A stretch of 64,000 nt of DNA, taken from Glutinoglossum americanum. Its lineage: Eukaryota > Ascomycota > Geoglossomycetes > Geoglossales > Geoglossaceae. A model generated the notes under the pieces. The model searched no databases, was not told the origin of the DNA, and was given only the letters and a program-made list of their open reading frames with translations. Every line of letters starts with the position of its first letter. The stretch's first letter is position 1. The translations under genes were made by a program, and so were the position numbers. The stretch lies in contig JAGHQL010000125.1 in assembly GCA_020080175.1 (NCBI GenBank), forward strand, positions 16,474-80,473. Direction: 5' to 3'. Below are positions 1 through 64,000 of the stretch, piece by piece.

Positions 1-700
1 CATTGTCAGAATCCCAGTCGAGAGACGGTGATTGCGAAAGAGATCTCTTTTTCCTTGATCGAGGCTCTGTGTCACTTGATTGGCGTTGACGTTTCCAGCG
101 TTTCTGTGGAGAAATACTCTCTAAGAGGTCTTGGGGATTCTCCTCGCGACTGGAGCCTTTGTTGGCCAATATGCGGACATCTTGAAAAGCTTTAAGTTGC
201 TCTGACCTGATAAATTATTTAGTGAACTCTAATTACTGGAGTAATAGATTTACGGAAGGTCCAACCTTATGTCGTTGTGCTCGGTGTAGCTTGAAGAACC
301 CGAGGCATTCTTGGCATCATCATCGCTGCTGTCAGAATTGTCGCCTACAAGGTCGAAGACCCCGCCAAGGTACGTGGCCCACGACATTCTTTAATCTTCT
401 CGCCGATCCAGGATCGGAAACATTCAATCATTTCGAGGTACAATATATACCTCTAAATAGTATGATATGATTCCAGGGCGGAGTCCGGTACGAGGCTCTT
501 TCAATTCATGTCCCCTTGGCTTGCGAAAGCGGTTCGGCCCTGGTGTTCGGCCCTGGTGTTGAAAGCCTTATGCACACAGCCACGAGCCCACAGCTGCCTA
601 TAATACTTCGATGTAGCCTCGAGCATCGTATTCCCACTATTACCGAGCTTGGGATGTAGCACATCCGTTTGCTTGCAGTCTACAGAATCCGACAGCAGCA
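1..700 (+). pseudogene. Possible unidentified gene remnant
   Basis: Three separate stretches on this strand read like protein but do not join into one open frame. The frame beginning at base 1 is open for 64 codons and stops at 193-195. A second stretch at about 295-370 encodes a hydrophobic segment (GILGIIIAAVRIVAYKVED) followed by a GTACGT donor-like sequence, but it lies just after an in-frame TAG/TGA region. A third at about 477-660 is open for some 60 codons and ends in TAG. A 13-base tandem duplication (CGGCCCTGGTGTT twice) sits in the third stretch. I do not recognise the family. It could be the 3' end of a gene cut by the window edge, a decayed gene, or chance. Confidence 0.22.
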
Positions 701-710
701 ATTTTCGAGT

Positions 711-3700
711 ATGGCGACCATCGAGGATGGCTTCAAGCAGGTCCTAGGCGACTTCAAAAAGCGACTCAAACCAGGAGAGGAAGAAAGATTTGCCCTCACC
801 ACTCTTGCCGACCTCGAAAAGGCGGCTAGTGACCTCCAAGAAAAGCAGAGGAAGAGCAAAACTGCTCAGAATCTGAAGAGGATCGAACCTTTTCTTCAAG
901 CAATGGCGCAATACAAAGGAATCATTGAAGTGTTCCTGAACACTTCTTCTATTCTCAGCTTTGTTTGGGGCCCGATGAAATTCATGCTTCTTGTAAGCCG
1001 ACGTCATATTCGATGCCATTTTCACTCGTCATATGCCGTGCCAAATCTCCGATAGAGATCTGACCATTTTCAGATTGCGAGCAATTGGAGCAAGGCATTT
1101 GATGTTCTGCTTGATGCGTATAAGCAAATTGCGGAAAACTTTCCGTTACTCTTTAAGTATCGTTCAATATTTGGAGAGAACGATCACATGAAGAAAGTCC
1201 TCGTATGGATATATGAAGACATCTTGAAATTCCACCTTCGTGCCTGGCGCATATTCTCGCAACCCGGTATGTCGCTCATTTGAATTTCCATGTTGCATAA
1301 TTCGAGTCTAATTGGTTCTAGCATGGAGGCAACTCTTCACTGCAACATGGAAAGACTTTCACGAAAGCTTCAAGCCAATTCTGAGTGATCTCCTCCGTCA
1401 TCGGGAGCTGGTTGAGAGTACCGCCAGCCTCGAGCAAATTCAAGAATCGCGTGATGCACGTCTCCAATCCCAGGCTTCATTTGCAGCGCTCGAACTGGAG
1501 CAAACCCGCACGAAAACACTTGCCGTTGCCAACTGGCTTTCTGCAGCTGACGTTGATGTCGACCAAGGCGCATTCGCTGCAACAAGACACGATATCCCCG
1601 ACACTGGCCGATGGATTCTCGAGGAGCCTAAGATCAAGGACTGGTTAGACCCCAGCTCAAGTTCGGTGCCAATTGTCTGGTTAAATGGCAAACCTGGAGC
1701 GGGTCAGTTCAGTCTCCTTAATAAAAGCTTCTCTATTTATTTATCATCGTATTGCGCTCTGGTTATATGTTAACCTTTCACAGGGAAAAGCATTCTCGCT
1801 TCAGTCCTCATCGAGGAGTGCTCAAGAGTTGCTCAGTCATCAGTGGATATCTCATTGGCATTCTTCTACTGTAGGGACCGAGATGGACAGAGGAACAAAT
1901 TCACTAGCGTTGCAAAGGCGATGTTGGCGCAATTGCTCCGTCAAAACCCAAGCATCCTACCATATCTCTTTGACGAGTGTCTGAAAAGCGCCAAAGTGAC
2001 GCTGGCGTCCTCGCAAGATTGTATCGAGTTACTGGGTACTGTTCTGCGGGCGGTCCCTCAGACGCTCCTCGTAATTGACGGCATTGATGAATGTGAACAG
2101 AAAGAGAGAAAAGCAATACTTAATTTCTTCACTTCAGCTATCACCAGTGATGATATTAAGCCTGGAAAACTCCGGGGCTTGTTCGTCAGTCAAGAACTCA
2201 GTGACATAAAGACAACGTTGCATATAGCCGACTCCCTTCGATTGACGAAAGATCACAATAAGCTGGATATAAGGAATTTTGCTGTCAGATGGGCTGTGAG
2301 GATTCAAGAAAGGTTCAACCAGATGCCAGACCTAGCAAGAGAGCATATCGTCAAACTGGTCTGCGACGGTGCTGATGGAATGTTCCTTTTCGCGAAGCTC
2401 GTTTTAAACAATCTTTACGACCAGGGAAATTTGGAAAATGTTTACAAAGAGCTGCATCCCGACACCTTTCCTAGAGGCTTTGACCAAGCGTATGTACTCA
2501 GGGTCAACAATTGAATCTAGGTTAACCATATGCAGATATGCTCGAATCGTTGACAGAATATTCAAAAACCCAAACCATGTCCAGCGACAGACTACACTAA
2601 AGCTTCTTGGCTGGATCACTTTTAGTAAGCGGCCGATGAAGTGGCATGAGATCCAAGGTGCCACATCTATTGATATCCAGCAACGCGTAGTCAATTTCGA
2701 GGGTCGGCAGATGCCGGACCACATACGAGATACCTGCGGATCTCTTGTGGAAATCCTACCTGGAAATAGAATGCAGCTAGTACATACAACTGCCAGACAG
2801 TAAGCACTTCTGGTTGAGCCAAATCTGCCCTACTAATAACACTTCTTAGTTACCTAATCCACGAGAAGTGCCTGGATGGTCCGAAAGAGGAGACGCAACT
2901 TGCTATCTTATGCATGCAATATCTCACCTTTGATTGTTTTGAGGCGAATTTGTCTCACGATAGCATATTGAGGTCCATGAAAGGTGGCTATTACGCCTTC
3001 CTCGACTACGCGAGTTTGCATTGGTACCACCACCTGGAGACTGCCCTCACATCGCTCAAGCCGGAGAATCTTGGCCATTCGACAGACCTCGGCATGGCCA
3101 TCAACGAGTTCTTCGAAATGTATGAGCCGGGTCCGATGCAACAGGACAAAACACACAAGGAGTTCATGGATCGGTGCTCAGCAATCAAAGATGCAGAGTG
3201 TTACGAGCCCCTTTTGTTGCTCGTGAGCCACGCGAAAGCATGCCGAATTGCCGAAGAGAAGTTGGAAGCGCTTGGTGCGTTAGGGGAAAAGATCACGAAA
3301 ATCCGCACTATCCTTGAGGAGCTGAGCGCCTGCGCGACTCTAGACGTTGCCACAAAGCAGAAACTGAAGCTATTCTATGGAGACAAGTGGCACAAATGCT
3401 CGCGACACGCATGCTACTATTTCCACGAAGGATTCGCCAACGAAAGAGGTCTCTCGCAGCATATCAACCGACACGAGAAGCCTTTTTGCTGCACCGAGAT
3501 GGGCTGCACAAGGATGTACATCGGGTGGAGCACGCAGAAGGAACTGAAGAGACACATGAGCCAGTATCATCCCGATCCCGATGCCTTCTCATGGAAGTTC
3601 CCCCACGTCAAGAAACCGCCTGCAAAGTTCCAGTGCAATTTGTGCGAGAGGACGTATAGCAGGGCGAATTCTCTCAATACGCATCAGCTCAGGGAACATG

Positions 3701-3846
3701 CGAAGGAACGCCCGTTCATTTGTAAGATTTGTGGAAAGGGATTTGTGAGGAACTATGAGTTGAACCGCCACGAGAGCACACACAAAAATAAGAGCGCGGG
3801 GAATTCACAGAGAGATACACATCTAGGAGGAAGCTGTGAAGAGTAG
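711..3846 (+). CDS. NACHT (STAND/NLR-like) protein with four C-terminal C2H2 zinc fingers
   Basis: Six exons at 711-992, 1074-1266, 1322-1702, 1784-2489, 2536-2799 and 2850-3846 give 940 residues with frame kept across all five GT-AG introns. The helical N-terminus (about 1-240) resembles the fungal domain often placed before NACHT (DUF7708-like). Walker A, GKPGAGKS at about 280-288, is split by an intron inside its glycine codon; Walker B is LLVIDGIDEC at about 379-388. A winged-helix-like region with HTTARHYLI follows. Four C2H2 fingers lie at about 792-920: two with C-x4-C spacing, then two classical C-x2-C-x12-H-x3/4-H. The family is expected to be an ATP-driven molecular switch; zinc fingers replacing the usual ankyrin or WD sensor suggest nucleic-acid or protein binding, which is inference. 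Start chosen as the first ATG giving the full N-terminal domain. There is no stop or frameshift, so it looks intact. Confidence 0.88.
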
Positions 3847-4999
3847 CGGTGAGTTGCGGCTAGATCATGATAATGACTACCAAAAAGGGTATATCATCGG
3901 TACTTGATCACGTGAGGACATGGGCCAAACATTAAGAACGAATGCCAAGCCCACAACAATGCCATCCGCATTACACCTGGATGCCTCCCCTGACAGCATA
4001 TCACTCGCATGAAGAATTCGTTGTACTAACGGTGCATCCATGGCTTGTAAAATCACCTTTTGATGAAATTAGTCCGGTGGTGACTACGGCAAGTGTCTTA
4101 ACCAACCTAGATGATAGGATATTTACAGCCTTCTTCTTGAGTCACCCGCATCTGCGCACGAGCAATGACCGGGCGGGCCAGGCTTGTCCCTAGATAATAA
4201 GAAAGCGGTGAGCACAAGCTCCGTCGATGGGGTGTGCAGCAGCAACGCACCAGGCGAGCTGGGCGAGCGCCAGTTAACGAAGACGGGATGAGAGCGCCAG
4301 ATGCCCAATACGTACTATCTTCCTTCATATTGTGCGTTGCATTGGATTGCACGGAAACAAAGCTGCTCGACGAACTCGCAGCGCAATCATCTCCGAGGCA
4401 TCAATCATTTTCGCCTTGGCTCGGACCTCACCCCAGCCTTTCTGTTGCCCTCTATCAGCAAGGAAGCAGACGGCTTCATAGCCCTTGCCAAGGAGCCAGC
4501 GCAAAATGCAGCTGGTGTTGAGACCACCTGTGCGACGTTAGTCGGGGTTCATGGGAACACGGTGATTGGGCAAGACTAACCAGAATAGGCTAGACAAACT
4601 CTGCCTTCATCTTCAGAGACTATAGAGGTTGATGGTAAAAGTGTTTTATCCCTATGCTTCACAATTGATGATGGGCCGCGCTTCTTGAGAGTGATAGAAA
4701 TGATATCAATGCCCCACCAAAGGGATGTGTTGCGCGTCATGGATTACCACCTGTAACATCCAACGTTGGTTCATATTAAGTGAACGGATTAGCGGCCCAA
4801 CAAGTGCCCAACAGACCACCATTGTGGGTCCGGTATTAACGTCCACCATAAATCCCGTTCGCTCCTCTTCTTGTAACGTAATAATCAACCCGGGAAACTC
4901 TCATAGCCAATTATCATACGTTTCTTTCCATCTCCTTCTCTTCCGCCACTGTATACATAACCATATCTCAGCCTTCTGGTAGACGGGAACGGAGAGACG
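3847..4999. other. Spacer with one gene relic and the methyltransferase promoter
   Basis: The only recognisable coding material is the argininosuccinate synthase fragment annotated separately on the minus strand. The part from about 4620 to 4999 should contain the promoter and leader of the downstream methyltransferase. A CACGTG-like site (GATCACGTGAGG) occurs near 3906. Nothing else was recognised. Confidence 0.5.
4107..4620 (-). pseudogene. ARG1: Argininosuccinate synthase fragment (decayed ARG1-like relic)
   Basis: The minus strand carries the N-terminal part of argininosuccinate synthase, the arginine-pathway enzyme joining citrulline and aspartate. Reading down from 4620: GRVCLAYS, then a 53-base GT-AG intron (4580-4528), then GGLNTSCILRWLLGKGYE and further matching sequence. 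In another frame (4380-4311) REFVEQLCFRAIQCNAQYEG follows, and after about 110 unmatched bases YYLGTSLARPVIARAQMRV at 4200-4140, ending in KYPII and a stop. These blocks are in the right family order but are broken by frame changes and stops. The start ATG is absent, the aspartate of the SGGLDTS ATP-binding motif is asparagine, and everything after about residue 130 is missing. It retains an intron, so it derives from genomic DNA rather than a retrocopy. Confidence 0.8.
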
Positions 5000-6016
5000 A
5001 TGGACCCACCAAGTGAGCTGCCTATATATGGCCCGGCAGACGAGCTAAACCCCGACTCTGCGTTCGAGGAAGACTCGGAGAGCTTCACGAGCTCGTTGGG
5101 CCCAGAGAGCTATGACTTCCACTTTGAGAATGGCAGGAGATACCATGCACTTCACGCCGGAGAATATTGGGGACCTAATGACGAGAGACAGATTGAAGCT
5201 GAAAGGATTACCCATCGTTTATATCTCTTAACTCTTGATGGCCAGCTCTGCGCTGCTCCGCTTGCTGCTCCTCCTCATAGGGTACTTGACATTGGCACCG
5301 GAGCCGGAAGTTGGGCGATCGACTTTGCGGCAAAACATCCAAGCGCGGCCGTTCTAGGTACAGATCTATCGCCAATCCAGGATCTCTTTATCCCATCGAA
5401 TCTTAGGTTCGAGATCGTCGACTTCTGCGATATGTGGTCTTATTCAGAAAACAGCTTCGACTTTGTATTTTTGCGAGGGCTGGACGGCTGTGTGCGTGAT
5501 TGGCCCAGGCTCTATGCGGAGGTATACAGGGCTCTCAAACCCGGTGCGTACATTGAGCACTCTGAAATGTGCATCGAGCTTAAGTCGGACGACGGAGCTG
5601 TCGCCCCTGAGCATATCTTTGGAAGGTGGCGCAAGATGTTGCTCGAAGCTAGCGACGCATACGGGAAACCCCTGGGCATCGCCGACCAAACCAAAGAGCT
5701 CAGCGAAGCTGCCGGGTTCGTGGAGGTGGTAGAACAGAGATTCAAATGGCCCATCGGAGGGTGGAATCAGGAAAGGAAACTCAAGGAAATTGGGAGGTTG
5801 AACAAAAAGCATTGGGAGCAAAGCATAGAGGGATGGTGCATTGCACTATTAACCAGAGCTCTAAAGTGGACGGTGCCGCAAGTAAGAGGGTTTCTGCGAG
5901 AGATGGAGGAAGGGCTTAGGGATAGCAACATCCATGCCTACCACGAGGTCACGGTTCTATATGGCCGGAAACGCGAATCAGGATCAGAGACTAGATCCGA
6001 AGAATCTGAATTTTAG
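5000..6016 (+). CDS. SAM-dependent methyltransferase, LaeA/UMTA-like
   Basis: A single exon encodes 338 residues. SAM-binding motif I is VLDIGTGAGSWAIDFA at about residues 93-108, followed by the acidic-loop segment GTDLSPIQ and the post-motif LRGLDGCVRDW. This is the fungal class I (Rossmann) methyltransferase layout seen in LaeA-like proteins and enzymes annotated TAM or UMTA. The acidic N-terminal leader (about 40 residues) is also typical. LaeA itself regulates secondary metabolism; most paralogues of this size have unknown substrates, so no substrate is claimed. It stands alone between an NLR-like gene and a second NLR gene on the opposite strand, only 89 bases tail to tail from the latter. 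No biosynthetic core gene is nearby. Confidence 0.85.
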   Translation: MDPPSELPIYGPADELNPDSAFEEDSESFTSSLGPESYDFHFENGRRYHALHAGEYWGPNDERQIEAERITHRLYLLTLDGQLCAAPLAAPPHRVLDIGTGAGSWAIDFAAKHPSAAVLGTDLSPIQDLFIPSNLRFEIVDFCDMWSYSENSFDFVFLRGLDGCVRDWPRLYAEVYRALKPGAYIEHSEMCIELKSDDGAVAPEHIFGRWRKMLLEASDAYGKPLGIADQTKELSEAAGFVEVVEQRFKWPIGGWNQERKLKEIGRLNKKHWEQSIEGWCIALLTRALKWTVPQVRGFLREMEEGLRDSNIHAYHEVTVLYGRKRESGSETRSEESEF

Positions 6017-6105
6017 GATGTAATCCTCTTAACACCAGTCCAAAGCTTCCTCTTTTTCCCTGTACTAAACGTAAGCTAAATATACTCGGAGAGCAAATCA
6101 AGAGA

Positions 6106-9100
6106 TTATTCTATATGCTTCCTCTGCTGTTCCTCAAGCAGCCGGACGACGGACTCGTGTCCATTTCTGGCGGCCTGCGACAGCGACGTTCTACCACTAC
6201 CATCCTTAGAATTTAGGCTGGCACCATTTTCGAGCAATAACCGGACGATGGCCTCGTGTCCATTTCTGGCGGCCTGCGACAGCGGCGTTCTGCCGTCATC
6301 ACCCCTAAAGTCTAGGTTGGCACCATTTTCGAGCAACAACCGGACGATGGCCTCGTGTCCGTTTCTGGCGGCCTCCGATAGCGGCGCTCTGCCGTTATAG
6401 TCCTTAGAGTGTAGGATAGCACCGTTCTCGAGCAACAGCCGGACGATAGCCTCATGTCCTTTACTAGCGGCCTCCGTTAGCGGTGATTCGCGGTACAACC
6501 TCTCAGGGTTTGGATCCGCGCCGCTTTTTAACAGCAGCCGGACGATGAACTCGTGTCCATTAGAGGTGGCTTGCCACAGGGGCGTTCGGCGGACCGTTGC
6601 CGCGAAGTTTGGGTCCACGCCGTTTTCTAGCAGCAGCCGGGCAATAGACTCGTGTCCCCCATAGGCAGCGCACCATAGGGGCGTTTGACCTCCCGCGCCT
6701 AGGGAGTTTGGGTCGGCACCGTTTTCGAGTAGTGTCCGGACTCTGGATTCGAGTCCGGCACTAGCAGCGCAACATAGGAGCGTTTGGCCGCCTGGTCCCG
6801 CGCAGTTTGGGTTGGCGCCTTTTTCGAGCAGCATACGGGTTATGACATCGTTCCTGATTGTCCACCATAGTGGCGTCCGGCCGGTCGTATCCTTAGAGTC
6901 CGGGTCGACCTTAGGGTTCGCAAGCAGGAGTCTTACGATGGTCTCGTGCCCGTTACGGACAGCCCACCGTAATGCCTTCTTGCCGGCCGGGTCCTTGGAG
7001 TCTGGGTCGGCACCCCTTTCGAGCAGCAATTGGACGATGACCTCATTTTCCAGCTTCGTAAATATGGATAAATAGCTGTCCAATACGTCTTGCGCAATAA
7101 TTGCTTCTCCCTCCAGCAGCACCTGGACAACCTTGTCGTGGCCTTTAATAGCGGCTGCGATGAGGGGGTGGCAATGTTCCCCTCCTGCGACGTTGACATT
7201 AGCCCCTGCGCCGATAAGAATCTGAACAATCCTTTCATGGCCATTTACCGCAGCTGCCTGTATGGCACTGCCATATCGCTCTCCCGTGGCGTCGATATCG
7301 GCTTCGCCATCTAACAGTACCCGCACGAGATTCAATAGATTTTTTTCTGAAAGAATGTATAGCACCTTTACTTCTGGAGTATACCGACGGATATCGTACC
7401 GTTGGAAGATACTGTTGAGGTTTGCCCATTTGTGCATTTTGGAGTTAGGGGGTTCGAATTCCCTTAAAAGTTCCTTCTGGGAAATACCCCAGCTTTGCGC
7501 AGCGTCAGCATGGATGAAAATATTGTTAACGGCATATTCAAGAAATGGGAATGCTTCGGATGCTATTTTCCGGAGATCTTTAGCCGCTTGCGAATTTGCA
7601 CATGGTAGCGCATCATTGAAAAAGTCCTTGAACATGTCCGTAATAATATATTGATAACAGCATCGTTTAAGCTGCTCCTGGCTAAGCCCGGTCATATTGG
7701 CTGTAAGGTCGGGTTGAAGCTGGGCTAAGCCATTCCTCAGGAGGAAGAAGTCACGCACAGTCTCATGAATGAACTGGACGGTTTGATCTTTTGACACTTC
7801 CGCAAGTCCCTTTGAACAGCTAAGAATAAATCTGTCAATGGTCTCGTGGCTGACTTCAGCGGGATTCCATTGCCCTAATGCCGTAGGTTCGGTTCCGGAC
7901 AAAACAGCAAAATAGAGTTCCTCACGCTTGAGGGGTCTCTGCGTAAATAAAAGCCATTGTAGACAGAGTATTGACTCATCCCTTGTTTCGACATCTCGCA
8001 TTAAGATGTCGGCAAATAACTCGTCCAGCTCGTCCGGAATTTCGTTAAGCCGACGTCGTAGTGTGTGTATTTGACCATGATCATATGCCTTGTTCAGCAT
8101 TTGCACAACTAATACGACCCACAAAAATACCCCCGATGCTCTACTAAGTATTTCAGCTTTGATATCATCCATCTGCTTGCTTGCTGGGGCCTTGAACTTG
8201 CTTTGGACGTATGTTGAAATGTCATTGTCGTGGCCACCCTGTCTGTCTATATCTAGCTGAATACCATTCTGGATGCTTATATGCGGATAGTGGCGACTCG
8301 ATAAGCATATATTTAGAGACGTTCCCGAAGATAGAGCTGCCTCTGCTAGACTCTCGAGAAACTCAACCATTTTGCGTACCTCATTCTCTTCGCATTCGTC
8401 GAGCGCATCGATAAAGCAGACTAATCGATGTTGTTGGAGATCCTCAATAGCGGTAATAAAAAACTCCTGAAGTTCCTCAGCGTTCCACCCGTAGATATCG
8501 TTGTGGTTTGGCTTCATCAGGAATATTGGAACAAAGAGATCTTGTAGAGCGGGAAGTGCTGTCAGGAGCTGGAACAGTAGCGAGCGGTACATTCCCAAGG
8601 TCGATTTTTCGAGGATACTGCCTCGCGCATTAAAGAAAAACGAGATAATGGTAGCGCCTCTCGATGCCTTCTTAGTTTTGAGAAGGGCGTGCTTCATCAT
8701 CGTTGATTTCCCAGCTCCAGGCTTTCCTTTGATCCACAGGAAACCGTGATGTTCATAGATCAAATCCCTGTTCAGCCACTTCTGGTATTCCAGCTGCTCA
8801 AACAGCCAATTACATGTCCTCTCATGAGCTTTCTTGATATTCATAAGTCTTGCATCAATTTGCTGGAAGGACAAGGAATCAAGGCAAGCTTTTTTCTGTT
8901 CTTCAGTAGCCGCTGCAGTGAATTTCGGTTGCTCTACGGAGGATGGACTCATCTCTGAGCATAATCCTATAACTCGGGTTAAAATGCGATACCTATCAAA
9001 TGAACGTCAGACTGACCTAATTGCCCCGCATTATCCTCAATGACCTGAGATATGCGACGGAAAGCTGCAGTAACTTTTTCATACTCTCCGTCATCAAGCC

Positions 9101-10113
9101 CTTTGAACCGGCACATGTCCATGTGATTACCAGCAATATGTTGCGTAATCTCGATCGTCGAGTCTCCAAAGGCTGACGAAGTGTCCTCCACTACCTATGA
9201 ACGGAGTAAATATTAGCAACGCACACTCTTGTCTACAGGGCTTAGTAATTCTAACTTTATCACCATTTAGAAATTTGAGTCCATACTGCTCTTGGAAAGA
9301 GTATAACATCCAATTCTTGGAACGTGACATTCTACTGAACTCGTCACGGAGCTCTCTAAGTCGTTCGGAGCTTGGTAGTAAGCTGTTGACAAGCTGGTCG
9401 TTCACGACGAATCCAGCAAGCCGCACAACTGTCTCAGCAGCGCGATAAACTACACCCCGTGGATCTGCTCCGCTATGAGGAGTGCCGAAACAAATGAGCG
9501 CAATAGTAGCATCGTAGATACTATAAAGGTGACTGTGATGCGCCTGCTGACCCTCAGATCTCCGCAACGCTTCCTTGACTATGATTCCCCCCAGACTGTG
9601 CGCGACGAATATGAGGGGTCTAGATGGCTGAGAGCTTCGTCTTGCCTCCAGACTTAGTAGGAGGTTGTGCCCTAGATCATACACTGTGCTTTTACTTGCA
9701 GGAGCTCCAAGGCGATGGCGAATGTTGCTGTCGTATCCATACGTCAAGACTCGGGCGTTCGTCAGAGTCGTAGGTAAAAGATCTTGCGGCCAGAAGACAG
9801 TCTTGTTGGCTACTGCCCTCTTAGAGTCAGAACCGATGAGGCGACGGAACTTGGAGGGACGCTCTCTACTGTCGTTGTTGTGCGTCGTTCCGTTATCCTG
9901 GGACACTTCGCCAAAGTATGTCCAAGTGCGTCGAGGGTGGCCGGTGAATCCATGCACGAAGACGACACTATTTAACGGTCAGCACTGTATACTTTACTAG
10001 AACTTAATTCCATACTCTATCGCGGCGGAAGGAGGGTCTGCTAAGACCGTAAGGCCCTCCAGGCGCACGTCAGCTTCGGTAGGTAGCTTAACTCCAACAT
10101 TGCATGCATCCAT
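6106..10113 (-). CDS. SesB-like alpha/beta hydrolase - NACHT - ankyrin repeat protein
   Basis: Four exons (10113-10016, 9967-9256, 9194-9017, 8954-6106) give 1278 residues. The N-terminus (about 30-300) is a SesB-type alpha/beta hydrolase: DVVFVHGFTGHP, then VAHSLGG with the likely nucleophile serine at about 157, and FGTPHSGAD. A linker with TIEITQHIAGNHMDMCRF is typical of fungal SesB-NACHT proteins. NACHT follows, with Walker A GKPGAGKST at about 406-414 and Walker B VCFIDALDEC near 508-517. From about 870 to the end the protein is ankyrin repeats. The family is proposed to act as non-self receptors in which ligand binding to the repeats activates the hydrolase; that role is inference here. 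The start is the first ATG after an upstream in-frame stop. The last five ankyrin units are nearly identical in DNA. Confidence 0.9.
6142..6636 (-). repeat. Near-identical 99-bp tandem ankyrin coding units
   Basis: Units begin at 6142, 6241, 6340, 6439 and 6538 with an exact 99-base period, one 33-residue ankyrin repeat each. The first three differ at only a few bases over the conserved half (CTCGTGTCCATTTCTGGCGG and equivalents); identity falls in the upstream units toward 7300. This gradient suggests recent duplication or gene conversion at the 3' end of the gene. Confidence 0.85.
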
Positions 10114-11271
10114 GCTAGTTATCGCAATGCCGGAGGGTCGCGATGCGCTTCAACGAACGCTTGAGTGGTAGCCGTTTTCGGTGGCGCAATGGTCGCTGGA
10201 AACAACGATCATGTCCAGCAAAGATCGCGTCCTTCTCTCGTTGCGAGGTTCAGTCTGTCGTCAGCTGCGTTTCCTGAGCCTCAAACAAACATTTGGGTTT
10301 CGCTAGCATGATCGAAGGCATTTCTTGAGCGAGCCAGCCTATTATGTATTCATCTAAGTTGTATAGTACATTTTACTTTAATCCACTCCGCCAAAATGTA
10401 AACCCATGACACGGGGTTTAGTTGCCTGAGCACAATCCATTTCGTCCAGCCACTCCTCTCGTGAGCCCTTAGTATCAGGTATTGCAAGAAGGCCAGAGCA
10501 CTGTATATGCACCTTCATGGCCCCATTTGCTGCTGCAGTCTTTGTCATGTCGAGGGACTTATACCATATTATCACTTACGTAGAAGGATGCGATTATCCG
10601 TCGTATCACCTAGACACAGCGACACCAGAATAACTAGAGCCACGAAAGCTAAAGTCGAACAGAAGTGAAGGTGGGAAAGGAACGTTATGGACAGCGCTAA
10701 AAATAGGGTGAGAAATCGCCGCAGGGCGGCGGTGTGCTCACCCGTCAAAACAGGGTGAGAGTTGGCAGCCACCTTCTGTTTTCATTGCAACTCCTTCAAC
10801 ATAGAATTCTTACAGCTAGCTAGAGATGGCGTGTGGTGGAAACGTCACTCTCCCCCCAAATTCGGACTCTCCCGGTTCGGGTAGATGTCTCTCCTAGTCG
10901 GGCAGGCGCTGCGACCTACACACAGTTCCAAACCAGGAAGGATTTCAGGGTGGCTCTAACCGCTGAACTTCGCGAGTTGTTGGTGGATACAACTGCCATA
11001 TCGTATGGATACATAAAACGAAAGTAGTATTTAATAATAGAAGAGAACCTATCCAATAACTCCAGTCCAGTTTCGTGATCACATTTATAACACGGAAATA
11101 CCCTCCTTTAATCTCGATTCTACCCTTCATAAGGCGGCACATTGTCGGTTTTATCTGGAGCCAGGCCTTCCTTTGGGTTGATGTAGGCAAGTATACCCAT
11201 AAAGTCTCAGTTTCTTTTACCACAAAAGAATCCAGTATTAAATGCCAGGGTCGCATGACTCCATCCGTCTA
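10114..11271. other. Spacer between two NLR-like genes
   Basis: Apart from the low-confidence two-exon gene listed separately (10378-10772), I see no conserved coding sequence, RNA gene or transposon end. The segment 10114-10370 should hold the promoter of the SesB-NACHT-ankyrin gene. Confidence 0.4.
10378..10772 (-). CDS. Candidate small membrane protein, two exons
   Basis: An ATG at 10772 opens a frame with a hydrophobic stretch (FLTLFLALSITFLSHLHF and the segment just after it, ending LVILVSLCLG) consistent with one long or two short membrane segments. At 10580 a good donor (C|GTAAGTG) occurs, and joining to the CTGCAG acceptor ending at 10533 keeps a frame that ends at 10378, giving 115 residues in all. 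The 47-base intron is short but acceptable. No family was recognised and the codon pattern is not strongly biased. It lies between two NLR-like genes on the same strand. Chance is a serious alternative. Confidence 0.25.
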
Positions 11272-14200
11272 CTAACCGTTGGAAAGTTCGTTCTCTCCCT
11301 TGGGGTCTTCCCCAATATATACGGCATTTTCCATTTTCAGCTTTATCAGCTCAGCAATTTTCGAGTGGCTGACCCACTCCGCCATTTCCAACGCCGTTCC
11401 TCCATTCCCGTTTCTTGCCTCGATGTTGGCCCCATTGTCAAGGAGCAGCTCGACTAAGTCCAAGTCGCCTTTCGCAGTGGCCCAGTGCAACACCGTCCAC
11501 CCAGCAACAGTTTCTTTTGCCTCAGTGTCGGCTCCCCTGTTGAGCAATAGTCTGACTACATCAAAATGGCCCCCTACAGCTGCATCGTAAAGCGCTGTGT
11601 GCGCATATGATCTTTCTCTAACTTCGATGTCAGCTCCTTTGTCAAGAAGCAGCTTCGTCGCATCGAAGTGACCAAACGAGGCTGATCTATATAGTGCCGT
11701 CTTTCCATCTGCATCCTTGGCCTCGATATCAGCTCCCTTACTGAGAAGCAATTTGATGACATCTAGGTTGTCGCTTGAGGCTGCCATGAGCAAAGCCATC
11801 TGTCCACACTCGTCCGTAGTCTTGATAGCTTCTGTGTCTAGCAGCCGTGTGGCTAGGTCTAACCGGTCTCCAGGGGCTGCCATGAGTAGCGCTATTCCTT
11901 CAGGATTCCCTTTGGCCCCTTTGCTAAGTAGCAGCTTCACCACTTCCAAGTGACCGTTCGAGGCCGCCATGAGCAACGCCGTCCTTCCGTTATTATCCGC
12001 AGCATCAATATCAGCTCCTCTCTCAAGAAGCAGCTTAACAACTTCTAAACGACCCCCCAACGCTACCCTATGCAATGCTGTCTCCCCATATATGTTGTTA
12101 GCCTTAATGTTAGCTCCTTTGTCAAGCAGCGCCTTGACCGTCTCCAAATGACCTCCCAAGGCTGCCTTGTGTAGTGCTGTTTGTGCCCACTTATCCGTGG
12201 CTTCAACACTGACTCCCTTGTCGAGTAGTAGTTTAACCACTCCTAAGAGGCCTAGGGAAGCCGTCATGAGCAATGTCGTTGACCCATCATAATCCTTGGC
12301 CTCGGCATCGGCTCCGTTATCAAGCAGGATCTTGACTGCCTCCGGGTGATTGCAAACGGCAGCCCTGTGCAATGCAGTTTGTGTCCACAGATTCTTAACC
12401 TCCATATTTGCTCCCTTGTCGAGGAGCTGTTTAATAACGCCCAATTGGCCATATGAGGCTGCCATGTGCAGCGCAGTGAATTTCTGCGGATCAGTCGCCT
12501 CAATATCGGCACCTTTGTCTAGTAGCAGTTTGGAAACCTGCTCATGACCGTGCCAGGCCGATTGATGGAGTGCTCTCTTTCCAACATTACCCTCGGCCTC
12601 TACCTGAGCACCCCTGTCTAGCAACAATCTCACGACCTCGACATCTCCCCTCTCCGCTGCAATGCACAGGGCTGTCTCTCCATCCTCATACTTGGCCTCT
12701 ATATCGACTCCTTGGTCAAGTAGTGCTTCCACGACGCCCTTAATCCCAAAAGATGTTGCGACGTGCAAGCAAGTATATGACTTTGGGAACCTCTGGCTAT
12801 ATCCTTGATATAAATGGTTACCCGCACCCATAGCCTGTACGGCACTTTCGAGGTTTGGACCCTTGCCACAAAATTCGATAGCTAAACCTTGGTAGTCATC
12901 TTCAAGGGTCTCTCGGGCGTGATCGCCCCAATGCTGCGCAGCGTATTGGAGAAATGGACTCGTATCTAAACGGGACTCGTATTCTTCATCACTGAGGCAA
13001 GGTCCGTCGCCAAATGCGTCAAAACAAAGGTAGGTCAGGCAAGCCTGCGTAATTTCTGAATTGCGTTTCGGGAAAAGCGATTGTGAATTCTTGTCGAAGT
13101 ATTCCTGAAGTGTGAAATGGACAAGACGAACAACCAAACTCGCAGGATCAATCCGTACTAGGCCCAGACAATACTCAACCAAAAGATCTTCGCAAGGAAG
13201 GTCGTCTTCGTCAAAGTCGTGCTCGCCCGAACGAACAGCAAGACCGTGGAGTAGTTCAGCGATTTTCAACGGTCTCTTAGCGTGTGCGATCCACATTAGA
13301 ACCCTATGAGCCATGTCCCTTTCAGAGGGAGGTTGGACCCCAATTCTTTTGAGAATATCGCTAAAGTTGTCATCCAACTTTTTAGGTAACGTTTTTAGGC
13401 ATCTTCTAATTTCGCCCTTTGTAGTCTGGTCCAAGATGGCTTGGATTTGTAGTGTAGGCAATAGGAACCTAGGATTACCACAACATCAATCCTTGAACAG
13501 GGTTCTGAAAGGTTGAACTTATAACCACTTACATCCCGTGAGCGCCGTCGACGATTGATGTAACTATGTCTTCCTTCAATTTCTCGTCTTTACCAAGGAT
13601 TTTCTTTGTTTTCCGGTTTTCGAGCTTCTTATATACGAAATCGCTGATGTCAGATTCCACTGCTTCAAGCTTGACTTGCAGAGCATGTCCCAGACTTTCG
13701 TTCAGGTCTTCCGGGTGAGGCCGGCTGGTCACCAGTAACTTCATCGAGATTTCGAATTGTTGAAGGGCGCTCAAAAGCTCGGACCGGCAGTCGCCAGCTT
13801 TACACTCATCTAGAGCATCAATAACCAGATAGACGGCATCAAATCTCTTCGCTGTGGACAGGAGAAGCTCCTGTAATTCGCTCACTTGAGGTATTTGCCC
13901 CTTCATAACGGATCGGTCAAAAAGCTGCTTGACTGGCGCCGGAAGCTCTTCCAATTGTAGCAGCAATTGCTTCAGTAAGCTTGATATAACCTGCTCCAAT
14001 GTCTGCTCGTCCTCGGCGCTGAAGTCAAAGTAAAAAAACACCACGCCTGCATCTTTCCTAGTCTTTGTGATATGGTCAATTGCGAGAGACCTTCGAAAAT
14101 TTAGCTATATAAACTGGGCGTGAAAAGCATACGAGACATACGCGAGAACCGTCTTACCAACTCCTGGATCTCCCTTGCACCACAGAATATTCCCAGCGTC

Positions 14201-15081
14201 ACCTTTTAGCCACAGTTGGAATTCAGCTAGTTCTAGAAACCACATTCCTGTGTTTCCATGTCGCCTGCGTAGGGTATCGTTCTGCTTCTCGTTATGGGCA
14301 ACGCTTGACAGCCACCCAAGTACCTCCATGCGTTCTTCATCTGCAAGCGACTATTAGCACGAAAGCGGTGTCTGCTCGAAACATGTTCCACACACCCAAT
14401 CTCCTCCGATCAAGGCTTTGCGCTATGCCATACGTTTTTTGGACACTCTCTGTGACGTCAGGTAACGACCCCACCAGATTTTGTATCTCCGAGACCCTTT
14501 CCAACATTTTTTGGATTTCCGGGTAAAAGTGACGTGTTGATTGCATTTGCTCCAGCTGAAAGTTCAGTGACTCCAATACATCGTCCCTCACTTTGGATAG
14601 AAGCCGACTAAAGAAAGAATGGTTAGCCTGCCCCGAAGTCCGGAGTTTGGCGTTCTCACCAGCCGGCCGTCTGGAGGGATAAACTATAAAGCTGCGTCCA
14701 TCTGTGTATTGCATCTATAGTCTCGCGGTTTTCCTTCTCGGTGAACGGCCAACTTAACCTTTGGATGGCTCTCGAAACCCTGTCGCCTTTGCCGTATTTT
14801 TCAAGCTTCTTCTGGAGAGCATTGAGCTCCTTGTCGCAGGCGTTTGTCGCGACTAGAAGCACCGAAGTAGGTTCGAAGACAATGGGATCTGCGTCTTCGC
14901 TTTGTAGAAATTCCGAGAGTTGTTTAAGCACAGCGGAGAAAGCCTGAATTTCTCTCTCTAATTTATACGCCTCTTGTGATGCTCCTTTCACTGAACTAGT
15001 AAACTCTGCGATCGTCACGCCAACCTGTATCGCTAAGCACAGAAGGCCCGCAACTCCAGACGCCACAGACAGAGGATCCAT
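11272..15081 (-). CDS. HeLo-like N-terminal - NACHT - ankyrin repeat protein
   Basis: Five exons (15081-14660, 14607-14396, 14340-14142, 14090-13533, 13468-11272) give 1195 residues with every junction in frame. The N-terminus starts MDPLSVASGVAGLLCLAIQV, the signature of the fungal STAND N-terminal / HeLo-like domain, a helical domain related to membrane-targeting cell-death effectors. NACHT follows, with Walker A GDPGVGKT at about 268-275 and Walker B VYLVIDALDEC near 364-374, then a helical region with LVHFTLQEYF. About 14-15 ankyrin repeats of roughly 33 residues fill about 698-1170; they are far more diverged from one another than those of the neighbouring NLR gene. A role in self/non-self recognition and programmed cell death is known for relatives and inferred here. 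The frame is intact throughout. Confidence 0.9.
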
Positions 15082-16415
15082 GGTTTACCGTATTCGGTGT
15101 TCCTAGAGGTGGTGAGATAAGGATTCGTTGCGTAACAGCGATGGGGCCCTCCTTCAGAGGGTCTCGCGGTGCAATATAAAGGAACAGTCGACTCGCCGCA
15201 TCTTCACAACCCAATTTGTTGGGCGTTTGCACGTTTGAGGTAGCACGATGTAGCCCTTTTGGTTGGATTATGCCGCCCCCTGTCATCCTCAAGCATGCCT
15301 GAAACTGAGAGCAATGGAAGGCCATAAGATGCTGTATGAGAGGCGGCGCCAAAGTTTCGAAAACCTCTAAAGCGGCAATCGTCCTCAGTTACTCGTTATT
15401 TCCGTGCCAATGTGAAATCCAAAGGCGCTCTGCAATATCATAGGCATAAAAGCGGCGGGTGTCTCCTCCGAACATCACCATGTCTTTCAACATCCTTCCA
15501 CAAGCTCGAATAGTTTTATCCCCGTGTACCCTGAGGTGTACACTTGGCCAACCAAAAACCACTCACCCCACACAGCACGAGAAAGCTGCCTAAAAGAGCC
15601 CAACCTAGAAAACAGAGATCTAGTTATTCGTATTAAATAGGAACTTAGCTCCTCTCTATATATATTTACCGACACAGGCCAGTACTACCTCGAAAAAGAA
15701 AGCTCAATTTCTCCCAGACCAGAAACGAGCATAATTCCGCCGATTAAACCGGAATTTGGCCGCAAAATCCACGCAGCATTCCTACAATACCTATACGGCG
15801 CGCCGGTCAGCCAAATCCAAAGAGGGCCTGAGATCTGGTCTATATGCGCCGAGGTTAGGTAGGTGCGTGAGCCACGGTTCTATCGCCTTTTTTTTTCATA
15901 AAAAAAAAAAAAAAAGCGGGCGTGCGGGGGCGTCCGTTTCATACTCAGAATTAAAGGAGAGATAGTATGAATAAATACCCTCTATCCCAATTGCTTGCTA
16001 CTGCTTCTCAACTACGTATATCTACACCCCCCTCAACATCCAAGTGAACTGGCAACTCACGCGAAGTCCCGCGGGTATAAAAAAGAAAAGAGGGAAAAAA
16101 GATTAGAAACCATAGTAATAAACGACGCTTGCTTCAGAGGGAAAAAAAAAAGAAAAACAAATTTCCCAAAACCCCGCATTTGATATCCCCCCATGGTTTG
16201 AGTTCCCCATCCCAAAGAGAAAAGAAAAAACGTGAAGCCCGTCATGCGATGTCGTCGTGGTCCTGAGTTCGTATTCCCAGAGATGGTGGAGGGGAGGTGT
16301 GTGTGTGTGTGAGTTATTAAAAAAAAATCAGAAAAGGGGGCATGGGAAATATGCCTTTTATGAAAAAGAGAAATCGGAAAAGAGAAGGGTTTTTTCGGCT
16401 TCTAGTCTACTTTCC
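15082..16415. other. Spacer, no gene recognised
   Basis: The left part should contain the promoter of the HeLo-like NLR gene, whose start is at 15081. The rest is AT-rich with an A-run near 15900-15915, several A-rich tracts around 16080-16160, a short GT repeat at 16298-16309 and the 3' flank of the Sec7 gene. The small open frames are not conserved-looking. Confidence 0.4.
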
Positions 16416-19400
16416 CTAACCCTCCCTCTTCTCTTCACCCGCCGCCACCACTGCCGTCTCCTCAACCTTCCGCTGCTCCTCCGTCTTCGCCACCGCCGCA
16501 TCTTCCTTCTCCCCAAGCACCCTCTCCTTCTCCTTCTGAGCGGCCGTCAGACAATCAATATACGTCCCAAACTTCACAATCTCCCTTAGCAAATACGAGC
16601 TTTTCCGTTCCCAATTCGTCATCGCCTTAGCCGAATTGGGGTGGCGCGAGGAGAAGGCCAGCAGCATAGCCCCGCGTAGCTCATTGTGCTTCTGAAGCTC
16701 TTCTTCAATATTCTTGACGTATGTGAGGAGGGCCTGGAATTAGATAAGATGTAAGTCATAATGCTCCTTTTTACACCCAACAGGAAGGGGATTAATTGTG
16801 AGATGCATACATGTAATTGATCCTTCTCGTGCAATTGGCTAGCCATCATGCTTTGCTGAGGAGGTGTCCAATCAGATATGTTGATCCTATCACCAGGAAG
16901 TCTCGGCCTCATTGTCCCCTGCTCCATGGACGACCGGATAGAACTCTGTAAACTCGGCCTAGGGTTCGGTCCTGAAGACGATCTTGTCCGCGAGTGACTG
17001 TATTTTGTCGGAGTGCTGGGCTCGGTTTGCGTGAGTGCGACGTTTATAATCGTGTCGCTCCAACCGTATTCGATATTACAGATGCCTCCCATCAATGGCT
17101 CCTTGGAGAGTCTGGCACTCCAGTAGTTGGCCGTCGAGACGAACTCCTTGACGATTTCCGGGGTCCCGGCTTGGAACAGGTGCACCGCTCCAGTGGGCAG
17201 TGATAGCGCCCAGACATGTGGTCTAGCCTTGGAGTATCCAGGTGGCGGTAGAGCAGATGCTATCGTTTGTCGCAGAAGGAAAGAGCCCAACGCCTCTGCA
17301 TTCTCTGTCCAGTTGCCTCCTCCCACCGCTCCCGCATTAGGGTGACGGCTCTTAGTCGACGATTTTGTTGAGAAGGAGAACAAACGCATCATCCCCCGTT
17401 CGATGACGCAGAATGATTCTGTCCAGTTTCTATTCTTAGCCTTCTTGTCGACAGATTCGAGGTGATGCTTATGCTTTAATATGCCCTCCTTGGCCCACGG
17501 CGCGCCTGCGAGTTCCAACGAGTCATTATCGAGAAGGGTGGCACCATCATCAGCCGCGACGGGAGCGGCGGCAATGCCACCCGGAGTCTCCTCACGGATG
17601 ATGGCCTGGCTAAGGGCATTCGCAAAGCCAATGGATTGTTGATAGTCGCCCTGAGGGAAATTTGACGAAAACGATTCTACGGACATCGAAGTCTGAGTCT
17701 TGTTGAGCGAATATTTACTCCAGGTGCTGGACACCGACGGGCTCCAAATAGACTGGTCATCCAAGCTAGTGCGACTAGAACCAACGGTAGAGTTAGGATA
17801 TAACCTCGGTCGAGATCGATTCTTCGAACTCCATCTCCCCGTGCTTGGCCGGTAGTTCTCCGGCCGACTTCTCGAGCTTTGCGCGAGATTCTCTGATGGT
17901 GCTTTACTGAGCACGCTCGGAGACCGCCTCAACAGGTTCTGTCCTTGCGCAAACACCGAAAGGTTATTGCTGCTAGACTGCTGATCCTGAACAGGCTCTG
18001 GTGTGGAGCCGTGAAGGGGCAGCCGTTGCTGTCTGATGGAATAGAAGAACTCCTTCAAGATAATTTCGAGTTGGGTCTCCCATTGTTTACTCGTGCCGGT
18101 GAATGGCTCTTTTACCAACAGACTGCAATCGTTGGTGTCAAAATGTTGAGGGGTCGGAGGAGGTTCGTCATCTTGTGTGGATAATTGTGCGAGAGCAGCA
18201 GTTCGCTCAGTGTACGTCCGAGCACCCGCATCAAGATCAAGAGATGATTTCTCGGGGTTACCACGCGAAAACGTCGCAGTCATTGGCGGTGATTTGATTC
18301 CCTGATCGTAATAAGGGCTCTGCGATTTTGAATGTAGAAACGAAGAACGCTTCTGGATGAACGTCTCCGGAGCCTGCTCCGAAGCAACGCGGAGGATAGT
18401 AGGTATGGTATTCTTGATGAACTGATTCCGTGTCATCTTTTGCTCGATGTCGGCAAGGTGGAGGTCGGTATTGAGTAGGAGCAACGAGTAGCAGATAGTG
18501 TGGACAACATCTAGGTAGATGGGAAAGAAAGAAAAAAGCCGTTAGCTCCCAAACTCTTGTTTACCTTTAACAATAGATGATGATTGACCTACCTGTGTGC
18601 CTGAATCCATGATTAGGGTTGCATTCACACCATCTGCGCGAGATTGCATCCAAGATTCGATCGACTTGTTGAGTCTCTCCTCTCAACACAAGTCTTCCAC
18701 ATAGAACCCTCATCGCAGCTAGAATGCTCATGTTGGTCCAGTCATATAGTTCCATGTACGCCTTCCTTGCCCTCATGCCTGCCGATCCAGATTCGCCTAG
18801 CCACGTAGCTGCCTTCGCCTTTGTAATAATTTCCTCATTGCCGTCGAATACCTTCTTCGCCAGGGCATAATCTTCCGCTGTTGGTTCACTCTCGTCCCCA
18901 TCGATTATCTCCGTGACGACAGAAGGGATAGCATCGCCACCAGTGGCGTACTGATCATCAACCTGGACTATTGGCACGCTGGCCGCTGACTTGAAGTCAC
19001 TGCTATTTGTCGACCCTGATTCTCGCTGTAGTTTTCTTGGGCCCTCTAGCGGTAATGATAATGGCGTGTTTAATTCTTCCTCTGGCGAAGCAGGGTCAAG
19101 CCATGGCCTGTCCCCACTCTCACTGGGCTCCTTCGAAGGTATCTTCTCATCCCTTGCGGCTGGCCCCTTCCCCCCGACCGTCTCATCAGTAGAAACTTCA
19201 GCCGCGGTGGTCGCCGTCTTTGTGCCCATCGCCGCTGCGCTGCTGGCATCCCTGGGAGATTTCTGAGTACCATCTGACGTTGCTGGCATAGGAACTGTAG
19301 TCACTATGTTCTTAACAGCAGGCAGCCGTCTCGACTCCCTCTCCATCTCTGACTGCACTGCCATGTCCCGATATGTCGGGCTCGTCGGACTCGTTCTTGG

Positions 19401-21611
19401 CCGCCGCTCTTCGTCTTGGTGACTTAGTTTCGACGGTCTGCGCTGAACCCCAACGTTCTTCCTCCCACCTCTGTCCTCATTCCCACTGCTGTCTTGGAGG
19501 AAAGAATTCTCGCCGGCATCCCTTGCATGACTGCTAACGGTAGCGGCGAGGACCCTTGCATGCGGGTTAGGATATGCAGACTCCTTCCCAGCCGAAGCGA
19601 TAGCTCTGCCTTGAGACGGTAAAAAATCTGTACCTTCCCGAGATCGAGGGACTGTCCTTATCGTCGGGTTGCTGCGCGAATGGAGGTTCTGTGGAGGCCC
19701 AGCCGTGTCGCTATTATGGTTGTCGTCGCTGTCGGCCACATATTGATGGTCTTTCCAGTAAGGCTGATACTCTTCGGATTGGCCTCCAGGACTCCTCAGG
19801 TACGGATTCATCACCTGTCGCAGGCTACTGACTGGGCTAGGTCCCGCGTCGGTATACTGCGACTGCTGCACCTGTTGTATCTGTTGTATCTGTAGAGACG
19901 GGATGGGGACTTCATTGTGTTCCGAGACCGATTTCTTCCTCCGACGGAAGAACGAGTGTTTCTTGTTTAGTGGGTGTGGCGGTTGTGGGGGCGTATTCTC
20001 GGTTGGCGTTGTGGGCTGCTGTCGGGAAGGAGACCACGGGCGTATCATCTGCTCTACGATGTGCTGATATTCTTTGCCCCGCGACGACGGGTGGTCCGAT
20101 TGCCCCAAGGGCGACGGGTGCAGGGATTGGCTCGGTGGCGATGCCGCCGCGGCATTCCTCGAGGATCCAAATACACGCCTAAAGAAACCTTGGCGTTCCT
20201 TCGTCGGAGCCTGTGGGGAAGGCAAGATTGGCTTTTCATAAGGCACCGATGGGCTCGGCGCCGGTGGATTCACGAAAGCCGGTAGAGGAGGGAGTTCCCT
20301 CGGATCGCTTACGTTTCCAAAGCTGTCCACCGGGGATCTGACGCTGGAGGCTCCAAGAGTGTTCGACCTCCCCGCTCTATTATACAGGCTCTTAGGTGAC
20401 TTGGAACTTTTCTTGCGCTCCAGCTTGGGTGTCTGTGGAGGTGGATGTGACGGTTGTGGAGGATACGCGCCTTGTGGCGCTGGAACCTGAGGCGGTAGCC
20501 TTCGAGGCCCGACCGGAACGGTGGGCGTCGGTGCAGCGTCGTAGCTGTTATACTCAGCGGCTGTTTGAGGCTGCTCGTCGTCCGAGAAGACGTTGTGATT
20601 GTTAGGTGCCATATTCGACTGCGAACTGTGAACCATTCGTTCAGTGGTGTAACCGTTATCCAAAGCCGACGAGTGCATGTCACCCGCCCACCGACCTCCT
20701 CCAGCGACGCCCTGTTGTCCGTATCCTAAATCGGTGCTGCTACCTTTGCTGCCTCGCGAATGCCCGTAGTGACCTTGATTCGGAGAAGGAGTCGTACGAT
20801 GAGTGTCGAAAAACCTTCCTCGCCCCGATTCCTGTCGGAGGCTCTCTATGCGTCCAATGCTTCCTTGGTTGATATTATTATTATTAATTGAGCTATTGTT
20901 ACTGCGGCGGCCGCTATTGTGTCCCTGAAGTTTCGAGTATCGGCTGGAAGTGTCGTCTGCGTGGTCTATCTCAGATGAGTATGAACTGGAATAGGTGAAG
21001 TCTCTGTGGTGACGTTCGTTCTTAGCGAAGGGTGATCGTAGAGGTGATCTCGGGGAAGGACGATCGCCGTCGTATGGAGAATAGAGGTGGTCATCGTCTG
21101 CGGACGATGATCCAGGTACGAATGCTGACAATTGGTCGAAGGAGAGTAACATATTATCCACAAGCGACTCTCTCATACCCTCCCTGGGTAAGAGCGAGAG
21201 ATCATGCGAATCCCTTCTTACGCCCCCAGACTCGTCTCCTGCACGCTGCTGCCCGTTTCTAATATTATCCACCGGGGTGATATCATCGAGGAAGGTCCCG
21301 CGGGGGGGCGGAGGAGGAGAAGGCGAGCGTAGTCTAAGCGCCTGGGATGCGCCGACATAATTGCCCTTGGCGGTTCGAGGAGATTTTTTGACCGGCGTCC
21401 GAGGTGGTGAGCCGTCACGGGCCGCCCCCCTTCTAGATGAAGATTGGAGGTCTAGGGATTTTGGCGGCGCGCGCTTCGCAGAAGAGTTCGGCATGTTCTC
21501 GCAAGATTCCATACGAGACACGCTGGTTGGATAGAAGCGAGCGACTTGGGGGTTTGGCAGAGCCCGGGGATTAAGGGTATAGGATAAACGTCCTAGAGGC
21601 TTGACGCGCAC
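16416..21611 (-). CDS. Arf guanine-nucleotide exchange factor with Sec7 and PH domains (Syt1/Yel1-like)
   Basis: Three exons (21611-18593, 18510-16811, 16733-16416) give 1678 residues. The first 900 or so are low-complexity, rich in serine, proline and arginine. The Sec7 domain spans about 900-1050: LRGETQQVDRILDAISRRW carries the catalytic glutamate finger, and after the first intron DVVHTICYSLLLLNTDLHLAD is the conserved Sec7 end motif. A PH domain follows at about 1344-1490 (WAKEGILKHKH...), and the C-terminus has a coiled-coil-like segment and a charged tail. Such proteins activate Arf GTPases at the Golgi or plasma membrane; the Sec7-PH order and long disordered N-terminus match yeast Syt1/Yel1 relatives. 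The start is the first ATG; a second in-frame Met about 34 residues in cannot be excluded. Confidence 0.88.
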
Positions 21612-24110
21612 CCGAATTGTTACTCAATGGCCTCGAGCGTAGATCGAAATAGCCCCTGGTGGAGATGAGGAAGTATATCGACAATCTGAGTCCCGCTCAG
21701 TTCGCGGACCACCAGCTGGCGGTTGTTGCTGGTCGGGATATTCACGATCGCCAGGAAATGAGGACGATTGTAGCGATTGCAACGATTGTTGGGCGAAACC
21801 ACTCGCTTCGTCCAAGCCGCAAACACACACTCAGACCAAGCATTTCCCTCGCTCTTCTCTTTCTCTCTCTCTCTCACTTTCGCGCAATCTCTTTTCCTCC
21901 TCAGCTGAATGAACAAAGCGTATCAGCGACAGAATCTCACACGAAAAGCGTAAAATGCAATATCGGCAGCTCTTCGGGGATCTACAAGACCTGTCCTGGA
22001 CGCGAATTAAGGTACGCAGGAAAGATTCAGGGGTAAAGCTTGGCTCGCGTCCCATGGGATGAGGCGAGTTCCCAAAACAAAGAAACTCAACGGAAAGGAT
22101 TTTACGAGCTGCAACCACCACCACAGCTGTGCCTGAGCGAGGTATCATGTACTATGTACGTGGTTTCCGGCCAGGAACAAGCAAGAGCTGCGCTGCCGTG
22201 GGGCCAGCCAAACAGAGCTCTGCAGCCCAGCACACACACACGCACCCACACACACTCGCAGCGAATACTCTGACGACCACGGCCACCACCTACCTACATA
22301 CCTGCGACCATGGCCACCTCCAGATCCAAAAAGAAAGAATTCGAAATTGAACGGAACGACAGCGTAGAGCTATTTGCCGCATCGCACGTCGCACAGACTG
22401 GAAGACCATCGATGGCGATCCCAAAGAGATGTCTCTCCATGCCGATCCCCATCCCAACTTACGGTACATTGGATTGCATTGAATTGTATTGCGCTTGTAC
22501 TCGCAAACTCCCGCTTACACGCCCCAAACCAAAACCAAACAAGCCACGATCACCACCCCCCCGAACCCTTCTGGAACCACTTACCCTTACACCCACGACC
22601 CACCCACGACCCACCCACGACCCTCAGCTCGGCCCCCTAATTTCCTTACTTTTTCTTCCAAACTCCCACGAAACCGCTACCTCGGCACAAAAACACGTAC
22701 AAGACGAGAAGTAACTGAGACAAAGTTCGTCGCTCCAAAACGGGCTTTCACTTCGGAGGGAAACCCCAGCTTTTCACAAACCCCTTCGCCACAACCCGCA
22801 AAATCCAACTCGACTCACCTCCAAAGATAACCCCCCCCGTGCGTAGTGAGCTGGGATACCGACACCGGTTCTACGTGGCATAAAAACATCCCAAAGACAA
22901 AAAAGAGACAAAAGAGAACAAGAAAAAAATAAAAAAAAAACAAAAGGCCCCAAAAACAAGCACCCACCGCCGCCAAAACCCCAAACCCGAACCCAGAAAC
23001 TCAGGCACGCACATCCACACACGCACGCAACAACCCGAACGAAACCTTCGCACCTACCTAGCTCCCCTCAGAACCTGCAATGCAATGCACCCAAGCGGGG
23101 GGGCCCACAATTCCCGACTCCCGTCACCAACCCACAAAAAAATAAATTAAAATAAAATAATATAATAAAAAAACCAACCCAACAAGCGACCACAACCCTA
23201 CCTGGCCCCACTCGGTTCCACACAATAAACCCATACAGCCTGGCTTTACCTAACCATCATCCTAGAATTCGAGCGTGTGTTATTTCATTTCGGAACGGAA
23301 TGGAATCGATGATAAACGATACGCACACTCATCTCCACGCCAAAAAAAAAATTTGAAGAAAGAAAACCTCATCCATTACTACCACCAACCCCCACGCCCC
23401 CCCCCCCCCCCCCCCCCTCCCCCCCCCCCCCCCCCCCCCCCCCCCCAGCGATATCAAACGCGGCGCAACGCAACACCCCAAGCCGGGCCACCGCATTCCC
23501 GGAAACCACCCACCCCTCCCCCAACCCAGCCGAGCTCAGCTTTGAACCCAGTCTGTCTGTCATGCACGCTTAACCACATATCATATCATAACATAGCAAT
23601 GGGATCATCACTACACCCATTAACAAGACCAAAAAAGAAAAAAAAAAAAGAAGAAAAGAAAACCCCCCCCCCCGTACACATTACGTTTTCCCCGCTCTCT
23701 TGCCTTTCCTCTCTCCCTTATAGGAGAGATAAACGTAAAATAAAGTAAAATAAAAAACCCGGTTTTTACTTGGTCGTCGGAGGCTGTGTAGACAGGGCGG
23801 CATGGGGGGTGTGCAGGTAGGCAGACGGGCAGGGCGGTTTCAAGGGCTTTTTTTTTTTTTTTTTCCCCTATGGTTTGGGGAGGAAAGGGTATGATGTGAT
23901 GGCGTCATTCTTTACACATTGCGTCAACTACTTTGGCTGGCTGGCTGGTGGCACGTGGGAGAACCGGAATTGCTAGAATCAATCTCTTCAATTTTCCTGC
24001 TTGACTCCCCTCCTGATGCCGGTGAAGGGGCATCCGCGTGTTGTTCCGCTCGCAGTGGTGAGGGGGAGGTACCTCCCCCGCCTTCCTGCAAAATATGCTC
24101 TGGACTACAT
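21612..24110. other. 2.5-kb gene-free spacer rich in simple sequence
   Basis: No conserved gene was found on either strand. The part next to 21611 is expected to be the promoter and leader of the Sec7 gene and has a CT-rich tract (21856-21877). Further right are CA-rich tracts, A-runs and C-runs, including the long poly-C annotated separately, an A/G-rich block near 23635-23660 and a T-run at 23849-23864. Open frames here are translations of low-complexity DNA. Confidence 0.5.
23397..23446 (+). repeat. 50-base cytosine tract
   Basis: The run consists of C only apart from a single T at 23418. Its complement is poly-G, which can form four-stranded structures. It lies in the long spacer between the Sec7 gene and the PP28 gene. 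Length in such tracts is unreliable in assemblies. Confidence 0.95.
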
Positions 24111-25017
24111 TTAGGCCTTCTCGACCTTCTTCTTCCCGGCGCCTTTCTTCAGACCTCCCATGGCGGCTTCCCTCTTCTTCTTCTCCTTCTCCTCCATCTC
24201 ATTCTTCCTCTCCCGTTCTCTCTCCTCCTTCTCCTCCTTCTCCGCCTTCTTCTTAGCAGCCTCCGCCTCGCGCTTCTCTCGTATCAGCGCTAGTCGCGCT
24301 AGATCCGCTCTGGCCTCGTCGGTCTTACCCTCCGCGTGGAGTTTCTGGTAGCGCTCTTTGGCCTGTTGGGCCTGGATTGCTTCACGCTCGCGTCGGGAGA
24401 GTTGAGATAGGGGGGTTTTGCTGTTGGGGGAGGAGGACCCCGGGGTACTGGCCTTGGGGTCATTGGGCGCGCGGGCTGCTTGGGAGCGCGCGGATGCGGT
24501 GTGGTTTGGGTTCGCTGGTGCAGGCGCGTCGGAGTCTTCGTCTTCGTCTTCGTCTTCCGAGTCAGAGGGAGGGAGGTCGCCTGGATTGGCGGCATTTGCG
24601 GCTGCGGCACGACGGGCAGCAGCGGCCTCCTTTTTGGCTTTGGCGGCTGCACGGCGTTGTTCGCGAGTCATCTCTGGCTTCTCCTCCTCTTCATCTTCTT
24701 CGGACTCTTCCTCCTCTTCAGAGGATGGAGCGATTTCAGGTGGTGGGTCGCGTGCGTCCTGGAAATGGAGATTAGCTTCTGGCGATACACATGTGAATCT
24801 TGGATATGGCTTACACCCCACATGCCTATTGGGTTTCCATCCTCATCTAGTGGACGAAGGTTCTTGCTGAATTTCTTGCCACCTGGGCGTGGTGAAGTGT
24901 CAGCGCGAAAGCGACTCGAATTAACAGTAACATAGATTTGAATGGAACAAGAAAGAACTCACCTCCCCGTGTAGGCTTGCTGAACTTGCCTCCGCGACCT
25001 CGTCCGCCTGGCGCCAT
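24111..25017 (-). CDS. PP28/HASPP28-like acid- and heat-stable phosphoprotein (PDAP1 family)
   Basis: Three exons (25017-24963, 24882-24815, 24758-24111) give 256 residues. The N-terminus is glycine/arginine-rich ([19 protein letters not shown]). [15 protein letters not shown] and [12 protein letters not shown] follow, then an acidic run with serines ([15 protein letters not shown]). The C-terminal half is a charged helix rich in K, E, A and R. This matches the casein-kinase-substrate phosphoprotein PP28 family, whose conserved core contains the GMWG and acidic serine block and a REREAI.A.QAKERY.KLH segment, visible here as [19 protein letters not shown]. The biochemical role is poorly known; links to translation or RNA binding are described in relatives. 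Splice choice is firm because each junction restores a conserved motif. Confidence 0.85.
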
Positions 25018-26382
25018 ATTCGCGTCGTGCTGTTACTCGGTGGTAGTGTTAAGGGCGGCCCAGCTATAGTTGAGATCTACAATTCCTGGTCAGGAATCGC
25101 AGCTAGACGAAGGCCTTTTCGCAAAAGCTGTAAGAATGCAAGAGCGGACGAGTCTGGATAACTGAAGGTCTTGTGCTGCGTTGCACAAAAGGGAAAAGAG
25201 TGGTAAAGGTAAACAACAAAAGTCCACCCTTTATAGAAGTATCTCCCCCTCCTGCACTGCGCTGGCAAACGGAGAGTGACAATAAGCCACTCGCCCCGCC
25301 ATACTAGTCTCCTTTGGGCCTAGCAGTCTTGGAGGGCTCGAACCCTTGTCAGCTGACGGTCACATGATGCCCTACGAAACACGTCCACCTCACTTGGTGA
25401 ACTCTCCCTTCTTTTCTCCCCATGAATACGAATCACCCCTTCACATTCACTCTGGCTTTTTCCCGAATTAGCAATGGGGTAGTCTCGGAGGGGAAATTGG
25501 AGGGCAGACTGAAAGAACCTCAGAAATGGGGACGTTTGGTGCACTATTCTCTCCCTTCGTCGAGAGTCGGAGTGGGGAATCGAGGTAGTTCAACGGGACA
25601 TTTCCTTCTAGCTAGGCATTGGTTTTGGAGATTGGTCGCTGTGGTGGATGCTTTTAATGATTTGGATATGCTCAAGCACTCTTGGTCAGGGCGATGATAC
25701 ATGTAGATTAGCTAATACCTCAACTGTATAGTTCCGGTACGAACCGCCTTCGTAATCTCAATATTTTCGCGTAATGGTCGGGTCTCGGTGGCCGGGCAAT
25801 TGTAGAGCCCTATGATCTGCTGCCATCGGCCGTCAACCCGGTGTAGTAGTATGTATCTACCACTTCCTCTATGCCCGCACGATCTATCAACTCCACATCC
25901 TCTTTATCCCTCGCAACCTACCTACAATGGTATACACCACTTCCCGTCTAGGAAGTAAGAGTAGGGAGAAGATCCCACCTTTCGAACCCTAGCCACGAAG
26001 GCGCATAAGTTTTTTTGTGTACAACACAGTACAACACAATCTGATGAACTTATTCTTCACGCTATGAGATCTAATTTGGTCTTGCTATGGCGGTTGTATT
26101 CTCCCTTAAGGTACGCGATGGGTGCCCTATCGAATCGGGTGCTTCATGACTTTTGCCTTTCGTCGCGCAAAAAAGGGACCACCGTTGTTGTATCACGAAG
26201 CATATGTTCGGGAGGGACTCCCATAACTATTGGGCATACGTGGTGGCGAAAGGGCCATCAGATTCGGGGGTGCATTCTCACCAATACATACATAGTTAAT
26301 TTTCCTGCCAAGAATAGTATCCTCTGTAATACTTCTGGAGAAATAAACATAGGATAACACAATTAGGATAATGCGGTATTGG
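25018..26382. other. Spacer with a dispersed repeat copy
   Basis: This holds the promoter of the PP28-like gene at its left end and one copy of the inverted dispersed repeat (26177-26234). No protein or RNA gene was recognised. A GGTTCGAGCCC box on the minus strand near 25325-25340 resembles a tRNA T-arm, but no A-box or cloverleaf fits around it. Confidence 0.4.
26177..26234 (+). repeat. Dispersed repeat copy A (inverted partner at 34043-34097)
   Basis: The segment centred on TATCACGAAGCATATGTTCG is found again on the opposite strand at 34043-34097. The two copies share about 50 positions, with one 3-base indel (GTTGTTGTAT against GTTGTAT). Most differences near the end are G-to-A or C-to-T type (CCCATAACTATTGGG against CCCGTGACTACGGGG). 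The core contains a GGGAGGGACTCCC palindrome-like stretch. It may be a remnant of a small transposable element. Confidence 0.75.
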
Positions 26383-28785
26383 TCAAGCAACACCCAACGC
26401 CGTGATCTCCCCCTGCTCTTCCCTACGCTCACTTTGTGCAACATTGTAAGATAGCTTCCAGCGCATTTTCACTGTGCTGCCCTTCCCGCGCTCAACGCCA
26501 TTGACATTAATGATTTGAGTGATGCCGTCTTTCTGATTTGAAGCAAGGAAACGGCCTGACTGTGGTTCCAACCGAAGCGATATTCCCTAAACATGTGTTA
26601 GGCAGGCAACAATTAGAGCTAATCGGAAGCGTAGTACCTTGGTGACTGCGACTTGAAAAGTCATGTCTGATATTGATTGCGAAGTATTATTTGAGAATCG
26701 CGCTAGAATTTCAATTGTGGCTTCACTAGTCGGTGGCCTTTTAACTTCGAGAAGGACGTGGACGCTTGAATTGGTTACTATAATTTCGTTTGTAGAAGGA
26801 GGAGCGTTGTTTGCCACTGGAAGCGATGACGCGAAGGTCCATTCCTCTGCGTCGGCATTCGAAATGTTTTGAGATTGTGATTGTTGCGCGAGGTCTAAGA
26901 GTGAAGGTGGGGCTGAGCTTTGTGGGTGCTGTTGAAGGAACTGGAATGGTGAGGTCTGATGTTGGGCGGGAGAAGTAAAGGCTGGGAATGCTGCTGTGGT
27001 TGGTTGTGCTTGTGCACTTTGCTGCTGGAATTGAGGTGCAGCTTGTGTACCCCTGGACGACGGCGGCCGAGAACTTGGCAAGGTAGGGAATGCGGAGTAG
27101 TCTGGCTTAGCTGATTGTGGCTGCGATGGTCGTACAGACACTTGTGGTGAGGGAGATATACTCGGTGTGGGCGGTTTTGCGGAACTGTGTTGCAACGTTG
27201 ACGACAAAAGCGGAGGTCCCGGGAGATCTACGAATACTTTAAAATCAACCACACTCCTAATTAAGGTCTTGGGATGATGCTTACTTGTATTAGCGCCAAA
27301 CCCAAGTGCAATCCCGCCGCTCTGCCCATAGGTTGAGTCCTGAAAGGATAATCCTAACAAATCTTCCTCAAGAGACTCGATTTTTGGCCTGCCATTCGGA
27401 GCAGGCGACTTTCCAGCGCCGTTGGGACTTGGCTCATCGCCGCCAAGGTCAATCAAGGAGAGCTCATTGTCATCTCCCTTAGTCACTCCTGTGGTAGACC
27501 CAAGCGTTCCCTTTGGGATTTTTGAGGCCCCGTCCAAGTCCCCCTTCTTGACCAACTTATATCTTTCAATAGTACGATGGATGCTATCGTTAATCTCGAA
27601 GAGCTTGGCGACTGCTTCAGAGTCATCTGATTCCTCCTCACACATTTTCTGGATTTTTGGTTGGGCACTCTGAAGGGCATTCGCGAGTTCCTATGAGTGT
27701 GTAAATGCCAGTTACGGAAATCAAGAAGAGGGCCCCAAACCTCGAATACGTCGCCCTCAGCTATTTTGTCCCCTTTCTGAAAAGTCTCCAGCATTTCTTC
27801 AAGAAGCCTGGCTTTCTGCTGTATCTTTCCGACTTCTTCTGCAGCTTTCGCCCGATAATCTGTCTTATTCTTTGTGTCGTAACCTGCCATGACCTTCATT
27901 AACCGGTTTGCTTCTTGCAGGTCTTCTGGGCTGCCGCGTCGAATAAGCTCTTGGAGCTTGGCGGATTGCGCGGCCCGCTCTTCCTCTTCCATCTCCTCTG
28001 CGGACTTGAGGTTCTATCTCCACGTCAGTATATAAGCTCCTAATTATTCGTTGGCACTTAAAACGGACATCACTTGGATTCAAAACTGCTGCATCCTCTC
28101 TCTTAACCTCCGGAAATAGATATCCTTTGTATTTCAAGAGCCGGTGCATGTCTCTGATAAAGCCAAGGTCCTCTTTGTGCCTTGAAGTCTGACATATTGT
28201 TTGCCGCCATTCTTCAATCGCTTCCAAAATCTTTAGCTGCACTCTTGTGGGTCGCAATGGAGGACGCTCTGGGAAGCGTCTAACGAGCTCGTTGAGAAAT
28301 TCTTTTGTGCTAATTTGTAGATGGAAAGGGTAACCGCAGTTCTTGACACAGATATCTAGGAGCTATTCGACTCTTAGTATAGAATAATGCGTTCAGAAGG
28401 TGGGGCGCTAGATGGCTTACTGCTAAAGCCAATAAGGAAACATTTTGATTTCGATGATTGATGTAATTGACGATCGCAACGGCTGCTTCTCGAGGCCTTT
28501 AAGCATATAAGCTTGTCATCTATATATTGAAGTCGGATATGATGCGCTTACGCGTTGCCCTTCTTTGAGTTGATCAGATCCGCGATCTCCAGATCTAACG
28601 CAAGGTTTGGCTCAAAGTTTGCAGGATCGCAAGCACTCTCTGATTAAGTGTGTCAGCGCTCACAGAAAAAAGAAGCAATAAGACTATTTCGTAGGTCATT
28701 CTGATAGAGGAGACATACGAATGTAACGTTGTAGCTGGGACGGTCCTGGCTCATTATGGGTACCGAAGCGGTCCCGGGCGGCCAT
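26383..28785 (-). CDS. GGA: GGA-type clathrin adaptor (VHS-GAT-gamma-ear)
   Basis: Eight exons (28785-28719, 28639-28552, 28496-28421, 28362-28069, 28013-27741, 27690-27285, 27236-26638, 26586-26383) give 668 residues. An N-terminal VHS domain (about 1-165) carries SACDPANFEPNLALDLEIAD, LLDICVKNCGYPFH and LLKYKGYLFPEV. A GAT domain (about 176-330) has KLQELIRRGSPEDLQEANRLM and ELANALQSAQPKIQKM. A Q/S/P-rich linker follows, and the last 120 residues are a gamma-adaptin ear ending with SLRLEPQSGRF and VKMRWKLSY. GGA proteins bind Arf-GTP and cargo at the trans-Golgi and recruit clathrin for traffic to endosomes. The ATG follows an upstream in-frame stop. The 48-base intron at 27284-27237 is a multiple of three with no stop, so it could be retained. 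It is divergent from TSR3. Confidence 0.88.
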
Positions 28786-29017
28786 TCGTGCTGCTGCTGC
28801 CTCCAGCTTGACGAAATGTGAAATAGGTATGTGAAATTCAGGCGCCTCGACGGGGGAGAGTTAAGATTATCGCTGTACTGAGATGTAGAGTTAGCTATTT
28901 ACGTTGACGGAAGCGAGCCCGCTCGTCTCATGGTGGGGCTAATGTGGTCTTTCGCCTGCGCTTCCATGATAGGGAACACCACCCACTCTGCATTGCATCG
29001 CAACACAGTGCTTCATT
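28786..29017. promoter_or_regulatory. Shared divergent promoter region of GGA and TSR3
   Basis: Only 232 bases separate the two opposite start codons, so both promoters and leaders must lie here. No clear TATA box or known factor site stands out. Confidence 0.5.
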
Positions 29018-30278
29018 ATGGTTCGGCATAAGAAAGACGGGTTCTCGCGGGGCAAAAAACGCTCAGAAGGCCATCGGCCCAGGGCGCCCCGTGACGGGGA
29101 ATCAAGCTTCCAAGGAACTTTCAATGCCGCATGCTGGGACTTGGGTCATTGCGACCCAAAACGCTGCTCTGGCAAGAAACTCATGAAGCTGGGTATCATG
29201 CGGGAGCTAAGCATTGGACAAAAATTCTCTGGCGTAGTTGTTTCGTATGTCGTGGCCAAACCACCTATTAAGCACAAGGAACACATGACCTGACCGCAGG
29301 GGAATAGACCGAACGCGAAACGAACATTATCACCTGCTGATCGAGAGCTCGCTGAGCAGTTCGGTGTTGCAGTTGTAGAATGTTCATGGGCAAGGGTGAA
29401 GGAGGTACCTTTTGCGAGGATTGGTGGACGGTGTGAGAGATTATGTAGGGTCAGGCAGGGACCTTCCAATCTTATGGGACTCTAACTGAAATCTAGTACC
29501 GTATCTTGTGGCAGCAAACACTGTCAATTACGGGAGGCCATGGAGGCTGAACTGCGCAGAGGCACTCGCTGCATGCTTCTACATTTGTGGGCATCCGGAA
29601 TGGGCCGAGGAGATAATCTCACATTTCCCATACGGCCAAGCATTTCTCGAGATTAATTCCTCTCTTCTGGAAAGATACGCGGCGTGTGAAAGCGAGGAAG
29701 ACATTAAGAAGGCTGAGGAGGTGTGGTTAGAAAAACTGGAGCGGGAGTATGCCGAAAATAGAGCTAGCACAGAAGCCACCAGTGATGGAGGTGCGTGGAA
29801 GGGGGGCAACACGAATCGGCGACCAGTGATAGATCTGGATGAAGGAGAGGAGGACCGTGGAGAATCTGAGATTCATAGCTCAGAAGATGCAAAACGTAAT
29901 GACGAGGCAGGAGATGATGAGGAAGAAGAAGAGGAAATCGACCCCTTCGAAATCTCAGACGACACTGCAGACGAGGAAGAAATGGCGGATCTCCGCCGTC
30001 GGATTCTAAATTCAAAACCTTTCACCAATCCCACGGCCGCTAGCCACCAGAAGCCGGTGCCAGAGAAGATAGCACGGCCATATGTACCGCAACCAACCAA
30101 GCCAGGTGCCGAACCTGACTCTGACAATGGAGAGGACGATAGTGAATTTGACAATATCATTAACGCCATGCCTTTGACGGACCACTCTGGGATACAGTCG
30201 AGACAAAGACTGAAAGGCAAAGAAAATCCAAACGCTGTCTTCTCCAGAGCAATGGTGAATGCGCCAAAGAAATGGTAG
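29018..30278 (+). CDS. TSR3: Tsr3, 18S rRNA aminocarboxypropyltransferase
   Basis: Three exons (29018-29244, 29308-29444, 29497-30278) give 381 residues. Conserved segments in order are CWDLGHCDPKRCSGKKL, GVVVSPNAKRTLSPADREL (restored exactly by the first splice), AVVECSWARVKEVPF, LPYLVAANTVNYGRPWRLNC and EALAACFYICGH. These match Tsr3, which adds the aminocarboxypropyl group of SAM to the hypermodified pseudouridine of small-subunit rRNA during late 40S maturation in the cytoplasm. The catalytic region occupies about 1-230; the remaining 150 residues are acidic and low-complexity (DDEEEEEEIDPFEISDD), longer than in yeast but usual for filamentous fungi. In the first intron the AG at 29306-29307 was preferred over the earlier CAG because it gives the SPNAK motif. 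Confidence 0.92.
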
Positions 30279-30510
30279 AATATTTACCGTTATGTCTTCT
30301 TAGTTCTTAATTAGTTGTGTTGTTCCGAGCATAGATAGTTACCAAAGCAGTCTGTTACCGTAGATTCCCAGCCTATTGGACGGTCGCTTTCGCTTACTAA
30401 CGGCCGGCTGCAAAGTCGACTACGGAGCTTTTTTTTATCGTCGGTATTCTAATTATCAAGTCCGCATTCCCGATGAGACAAAGATAACCGGTGTGGTCTC
30501 ATCAATTACG

Positions 30511-33500
30511 ATGAGAGCTAGGAGGCTTTTGACGGTATTCTCACCTTGCGATATCTCTTGATTAGAAATTCTAACGGGGGAATAGAACTCTTCGAGACCG
30601 CACCTATGTGTTTTCTGTTCGAGCCTATTCGCTGCGGAATCATCTTTTCGACAACCATTACGGGTTCAACAAAGATACCTCCAGTCATCCCGCCCAACCT
30701 CGAAACCTCCAAGTGCTGCTGAAGCGGTTCAGGAAAATGACTACCAGGCTTATGAAAACCACGGGCAAATGCAATTGGGTCAGCCGACGCCCTTCGGCTT
30801 GACACCCGAAGAAGAGCGGCAGAGACAAGTGCTAACGGAGAGAATACGTGCTACGTCAGCTCAGACGGCTATCGAACAACCAAGTAGTGGCCGACGCGAA
30901 GGCAGCAGTGCCTTTGGGCCACGGTCTTGTCTAAGGAGGGTGCAGGTCAGCGGTCCACACGTTAGCTTACAGCAGCGCCCCGCCCTAGAGCGCCAGGGCT
31001 TTGGCTTGACGCCAGAAGCAGAGCGGCAGAGACGGATGCCATCGGGGAGTGCGGATACTGCTGCATCAGCTCAAACGGCTACTAAACAACTAAACAAGCA
31101 TCCACGCAAAGGTTACAGAGTTCTTAAACCACTGCCATCTACATCAAGGGAGGTGGGCACCACTGATCCCTACCCCGCAGCAAATGGTAGGGGGAAAGAA
31201 AATACTATAAATGCAGGACGGACCAATAATTGGACACCTAACTTTCGATTGCAAAGCTCTGGGCAGGTCGATCAGAAAGAAAGACTCGAATTTTTACGGC
31301 AAAGAGCAAAGCAACTAGGGATCGAAGATGGGGACGACTGGAGGCCCTTAGCCGGTAAGAAACGGGACATCTGGAAAACCCCAACCTCCCAAAAGATCAC
31401 AGTAGCGGTCTCAGCTAGTGACGCTAAAGAAGCAAAAGCGGATGAAGCTAGCTTGGAGAGACAGCGGCGAAGAGAGCAGAAATTTGCCCTCAAAAATAAC
31501 CCAGCATCGGAGAGTACGCTAGGATCCGCCAAGTATCGGGAACGTGTCCGAGATCGTCGACGTGTGAAGGTGGCTGCTGATTTCGACGAGGAGATTAATG
31601 AGGATAACCTCAGAGTATCGAGAAGGCAAGAGCGAAAGAGAGAGAAGCTAGCCAAAAAGAGGGCTGCAAAACAGTCACAAACTCGTGCGATACCTATTCT
31701 ACTTCCTGAATTCATAAGCGTTGCGAATCTTGCTCGGGCATTGAGGGTTAGAACAGAGGACTTTATTCAGAAGCTGGAGGAACTAGGGTTCGAGAAGACT
31801 GGTTACGACCACGTCCTCAACTCTGAGACGGCTGGGCTGGTCGCTATGGAATACAACTATGAGCCTATTGCGGACCACAGCCAGACTGAAGATCTCCACG
31901 CCCGACCACCACCAGCAGATAAGCCGCTCCTGGCTCCCCGACCACCAGTGGTAACAATTATGGGTCACGTAGACCACGGGAAAACTACACTCTTGGACTG
32001 GCTACGAAAGTCCTCAGTTGTGGCCTCGGAGCATGGTGGGATCACACAGCATATCGGTGCTTTCTCCGTTACTATGCCGTCCGGCAAGCTCATAACATTC
32101 CTCGACACTCCTGGTCACGCTGCCTTCCTAAGTATGCGTCAACGAGGTGCGAATGTCACTGATATTGTCATCTTGGTTGTCGCCGCGGATGATAGTGTCA
32201 AGCCTCAGACTATAGAAGCCATCAAGCATGCCAAGAATGCCAAGGTCCCGATGATCGTGGCGATCAATAAAATCGACAAAGAAGAGGCCAACGTAGAGAG
32301 AGTTAAACTCGACCTGGCCAGACACGGTGTTGAAGTTGAGGACTTTGGAGGCGACACTCAGGTCGTGTGTGTGAGTGGGAAGACAGGACAAGGCATGGAA
32401 GACTTAGAGGAATCCGTCATTACTCTTTCCGAGATCCTAGATATGCGGGCTGAGACTACCGGGCCAGCCGAAGGATGGGTAATTGAGGCTGCTACTAAAA
32501 AGGAAGGGCGAGTTGCAACTGTCCTAGTTCGCCGCGGTACCCTGCGCGCGGGTGATGCGATCGTAGCCGGATCAACTTGGGCTCGTGTCCGTAGGCTTAG
32601 GAATGAGGCTGGTGTGGAGGTGGCTGAAGCTAGTCCTGGCACCCCTGTTGAGATTGATGGTTGGAAGGAGCAGCCCAACGCCGGCGACGAGGTTCTTCAA
32701 GCGCCGGATGAGGGTAAGGCAAAGAGTGTCGTCGAGTTTCGTCTCAAGCAGGCAGAACAATTCAAGCTCGCAGAGGATATGGAGGCGATCAACGAATCGA
32801 GGAAAGTGGCGCAGGAGAGGCGAGCAGACTCTAGCAACCGGATTGACGAGAACGAGGCAGGAAGTGAGCAGCAAAGTGGAAACAAACTTAAGGAGGTTTT
32901 CTTCATCATCAAGGGTGACGTGAGCGGGTCGGTCGAAGCAGTGCTGAATAGCGTACTTGCACTGGGAAACGATGAAGTCAGGCCTCATGTTTTAAGGACC
33001 GGAGTTGGACCTGTAGGGGAGTTTGATTTGGAGCATGCAGCTGCAGCCAAAGGTGAGGTAGAGAGTGGAAAACATTCCTGCATTGCACGGCCCGACTAAC
33101 AACTACCTAGGACATGTTATATCATTCAACACTACAGTGGACCCGCACATCTCCAGGCAAGCAGAGTCGCTAGGCGTCACTATCCTCGATCACCAAATCA
33201 TTTACCGGCTAGTCGATGATGTGAAAGCCAAACTCTCCGAGCATCTCAGTCCAACTGTCACTCAGCGAGTCACTGGAGAAGCCGAGGTCGCGCAGATCTT
33301 CGACATCAACATTAAAGGCCGTATGAGCAAGCCCGTTGCTGGCTGTAAAGTTCGAAACGGCCTTATTAGCCGTAACGCCAAGGTCAGGGTGCTCAGGAAC
33401 AAGGGGATCATCTATAGTGGTATGTTTTGCTCTCATTTTTTTGGACTAATGGATCAGGGTGAATGTTAGCCTAGAAGTGCCTAGACTAGTTGGCTATAGG

Positions 33501-33678
33501 CTAGTTTTGGCTGACTGAAAATATAGGTGCCTTGGTTTCGCTAAAGAATGTCAAGAAGGACGTTCTTGAGATGAGGAAGGGTGGGGAGTGTGGGATGGGG
33601 TTTGAGGACTGGTGTGGGTTCAAGGTGGGGGATCAGGTGCAGTGTTATGAAGAAATCGTGGAGAAAAGATTCTTGTGA
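30511..33678 (+). CDS. IFM1: Mitochondrial translation initiation factor IF-2
   Basis: Four exons (30511-30534, 30586-33052, 33111-33419, 33527-33678) give 983 residues. The first exon is only eight codons (MRARRLLT); it joins in frame to an arginine/serine-rich stretch with RVQQRYLQSS, a plausible mitochondrial presequence. After a charged N-terminal region come an IF2-N-like segment (PEFISVANLARALRVRTEDF) and the GTPase domain: G1 GHVDHGKT at about 468-475, DTPGHAAF (G3) and NKID (G4, about 569). Domains II, III and C2 follow (KEVFFIIKGDVSGSVEAVLN, then GCKVRNGLISRNAKVRVLR). IF2 brings initiator tRNA to the mitochondrial ribosome. The long ORF has no ATG in the presequence region, which is why the upstream mini-exon with a GTATTC donor and TTCTAAC branch point was chosen. 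Confidence 0.9.
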
Positions 33679-35209
33679 TTTTAATTTGTTGTAGACTCAT
33701 GATATGAACCCCCCTCCTTTCCCATTCTCCCTAGACGAGGCAGGTGGGAGTGTAAGAAATACTTACTTCTTCTTATATCCCATAATTTGTATCCGAGTCC
33801 TGAGAGGGCGGGTTATACATAGAATTGGCGTTGGGGGAAAACTTTCCGCAGCACAGAGAGGCTGGAAGAGTATGTTTGTGGTCTTTTCTTCGCCAATGTT
33901 TTACTAGAAGCACTTCTCAGCACCCCTTCCTTGGATCGTTCCGGCTCTACGCTAGAAGACTATTTCGGTTTGCCCTAATACAAAAATATTTAAGCAGAGG
34001 TGCCGTTCTGGGTAGCCCATCTATTGAGCCAGGCGGAAGGTGCCCCGTAGTCACGGGAGTCCCTCCCGAACATATGCTTCGTGATACAACGGTGGTCTTC
34101 GGGAGGTGCTGTGCGGCTATGAGAGTCTTTCAATCATATACTCTATATCGCCAGTGGCCCTTATCTTGGAGGTTATAGGGGAGTTGCATGTGCAATTGGC
34201 GATACCAGTAATTTTTTGGGATGCATTTTCACTAACCACTAGCACGAAACTAGCTCCCTTACAAGCGGGATTTAGAAATCCAAAGGTTTACCATGCGGCA
34301 AGTTACGGCCGGCCAGGAGGGCTCCCTTGCTGTCCTTGCAGTGGTCATTTCACTCAAGACCCCGAACAGATCATGAACGACCTTCCTCGATTCACTACCC
34401 CTTACTCTAAGTCCAATAAAGCATATCCCACCACCATAACCGTTGAACTCACAAACCTCCTCTCTTGCCTCTAACCCTTTCCCGGCAAATCTCCTTTTCA
34501 AAACTTGTCGCCTTGTTTCGTGGGGTTGCATAAATCGTGCGGGGACTTATGATCTACATAGAACTGTATATATGTACAGTACACAAACTTTGTGTATGAC
34601 CAACGGGAGGGATCGTGTGTCATCAAACGCTCCCTTTTTCCGGACCTAACTCCATAAATTGAATCTATCGTAGCAATATGCCCTTCCGGTCTCGAGCTCA
34701 ACTGCCGAGCAGATTAACGTCAGTCGGTTGTGTCATCAAAGTCGGCGAAAACTACGAATTGCCAGGCTTTGGTGGCTGTCGAGTTCCAATTCGGTATGTA
34801 TCTTTCTCATTTTCCCTCGAGCGTATCAGACTGACCTCGATGACAAGCAATAGTATCCCTCACGTCCCTTGCTACCGCGGTCTTCAGTCCATCGATGAGC
34901 GCAGCACCCTCTCTAGGGCCTTCCTCGAATGATCTATTATTTTTTAGATATAACAGCTCCCGTGATAGGATTTACTAACATTGTGGTCCTTTTTGGCGTA
35001 TTGATGTCACGTTGCTCCTACTTTATTCGAAATCGCTGCAACCCGTCTATACGCCAGTCATATCCTGATCCGGTATTCGTGAAATAGATCGCCGAGCACC
35101 CCTGAACGTAAACCGACAGAGGTGATAATGCAGCAACAAGCGGTGGGAACAGAAAATTGAGAAAGCGAAAGAAACAACGGACACACTTGGGACTAACATA
35201 AGACCGTGA
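33679..35209. other. Spacer between IF2 and the CorA-like gene
   Basis: Convergent 3' flanks with no recognisable gene. It contains the inverted partner of the dispersed repeat at 34043-34097 and scattered AT-rich blocks. Small open frames at 34106-34474 and 34678-34932 lack family features. Confidence 0.4.
34043..34097 (-). repeat. Dispersed repeat copy B (inverted partner of 26177-26234)
   Basis: The reverse complement contains TATCACGAAGCATATGTTCG, identical to copy A over this core, with similar flanks. The copies are in inverted orientation about 7.8 kb apart and bracket GGA, TSR3 and IF2. Confidence 0.75.
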
Positions 35210-37532
35210 TCAATCCGCAAGAGATATCAAGAAAGATCCTATCATGATGAAAAGGGAGGTAATGAATATGCTGACGCCAATCTTCGCACTTCTTGCAATA
35301 GGTGACTTGGTAACAATCGCCCAAATAATCGCAGCAAGGATCATGATGAACAAAAGGCAGCCCATGAGTCCAAACACGACCGCATACTCATCCTCATCGG
35401 TGGCACAGCACAACGCCACTATGGAGTACAAGCACGGTAGGATAACCGCCATGAACACCGATAGCGATACTTTCTTGCTGTGCGAAAAGTGGGGATTCCG
35501 GAAGATTCCCCAGATCCCCAGTGCCACAATGCCGAGCAGAACCACGAAGCCAAGCAGGAGCAACGCTTTCCTCCAAGGCTTCCAACTGCCCCCCATAATC
35601 ATCGCCCACGAAAGCAACACTAGCGGCAACGCAATTGCAAACCCAAACCCGACACTTGCTTTCTCGTCTTTGGATAGATGCGTCCTCGTCGCGACCGCCC
35701 AAATCCCCGCCACCATCATCGCCAACATGCACACGCATCCGGTAGTAATCAGAATGGCCCCCCCATAAGCCCTGAAAAAATAGCGGATAAGCATAACGCG
35801 GTAGTCGATGACACGGGACGGGCTTGAAGGATCAAGATTCTGGAGGTAGGACGGCCCGTGGGAAAGAGCGGAGGTGATCTCGTTGAAGTAGAGGGTTGTG
35901 TACGTGAAGAGGGTGACAAGCACAGAAGCGAGGATCCAGTTCCAGAGTTTGAGTTTGCTATTCCATTCCTGCTTACCTCGTTAGCTGCGTATTACCTATC
36001 TCTCATCTCTCTATACACTTTTAAAACAATCGCTAGTCGGGCGAGGGAGAAAAGGACTATTACTAACCACAATGTTCATCCCAAAAACACCTGCAGTCAG
36101 CGTCAGCGGAATGAAGAAAAATGCCAGGTTCGTCAACTTCGAGATCGTCTCCGCTTGCGCAATGGCCTTCTGACTCTCCACGATCCCCATTGTCGACATG
36201 ATAGCCATGAAGGTCGAGTCGATTCGCGTTTTCATGGTATCGATGTCAATCGCTAGCCTACTGAATTCTGATTTGAAGTCTTTGCAACCATGGATACCAT
36301 GTCCTCCGCTGCTGGTGGTGGTTATTTGTGATGTGTAGAGGCTGTCGTTGTTGATGATATATGCGATGGCGTTGACGTCGTGCCAAAGGAGTTTTCGCCA
36401 GAGCCCGAAGAAGACGCGCCAGTCTCCCAAGTGGCTGCGCAGAATGCCGTTGTCCGACATACTCTCGTCCACGTAGTCTAGCGCCGCTCGCAGCTTAGAC
36501 AGAATCTCGTTATGGTCGTCTAATACGAATTGGAGGAGAATGTCCCTGGTGATATCTATAGGGTTTCCTGCGAAGGCCTCAACAATGTTACCGCCACTGC
36601 TTACCCGAGCTTCGAGGGCGCTGAGGAAGCGGTCACGGCATCCTTGGAAGTCTTCGAAACGGGGTTCGCGAGATGGCTTGGCGGAATCCCCGCTGGATTT
36701 GTAGATTCGGTCTTCGATTGCAAATTGGGGCGGTATGTCGAACAAGATGATTCCTAGAATTAAGGAGTATTAGAGCTGAGGGCTTCTTGCTTGGGTGCTG
36801 CTTGCAGGAAATGTCACCGATGAAGCCGCCGTCAACCTCTTTGAAATAGTAAGACACACTCTCTCCCGCGGCCTGGTTCCTGTTCGTTTCTTTAACCTTT
36901 TCGACATTCCTCCGTTTCTTTCTCTTCGCGCGGGGGTTAACCGCCTTTGGAGAGCCATTCGATTCCGCAGGTCTCGATTCCAGGGGAGCGTAGGGACGGT
37001 AAACCCGTTCGACGTCTGAGTACCGGTCATGATCCTGACGTAATTCGTGCGGATCCACGATGTTATCCAGGTCCCAAGGCCGTTTCATAGCGATTCTGGC
37101 TTCAATTTTCCATTGGCGTGGGGTTTGCTCCACACAGCGGGGCCATTTTATGAAGCATTTTCGGAACTCGAGGTGGTCGGAGGTAAAGTCGTTGAGGTCA
37201 TGGAAATGGAAGAACTCTTTGCCAACGCCAATGTCCGGAACTTCCATGATCTCCTTGATGATCGGCTCCTTTGTGCCCTCCACGAGGTAAAGGCGGACTG
37301 TGACTCCGTCCTTGAGTTGGAGGGTCTCCGAACCTGGCTCGAACTTCCGTTCGGCAAACGAACCAGGCTGGAATTCCCAAACCACGACATCGGGTTTCGA
37401 TTGTAGTGTACTCGCCTTTGTAGGCTTGATTAAATTCTCGGTCGATTCGTTCTTCCCTCCGAGTCGATCCCCCAGCTCGATTGATTGGAACCGTCCGCCT
37501 TCTTGACTTTCGAGGTCTCCTCGCTTATCCAT
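35210..37532 (-). CDS. CorA-like membrane protein with extended multi-pass C-terminus
   Basis: Three exons (37532-36818, 36753-36068, 35968-35210) give 719 residues. The N-terminal 430 residues are soluble, with helices resembling fungal CorA-like proteins (KKLLWHDVNAIAYII-type region, then AQAETISKLTNLAFFFIPLTL as the first membrane helix). The CorA signature GMN is at about 463-465, immediately before the second intron; the second CorA helix is LWNWILASVLVTLFTYTT. CorA proteins are pentameric Mg2+ channels. Unusually, about 190 more residues follow with at least five membrane segments arranged as three related units: GIWAVATRTHLSKDEKASVGF, GIWGIFRNPHFSHSKKVSLSVF and IIWAIVTKSPIARSAKIGVSIF share an IW...S...K..VS.F pattern. 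The transport substrate cannot be told from sequence. Confidence 0.82.
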
Positions 37533-39068
37533 TGAAAGGAGTGCGTTCGGTAGTTAGTCAGTTACTTTCAATTTCCAGTGTCGGCAGATTCTCAAAGATA
37601 TTGGGTTAGAGAATGGGGGTCCGACTTCGTAGGGGTTATTCACATCCACGGCCAACAGCGGTTACGGCCTTGCCTTTATACCGGAGATCAATTGGGTCGT
37701 TATATGGTGACTTGAGCCGCAGTCTCACCAGCCAGAATGCCATGGATCACATAGGTCAAGCGCACCATACAAATCCAAAGGAGCCAAAAAAGCAAAGTCG
37801 ACGCCCTTTTTGAGCCCCGCCAAGAACTTGCGGCTCGGGTCGTTCATTCGCCATGACTGGGTCTTAGACGCTGAAATGGCGGGTTCGCCGACGTGGTGAC
37901 TTGTTCGCGGGGTTTTGACAAGGGTATGAGCTGAAAGACGTGGGAACTATATATGCTCCGAGTATGTAGGCTCCTCGATCGGGTAAATCGCCTTGCGTGA
38001 CCACCTCGCCGCTTTTCGTACCTAGTGACCTTCGAGGATAAACCCATCCCTACCCTTCCTTCCCTTCTCTCCCATCAATTCCTACATCTGTACTACACGT
38101 AGTCCTGATCCCCGCTATCGTTCATCGCATGATAGGCCTGAGGAGAAGAATGGTAGGGATCTTATAGCGGTTCGGTTCGGACGGCCAATGTGGGAAAAAG
38201 AGAGATATATTACTCGATTGAACAAGCTCTACCGCGGACTATGCCTGCCTAGGGCGACATCGCGAAAACAGGAACCTGAAAGAATGTTTATTGAGATAAA
38301 TTTCTAGAATACCACAATCTCGATATTTAACTAATTACCCTTCGAGGGTGCCCCTCTGCCTACCTTTTTTATCTTCTGATGGCATGACTAATGATTATGG
38401 GGGTCTATAGACCGCGATAACTCCATTCCTGGATGCAGATCCACCCACCCACTAGAATGTAATCATTAGTATATAGCACCTGGTACCGCCTGTTCCAGAA
38501 GTTCTAGAACCGGGTCTATTATTCTTTCCCCCTGCGTAACCCACACTTCGGTCAATATGGAAGAAACATTCAAAATATCCTGGGTGGGTTATTCAGCGCA
38601 TAGTGATTATTACGGTTACCACATAGCCTGTAGCGGTTGCAACCAGGGTCCGGTTATGAAAAGTAGGAAGGCTGGATATATCCAGTAACCGCTTACTTTC
38701 GTGCACCACATTCCTCGTCCCGCGCCGCTGATGCACCATCGCATAGCGTCGTACATTCTTCCCGCACGTGTTAGAGTCATTATCGCGATCCGATTGGCGC
38801 ACTATTCTTTGTTCACCGCTTTGAGTGGTGGCTTACCGGCTTTTGTTGCAGCTAGCCCGCACCAATAGGGTTAGCACTTCCCAAGACCTCCAAGACCAGC
38901 TCGCGGCTTGCTCTCGTGAGATTGATCATGCGGGACGACGTAACGAAGCTATTAGGACGCGTGCTTATCGTAGTACACCCTATTCACTGAAACATAAATA
39001 AATACCCTTATTCTCCCCTTGCCTCTTGTTTATGAGGAAGCAGGAAGCTATCCACAACCCTCTTTGCC
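37533..39068. other. Divergent spacer upstream of CorA-like and KHA1 genes
   Basis: Both flanking genes start away from this 1.5-kb stretch, so it holds two promoters. No further gene, RNA or repeat was recognised. Several short palindromic segments occur around 38500-38800, but none is convincing. Confidence 0.4.
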
Positions 39069-41982
39069 ATGTCGTCCCTAGCTTCTAAGGTCAGCAAGAC
39101 TGCGACTTCAGCAGCGAATGCTGCCACCAGGGCCCCGCCGCAAGGTGGGATTCTGGAAGGCGCGAATCCGTCGAAGTATAATCCGTCGAGTCCACTCACT
39201 CTGTTTATTATCCAGGTACTGTGCATGCTCTCACTCGTTTTTGCATTGGAGAATACTGTTCTCTAACAGGAGCTTGCAATGCCAGGCCGCCATAATAATT
39301 ATCTTCTGTCGCCTGCTCCACTACCCGCTGTCTAAAATCCGTCAACCCCGCGTGATAGCAGAGGTCATCGGTGGGATTCTGCTTGGTCCTTCAGTCATGG
39401 GCCGTATTCCTGGCTTCAAGGATGCAATATTCCCCGCTGCCTCTATGCCGGTACTCAATATGGCCGCCAACTTGGGCTTGGTACTCTTTCTGTTTCTAGT
39501 GGGGTTGGAAGTCAACTTACGGCTTTTTGTGAATAACTGGAGAGTGGCTCTTAGCGTTGGGCTTGCGGGTATGATAGTTCCTTTTGCCTTGGGGTGTGCA
39601 ATTGCGGTTGGGCTCTATCATGAGTTCTCGCATGAACCTGGAACTGTACCCGTCAGCTATGGGGTATTCATGCTCTTCGTCGGTGTAGCTATGGCTATCA
39701 CTGTAAGTACCTAGTGGCAAAGGTCTTGTGGGCACGACACTAATTTCCCTAGGCTTTCCCAGTACTTTGTCGTATCCTCACAGAGCTGAAGCTACTGGGA
39801 ACTGATGTCGGTGTCGTTGTCCTTGCAGCTGGAGTTGGGAATGACGTCACAGGTTGGGTTCTTTTGGCCCTTTGTGTGGCCTTGGTCAATGCAGGGTCAG
39901 GTCTTACAGCTCTCTGGGTCCTTTTGGTTTGCTCTGGCTATATCATATTCCTCGTCTATGCGATACGCCCATGTTTTCTCTGGCTGTTGAGGCGCACAGG
40001 TAGCATCCAAAACGGCCCGACACAGTCCGTAGTTGGCATAACGTTGCTGATGGTTCTTGGGTCTGCTTTCTTCACTAACGTTATTGGCGTCCATGCTATC
40101 TTTGGAGGTTTCCTAGTTGGCCTCATCTGCCCGCATGATGGAGGTTTCGCCATCAAACTAACCGAAAAGATTGAGGACTTGGTCAGTGTTCTCTTCTTGC
40201 CACTCTACTTTGCATTATCAGGCCTCAGCACAAACATTGCGTTGTTGGACACCAGTATGACATGGGCATACGTCATTGGAGTTATTGCCGTCGCGTTCGC
40301 TGGAAAGATTGTGGGCGGCACTCTGGCTGCACGGTTCAATAAGCTCGTGTGGAGAGAGAGTTTTACCATTGGAGTCTTGATGAGTTGTAAAGGCTTGGTC
40401 GAGTTGATTGTCCTGGTGGGTTAAGTGACCCTTCGTTTGTGGTTGCGGAAGCTAATGACTGTAGAATATTGGCCTCCAAGCCAAGATCCTTAGCACTCGC
40501 ACATTCACTATTTTCGTTGTCATGGCCCTGGTAACCACATTTGCAACTACTCCGCTGGTATCCGCCCTTTACCCTCCATGGTACCAAAAGAAGTTAGAGG
40601 CCTGGAAGCGTGGTGAGATCGACTGGGATGGAAATCCTTTGGACCCACATGGCAAGGCCGATGTTTCTGGGAAGCTTCAGAGCACTCAAGTCCGAAAGCT
40701 ACTAGTTTTCTTGAGACTTGATAGTCTCCCAAGTCTGTTCACGTTTATTACTCTACTAGGAGGGGATAGCTCATTGAGACTTAACAAAGTCCATCGGCTG
40801 AGATCTGAGGCTGAGACCGGGCCCATTCCCGAGGGCGATTCTGGGGAAGCATCACAAAAGTCTAGTATGGGTAATAAACCGAAGAGACCTCTTGAAGTTC
40901 ACGGCGTCCGCTTAATCGAGCTTACCGAGCGTACCTCCACGGTCATGAAAGTCTCGGAGGTAGACGAATTCGCAATACGAGACCCAGTGGTCAATGCGTT
41001 CCGGACATTTGGCCAACTGAATAACGTCGCCGTTTCGGCAGGGGTTGCCGTGGTACCTGAGAGTTCCTATGCCGAGACTATCACTGGAAAAGCTTCGGAT
41101 CTGTCTTCGGATCTGGTGATCATTCCCTGGAGCGAAACGGGCAGTATCTCTGATGCACTGTTGCCGGATAGCGCGGAGAATAGATACACCAGTGGGCCGC
41201 ATAACCAATTCATCCTTAACACGCTGGCGAATGCTACTTCAAACATTTCGATCTTTATCAATCGAGGTTTCGGTGGGCCATCTATCGAACCAATGCCGAG
41301 GACCCTAAGTCGAACCCTAAGTGCCCGTAGTTTGAAGGGTGGACATGAAATTACGTCGGCGCCTGTGGTAGACCGTAGTCACCATATCTTTTTCCCCTAC
41401 TTTGGAGGACCAGATGACAAGGTTGCTTTAAGATTCGTCCTGCAGTTGGCACAAAATGGCAATGTCACTGCGACCATCGCACATATACGCTCGCTCTCCC
41501 TGGTCTCAACCGAACCACCTCAATCTCCAGAGGTTGCTCCGGTGGCAGGAAGGAGAGGAAGTATCTCTCGCCAGGCCTCAGCGTCGCAAATACCTACGAC
41601 CACAATCACCCAGGCCGGTGCAGAGCGAGACGAAGCATTCTTCAAATCCCTCGCCGACTCCCTCCCTACCACACTCCAATCACGTGTCGTCTTCGAAACC
41701 ATTAATACCACCCGACCACTCCACTCTACGCTCGACCGTGCAAAGGCCGAAGTAGGACGAACCTCTATGAATGCCGGTGACCTCGTCATCGTGGGTCGTA
41801 GAACCCCGACACAAAATATTCGCGATGAGTTGATCTCTATGCTGGGCGAGCTGGGTCAACTGCCCGGCTCTGGATCTGAGACTCGAAAGAGTCTTGGTGA
41901 TGCGGCACAGGTAATGATTGTGGGGAAGGTTAAGGCTAGTGTCTTGGTTGTCCAAGCTGGACCTGGAGGCGTGGGGGATTAA
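39069..41982 (+). CDS. KHA1: K+/H+ antiporter of the Kha1 type (CPA2 family)
   Basis: Four exons (39069-39215, 39286-39702, 39753-40415, 40465-41982) give 914 residues; yeast Kha1 is of similar length. The N-terminal half has about 12 membrane helices with family motifs: QPRVIAEVIGGILLGPSVMGR, LFLVGLEVNLRLF, AFPVLCRILTELKLLGTDVG and AAGVGNDVTGWVLLAL (the conserved ND ion-binding pair), NVIGVHAIFGGFLVGLICP, LYFALSGLSTNI and MSCKGLVELIVLNIGLQAKI, the last spanning an intron. The hydrophilic C-terminal half (about 450-914) is the cytosolic regulatory region typical of fungal Kha1. The protein exchanges K+ for H+ in endomembranes, probably Golgi. All splice junctions fall between intact codons. 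Confidence 0.9.
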
Positions 41983-43387
41983 AGTGGATTCTGGTGGGTT
42001 TAATGGGTCTCTAATTAGGATTTCGTTTTCATGGTGACGAACGGACTGGATGTTGAGATGCATTTTCGATTACGCTTCACCGGAATCTCGGGGCTGTTCG
42101 CTTGCTTGGTAATGATGTTGATGCTCTTTTGATGTTCATACCCCTCGCTCTCCGTACTTATTGATTAGCTTTCGGTACACGAGTATCAAAACCGAATACT
42201 GCGAGATCCTAATGAAATAGGACAGTTCTTGTGTACTAAATTCAGCATGACAGCTGAAAATGAATCTTAATCTAGAATCACTTGACCATTCCCCCCTTCT
42301 GAGAAAAAAAAAATAACCTTGTGACCTTGAACTGTGGGACGAGGTGATCCGAAGCTATTTATGAAAGGGTTTACTCATGGCCATAGAAATAAACATATCA
42401 TGTTGCCTCACATTGCCTCCCACGGATATATATAGCAAGAAGGTATGTATTCATTTCATTCTCTCATGGCCTCCCAACCCACATCCACCAGCCATCTAGC
42501 CTAACCCCCAGCCTCGAACGAATACATACATACCCCACGACCCATACCTCCCCCCCACATCTCGCATTTCGAATCCCATCCACCCATAATCTCTAAAACA
42601 GAAGAAAAAGAGAAGGGAAGAAATGTACATACATAAAGACACACGTTCTTTTCTTTTTTGGTTTAATAAAAAGAAGAGAAAAAAAAAGAGGTGGATTTGT
42701 TTGTTTGTTTTCTGCCGAGACAGCGAGATAGAAAAGAGAACAAAGAGTTTAAAAAAGCCCCCCATACTGGTGGTCGGGTGGGCTAAGTACTCAAAACGAT
42801 GACTCCACCACAGTTAGCTCGTTAAGAACCGCGCATCTCCCAATGCGTACGTGCGTGTGCAAACTACAGTGAACTGAAATCCGTCCCTTGCCCTCATAAT
42901 CACCATGTCAGACGGATAACGGAGGAGTAAAAACTGAACCAAATAACAGACCAGACCAGCCACCCGAGGTAATTAACGAGCCATTCATGCAATTGTGCCA
43001 ACCCATAAGAAAAGCGCATGGCGGAGGAGGGAAAAATAAGGGATATAACCGCCGGGATGCAGTGGAGAGACGGAGGTATCATCTGGTAAAAACAGTTGTA
43101 GAAAAAGGAGCATAACTAAAGTATTGAGAGAAACCATGAATCGCCCATCATGCGATACCCTAAAGTAATGCAGCTTTAGGCATCCCCCTCTCCCTTGCGC
43201 ATACGTACATTTGGCCCAGCAACCCCTTCCTAAACCCAACCCCCTAGACTTTGCAAACTACTGACCTAGCTGCAGCAACCGCCAGGGCGGATAAGTTGCG
43301 ATCACAGTAAAATGCCAGAGGCTATTCCTGAAAGGATGCGAAAGTTTCAAATGGTTGTATGGAGAGGGTAATGATGGAGGAGGCCAG
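41983..43387. other. Convergent 3' spacer, KHA1 and SPT7
   Basis: Two 3' flanks face each other. The sequence is A/T- and CT-rich with A-runs near 42304-42312 and 42678-42690. No gene was recognised. Confidence 0.45.
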
Positions 43388-46300
43388 CTAAGCAGCAATG
43401 CTTTCGGGACTCATCATACCTACACCGCTGGTATCATCCTTCTCTGGCTCACTGAACTTGCCTGCATCCTGGGCAGAAGGGGGTGGAAGGGTTAATTTCA
43501 GCTTCGCCGCCATCTTCCCCTCCTTAACTCCCTCCTTTGCGTTTTCCTTATCCGCATCCCCGCCACCCTTAATGAGGTTCTCCACTTTCTTCTTCTTTTT
43601 TGCGTTACCTCCCTGTTCTTTGGCGGGGCGCTTGCGGGGACTTGTGATCTTGCCAGTGGGCGGGAGACGGGGTTTAGGGAACCGCTGTTTTTGAGGGAGA
43701 TCTTCATCTTCAACGAGGGGTTCGCCGTCCTTCTGAGCGTGGATCTTGGCAAGGAAGAAGTTTTGAACGAGGCCGATTTGGTTCTTGATGTTTTGGCGAG
43801 TAAGGGGTTCAAAGGGCGGTGGGGTTGGAAAGCAAGATAGTAATGTCGGTAGGGCGCTGTTTTCATGGTTAGCATTAGAATTGTCAGGAAAAGGCTATGA
43901 CGGACCTGGTGTTTTGAGCTTGGTAGTGGTTATGCATGCGACTCTGAAGCAGATGCAGCGGGACAGTGAAGGATGAAAGTCCGAATTCCTTATCAAGCCC
44001 TAGCTCCTTGAAGCCGAAGAAATCTTCGTTGATTTCATCGGCGAAGTCTCCACCCACAAACTGCTCGCTCCCATCGTTGAACGCATTTGAGCCATCGGCA
44101 CCTCCATCTGCAAGCGCAGGTCTCTGAAATGCAAAATATATGTCAGCCCACAACACCGCCACCCTGAAATAATTTCACCTACCAGAAGATCCTTCAAATG
44201 CGCCGTCATCCTCTCATGCATCACCCCAAGCTTGGCCCCCAGTCTATCGACGTCATCATTCACATAACTTTCCAGACTCTCGACGTCCAGGCCGTTTTCA
44301 TGCAGACAGTGTAGAATAATCTCCTCTTTTGTGAACATAGGCTTCCACTTCTTCTCCATGCCATTCATGCTAGAAGAAGTGGCGCCGGCAGCCGGGACAA
44401 GAGTGGATACCTTGGGTGCCTCGTGATATACTCCTAGAGTCCGGACTAGTTTTGTGAAAAAGTCGGCCGCGACGTCCGTGATAGCATCCAAGGCGGAGGG
44501 CTGGAATTCTTCAAAGCCAGCATGATACAAGATCTTGCCAACGGATCGTTGGAGTGCTGCGCGACAGACCCAAGGGGACATGATGGGGCCATCATCAGAC
44601 ACCACGTGAGGTGGAATGTCAGCTTCAACAAAAGGCTCAGGATTGTACTTTTGAAACTGATTGGTGTACATCTATAAAGACCCGTAATGTAAGCATAATT
44701 CTTCTGATTGCTGGGCTCAAGCGGATATCCTATACCTGTGACTGAAGTTGCATTTGCTTGATAACCCCAATCTTTGAGCAAATTTTCCTCGTCTCCTGCA
44801 TCTGGCGCATATTTGCCTCTATCTTCTTGGTCAAAGAACTTTGAGGGGACAAAAAGTGCCCCTTCGAGACCATCCTTAAGAACTCGCCGGAACCCTCAAC
44901 GACCTGGCCATCAGTGTCCTCGATCCATCGTAGCCGTTCGTGGAGTTCTGGGATTGCAGACAGAGGGTCGTAGTAATCCGGCAGCACCCTATCTTCCTCA
45001 CCTTCCATGCCCTCGGCAAGGGTCTCGGCACCCTGTTCAGCATTATCTCCATCCTTCTGTTCACCTGAATTCTTCTCTGCCGCAGCGCCCTCAGCAACAG
45101 CCTGCCTTTGCCTGCGCATCCATCGTCTCATTCCCGCCTTGGTTCGCAATAGCGCCGGCTCGTCACCATTCAGACGGTCTCCCTTGAACAAGCGGTGCCT
45201 CTCCGCAGCAACCAATGCTCTATCCTTTTTCGTCACGGTCTTCCAGATTCGGTACTCCAGGTCTTCATGCTCGATATCTTCTTGGGAACCAGGCAGACCA
45301 AACCCTAGCACCGTGCCAAAATCAACATCCATCACATCACTTCCAGGAGGACCGCTCCCAGGAGCGCCGTTTATGCCAGGGGTAAAAGTGCCTGTGCCGC
45401 CAGGAGGAGGGGTAGATAATCCGTTTTGACTGCCTTCGAAAGGAGGATTTGAATCTGCGCGTAGAACTTCGTTTTTCAGGTTACTTGAGCCGGAAGACCC
45501 TAGCGAATGTAACGAAGGCTTTGTTTCTGCGCCGGGCGTGCCTTCCACTATCGCCTGTTTTGCGGTGCGTGATTTACTAGCGCCCTTCTTAGCTTGCTTG
45601 CCGGGGGCTTTCCTGCCACGTGAGGACATTATGGGCTCTGGAGGGCGTTAATAAAGTATATCTTAAGGGTAAGGTATCCCGAATGTTCTACTGACCATCG
45701 TCACTCTCCTCTCCTCCGTCTATCTCGCCTTCTGCGTCACCAGCCTGCAATCTCCGTTCTTCAGCCTCTATTTCCGCCCGACTTCTTATAACAATGTCTG
45801 GTATCAGAGGCACAAGTTTCTCGGTCTCCTTTCTCATAGCTAAGGCATGTTTGCGCAGAAAGTGGCTGGGTTCCGCATTATACCTCAAACAATTTGCCCA
45901 GATGAGGTTGAGGTCATCGACGAACTCCTGCTTCGATTTGTATGCATGCTGCTTGAGCTTCTTCGTCATTGTACCAAGGTCCATGGGATTTTTGATAACT
46001 AGGACACCAAAACGTTAGCGAGCTGCTGATCCCTGAGCATTGTTGGGACTTATGGATAAAATCACGAACCATTGTAGTAGTCCGGAGCCTCTCTCTTGTT
46101 AACCCTACTCAGAAAAGCCGTCGAGTGCTCAGTGTGGGCTTTGAGCTCACTGAGAACCTTATCCGCCGCTTCGTATAGCTCCTCCTGACCGACTTTTTCT
46201 TCGTCCGCCCATTTACTCCGGTTTTTCCGTACCTCACTCATCAGATTCCTCAACTCCATATCTGACGCGCGCACTTTCTCTCTTTTTGCATCGATCCGCG

Positions 46301-47186
46301 CAATCAGATGCTTCAGCGTCAAGCTTGAGGCCCCTAGGTTAGCATTGCTGAGTTTGCCTTGCTGGCCATTAACCGCGGAGGTGACATGGGCATTGTTCGT
46401 GTTCGACCCGTTCCCGATCTCGGCGTCGACCTGCCGGTCCGACTCCTCAAGTTTCTGCTGCTCAAGCATAGCGTCACGGTCGTTTTCAAGTGTGTAAAAG
46501 ATGGTGTTAAAGCTGCGCTTGGCGGCCTCCTCAGCAGCCTTCTTGTCTTCTTCGAGCTTCTTGCGCATCTCCTCCGATGTCTTGCCTTGGTCAGGCGGTG
46601 AGGTAGATTTTGTACTTGTAGATGACTGTTTCGATAGTGATGCAGGCCTCGCAGGCGATAGGGTGTTGGTTGCACCGGCGGGAATAGTGATGGCCTTTTT
46701 GACCACCAGGGGCCCGGGAGCTGCTTCATCCTCTTCGTCATCATAATCATCATAATCATCCTCATCAATCGCCCTTGCCGGCTTCTTAGGCGCCACGTCT
46801 TCGCTGACAGCCTCGGCTACGCCGTTCACGTCTTGTACTGGTTCCCCGTCCTTGACTGCGGTTGCATTCCCACCTCCTTGCCCTTCATCACCTTTAAAGA
46901 GCGCGGCAATCCTGGCCTCGCTCCTCACGAACATCTCTCTAAACACCGCGACTTTGGCATCCTCCTCTACCCCCAACTCACCCTCCGTAGGTATACTTCC
47001 CTGCTCCGCGCCGCTCATACCCTCTGCCATTATATTGGGAGTTCTCGGCCTCGAGATATATCCATTTTGCGTGACAAGGCCGTGGTAGTGAGGCGCGTCT
47101 CCCCCATTCTCATATGGCAATCTTACATGAGGTGGAGGCAACCAAGGTTGGTGGTTGAGGTTGTGGTTGTTGGCAAAAGGCGACAT
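43388..47186 (-). CDS. SPT7: SAGA complex subunit Spt7 (bromodomain protein)
   Basis: Six exons (47186-46070, 45998-45696, 45637-44736, 44671-44183, 44123-43906, 43856-43388) give 1165 residues. A bromodomain at about 345-445 is assembled across the first intron ([19 protein letters not shown], then [22 protein letters not shown]). A histone-fold-like segment sits at about 805-860 ([22 protein letters not shown]). Near the end, [20 protein letters not shown] is the conserved Spt7 motif, followed by a lysine-rich tail. Spt7 scaffolds the SAGA histone acetyltransferase/coactivator and pairs with other histone-fold subunits. Start uncertain: an in-frame ATG at 47321 would add 45 basic residues that do not look conserved, so 47186 was preferred. 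It is divergent from the VanZ-like gene. Confidence 0.88.
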
Positions 47187-47685
47187 GGTGCTCACTCTTT
47201 CCTTGACCGATTTTGGCGACGCCCCTCTCCTCACAGCAAAGAAACGACCGAAGGCACGACCAGCCTCAGGGCGCTGCGACGATCTCGTAACCCGGTCGCA
47301 CAGGAGTGCAAGTCGGATCAAGTGAAATCTGACATGTCGGAGAATTAAGTAAAATGGTTTTTATCACAAACGGCGATGGATTGAGTGCGGTGGAGGATGA
47401 AATAGATCACTGTTCGCACTGCGTATTTGTTTCGCGAAACAGTGCTGGAGTCTCTTCCTGTCTCTCTCACGTCCGGGTTACCACGTGACTAGAAGTCAGC
47501 AGCGCCGGGTAGTCGACCGTTGCCTTTCAAGAGTTGACAACACCATGGAATAGATACAGCCAGACCATTGATGAACAATATTTCCACAAGCTCCATTACA
47601 AAGCACACAAATTCTAGCGGTAGATGCTATATCCTTAATGAAGCGCAAACCGTCGTAAGGTATTCACTCGCAATCCAACTTGGCC
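47187..47685. promoter_or_regulatory. Divergent promoter region, SPT7 and VanZ-like gene
   Basis: Both genes start outward from this 499-base stretch. A CACGTGAC site lies near 47482-47489. No other element is clear. If SPT7 starts at 47321 the shared region is shorter. Confidence 0.4.
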
Positions 47686-48546
47686 ATGCGCATTAGAATA
47701 CCCTTTGCAGGTCTGCTTCCAACTTTGCCCAAACCTTAACCCCACTCCACCGCTGGTATCATTTCAATGCTTACTCCTAATCCCCTCAAATAGTCTCTTT
47801 CGTCTTCCTCCTCCTAGTGCTAGCCTACCTAGGACTCTCCTCCGTTCAAAATACCCTCATCAATGACAAAGTATTACATTACATATGTTTCTTCGTTCTC
47901 ACAGTAAGCTCACCCTCTAACTATCTAAACAGCTTTGCGAACCTCCACTGACAACTCCAGCTATGCTTCTACTGGGTCCTCGACACCTCGCGGCGACGTA
48001 CTTTGAATTTTACACTCACAGTCTGTACCTTCATCCTTGGAATCGGCTCTGAAATCCTCCAAGGCATCATAAACGTATACCACCTACCTTAAGTTAAAAT
48101 ACCTGTAACCATCTAACCGTTCCGACCTCCAGAACGGCCGAACATTCGACCCATTCGACATCCTCTGTAATATCCTCGGCTCTCTCTCCGCTCTTGGCCT
48201 CTGTGCCTGGTACCACAAACGCATGCTTGAACGCAAACGCCTCGCACGGCACTACCACATGGTCGCCGGTTCCGACGAGGGTGAAGCTACTGACCTCGAG
48301 CTTGGCGAGCAGTCTTCATCTCAAAACCCACTACCAGCTACGTCAACAATGGAAGCCGAACTAGACAACTGGGATGAGCACGCCGAAGATGCTTGGGAAG
48401 AGGAGGGTGGAGACGAGCATGCGGAAGCTACAACTACGGAGGAGAGCGTCGGGAATAAGACCCCGGATAGCGGCAGCTTTGGAGACGTGGGATCTGGGGC
48501 TGGCGCTGACGAAGCAACGGAGACCGGTAATAAGCGGTTATATTAA
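47686..48546 (+). CDS. VanZ-like membrane protein
   Basis: Four exons (47686-47710, 47794-47903, 47961-48074, 48133-48546) give 220 residues. The first exon supplies only MRIRIPFA plus one base. Hydrophobic segments follow: SFVFLLLVLAYLGLSSVQNT, YICFFVLTLCFYWVLDTSRR, LTVCTFILGIGSEILQG and FDILCNILGSLSALGLCAWY. The pattern N-x-x-F-D-x-x-D/F-I-x-x-N-x-x-G with the preceding GSE-x-x-Q is that of VanZ-like proteins. In fungi this family is widespread but functionally unknown; the name comes from a bacterial teicoplanin-resistance gene and does not imply resistance here. The last 90 residues are an acidic cytosolic tail. Introns are 57-83 bases and all junctions are in frame. Confidence 0.8.
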
Positions 48547-49747
48547 CAGTGGGCTAGGCGAGTTTTGTCTCTTACCATTTTGTTTCTCCATCGCCATGGG
48601 AAGTTTCGGAGTATTTATGTGGAACCGGCGAAAATATTTTGGTCCATTCTTACACGGATTTCCAGAATCATCTTTCTTTTTCCTCTCTTCTCCGCTAAGT
48701 ACCTTGTTTCGCACGTGGGGGCATGCTTATGACAGGAAACCAAAAATGAAAAAAAAGTTAAATACAGTACTTTCTCTCGACGAGGGAATGGAGGGGCTAG
48801 GTCGCGAGGGGTGTACCAAAGGATACTGGGGAGGTTGCTAGCGCTCTCCGCCCGCTAAAACGGGACATAACCCGCCCTCCCTACTTCCCCTCTAGACCGG
48901 CACCACGCCACAGAGACCCCCACCCCCTTTTCTCTTCCTCTCCCACTTAAGGCGTCTACATACGAGTCGAGGTACCTAGACTCCCAGGGTATAAACCACC
49001 CAACCCAATCCAATCCCACTTTAAAAAAAAAAATCACAACCCAGCAGTAGCCTGTTTGTCCAGCCCCCCACCGATCCTCCAACGCTTCGTTCTCCCTAAG
49101 AAAAAGGGTATCTGTACGGCAGGCCAATCCGTACCCAGTTTATCACTTCGCACGAAAAACTCGGAAAACTCTCAACCTCCCAACTTTCAAAAAAAATTGA
49201 TTGAATTTCTCTATAAATGACCAGAGGGGTATCCGTAACCTAATTGCGGCATGGGTATCGTTCATCATCGTCGTCATTTCATACCAATATCCCCCAAACA
49301 GCTTCTTTCCATTCGCCCCCCATTATCCATTATCGATCACATCATGAGGCCCTTGATTTGTTCCTCTTGTTATTCGCCTTCCCTTGCCTTGCCATTTGAG
49401 TGAGAAAGGTGCAGAAAGGTGCAGCAAAATATCCATAGCCCAACCGTCAGGAATACAGGTATGTAGCAGAAAAGAAAAAGGGAGTCCTTAATCTCGATAT
49501 AATTCGTTTTTAGAGAGGCCAGGAAAGTGCCGTCCATGAGAGTACATCCATCTCGCAGTCCATATGAGCAGAAAACCCTATCTTCGAGTCTCACTCTCGT
49601 CCAGTTTCGAAAGAAAGACGGGGAAAGCCATCTCTACATGCATCAGCAATCCAACTCGAAGAAAGAAACCTATCTTCAAATCTCTTTCGCCAACCGTGGT
49701 AGTGAGACACCACCAAGTTTCGCGGAAAGAAAAAAACTTCCGTCCAA
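48547..49747. other. Convergent 3' spacer
   Basis: 3' flanks of the VanZ-like and coiled-coil genes. AT-rich with an A-run at 49023-49033. No gene was recognised. Confidence 0.45.
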
Positions 49748-52291
49748 TTAGTCCAGGATCCAACTCTGGCCCGACATGCTCTCCATCGGCGCCACAGCAA
49801 CCACCTGAGCTCCTTGTTCTGGCCCTAGCTGCTCATCCGCATTTGTAGCCGTCTTCTCCTTTCCATTAACCTTAGGTGTCGGTAGTGGCTTATTCCGACC
49901 TAGCGATTTAGGTGGAATAGTAGGAGTATGGTTATTGACTGCTCGGGCTTCCAGGCCTTGCTGTAGTGTACGCGGAGCATGAGATGGCGACAGAGGCCTC
50001 ACATGAGACTGAAATCCAGGCGGGAACATAACCGTAGCCGAGGTTTCGTTTTCAGAGCGGGAATGATCAGAAAAGCTTAAATTGTTGTTACCGGAACTGG
50101 AGGCCCGGGTATGGCGGGACGATGGGGGTGAGTTTTGGTTTTGCGAGCGGATGTGGGGCAAGGGCCAGTCGGGCGTGGCTCCTCCCTTCCTAATATCAGC
50201 CAGTTGATCAAGGTTGAGTCCGAGGCCAGTAGCGGCTCTAGGGCGCCGCAGGTCGGCTTCCTGTTGGCTTTGTTGAGGCAACTCAGGCGTTTTCTCCGCC
50301 ATCATCAAGCGGCGTCGAAGGTCTTCAGCTTCAGTTGTCCTAGCATGAAGAAGCTTCTCTAGATCAACAATATGCTGGGCCATGTAACTGATCTTCGTAT
50401 CACGCGATCGCACATCTTTCCTATACCCTCGGACATCTAGCTTATAGAGGCGAATATCCTCTACATGCGCCTTGATCTCTGCCTCCAGCTGCTGAACGCG
50501 TGTCAAATCAGTCGCAGTTGCTGAAACAGGTACGTCGGTATCGCTGCCGTTACCATTATCGTTACCATCACCACTACCATCGCCGTTGCTGTTGTCGTTG
50601 CCAGTGCCGTTGTTGTTGCTATTGGTGGTGCCGTTGCTGGTGCTGATCGATGGTGTTGAATGGCCCATGTTTCGTTTGTTTGCTTCTTCAAGCTCAGCTC
50701 CCAGACTCTGCAACTTCTCATTCTTTGCTGTGATGGTCTCTTTCAGGGTTATACTCTCCGCCTCAGCCTTCCTCTTCGCTGTTGCGTTCTTAATTGCCTC
50801 TGCCTGATATTCTTCAGAAATCCGCATGAACTTCTTCAAACTTTCCTCCACACGCTCTACATCATCCTTCCAGACAGCAACCTCCTCCTCGAGTTCGCAC
50901 ACTTTCTTATCTCTCGCATCGAGCTTCTCCAGTAATTCTGCTTCGCGCGACTGGTGCAGATCTTGAGCTCGCTCGAGAACTTCTTTACGCCGCCGCCTCT
51001 CTCCTTCCAAACGCTTCTCAAATTCGAGCGTTATCTCTTCTCGGATGCTCTCTACTGGTGCTAGAGTTGGTTCTGAGACTGTGATAGACGGCATACTCTC
51101 AGAAGCACTCTGTGTTGATTTGCGTGCTTCTTCTAGCTCCGCACCCCAAGATTGGAGCAGGTCATGTCCGTCACCCCTAGAATGAGCATTCATCTTGCTA
51201 CTGCCGTTGAGAGAGCTAGTCTGCAGTGTATGCACTGGACCGCCCATGGGATCTTGTTGATTCCTCTCCAGGAGCGCAAAAGTCGCTTTCAATGACCGTA
51301 TCTCTGTTGAATGGAGTTCCCGAACCTGCGCCATCTCGTGATCGTGCGCCTTTTGCGCTCCTTCAAGCTCTGTTTTGAAAGACTTAATGGACTCATCTCG
51401 TTCTTGAACAGTTGTCTCAAGATCTCGGACGCGACGGGCAAGAACTTGACTGACACGTTGTGCCTGGGAAGGATGCGGTTAGAAAGGGATGGGTAAGCGC
51501 GGTGACGTAGGTTGTAGACTCACCTCACTTATTACTTTCGGTGACCCGAAGCCAGGCCTCGATGCCATCCTAGCGCCGCTATGGTTCAGCCGACTCGGAT
51601 TTGGCGATTGTGGTGCTGATGACTCTGGTTTGGCTGTTGTCTCGGGCGAGGTGGAATTTGAAAGTGAGGAGTTTGCTGAAATTGACTCGCGTGACGTGAT
51701 GCTAGGGCTTTCTGTCATTGCCTTCGGTCTTTCGAGCCCTAAACTCGCCGCAAGTGAAGGCAACACTTTCTCGGGTCCTCTGCTCCACCGAGCAAGTCGC
51801 CCCGCATCTGGATCTGTCGACGGAAACCCCTCATTAACAAGCAACAACGACCCTGGTAATTCGACTGGCCCATATGTTTGCGTCAACGCTGGCGGTGATT
51901 CGATTTGTCCATGAGAAGATCCAGGTGCACTGCGGGTTCCAGTGTATGACTTGCGTGAAATGAACCCTGATCTACTGGGGCCGTTGCCCGTCGTTGGCGG
52001 TCTTCGAAACATGGCCTTACCCTCGATTAATATCTTATCTCCTCGATCTTCTCCTTGGAATGATGGGGGCTGTGAGGTAGCGAAAAAAGAGGCCGGCCGT
52101 CGACGAGGACTTGACTGCTGCGACTGCTGAGATTGGGGATCTACAGCGACGGTGGGTGGATTTGGAGATCCGGCTTCATCACCAGCAGAACCGGGTGTCG
52201 GAGATACGCCCTGAGAGTTGTGGCGGTCATAAGAAGCGCTAGCACGACGTTGGCTGTCGTCTTTCTTCCACGGCAGCAGGCGTGAAGACAT
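49748..52291 (-). CDS. Coiled-coil protein of unknown function
   Basis: Two exons (52291-51524, 51463-49748) give 827 residues. The first 256 are disordered, rich in S, P, G and R (MSSRLLPWKKDDSQRRASAS...). From the second exon a long coiled coil runs over about 260-600 (QRVSQVLARRVRDLETTVQE, IREEITLEFEKRLEGERRRR, KLDARDKKVCELEEEVAVWK). A low-complexity insert of N, G, D and S lies at about 500-535, encoded by a degenerate triplet repeat (50540-50640). A further coil (QQLEAEIKAHVEDIRLYKLD) and a serine/proline-rich tail follow. No enzymatic motif was seen. Filamentous fungi have similar proteins, often annotated only as M-protein-like repeats. A cytoskeletal or tethering role would be guesswork. 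Confidence 0.75.
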
Positions 52292-53103
52292 AGTTACTCC
52301 GGGGGATACTTAAATAGGAACTAGGGATCTACCGCAACAGGGGGGTGTTTTGAACGGGAAATCGGGAGGGTTTCTTCGAGACCGTTGGTGCTTGGGGTCA
52401 AATCATGACGGCGTTCAGGATGTGGCATGCAGCAGAGGCTGAGAGAGAACGCGCATTTTACATAGGTCCGCTGCAAAGCGACTAGCACCGATCGGTCAAG
52501 GCGATTGGGGAAAAGTCCTCCGAAGCAGGGGTGGCAGGTGCTGGGTGACACTGTGGCAGAAAAAAAGCAGAAGTTAACGAGAGCTCGGTTATGGCCGGGC
52601 TCAGCTGGCTCTCCTTCACCAATAAAGCGACAGCAGCCACAGCGCTGCATCATTTCTTGGCCTTGGAGATATGAGGTCCGGGAGGCGGAGTCTCCCAGAT
52701 CTTCGGGGGGATGAGTCTCTCAGCCTGAGGCCTGAGTAGTCCGTAGGATCGTCAGACAACCTCTACATTCTAAATTCTCCCAGGACAGTGAAAATATCTG
52801 ACTAAAAGCTATCAAAACCGGAACTGTGCAGCCAACGTAGCACACAGAAGGCCACAGGCAAAGATAACATGCCACGGATCGCTTATGAAGTTCGACATGC
52901 ATGAGCACGGAGTAAGCGCACAGTCCAAGACTCTTGGCGTGACGAGCCGACAACCAACAGTCACTATACAAACGGTCGACTGTGTGACTGCCGCTAAAAC
53001 TACTCTCGTGTCCAGCCCTGAAGCCCAGACCTGAGCCCTGCACGTCAGGTCAACCGTCATTAAACCCATCTCCGCGTAGCTCTGCGTACCCCACTCGAAT
53101 GCC
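52292..53103. promoter_or_regulatory. Divergent promoter region, coiled-coil and PML1-like genes
   Basis: Both neighbours start outward, so this 812-base interval holds their two promoters. No gene or repeat was recognised. Confidence 0.4.
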
Positions 53104-54167
53104 ATGTCCGGCAAATACGACCGCAGCCGCAAACCACGGAGTCCGTCCGCGTCATCAGACCCTGAGGATGACTCAAGGCACCAGAGAGAGGGCACACGGT
53201 ACCACAAGCCCGAAGAGCGTTACAGAGGCCAAGAACGAAAGAGGGGTCGCGGAGAAGACGCACACCGAGACAATGGGCCTGAGAGGCGGAGACCGAGGAG
53301 GTCCTACAGCCCAACATACGACGACTATAACTACAATTCACGACGAAATAACAACGATGATCATCACGCATCCTCTCGACGCGTAAGAAGCCAGTCGCGC
53401 TCCCCACCTCCATATCGCTCTAAACCCACTACACGGCGATCCCGATCTCCCATAAACCACTCACACCGCCGCCCCACTGGCTCGCCATACCAGAAGCCCC
53501 GTGATTACTCGCTCACCGCCCTAGAAAAGAATCCCACGTCAGGTGTCGGCACTATAGCAACCACCACCACGACCGATAATATCGAAAAGCAGAAACCTAA
53601 TTACGCACCTACAGGCCTATTAGCCGCAGAGTCAAACACCGTCAATGGTATCGTGCTCAAGTACAACGAGCCAGCAGAAGCTCGAAAACCTCCGGCTCGC
53701 GACGCTTGGCGGCTATATGCATTCAAAGGTAGCGAGCTGCTCGAAACTGTGCATCTGGGCGAGCGAAGTTGCTGGTTATTCGGCAGGGAACGTGCCGTCG
53801 TAGACTTCCCGATAGACCATCCAAGCTGTTCGAAGCAGCATGCCGTGATCCAATTCCGGTTCGTCGAGAAGAAGAACGAGTTTGGGGATCGAGATGGCAA
53901 GGTCAGGTAATGTGGTCCCCTCCCAGCGCCATATCTACTATCTTCAACTTACGTCACATTCTTGGTGAAGGAGGGTCCATCAGAGCTGACATCTACTCCG
54001 TACTTTCCAAAAACAGACCATATATCATTGATCTAGGATCCGCAAACAGCACTCTCGTGAACAAGGAACAGATCCCAGCCTCGCGCTACGTGGAGCTGCG
54101 CGACAAGGATATGCTTCAATTCGGACTAAGCACGAGAGAATACGTCTTGATGCTACCTCCAGAGTAG
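53104..54167 (+). CDS. PML1: FHA-domain splicing factor, Pml1/SNIP1-like
   Basis: Two exons (53104-53906, 54017-54167) give 317 residues. The first 130 are arginine/serine-rich with RSRSP-type dipeptides, as in splicing factors. YSLTALEKNP, GIVLKYNEPAEARKPP and DAWRLYAFKG lead into an FHA domain at about 210-317: CWLFGRERAVVDFPIDHPSC, KQHAVIQFR, RPYIIDLGSANSTLVNKEQI and ELRDKDMLQFGLSTREYVLM. This matches Pml1 of the RES pre-mRNA retention and splicing complex (human SNIP1). The 110-base intron restores RPYIIDLGSAN, supporting the junction. One oddity: the usual N-G-T of the FHA core reads N-S-T. Confidence 0.88.
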
Positions 54168-55478
54168 CTAGCATAGCCCAGATATGTCCATAGCTGGAGC
54201 CACGGACTTGGCAACTGAGAGTCCGGACCACTATCTCTATCTTGTCGGAGAAACTCATTGCTGGGATAGCCATTGCCGTACCACCCTGTTTTTAAATTGG
54301 AATCTTCCGCATATACCCAATCCATGTCCCGCAGAAACACGGGAAACGGATACACCCAAAAAAAAAAAACCTTTCCTGAGATAACTTGAGAAAAAGCAAG
54401 GAAATGTTTTGACATGCCACGAAATCTCCGGGCAGGGGCCATGGGGTAAGATAAGGGTAAAAGAGTCGCCTATTGGATGGTAGATCGAGCCACCACTTAC
54501 CCAGCTGGTGATCAAAATATATTAAAATAGAAAAACAACCCCATAAACGCGAGGTTAGGAGAAGAATCTCCCCGATGCCACCACCAAAAGAAAGAAAGAA
54601 AAGAAAAAGAAAAGTTTTTTTTGAACGTCCGACCACCCAAAACAACCTTCCCAACTCGCTACCAACAAACGACGCTCGGGACGTCCCTACCCCTCCACGC
54701 ACCTCGCCCTCACATCCCTTAGCTACGCAGACATGCGAACGCATAAATCCACCATATCCACAACACGGAGGTTCCCACACCCAAGAACAATCAGGGAGTT
54801 TAGGGGCGGGCATAGCTGAGAGCCTACGCATTTAAAGCTGCCTTGTATCTCAGGCAAACACCAACCGGAACACTCCGCACATCTGCCTCTTGGCCTTTCT
54901 CACCCACCCATCAACCCCGTAAGTGTGTGTGCGTGTAAGAAAGGGCCAAGTAAAAAAAAAAAAAAAAAAAACATCAGGTGCTGTCGTAAGAGCTCTTCGT
55001 GTGCCGGAGAAAGAAGGAAGAGTGTGTTGGCGTTAGGAGTCAGATATCACCGAAAATACGAAATATATCCATCGAGCCAAATTCCAAGACTTCCACCCCC
55101 CCCACCCCCCCTTCGTATGGAATTCTCTAAAGACAAACCATGCGAGTAGGCGTGTGAGAACCCAAAAAAAAAAAAAAAAACGGGGGGAAAAAAACCCCAT
55201 CCACGCCAAAACAGACCGTATGTGTAACGCACGCCTACAGTGAGTCCCAGTGAATTTTTCAGAAAACAACAGAATCCTCAGAACAGGCTGCTATATAGGG
55301 ATAAAAAGAAGCTCATCTTGTGAGATCAAACCCGAGTGTCTGCTTTATTCGCCCACCATGAGGTCCGGTGAAATTGTAGAACGGAGGGACTCTCAGATAC
55401 ACAACAGTGAGCAAAGCTGGCCACTCGGAAGATAAGAACAAAGAAACCCCGAAACCGCCGCTCACAACTTCGCCTTCA
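54168..55478. other. Convergent 3' spacer with A/C-rich low complexity
   Basis: 3' flanks of the PML1-like and prenylcysteine-oxidase-like genes. It contains A-runs at about 54358-54369, 54953-54970 and 55165-55181 and a C-run near 55097-55110. No gene was recognised. Confidence 0.45.
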
Positions 55479-57164
55479 CTACCTCCTCCTGACCCTCACC
55501 CTCCTTCTCCAACCGTCAACAACCAATCTCCCAACATTCATCCCCATCAAACTGCTCGTCTCCATCGTAGAGATGAAGCTCTCAATACCTGACGTATACC
55601 GCAACCCTTCATCCAGCACCGGGTCACCAAAAGTCATGCGTGGGTACAGGTACGGATAAGAGTTCCACGCATGCCTGTGGATCCATGTCACGTCACCACC
55701 AATATGGCCACCACCGCTAGTAAAACCCAAGAATCGCGCAAGATCAGCTTTAGTGATCGCGGCTGGAGAAAAGTCTTGCAGAGATACTCATCACGGTGCG
55801 AGGAGGGACTGGTAACACGGCGGGGTGTGCTGGTGCTGAAGAAACCTGCGTGGCCAGCACTCTTCTCGCGGTTGCGGGGAGTTTCGTCAGGGCCGAGGGT
55901 GAGGATGGCAGACGGAACGAGAGCGTCTGGAGGTAGATTGAAGGCGGCGGGAGATAGATGGTGGGGGGAGGTCAATAGAGTGATGTGGAGTTTGACATAG
56001 GGGATCTTGTCAGGGATGTGAGGTGGTAGTGGAGTGAGCGTGATAGAGGAATCTTGAAGTGGCGCTGCGAGAATTACCACATCGTATTCGTGTTCTTGGG
56101 GTGATGGGGAGGATTTTTCTTCGGGGGAGACAACATAGGTCCCAAAGTCCGTCTCGCGAATCTGCTTAACAGCGGTACTGAGCATGACAGCCGCACCAGA
56201 AGCCTTGATCATGCCGTCGAAGATCTGCCAGTTTCCGCCCTTGACGGACACAGTGCCTTCAGTGGCCATACACACCATCGTCTCCAATCCGTGGATGAAC
56301 GGTAAATTCTGGGCGAAGTTCACTCGCGTGCTAGCCTGAATAAGCTCTGTCGAGAACAGAGGTTTGATTTTATTCGCCTCCAGGAACCGTTCTCCAGTCT
56401 CAGATGTGATATTTGTAAGACCAAGATCGTAGGCTGCCTGCGATAACGAGCGGAACGGGAAGTATGGTTCCTCGTACGTCTTGAGGAAGCTGCCTACGAT
56501 TGATTTTATCAGGTTATGAGTCCGGATAGGGGTCCAGCTACACTCCACCAGTAGGGGCCTCCGCCCGACTATATAGAAGACGAATTCTCGCCCATTCCAG
56601 ACACCAAGCCTCTCCGGAGCTTCCGCCGATCGAGGCTTGTGCGCTTCGCCCGTCGTAAGCCCAAATTCCTTGACCGCATTAACGAGGTTCCGGTTCACTT
56701 CGACGAAGATAGAGGGGCCTAGTTCGGCTAGCTCGGATTCGTCATCGAATATATTGACAGTTGTAGAACGACCGCCAGTGTATGAGGAACGCCCGTAGAC
56801 AGTGATACTAGGTCTGATACCGAATTCAGCAGCGTATTTCTCTAGATAGTACGCTGCGGAGGCACCGCCAGCTCCAGCTCCTGAACGGCAACCGTCGGGT
56901 TAGCGGGAGAAAGAGCTCATGCAAAAAAAAAAATTCCCCGAAGCTCTAGCAGAGGACAAAGCTTCTACCTAGCATCTGAAAGAGGTAGATGTTAGATATC
57001 ATACCTATGATGGCCACCTTCTTCGCTTTCTATGTTATCATTACCAGGATTTAACCATCACTGGGTATTCGCGGCGACAGCGCCTCTGCAGTTGAAGCAA
57101 ATAGCCACAGCGTGGAGACCAGCAACGCCCCAGCCATGGGCCTCTTTGCTATGCGTCTAGCCAT
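55479..57164 (-). CDS. Prenylcysteine oxidase/lyase-like flavoprotein, frameshifted
   Basis: Exons inferred at 57164-57062, 57025-57005 and 56880-55479. The product starts with a signal peptide (GALLVSTLWLFASTAEA), then KKVAIIGAGAGGASAAYYLE, the FAD-binding Rossmann motif, and YGRSSYTGGRSTTVNIFDD. Later blocks are VEVNRNLVNAV, GLETMVCMATEGTVSVKGGN, YDVVILAAPL, WNSYPYLYPRMTFGDP and SGIESFISTMETSSLMGMNV. All fit the PCYOX1 family, which cleaves prenylcysteines in the vacuole or lysosome. The frame breaks at the four-base run 55769-55772: upstream it ends EYLCKTF, downstream the family sequence continues SPAAITKADLARFLGF in another frame. Adding one base there gives about 508 residues, the normal size. 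The 36-base first intron and 21-base second exon are uncertain. Sequencing error or a real mutation are both possible. Confidence 0.75.
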
Positions 57165-57545
57165 TGTTGAGGTGGAGATGTTCAAACGATATGGAGGTCA
57201 TCATGAGGCTCAAAACGTGATATGAATTTGGTTCGTTTGCACTTCGGCCAGATACTTTCCTAACTGGGAAATCGCGACGTCATCTGATATCCATTTACGT
57301 ACATATTGACGCGCAACAGCTTGATATGAATACCAAGGTGGACAAATTTATTTACAAAACCCTTCAGTATAAATTTCATAGGATTTACGAGCTCTGATGA
57401 AATGTATCTAACAGAACTACACCAGGCAAAAAAAAGAAAAGCATTGCTCAGGGTCCGTGAATGTTCGTACACACATGGGCGCCACGCAAAAAGTGCCGTG
57501 TCATGATACAGCCTCCAAAAAGCACATATTGTAACCACAGCCACC
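57165..57545. other. Short spacer, PCYOX-like promoter and VPS4 3' flank
   Basis: Tandem genes on the minus strand flank this 381-base stretch. It should contain the prenylcysteine-oxidase-like promoter and the VPS4 3' untranslated region. No other element was seen. Confidence 0.4.
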
Positions 57546-59304
57546 TCATGCGCCCTCACTGCCGAACTCTTTAGTCCACTCATCGCTCTTCTTAATATCG
57601 TCTTGGCTGACTGTCGGTCTGGCACCCATGACAGCCTTTTTGAAGTCCTTGAGCATCAAAGGGGGTTCCTGGAGCTCATCCGACCCAATTTGAGTCCAAT
57701 CCATTTCAATTGCACCCAAGTCGCCAGGGGAACAGGGCGTCAACTTTTCCTTGCCATCTACAATGACCTATTTCGTCAATCGTTAGTAGGTTTCGGCAAC
57801 ACAGGAGTCAACTATTGCTAGATCTGGTATGAGACATGGGGTAAAGACAAGCTTGCCTTTTTGTAATGCGTTGCTGTCTGTATTTTTCGCACCGGCTGCA
57901 TTAATGCGTCCTGTACCGCAATACTGATATCACTACCCGAATATCCCTCACTCATCTGACCTAAGGTTCTATAGTCCGCTGATTGAAGCTCGCAAGGGGT
58001 TGATCCCACAGCCAACTCAAACATTTTCATTCTTCCGGGTAAATCCGGAAGACTGATATGAACCCGTCTTTGAAATCGTCTCCGAATAGCCGCGTCCAGC
58101 TGCCACGGAATATTGGTAGCACCAAGAACAAGAACCCCAGTCGAATCACGACCTACGCCATCCATCTGCACGAGCATCTCGGTTTTGATACGACGCGATG
58201 CTTCAGATTCTCCTTCCCCACGAGGCCCACATAGCGCATCAACTTCGTCAATGAAAATAATGGATGGTTTATTCTCGCGGGCCATATTGAACAACTGTTT
58301 GACTAACCTGTTTTCATCAAAATCCGGTAGTCAGTGCTCGGCGCTACCTCCATCGCAGACAAACAGGCAAGGACAACAAACCTCTCACTTTCTCCCATCC
58401 ATTTCGATACCAAATCACTACTGCTTACGCTGAAGAAGGTGCTGTTCGCTTCTGTTGCTACCGCTTTTGCCAAATAGCTCTTGCCCGTCCCAGGAGGGCC
58501 ATATAGTAATATCCCCTTCCACGGTTGCCGTTTGCCAGTGAAAAGATGCGGGAATTTGATTGGGAGGATAACAGCCTCTTTCAGTGCCTCTTTCGCCCCT
58601 TCGAGACCAGCAACATCTTCCCACCTAACATTAGGTTTGTCTGAAAGGATTGCCCCTGCTAATGCCCCTCGCAATTTTTTGGACTCCGGATCCTGTTCGT
58701 CATCATCCGAATCCCCTTTCTTACTGGCCAGGCCGTTAGTTAGGGGTCTTGTTTGGAATTTCTGCCACAAGTTATACAGAATCGCAGAGTATTGTTCATA
58801 GTATCAACATTTCAAAATGAGACGATAATTAGAGATTAGGGGTTGAACCGTACTTTGCCTTTCCCGAACCGCCAGAGACCTTGCCATTTGCCCCTACAGC
58901 ACTCGGTTTTTTCCGGTTTGTCTTGTCCGCGTCTTCCAGGTGATGCTTCAACTTCTCTGCCCGCTCCATATACTCGGCTGCCTTGACGCGGATCATTTCT
59001 TTTGATTTCGCGTTTTTCTCCCCTAAAGATCCCGATATAGTCAGCCTCAAAATCCTTTAGATGCGGTAAGGAGGTTTGGACACTTGCATTTCAGCGCCAG
59101 CATAAAAAGTTCCACTATCCATACGCAAAGCTTCAGTAAGCGTGCTCCACCCCCTTGGTAACAGCGACAGTATAATATCTAGGAAGAGCACTCACGGGCT
59201 TGATAGTACAGCTGATAAGCCTTCTCGTAATCCCCTGCAGTATCATTTTCTATAGCCTTTTTAATAACTTCAATAGCACGCCCCAAAAAGTCAGTATTGC
59301 TCAT
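57546..59304 (-). CDS. VPS4: Vps4 AAA ATPase of the ESCRT pathway
   Basis: Six exons (59304-59196, 59114-59088, 59022-58854, 58747-58382, 58307-57857, 57767-57546) give 447 residues, close to yeast Vps4. An N-terminal MIT domain (about 1-75) reads [20 protein letters not shown], then [20 protein letters not shown] across two introns. The AAA domain has Walker A GPPGTGKS at about 185-192, Walker [10 protein letters not shown] at about 239-247 and the [17 protein letters not shown]. The C-terminal helix ends [15 protein letters not shown]. Vps4 disassembles ESCRT-III on endosomes. Two introns, 59087-59023 (donor GCAAGT) and 57856-57768 (donor GCAAGC), appear to be GC-AG; only these donors keep conserved KWEKN and [12 protein letters not shown] in frame. 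It is divergent from prefoldin 6. Confidence 0.93.
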
Positions 59305-59724
59305 GGTGCCAGTAGCCCCACCTCACGTCACGGAGGCACTCCCAAAGCTCAAGCCCGTACTTCGGTATAGACCTGGAGGTCGCCACAAGAGGTGTTGGAG
59401 CCACGAACGGCAATGACCGTAATGATGAACCTTAGGTGTCTTGGTCACAAGAGATAGCCGGCGGAGGGCCAGATAGGTGAACCGGCGCAATGACCAAGCC
59501 GGGCGGATATGAGATGGCAGCTTCAGCAAGCTTGCAGAAATGCGAGGTCACGGTAAAATTAATCTACTGAAGTTGTTTTGACGATGATGCAGCGTCACGG
59601 ACGAATGCTTGGCATTGCCCCACCAATACAATGGCTGTTATCGAAACGAATTTGAACCCCCACGACGCCAAAATTCGAATTATATTAACAAGCGACTTCT
59701 AACGATAAACACCCAGCCGTAGAT
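59305..59724. promoter_or_regulatory. Divergent promoter region, VPS4 and YKE2
   Basis: Both start codons point outward across 420 bases. No TATA box or known factor site is evident. Confidence 0.4.
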
Positions 59725-60357
59725 ATGGCAGAACTACAGAAACAGCTGCAGGCTTTGTCTGATGAATTTCAGAAATCACAGGGCGGTACGTTCGCCGCCG
59801 TTGTTTCGCAGGATAGAATACGTACTAAACAAATTAACCCAGAGCTCCAAACCGCGGTCGACGCACGGCAGAAATTAGAATCCCAACAACAGGAGAACAA
59901 GGGTGTCCAAAAGGCACGACAGGGCGACCTTTGCGAGTTGACAAAGCTCCATTGGAGCATCTATGCTGATTCGGGCTCAGGAATTTGCCAAACTAGTAGA
60001 CAATGCCAAAATCTACAAGCTTGTCGGTCCCGTCCTTTTGAAACAGGATAAAAGTGAAGCTGTGATGGCCGTTGATGCGCGGCTGGAGTTTATCGAGAAA
60101 GAAATGTAGGGTTTCCTCGAGTCGTCTTGTGCTAGAAACTGGGCGCTGAATAGGTATCGATAGCAAACGGATTGAGCAGCAGATATCGGAGATTCAGGGG
60201 AAAAGTGAGAAGAAAAAAATGGAGGTCCGTTGAGTAGAGACACTGCCACGGAGATCTACCATCGTTAGCTGATATTTAGACACAGATAATCCAGCTCCAG
60301 ACACAAGTGCAACAGCAGCAGCAGGAGACGCTGGCCCGCGGACAACCTGTAGTGTGA
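59725..60357 (+). CDS. YKE2: Prefoldin subunit 6
   Basis: Five exons (59725-59785, 59843-59913, 59981-60105, 60164-60224, 60286-60357) give 129 residues, the normal size. The sequence is a beta-prefoldin: an N-terminal coil (MAELQKQLQALSDEFQ, then ELQTAVDARQKLESQQQENK), the central YKLVGPVLLKQDKSEAVMAV hairpin, and a C-terminal coil (IEKEIKRIEQQISEIQGKSE). Prefoldin 6 is part of the hexameric co-chaperone that delivers actin and tubulin to the CCT chaperonin. The second intron, 59914-59980, appears to begin with GC (AAG|GCACGA); this keeps GVQKEFAKL intact, whereas the GT at 59905 would delete three conserved residues. Other introns are GT-AG. Confidence 0.88.
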
Positions 60358-61527
60358 GCGTGGAACCAGAGTTTTCATTTCTACGGTGTACTTTTGGAGT
60401 CAAGGCAACGAAAAGATTGATTATCCTCGAGTGGTGCCACCCAGGGTTTAGCGGCTGGCGCCATCCGATCGGATCAAAATTACCACATTTCTTGAACGCG
60501 TGTAGTTTATTTCTTTAAAATTTCGAAATTCGTTCCAGGAAAACATCTGCGGACTAGAATGCACCTGTGGCAGGATAGGGGGGGGTTCCCAAGATTGTCG
60601 GTGATCTTGAGACGCATGTCCTCGGGAAACCTTATGTATTCGGACAGAGTGTCACAATCTATCCTAGCCAAGCTCGCTCCCCCGATCCCGATGCGGAACA
60701 TTCCCTTCCGCAAGCCGCATCAGGGGGAAAGGACCGCCTAGAGGTTTCACACTAATATCCCATTTTTTTGGCTACGAAAGAAAGCGAGCGTGACCAATCG
60801 AGCCGCGAATCGCCAAGCATTTCATTGGCTAAATGCCGAGCCGGGGCCCCTGGTTCCCCGCCCCGCACCGCACCGCACCGCACTAGAGTACCGTGATCTG
60901 CAGAAGCGCACGCAAGCGATCGCTTTCTAATGATGATTCACCTCCTTGGCAGCAAATGGGAATCAAGAGTTGCCGAGAGATACTCGAGGCTCCTACGCTA
61001 CGATCATCCCGCAGAACCACACACCGTAGTAGTCGCAAGCCGTAGTCGCAAGCCATCATCGCCAATATCTGAGCTAATCTGAGCTGGAAGGTCTTAGTGG
61101 GAGATATTATGAGCGTTATGCCAGTTTAAACGGGCCTGTAAGGCTCCCCGGCGAAAATAAGTTTCAACTAACCTTCCGCCTTTCGAATGAAGTAAAGAAG
61201 CGAAGATCGTCGACAAGTCACTCGAACACCCTCTCCCCATTACCCTCTCGACTGTCCAACCATCTCACGCCGGTTTTATTCTTCCCAACGTCGGGATCGT
61301 CGCCGTGATTACCAATCTCACATGTTGCGTCGTGGACCGATGAGACAGTCTCAAGGTTACGAATCCACAACACCGTCCCAACGTAAAGCTCCCAGGATGG
61401 CCCAAAACCGTTCGCTAGCTGCTTGCGACTCAGTCCAGCTGTAATTATCATGCGAAAGGGAAACAAAGGTTCGTCGAAGCCGTACATAAGGATACCTCGA
61501 GGTGCGATTGGTTCGGCTTGGAGGACA
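60358..61527. other. Spacer, no gene recognised
   Basis: Contains a short GCACC tandem array (about 60862-60882) and several small open frames without family features. The right end is the F-box gene promoter. Confidence 0.4.
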
Positions 61528-62847
61528 ATGTTTGCCTTTAGGACGAAAAGACGAAAAGGGATCGGGGGTGACGAAAATAACGAGGAGCAAAAGTAAGTAG
61601 AGCGTTCGATTCTGAAGACGTTTGAAAATAACCATGTTTTTTTTCCCCCTCTCATTAGAAAACCGCGAAAGACCGTCGGCAGCCTTTTCTTTTCACTTCC
61701 CGCGGAACTACAGATATGCATTCTCCGCGAACTGTTCTACGTCGATATACTCTCCCTCCGGCTCGCCTCTCGCTCCCTCCACCAACTCATCGATGTGAAC
61801 GAGGCTCAGATTGTCCGTCACCATCTAGAATACCACGTCCCGCCGCATATATTGGAGCTTTATCCTCCCCCTTCAGAATTGAATCTAAAGTTCCTGTCCG
61901 GCTTAGCGCAGCGCCAATGCCTTAGCTGCAACCTGGCTCAACACCTAGCTGAATACATTTCGAGGCAGATTCGACGCCGCAGCCTCTCAGGAAATGCTCA
62001 TCACCGATTACGGCATCAGCGGATGCGTAGAAGACTCGTTCCACTTATTTTTACTCTCTTCCACTTTTTCGAGAGGTATCGGGATAGTCTACTGGCGGAA
62101 ACATATACCGGGAACCGTATTGCTTACGGAGACGTCGACGAACCCATTCCGACTCAGCAAGAAATCATGGAGTCTTACAACCCCGCGTTATTGTTGCGAG
62201 TTTCCGAAACGTATAATCTACTTCTGTATCTCCTTTGCCAGCGCCTCGCACCGCCAAACAAAACCTTCTTTTTGGCACGAGCCCGGTCTGGCAGGTCGCT
62301 GGATCGACCAACTGAGGATGCGATGGTCAAGCTATTGATGATTGGGGGTATAAGTCAAGTGCAGAGGATATGGAGCATCAAGAACCATTCGCGGCGAAGA
62401 AAGGCAGTGGAGAAATGGGTTTCAGGGTTGGAACCGCAGGGGAACAATCAGAGGCAATGGAATTCAGCTGAACCACAGCCTGACCGCAATCCTACGTTTG
62501 GCCGAGAGGAGGATCAAAATTCTACAAAGGCCTTGGAACACGAACGTGAACACGAACACGAACACATGCCCTCATCGTTTGGACTGCCCACGCCACGTCT
62601 TTCCGCTTCCGCGATTGAACGGCTCATCCCCGTGTTGCCGCCGTTGCGAGCGGTCTGGGTCCCATCGGCACGGGGGCTCATCCTAGGGAAGGGATTGGAT
62701 ACGGCAGACATTGGTGTTTGGGAACTTTTCATCGACGAGCTCGCAGCGGGCGACGATAGCGAGGACGAACGCGAATATTTCGAAGATAGCGGGGATGAGG
62801 ACCCGGATGATAGCGGTGACGAAAGTGAGGGGATACATCCAGATTGA
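61528..62847 (+). CDS. F-box-like protein
   Basis: Two exons (61528-61592, 61659-62847) give 417 residues. The first exon encodes a basic leader (MFAFRTKRRKG...NNEEQ) and ends at a perfect GTAAGT donor; splicing to the TTAG acceptor at 61657-61658 continues KKPRKTVGSLFF. An F-box-like motif follows at about 34-72 (SLPAELQICILRELFYVDIL, then SLRLASRSLHQLID). The middle holds a cysteine pair (CLSCNL) and helices; the last third has an EHEHEHE stretch and an acidic tail (DSEDEREYFEDSGDEDPDD). F-box proteins link SCF ubiquitin ligases to substrates; the substrate is unknown. The downstream 350-codon frame has no ATG near its start, which is why the upstream exon was sought. Confidence 0.8.
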
Positions 62848-63512
62848 GCATAATCCGACGGAAGAAGATACTTGACTCGCCGTCTTGGAGGGGTTGAGAC
62901 TCTGTTTTGCAGGTCGAAATGATTTCAATCGTTGCCAGTCTAGCCACGGTGGGCCGTTCCATCTATTTTTCTCCTAAACGAAATCGATGCACACTGTACC
63001 CACTACAAAACATCATTACCGTCCGCCCACAAAAAATAGAATCATGATCATATCCTCCATGCCCGCATCCATCCCAGTTGACCAAAAAAAACCACCATTC
63101 TCCGCGACTGCCCCCCCAACAGCAAAACGGCAACTTCCATTCATCGACAAAGGGGCCCGTGAGCAGGCGGGGTGTGATTATGCAGACCAGCTCCCCCTTC
63201 CCCGTCCACATGCCAGGGGTTTTGATATGCCGACATGTCGGCACATGCAACCAAGAAAAAATAACGGCCGGTTATAAAAAGTGGAAAAAGATCGGTATAC
63301 CGAACCGTCACGGCATTTCCGGCTCGCGAAGGAATGAATCCCCGGTAAAAAAAAAAAGATGTGTAGGGATTAATCTGTACGAAGCTTTCACGCACACGCA
63401 ACCCAAAGAAAAAGAAAGAAAGAAAAGAAGCACCAAGAGAGCGCAAAAGGGGAAGGAGCGCAGGCAAGATAGATATGGGTGACGCGAAAAGCTGCAGACC
63501 CAGCGCGTAACA

Positions 63513-63514
<2 letters not shown>

Positions 63515-63559
<45 letters not shown>
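63515..63559 (+). repeat. CA dinucleotide microsatellite
   Basis: About 22 uninterrupted CA units, followed 60 bases later by a TA repeat. Confidence 0.95.
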
Positions 63560-63561
<2 letters not shown>

Positions 63562-63622
63562 ACGACCCAATCGGGGGTTCCCGAGCCCCGAAACCCAAAC
63601 AGGGAAATCCTCATACACACAC

Positions 63623-63642
63623 ATATATATATATATATATAT
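63623..63642 (+). repeat. TA dinucleotide microsatellite
   Basis: About ten TA units directly after a short CA tract (63613-63622). Confidence 0.9.
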
Positions 63643-63896
63643 AAAAAAGACTAAATAAATAAACGAAACGCCCCAAAGAGGCCATCCTATCCCCCCCCAG
63701 CTACATCCGGCAAGTTAAAAAACCCCCCCGCTACATTACATATCCGGCAAACCACCACCACCAACCCCCCCCGGTGGCGGATGGAAAAACCACACCACAC
63801 AGACCCCTCGCGCGCCGCGCGTCCAGGACGTGACAGCGGCGGCGCGGGTGGAGAGGCTGGCTGGGTTTGATAGGTGTTTTCTCGGGGAAAGGAGAA

Positions 63897-63914
63897 GGGG
63901 GGGGGGGGGGGGGG
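63897..63914 (+). repeat. Poly-G tract
   Basis: About 18 consecutive G residues within a wider G-rich block extending to the window end. It is able to form G-quadruplexes and is hard to assemble reliably. Confidence 0.9.
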
Positions 63915-64000
63915 CGGGGACCTGGGCCTGGCGGGCTTCGTGCGTTGGGGGGGGCGGGCCGTTGTGGGCGGGGTTGCGGTGGGGGGGTGTTCGCCCCCCC

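What the first reader, a model, noticed from the sequence alone, without database searches (positions are those of the whole stretch)
711..3846. NLR-like NACHT protein whose C-terminus is four C2H2 zinc fingers
Seen: intact Walker A and B followed, in the same spliced frame, by two atypical C-x4-C and two classical C2H2 fingers. Known: fungal NACHT proteins usually end in ankyrin, WD40 or TPR repeats that act as sensors. Inference: the fingers may read nucleic acid or a protein partner, making this a candidate nucleic-acid-sensing or nucleus-acting fungal NLR.
Basis: partly seen in the sequence, partly recalled or inferred. Interest (0 to 1): 0.7.

Follow-up and report, generated by a model that had tools for sequence, protein, structure and literature searches.

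The report
Fungal immune-like receptor with swapped zinc-finger tail
This fungal gene encodes an immune-receptor-like protein whose usual ankyrin-repeat tail appears to have been replaced by two ordinary zinc fingers, while two odd zinc fingers before them turn out to be a standing part of its gene family that a standard domain library does not recognise.

Summary
Six exons (711-3846, +) give a 940-aa protein: DUF7708, NACHT/NPHP3_N with intact Walker A and B, winged helix, then four zinc fingers in one uninterrupted last exon. The interpretation needs splitting. The two atypical CX4C fingers are not special to this gene: six paralogues in the same genome share the chassis and the same finger pair, and Pfam sees the pair in none of the six. 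In five of the six, ankyrin repeats follow it. Only the last two classical fingers are peculiar: they sit where the nearest relatives carry the ankyrin part, and the NACHT tree makes the ankyrin end the likely older state. Best reading: a DUF7708-NACHT NLR-like receptor whose C-terminal sensor was swapped from ankyrin repeats to a two-finger tandem that probably binds DNA or a protein. C2H2-bearing fungal NLRs are already reported as rare (34 of 4613 Sordariales NLRs, PMC12258605), so this is a new variant of a known kind. My searches found no report of the CX4C pair ahead of ankyrin repeats. Binding, localisation and expression are untested.

The parts
711..3846 (+). whole gene, six exons (711-992, 1074-1266, 1322-1702, 1784-2489, 2536-2799, 2850-3846), 940 aa
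   Evidence: splice reconstruction; six paralogues align co-linearly with it; intron places and phases recur
885..1437 (+). DUF7708, N-terminal domain (aa 59-197, over introns 1 and 2)
   Evidence: Pfam PF24809 E 2.4e-15
1600..2157 (+). NACHT / NPHP3_N nucleotide-binding domain (aa 252-410, over intron 3)
   Evidence: Pfam PF24883 E 4.2e-34, PF05729 E 8.9e-10
1687..1791 (+). Walker A GKPGAGKS (aa 281-288), split by intron 3 inside the motif; same place and phase in 6 of 6 paralogue models
2065..2094 (+). Walker B LLVIDGIDEC
2191..2193 (+). position taken as sensor 1 (assignment recalled): Gln here and in C43 and C70, Arg in C46, C250, C290 and C297
   Evidence: alignment
2600..2868 (+). winged-helix domain (aa 543-615), conserved VH near its end
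   Evidence: Pfam PF22939 E 4.7e-9
3397..3570 (+). family CX4C finger pair: F1 3397-3474 (aa 792-817), F2 3490-3570 (aa 823-849)
   Evidence: 7 of 8 zinc ligands invariant in 7 of 7 genes; profile of 4 finds the 3 held-out members
3634..3783 (+). classical C2H2 tandem F3 3634-3699 (aa 871-892), F4 3721-3783 (aa 900-920), in the place of the ankyrin array of the nearest paralogues
   Evidence: Pfam zf-C2H2, 2 stretches, E 5.8e-8; not seen in the paralogue frames

Best explanation
It is a DUF7708-NACHT NLR-like (STAND) receptor of a filamentous fungus. Shown: an intact nucleotide-binding motif set, a winged helix and an arm, ending in a zinc-finger pair (F1-F2) that is a fixed part of this subfamily; after it, two classical C2H2 fingers stand where the closest paralogues have ankyrin repeats. 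Inferred: F1-F2 is a small folded neck that joins the motor to the sensor, and not itself the variable sensor; F3-F4 is the replaced sensor, holding the receptor off until it meets its ligand (a DNA or RNA site, or a protein). Nucleotide exchange and oligomerisation would then expose the DUF7708 end as the output domain, probably for defence or regulated cell death as in other fungal NLRs. Of the ligands, DNA is the single most likely (about 45%), a protein next (about 40%); these odds are judgement.
For: Domains and motifs. Shared chassis and pair: six paralogues align from query residue 1-21 to F2, DUF7708 28-53%, NACHT 26-45%, pair 25-36% identical to the window. A profile of four pairs finds the three held-out members at 74, 54 and 51 bits (those loci had been fetched because single-pair searches pointed to them). 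Three single-pair searches put the same seven loci on top, and a search with the window's whole tail finds the seven too, among 31 matches. Swap: Pfam ankyrin in 5 of 6 paralogues after the pair, none in the window protein; likeness to C70 runs on to FPH[VL]K[KR], about 15 residues past F2, and then stops. Tree: window+C43 98/92, with C70 100/99, both ankyrin-ended. F3-F4: linker AKERP, contact positions R,N,S,T and R,Y,E,R (numbering recalled); the solved relatives listed match F3-F4 almost only and include ZNF568, PRDM9, CTCF and Zif268 (60 of 122 shown; that these bind DNA is recalled).
Against: No transcript, expression or binding data and no orthologue from another species: an assembly or gene-level accident in this one genome cannot be ruled out. 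Two fingers are few for DNA recognition. The single origin of the seven pair genes is weakly supported (45/29; 48% of bootstrap trees), and the tree holds only part of the genome's NACHT genes. The role of DUF7708 is unknown (no paper of the library names it). The position taken as the sensor-1 arginine is Gln in this subclade, so ATP handling may differ from textbook NLRs. The structure model failed (pLDDT 39.8). The spliced paralogue models were guided by the window protein.
Confidence: 0.6

Rival explanations
1. Nucleus-acting regulator: F3-F4 bind promoter DNA and the NACHT motor switches a transcription regulator on or off, so the output is gene expression and not cell death.
For: F3-F4 has a TGEKP-like linker and DNA-type helix residues; solved sequence relatives include known DNA-binding fingers. 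Two-finger fungal regulators such as Msn2, Mig1 and Adr1 exist (recalled).
Against: Pfam reports no transcription-activation domain at E up to 1; nuclear-import signals were not examined; the chassis is shared with ankyrin-ended paralogues in which Pfam sees no such fingers.
Confidence: 0.2
2. Integrated decoy: the two classical fingers are a bait copied from a fungal transcription factor that a parasite's protein attacks, and the receptor guards them.
For: C-terminal place; kinase domains are proposed as integrated decoys in fungal NLRs (PMC12258605).
Against: No close source gene: the two best non-family matches to F3-F4 in the genome are 38% and 36% identical (C288, C277) and no listed one exceeds 40%, so no recent copying is visible in the held 25.8 Mb.
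Confidence: 0.12
3. The fingers are structural only, or the gene is decaying: ankyrin loss left a receptor without a sensor, and F3-F4 have no ligand.
For: Nearest paralogues have ankyrin repeats; no orthologue to show purifying selection.
Against: Whole frame open, splice sites intact, all sixteen ligands of the four fingers present; no ankyrin remnant found in the frames tested downstream (the control was weak).
Confidence: 0.13
4. Zinc or redox switch: the conserved CX4C pair senses zinc or oxidation and gates the receptor, as the paired fingers of Zap1 sense zinc.
For: The zinc ligands are among the few invariant residues of the pair (7 of the 9 invariant columns); paired fingers in yeast Zap1 are tied to zinc sensing (passages of PMC2837044).
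Against: No Trp between the cysteines in any of the 7, and a short linker, where the tCWCH2 motif has longer ones; nothing tested.
Confidence: 0.1

Closest known systems
C2H2 zinc-finger NLRs of Sordariales (Bonometti et al. 2025, PMC12258605; abstract, outline, sections 14 and 36, and passages read)
   Same: NLRs with C2H2 fingers, mostly zinc fingers in C-terminal position, e.g. bombom-1_g5425 with three; zinc fingers proposed there as sensors
   Different: There, the only zinc fingers beside canonical repeats were 16 of treble-clef type; here a CX4C pair that Pfam misses precedes ankyrin repeats in 5 of 7 genes. DUF7708 is named in no paper of the library. The survey used Pfam-A 33.1 and two other HMM sets.
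Canonical fungal NLRs with ankyrin, WD40 or TPR ends (Dyrka et al. 2014, PMC4986451, passages read)
   Same: N-terminal domain, NACHT, C-terminal part; strong modularity
   Different: C-terminal repeats replaced by a two-finger tandem; 'zinc' and 'C2H2' do not occur in the held text of that paper
Tandem CWCH2 finger pairs of Zic/Gli/Zap1 (Hatayama and Aruga 2010, PMC2837044, abstract and passages read)
   Same: two adjacent CX4C-type fingers that may form one unit (for our pair, inference)
   Different: no Trp between the cysteines, shorter linker
Zinc-finger BED NLRs of plants (search listings and abstract starts only)
   Same: zinc finger fused to an NLR
   Different: BED fingers in plant NLRs with LRRs, so another finger type and another chassis

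Membership tests
Fungal NLR / STAND NTPase | NACHT or NB-ARC domain with Walker A and B | tested here: met
   Pfam NACHT and NPHP3_N above cut-off; GKPGAGKS and LLVIDGIDEC
Fungal NLR / STAND NTPase | winged helix after the NACHT | tested here: met
   GPIID_WHD E 4.7e-9, above cut-off
Fungal NLR / STAND NTPase | N-terminal effector domain | tested here: inconclusive
   DUF7708 present, function unknown; no paper with the name
Fungal NLR / STAND NTPase | C-terminal superstructure-forming repeats | tested here: not met
   no ANK, WD40, TPR or HEAT among the 24 families at E up to 1; hence filed as NLR-like, a non-canonical NLR in the sense of PMC12258605, not a canonical one
Fungal NLR / STAND NTPase | ligand-triggered oligomerisation | not testable with these tools
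   needs protein
DUF7708-NACHT-CX4C-pair subfamily (defined here) | co-linear DUF7708, NACHT, WHD, arm and CX4C pair | tested here: met
Classical C2H2 DNA-binding fingers (F3-F4) | C-x2-C-x12-H-x3,4-H, aromatic and Leu core, TGEKP-like linker | tested here: met
Classical C2H2 DNA-binding fingers (F3-F4) | sequence-specific DNA binding | not testable with these tools
   needs protein
tCWCH2 finger pair (F1-F2) | Trp between the two cysteines in both fingers | tested here: not met
   CSRHAC and CTEMGC in the window; no Trp at that place in any of the 7

The most novel reading that the evidence does not exclude
A whole subfamily of fungal NLRs carries a built-in, so far unrecognised double CX4C finger as a regulatory neck between motor and sensor, and in one member the ankyrin sensor was exchanged for a DNA-reading two-finger tandem, giving a nucleic-acid-sensing or promoter-bound NLR that acts in the nucleus.
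Probability: 0.22. Interest if true: 0.75.

Novelty: new variant of a known kind. Interest (0 to 1): 0.47.

Why it matters
What fungal NLRs sense is largely open (recalled). Here one genome offers a natural domain swap on a constant chassis: relatives with ankyrin ends and one with a classical finger tandem. If the fingers bind a defined DNA or protein, the ligand of a fungal NLR becomes directly testable. The CX4C pair also suggests that Pfam-based surveys miss a conserved part of these receptors.

Tried and rejected
Four fingers as one novel block: rejected, because F1-F2 recur in six paralogues. Simple truncation of the ankyrin array: not favoured, because F3-F4 are sequence that the paralogues lack and no ankyrin was found downstream: six frames of 3847-5000 by phmmer with one ankyrin array and five frames by Pfam. 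The phmmer control was weak: C70, C43 and C290 rang at only 26, 17 and 11 bits. Recent copying of F3-F4 from a transcription factor: no near twin. Relatives outside this genome: the viral-contig scan (12 pattern stretches) and the genome-contig scan (32 stretches) confirmed none; neither collection is fungal, so this says nothing about fungi. AlphaFold2 on aa 762-940 without relatives gave pLDDT 39.8; discarded, and no fold search was run. The tree holds 26 rows, 24 different: the seven pair genes and the 19 other NACHT loci that had been fetched (two pairs identical), with long branches; it does not settle where C297 belongs. Papers opened that held nothing to the point: PMC11412873 (passages), PMC9815663 (no occurrence), PMC10197012 (one hit in its references).

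Weak finger-pair profile matches outside the seven genes (frames of L038, L040, L041, L042; 22-38 bits) look like separate finger proteins; no NACHT chassis was noticed beside them, but none was searched for; kept out of the counts.

Full report
The thing itself. The gene at 711-3846 (+) has six exons and five short introns with GT...AG ends and reads 940 aa. Pfam finds DUF7708, NPHP3_N/NACHT, a GPIID-type winged helix and two classical C2H2 fingers. By pattern there are four fingers: F1 and F2 with C-x4-C, F3 and F4 with C-x2-C; 0 of 5000 shuffles of the tail gave two of either kind.

The genome. The window lies in a 25.8-Mb assembly of 317 contigs. HET domains ring 75 times and in 0 of 14 prokaryote controls, NACHT 73 times (it also rings in 11 of the 14 controls, over the cut-off in 3) and DUF7708 26 times, exon by exon. 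HET richness and short introns suggest a filamentous ascomycete; this is inference from recalled knowledge, and no name is held.

The key result. A search with the whole protein brought up paralogues, of which C43 and C70 match it into the finger region. Spliced models of six loci, C43, C70, C46, C250, C297 and C290, align co-linearly from query residue 1-21 to F2 (guided by the window protein). The window's five introns recur there in place and phase: those at aa 158, 285 (inside Walker A) and 608 in 6 of 6, those at aa 94 and 520 in 5 of 6; further introns near aa 86 and 483 in several paralogues are missing from the window gene. A profile built from four finger pairs finds the other three members at 74, 54 and 51 bits. 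Three single-pair searches of the whole genome put the same seven loci on top; the window's whole tail finds them among 31 matches, the others being mostly matches to its classical fingers. Seven of the eight zinc ligands are invariant in 7 of 7, and the eighth is kept in 6 of 7. So the atypical pair is an inherited part of the chassis. Pfam-A reports no zinc finger in any of the six paralogous frames at E up to 0.1; it is a part that this library misses.

What follows the pair. In C43, C70, C46, C250 and C290 ankyrin repeats follow (C290 only weakly, best E 5.2e-6). C297 has no Pfam match; its frame shows a further irregular cysteine-histidine stretch and a proline-rich tail (by eye). The window gene has F3-F4. 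In the NACHT tree the window pairs with C43 (98/92), then C70 (100/99), both ankyrin-ended; the seven pair genes need one change on the tree, but that branch is weak (45/29). Likeness to C70 goes on about 15 residues past F2 (FPH[VL]K[KR]) and then stops, close to where C70 starts its ankyrin part and the window starts F3. The simplest history is one exchange of the C-terminal part on the window's branch. Stretches from six other DUF7708 loci lack the pair; of these, C11 and C155 show ankyrin and C305 TPR, the two further ones given to Pfam (C266, C46 near 109 kb) show no known repeat at 1e-3, and C112 was not tested.

Function. F1-F2 has a 3-residue linker and conserved ligands, which suits a folded neck or docking piece (inference). 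It is not a tCWCH2 unit: the tryptophans are missing and that motif has longer linkers. F3-F4 has a five-residue TGEKP-like linker and arginine at both -1 positions (numbering recalled), and its solved relatives include DNA-binding fingers. I therefore give DNA binding as its task about 45%. The position taken as sensor 1 (recalled) is Gln in the window, C43 and C70 but Arg in the other four; this is a subclade trait that could slow hydrolysis (inference).

Neighbourhood. The next genes are a methyltransferase (4961-6013, +), a hydrolase-like frame plus a NACHT-ankyrin frame, probably one gene (6109-9978, -), and a further NACHT-ankyrin gene in two frames (11275-14104, -), so three NLR-like genes stand within about 14 kb. 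Clustering of NLRs is reported for Sordariales (PMC12258605, abstract). Besides the finding itself, Pfam was run on 20 of the 35 frames of 170 aa or more in the window and on five smaller ones downstream of the gene.

Prior art. PMC12258605 reports zinc fingers in 57 of 4613 NLRs, 34 of them C2H2, and proposes zinc fingers as sensors; 52 of the 57 are C-terminal, and the 16 beside canonical repeats were all of treble-clef type. It used Pfam-A 33.1 and two other HMM sets, so the CX4C pair was probably invisible to it (inference). The held texts of PMC4986451 and PMC9815663 do not hold 'zinc' or 'C2H2'. Literature searches. The claim that the pair is unreported rests on these alone, in an open-access library without preprints or most subscription journals.

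Verdict. Observation confirmed; interpretation partly supported and redirected to F3-F4; new variant of a known kind; function and ligand open.

Noticed in passing
window 6109-9978 (-) and 11275-14104 (-): Two more NLR-like genes (hydrolase-like frame plus NACHT-ankyrin, and NACHT-ankyrin) beside the finding: a small NLR cluster.
   Followed up: partly
window 4961-6013 (+): Methyltransferase-domain gene (Methyltransf_23) between the NLR-like genes.
   Followed up: no
window 4107-4537 (-): Between the NLR-like gene and the methyltransferase gene, a sub-threshold match to argininosuccinate synthase (E 0.0006) and an overlapping frame that by eye resembles that enzyme's N-terminus: possibly a gene relic.
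   Followed up: no
L036:3600-4361 (C297): Second member without ankyrin repeats: CX4C pair, a further irregular Cys/His stretch and a proline-rich tail; no Pfam match.
   Followed up: partly
L038, L040, L041, L042: Separate finger proteins that match the CX4C pair profile weakly; the three given to Pfam (from L040, L041, L042) have no match at 1e-3. Possible source of the pair.
   Followed up: partly
L049:771-2708 (C155): NACHT-ankyrin gene whose end looks like a ZZ-type zinc finger by eye; not reported by Pfam at 1e-3.
   Followed up: no
window 2191-2193; L029, L043: The position taken as the sensor-1 arginine is Gln in the window gene, C43 and C70.
   Followed up: partly
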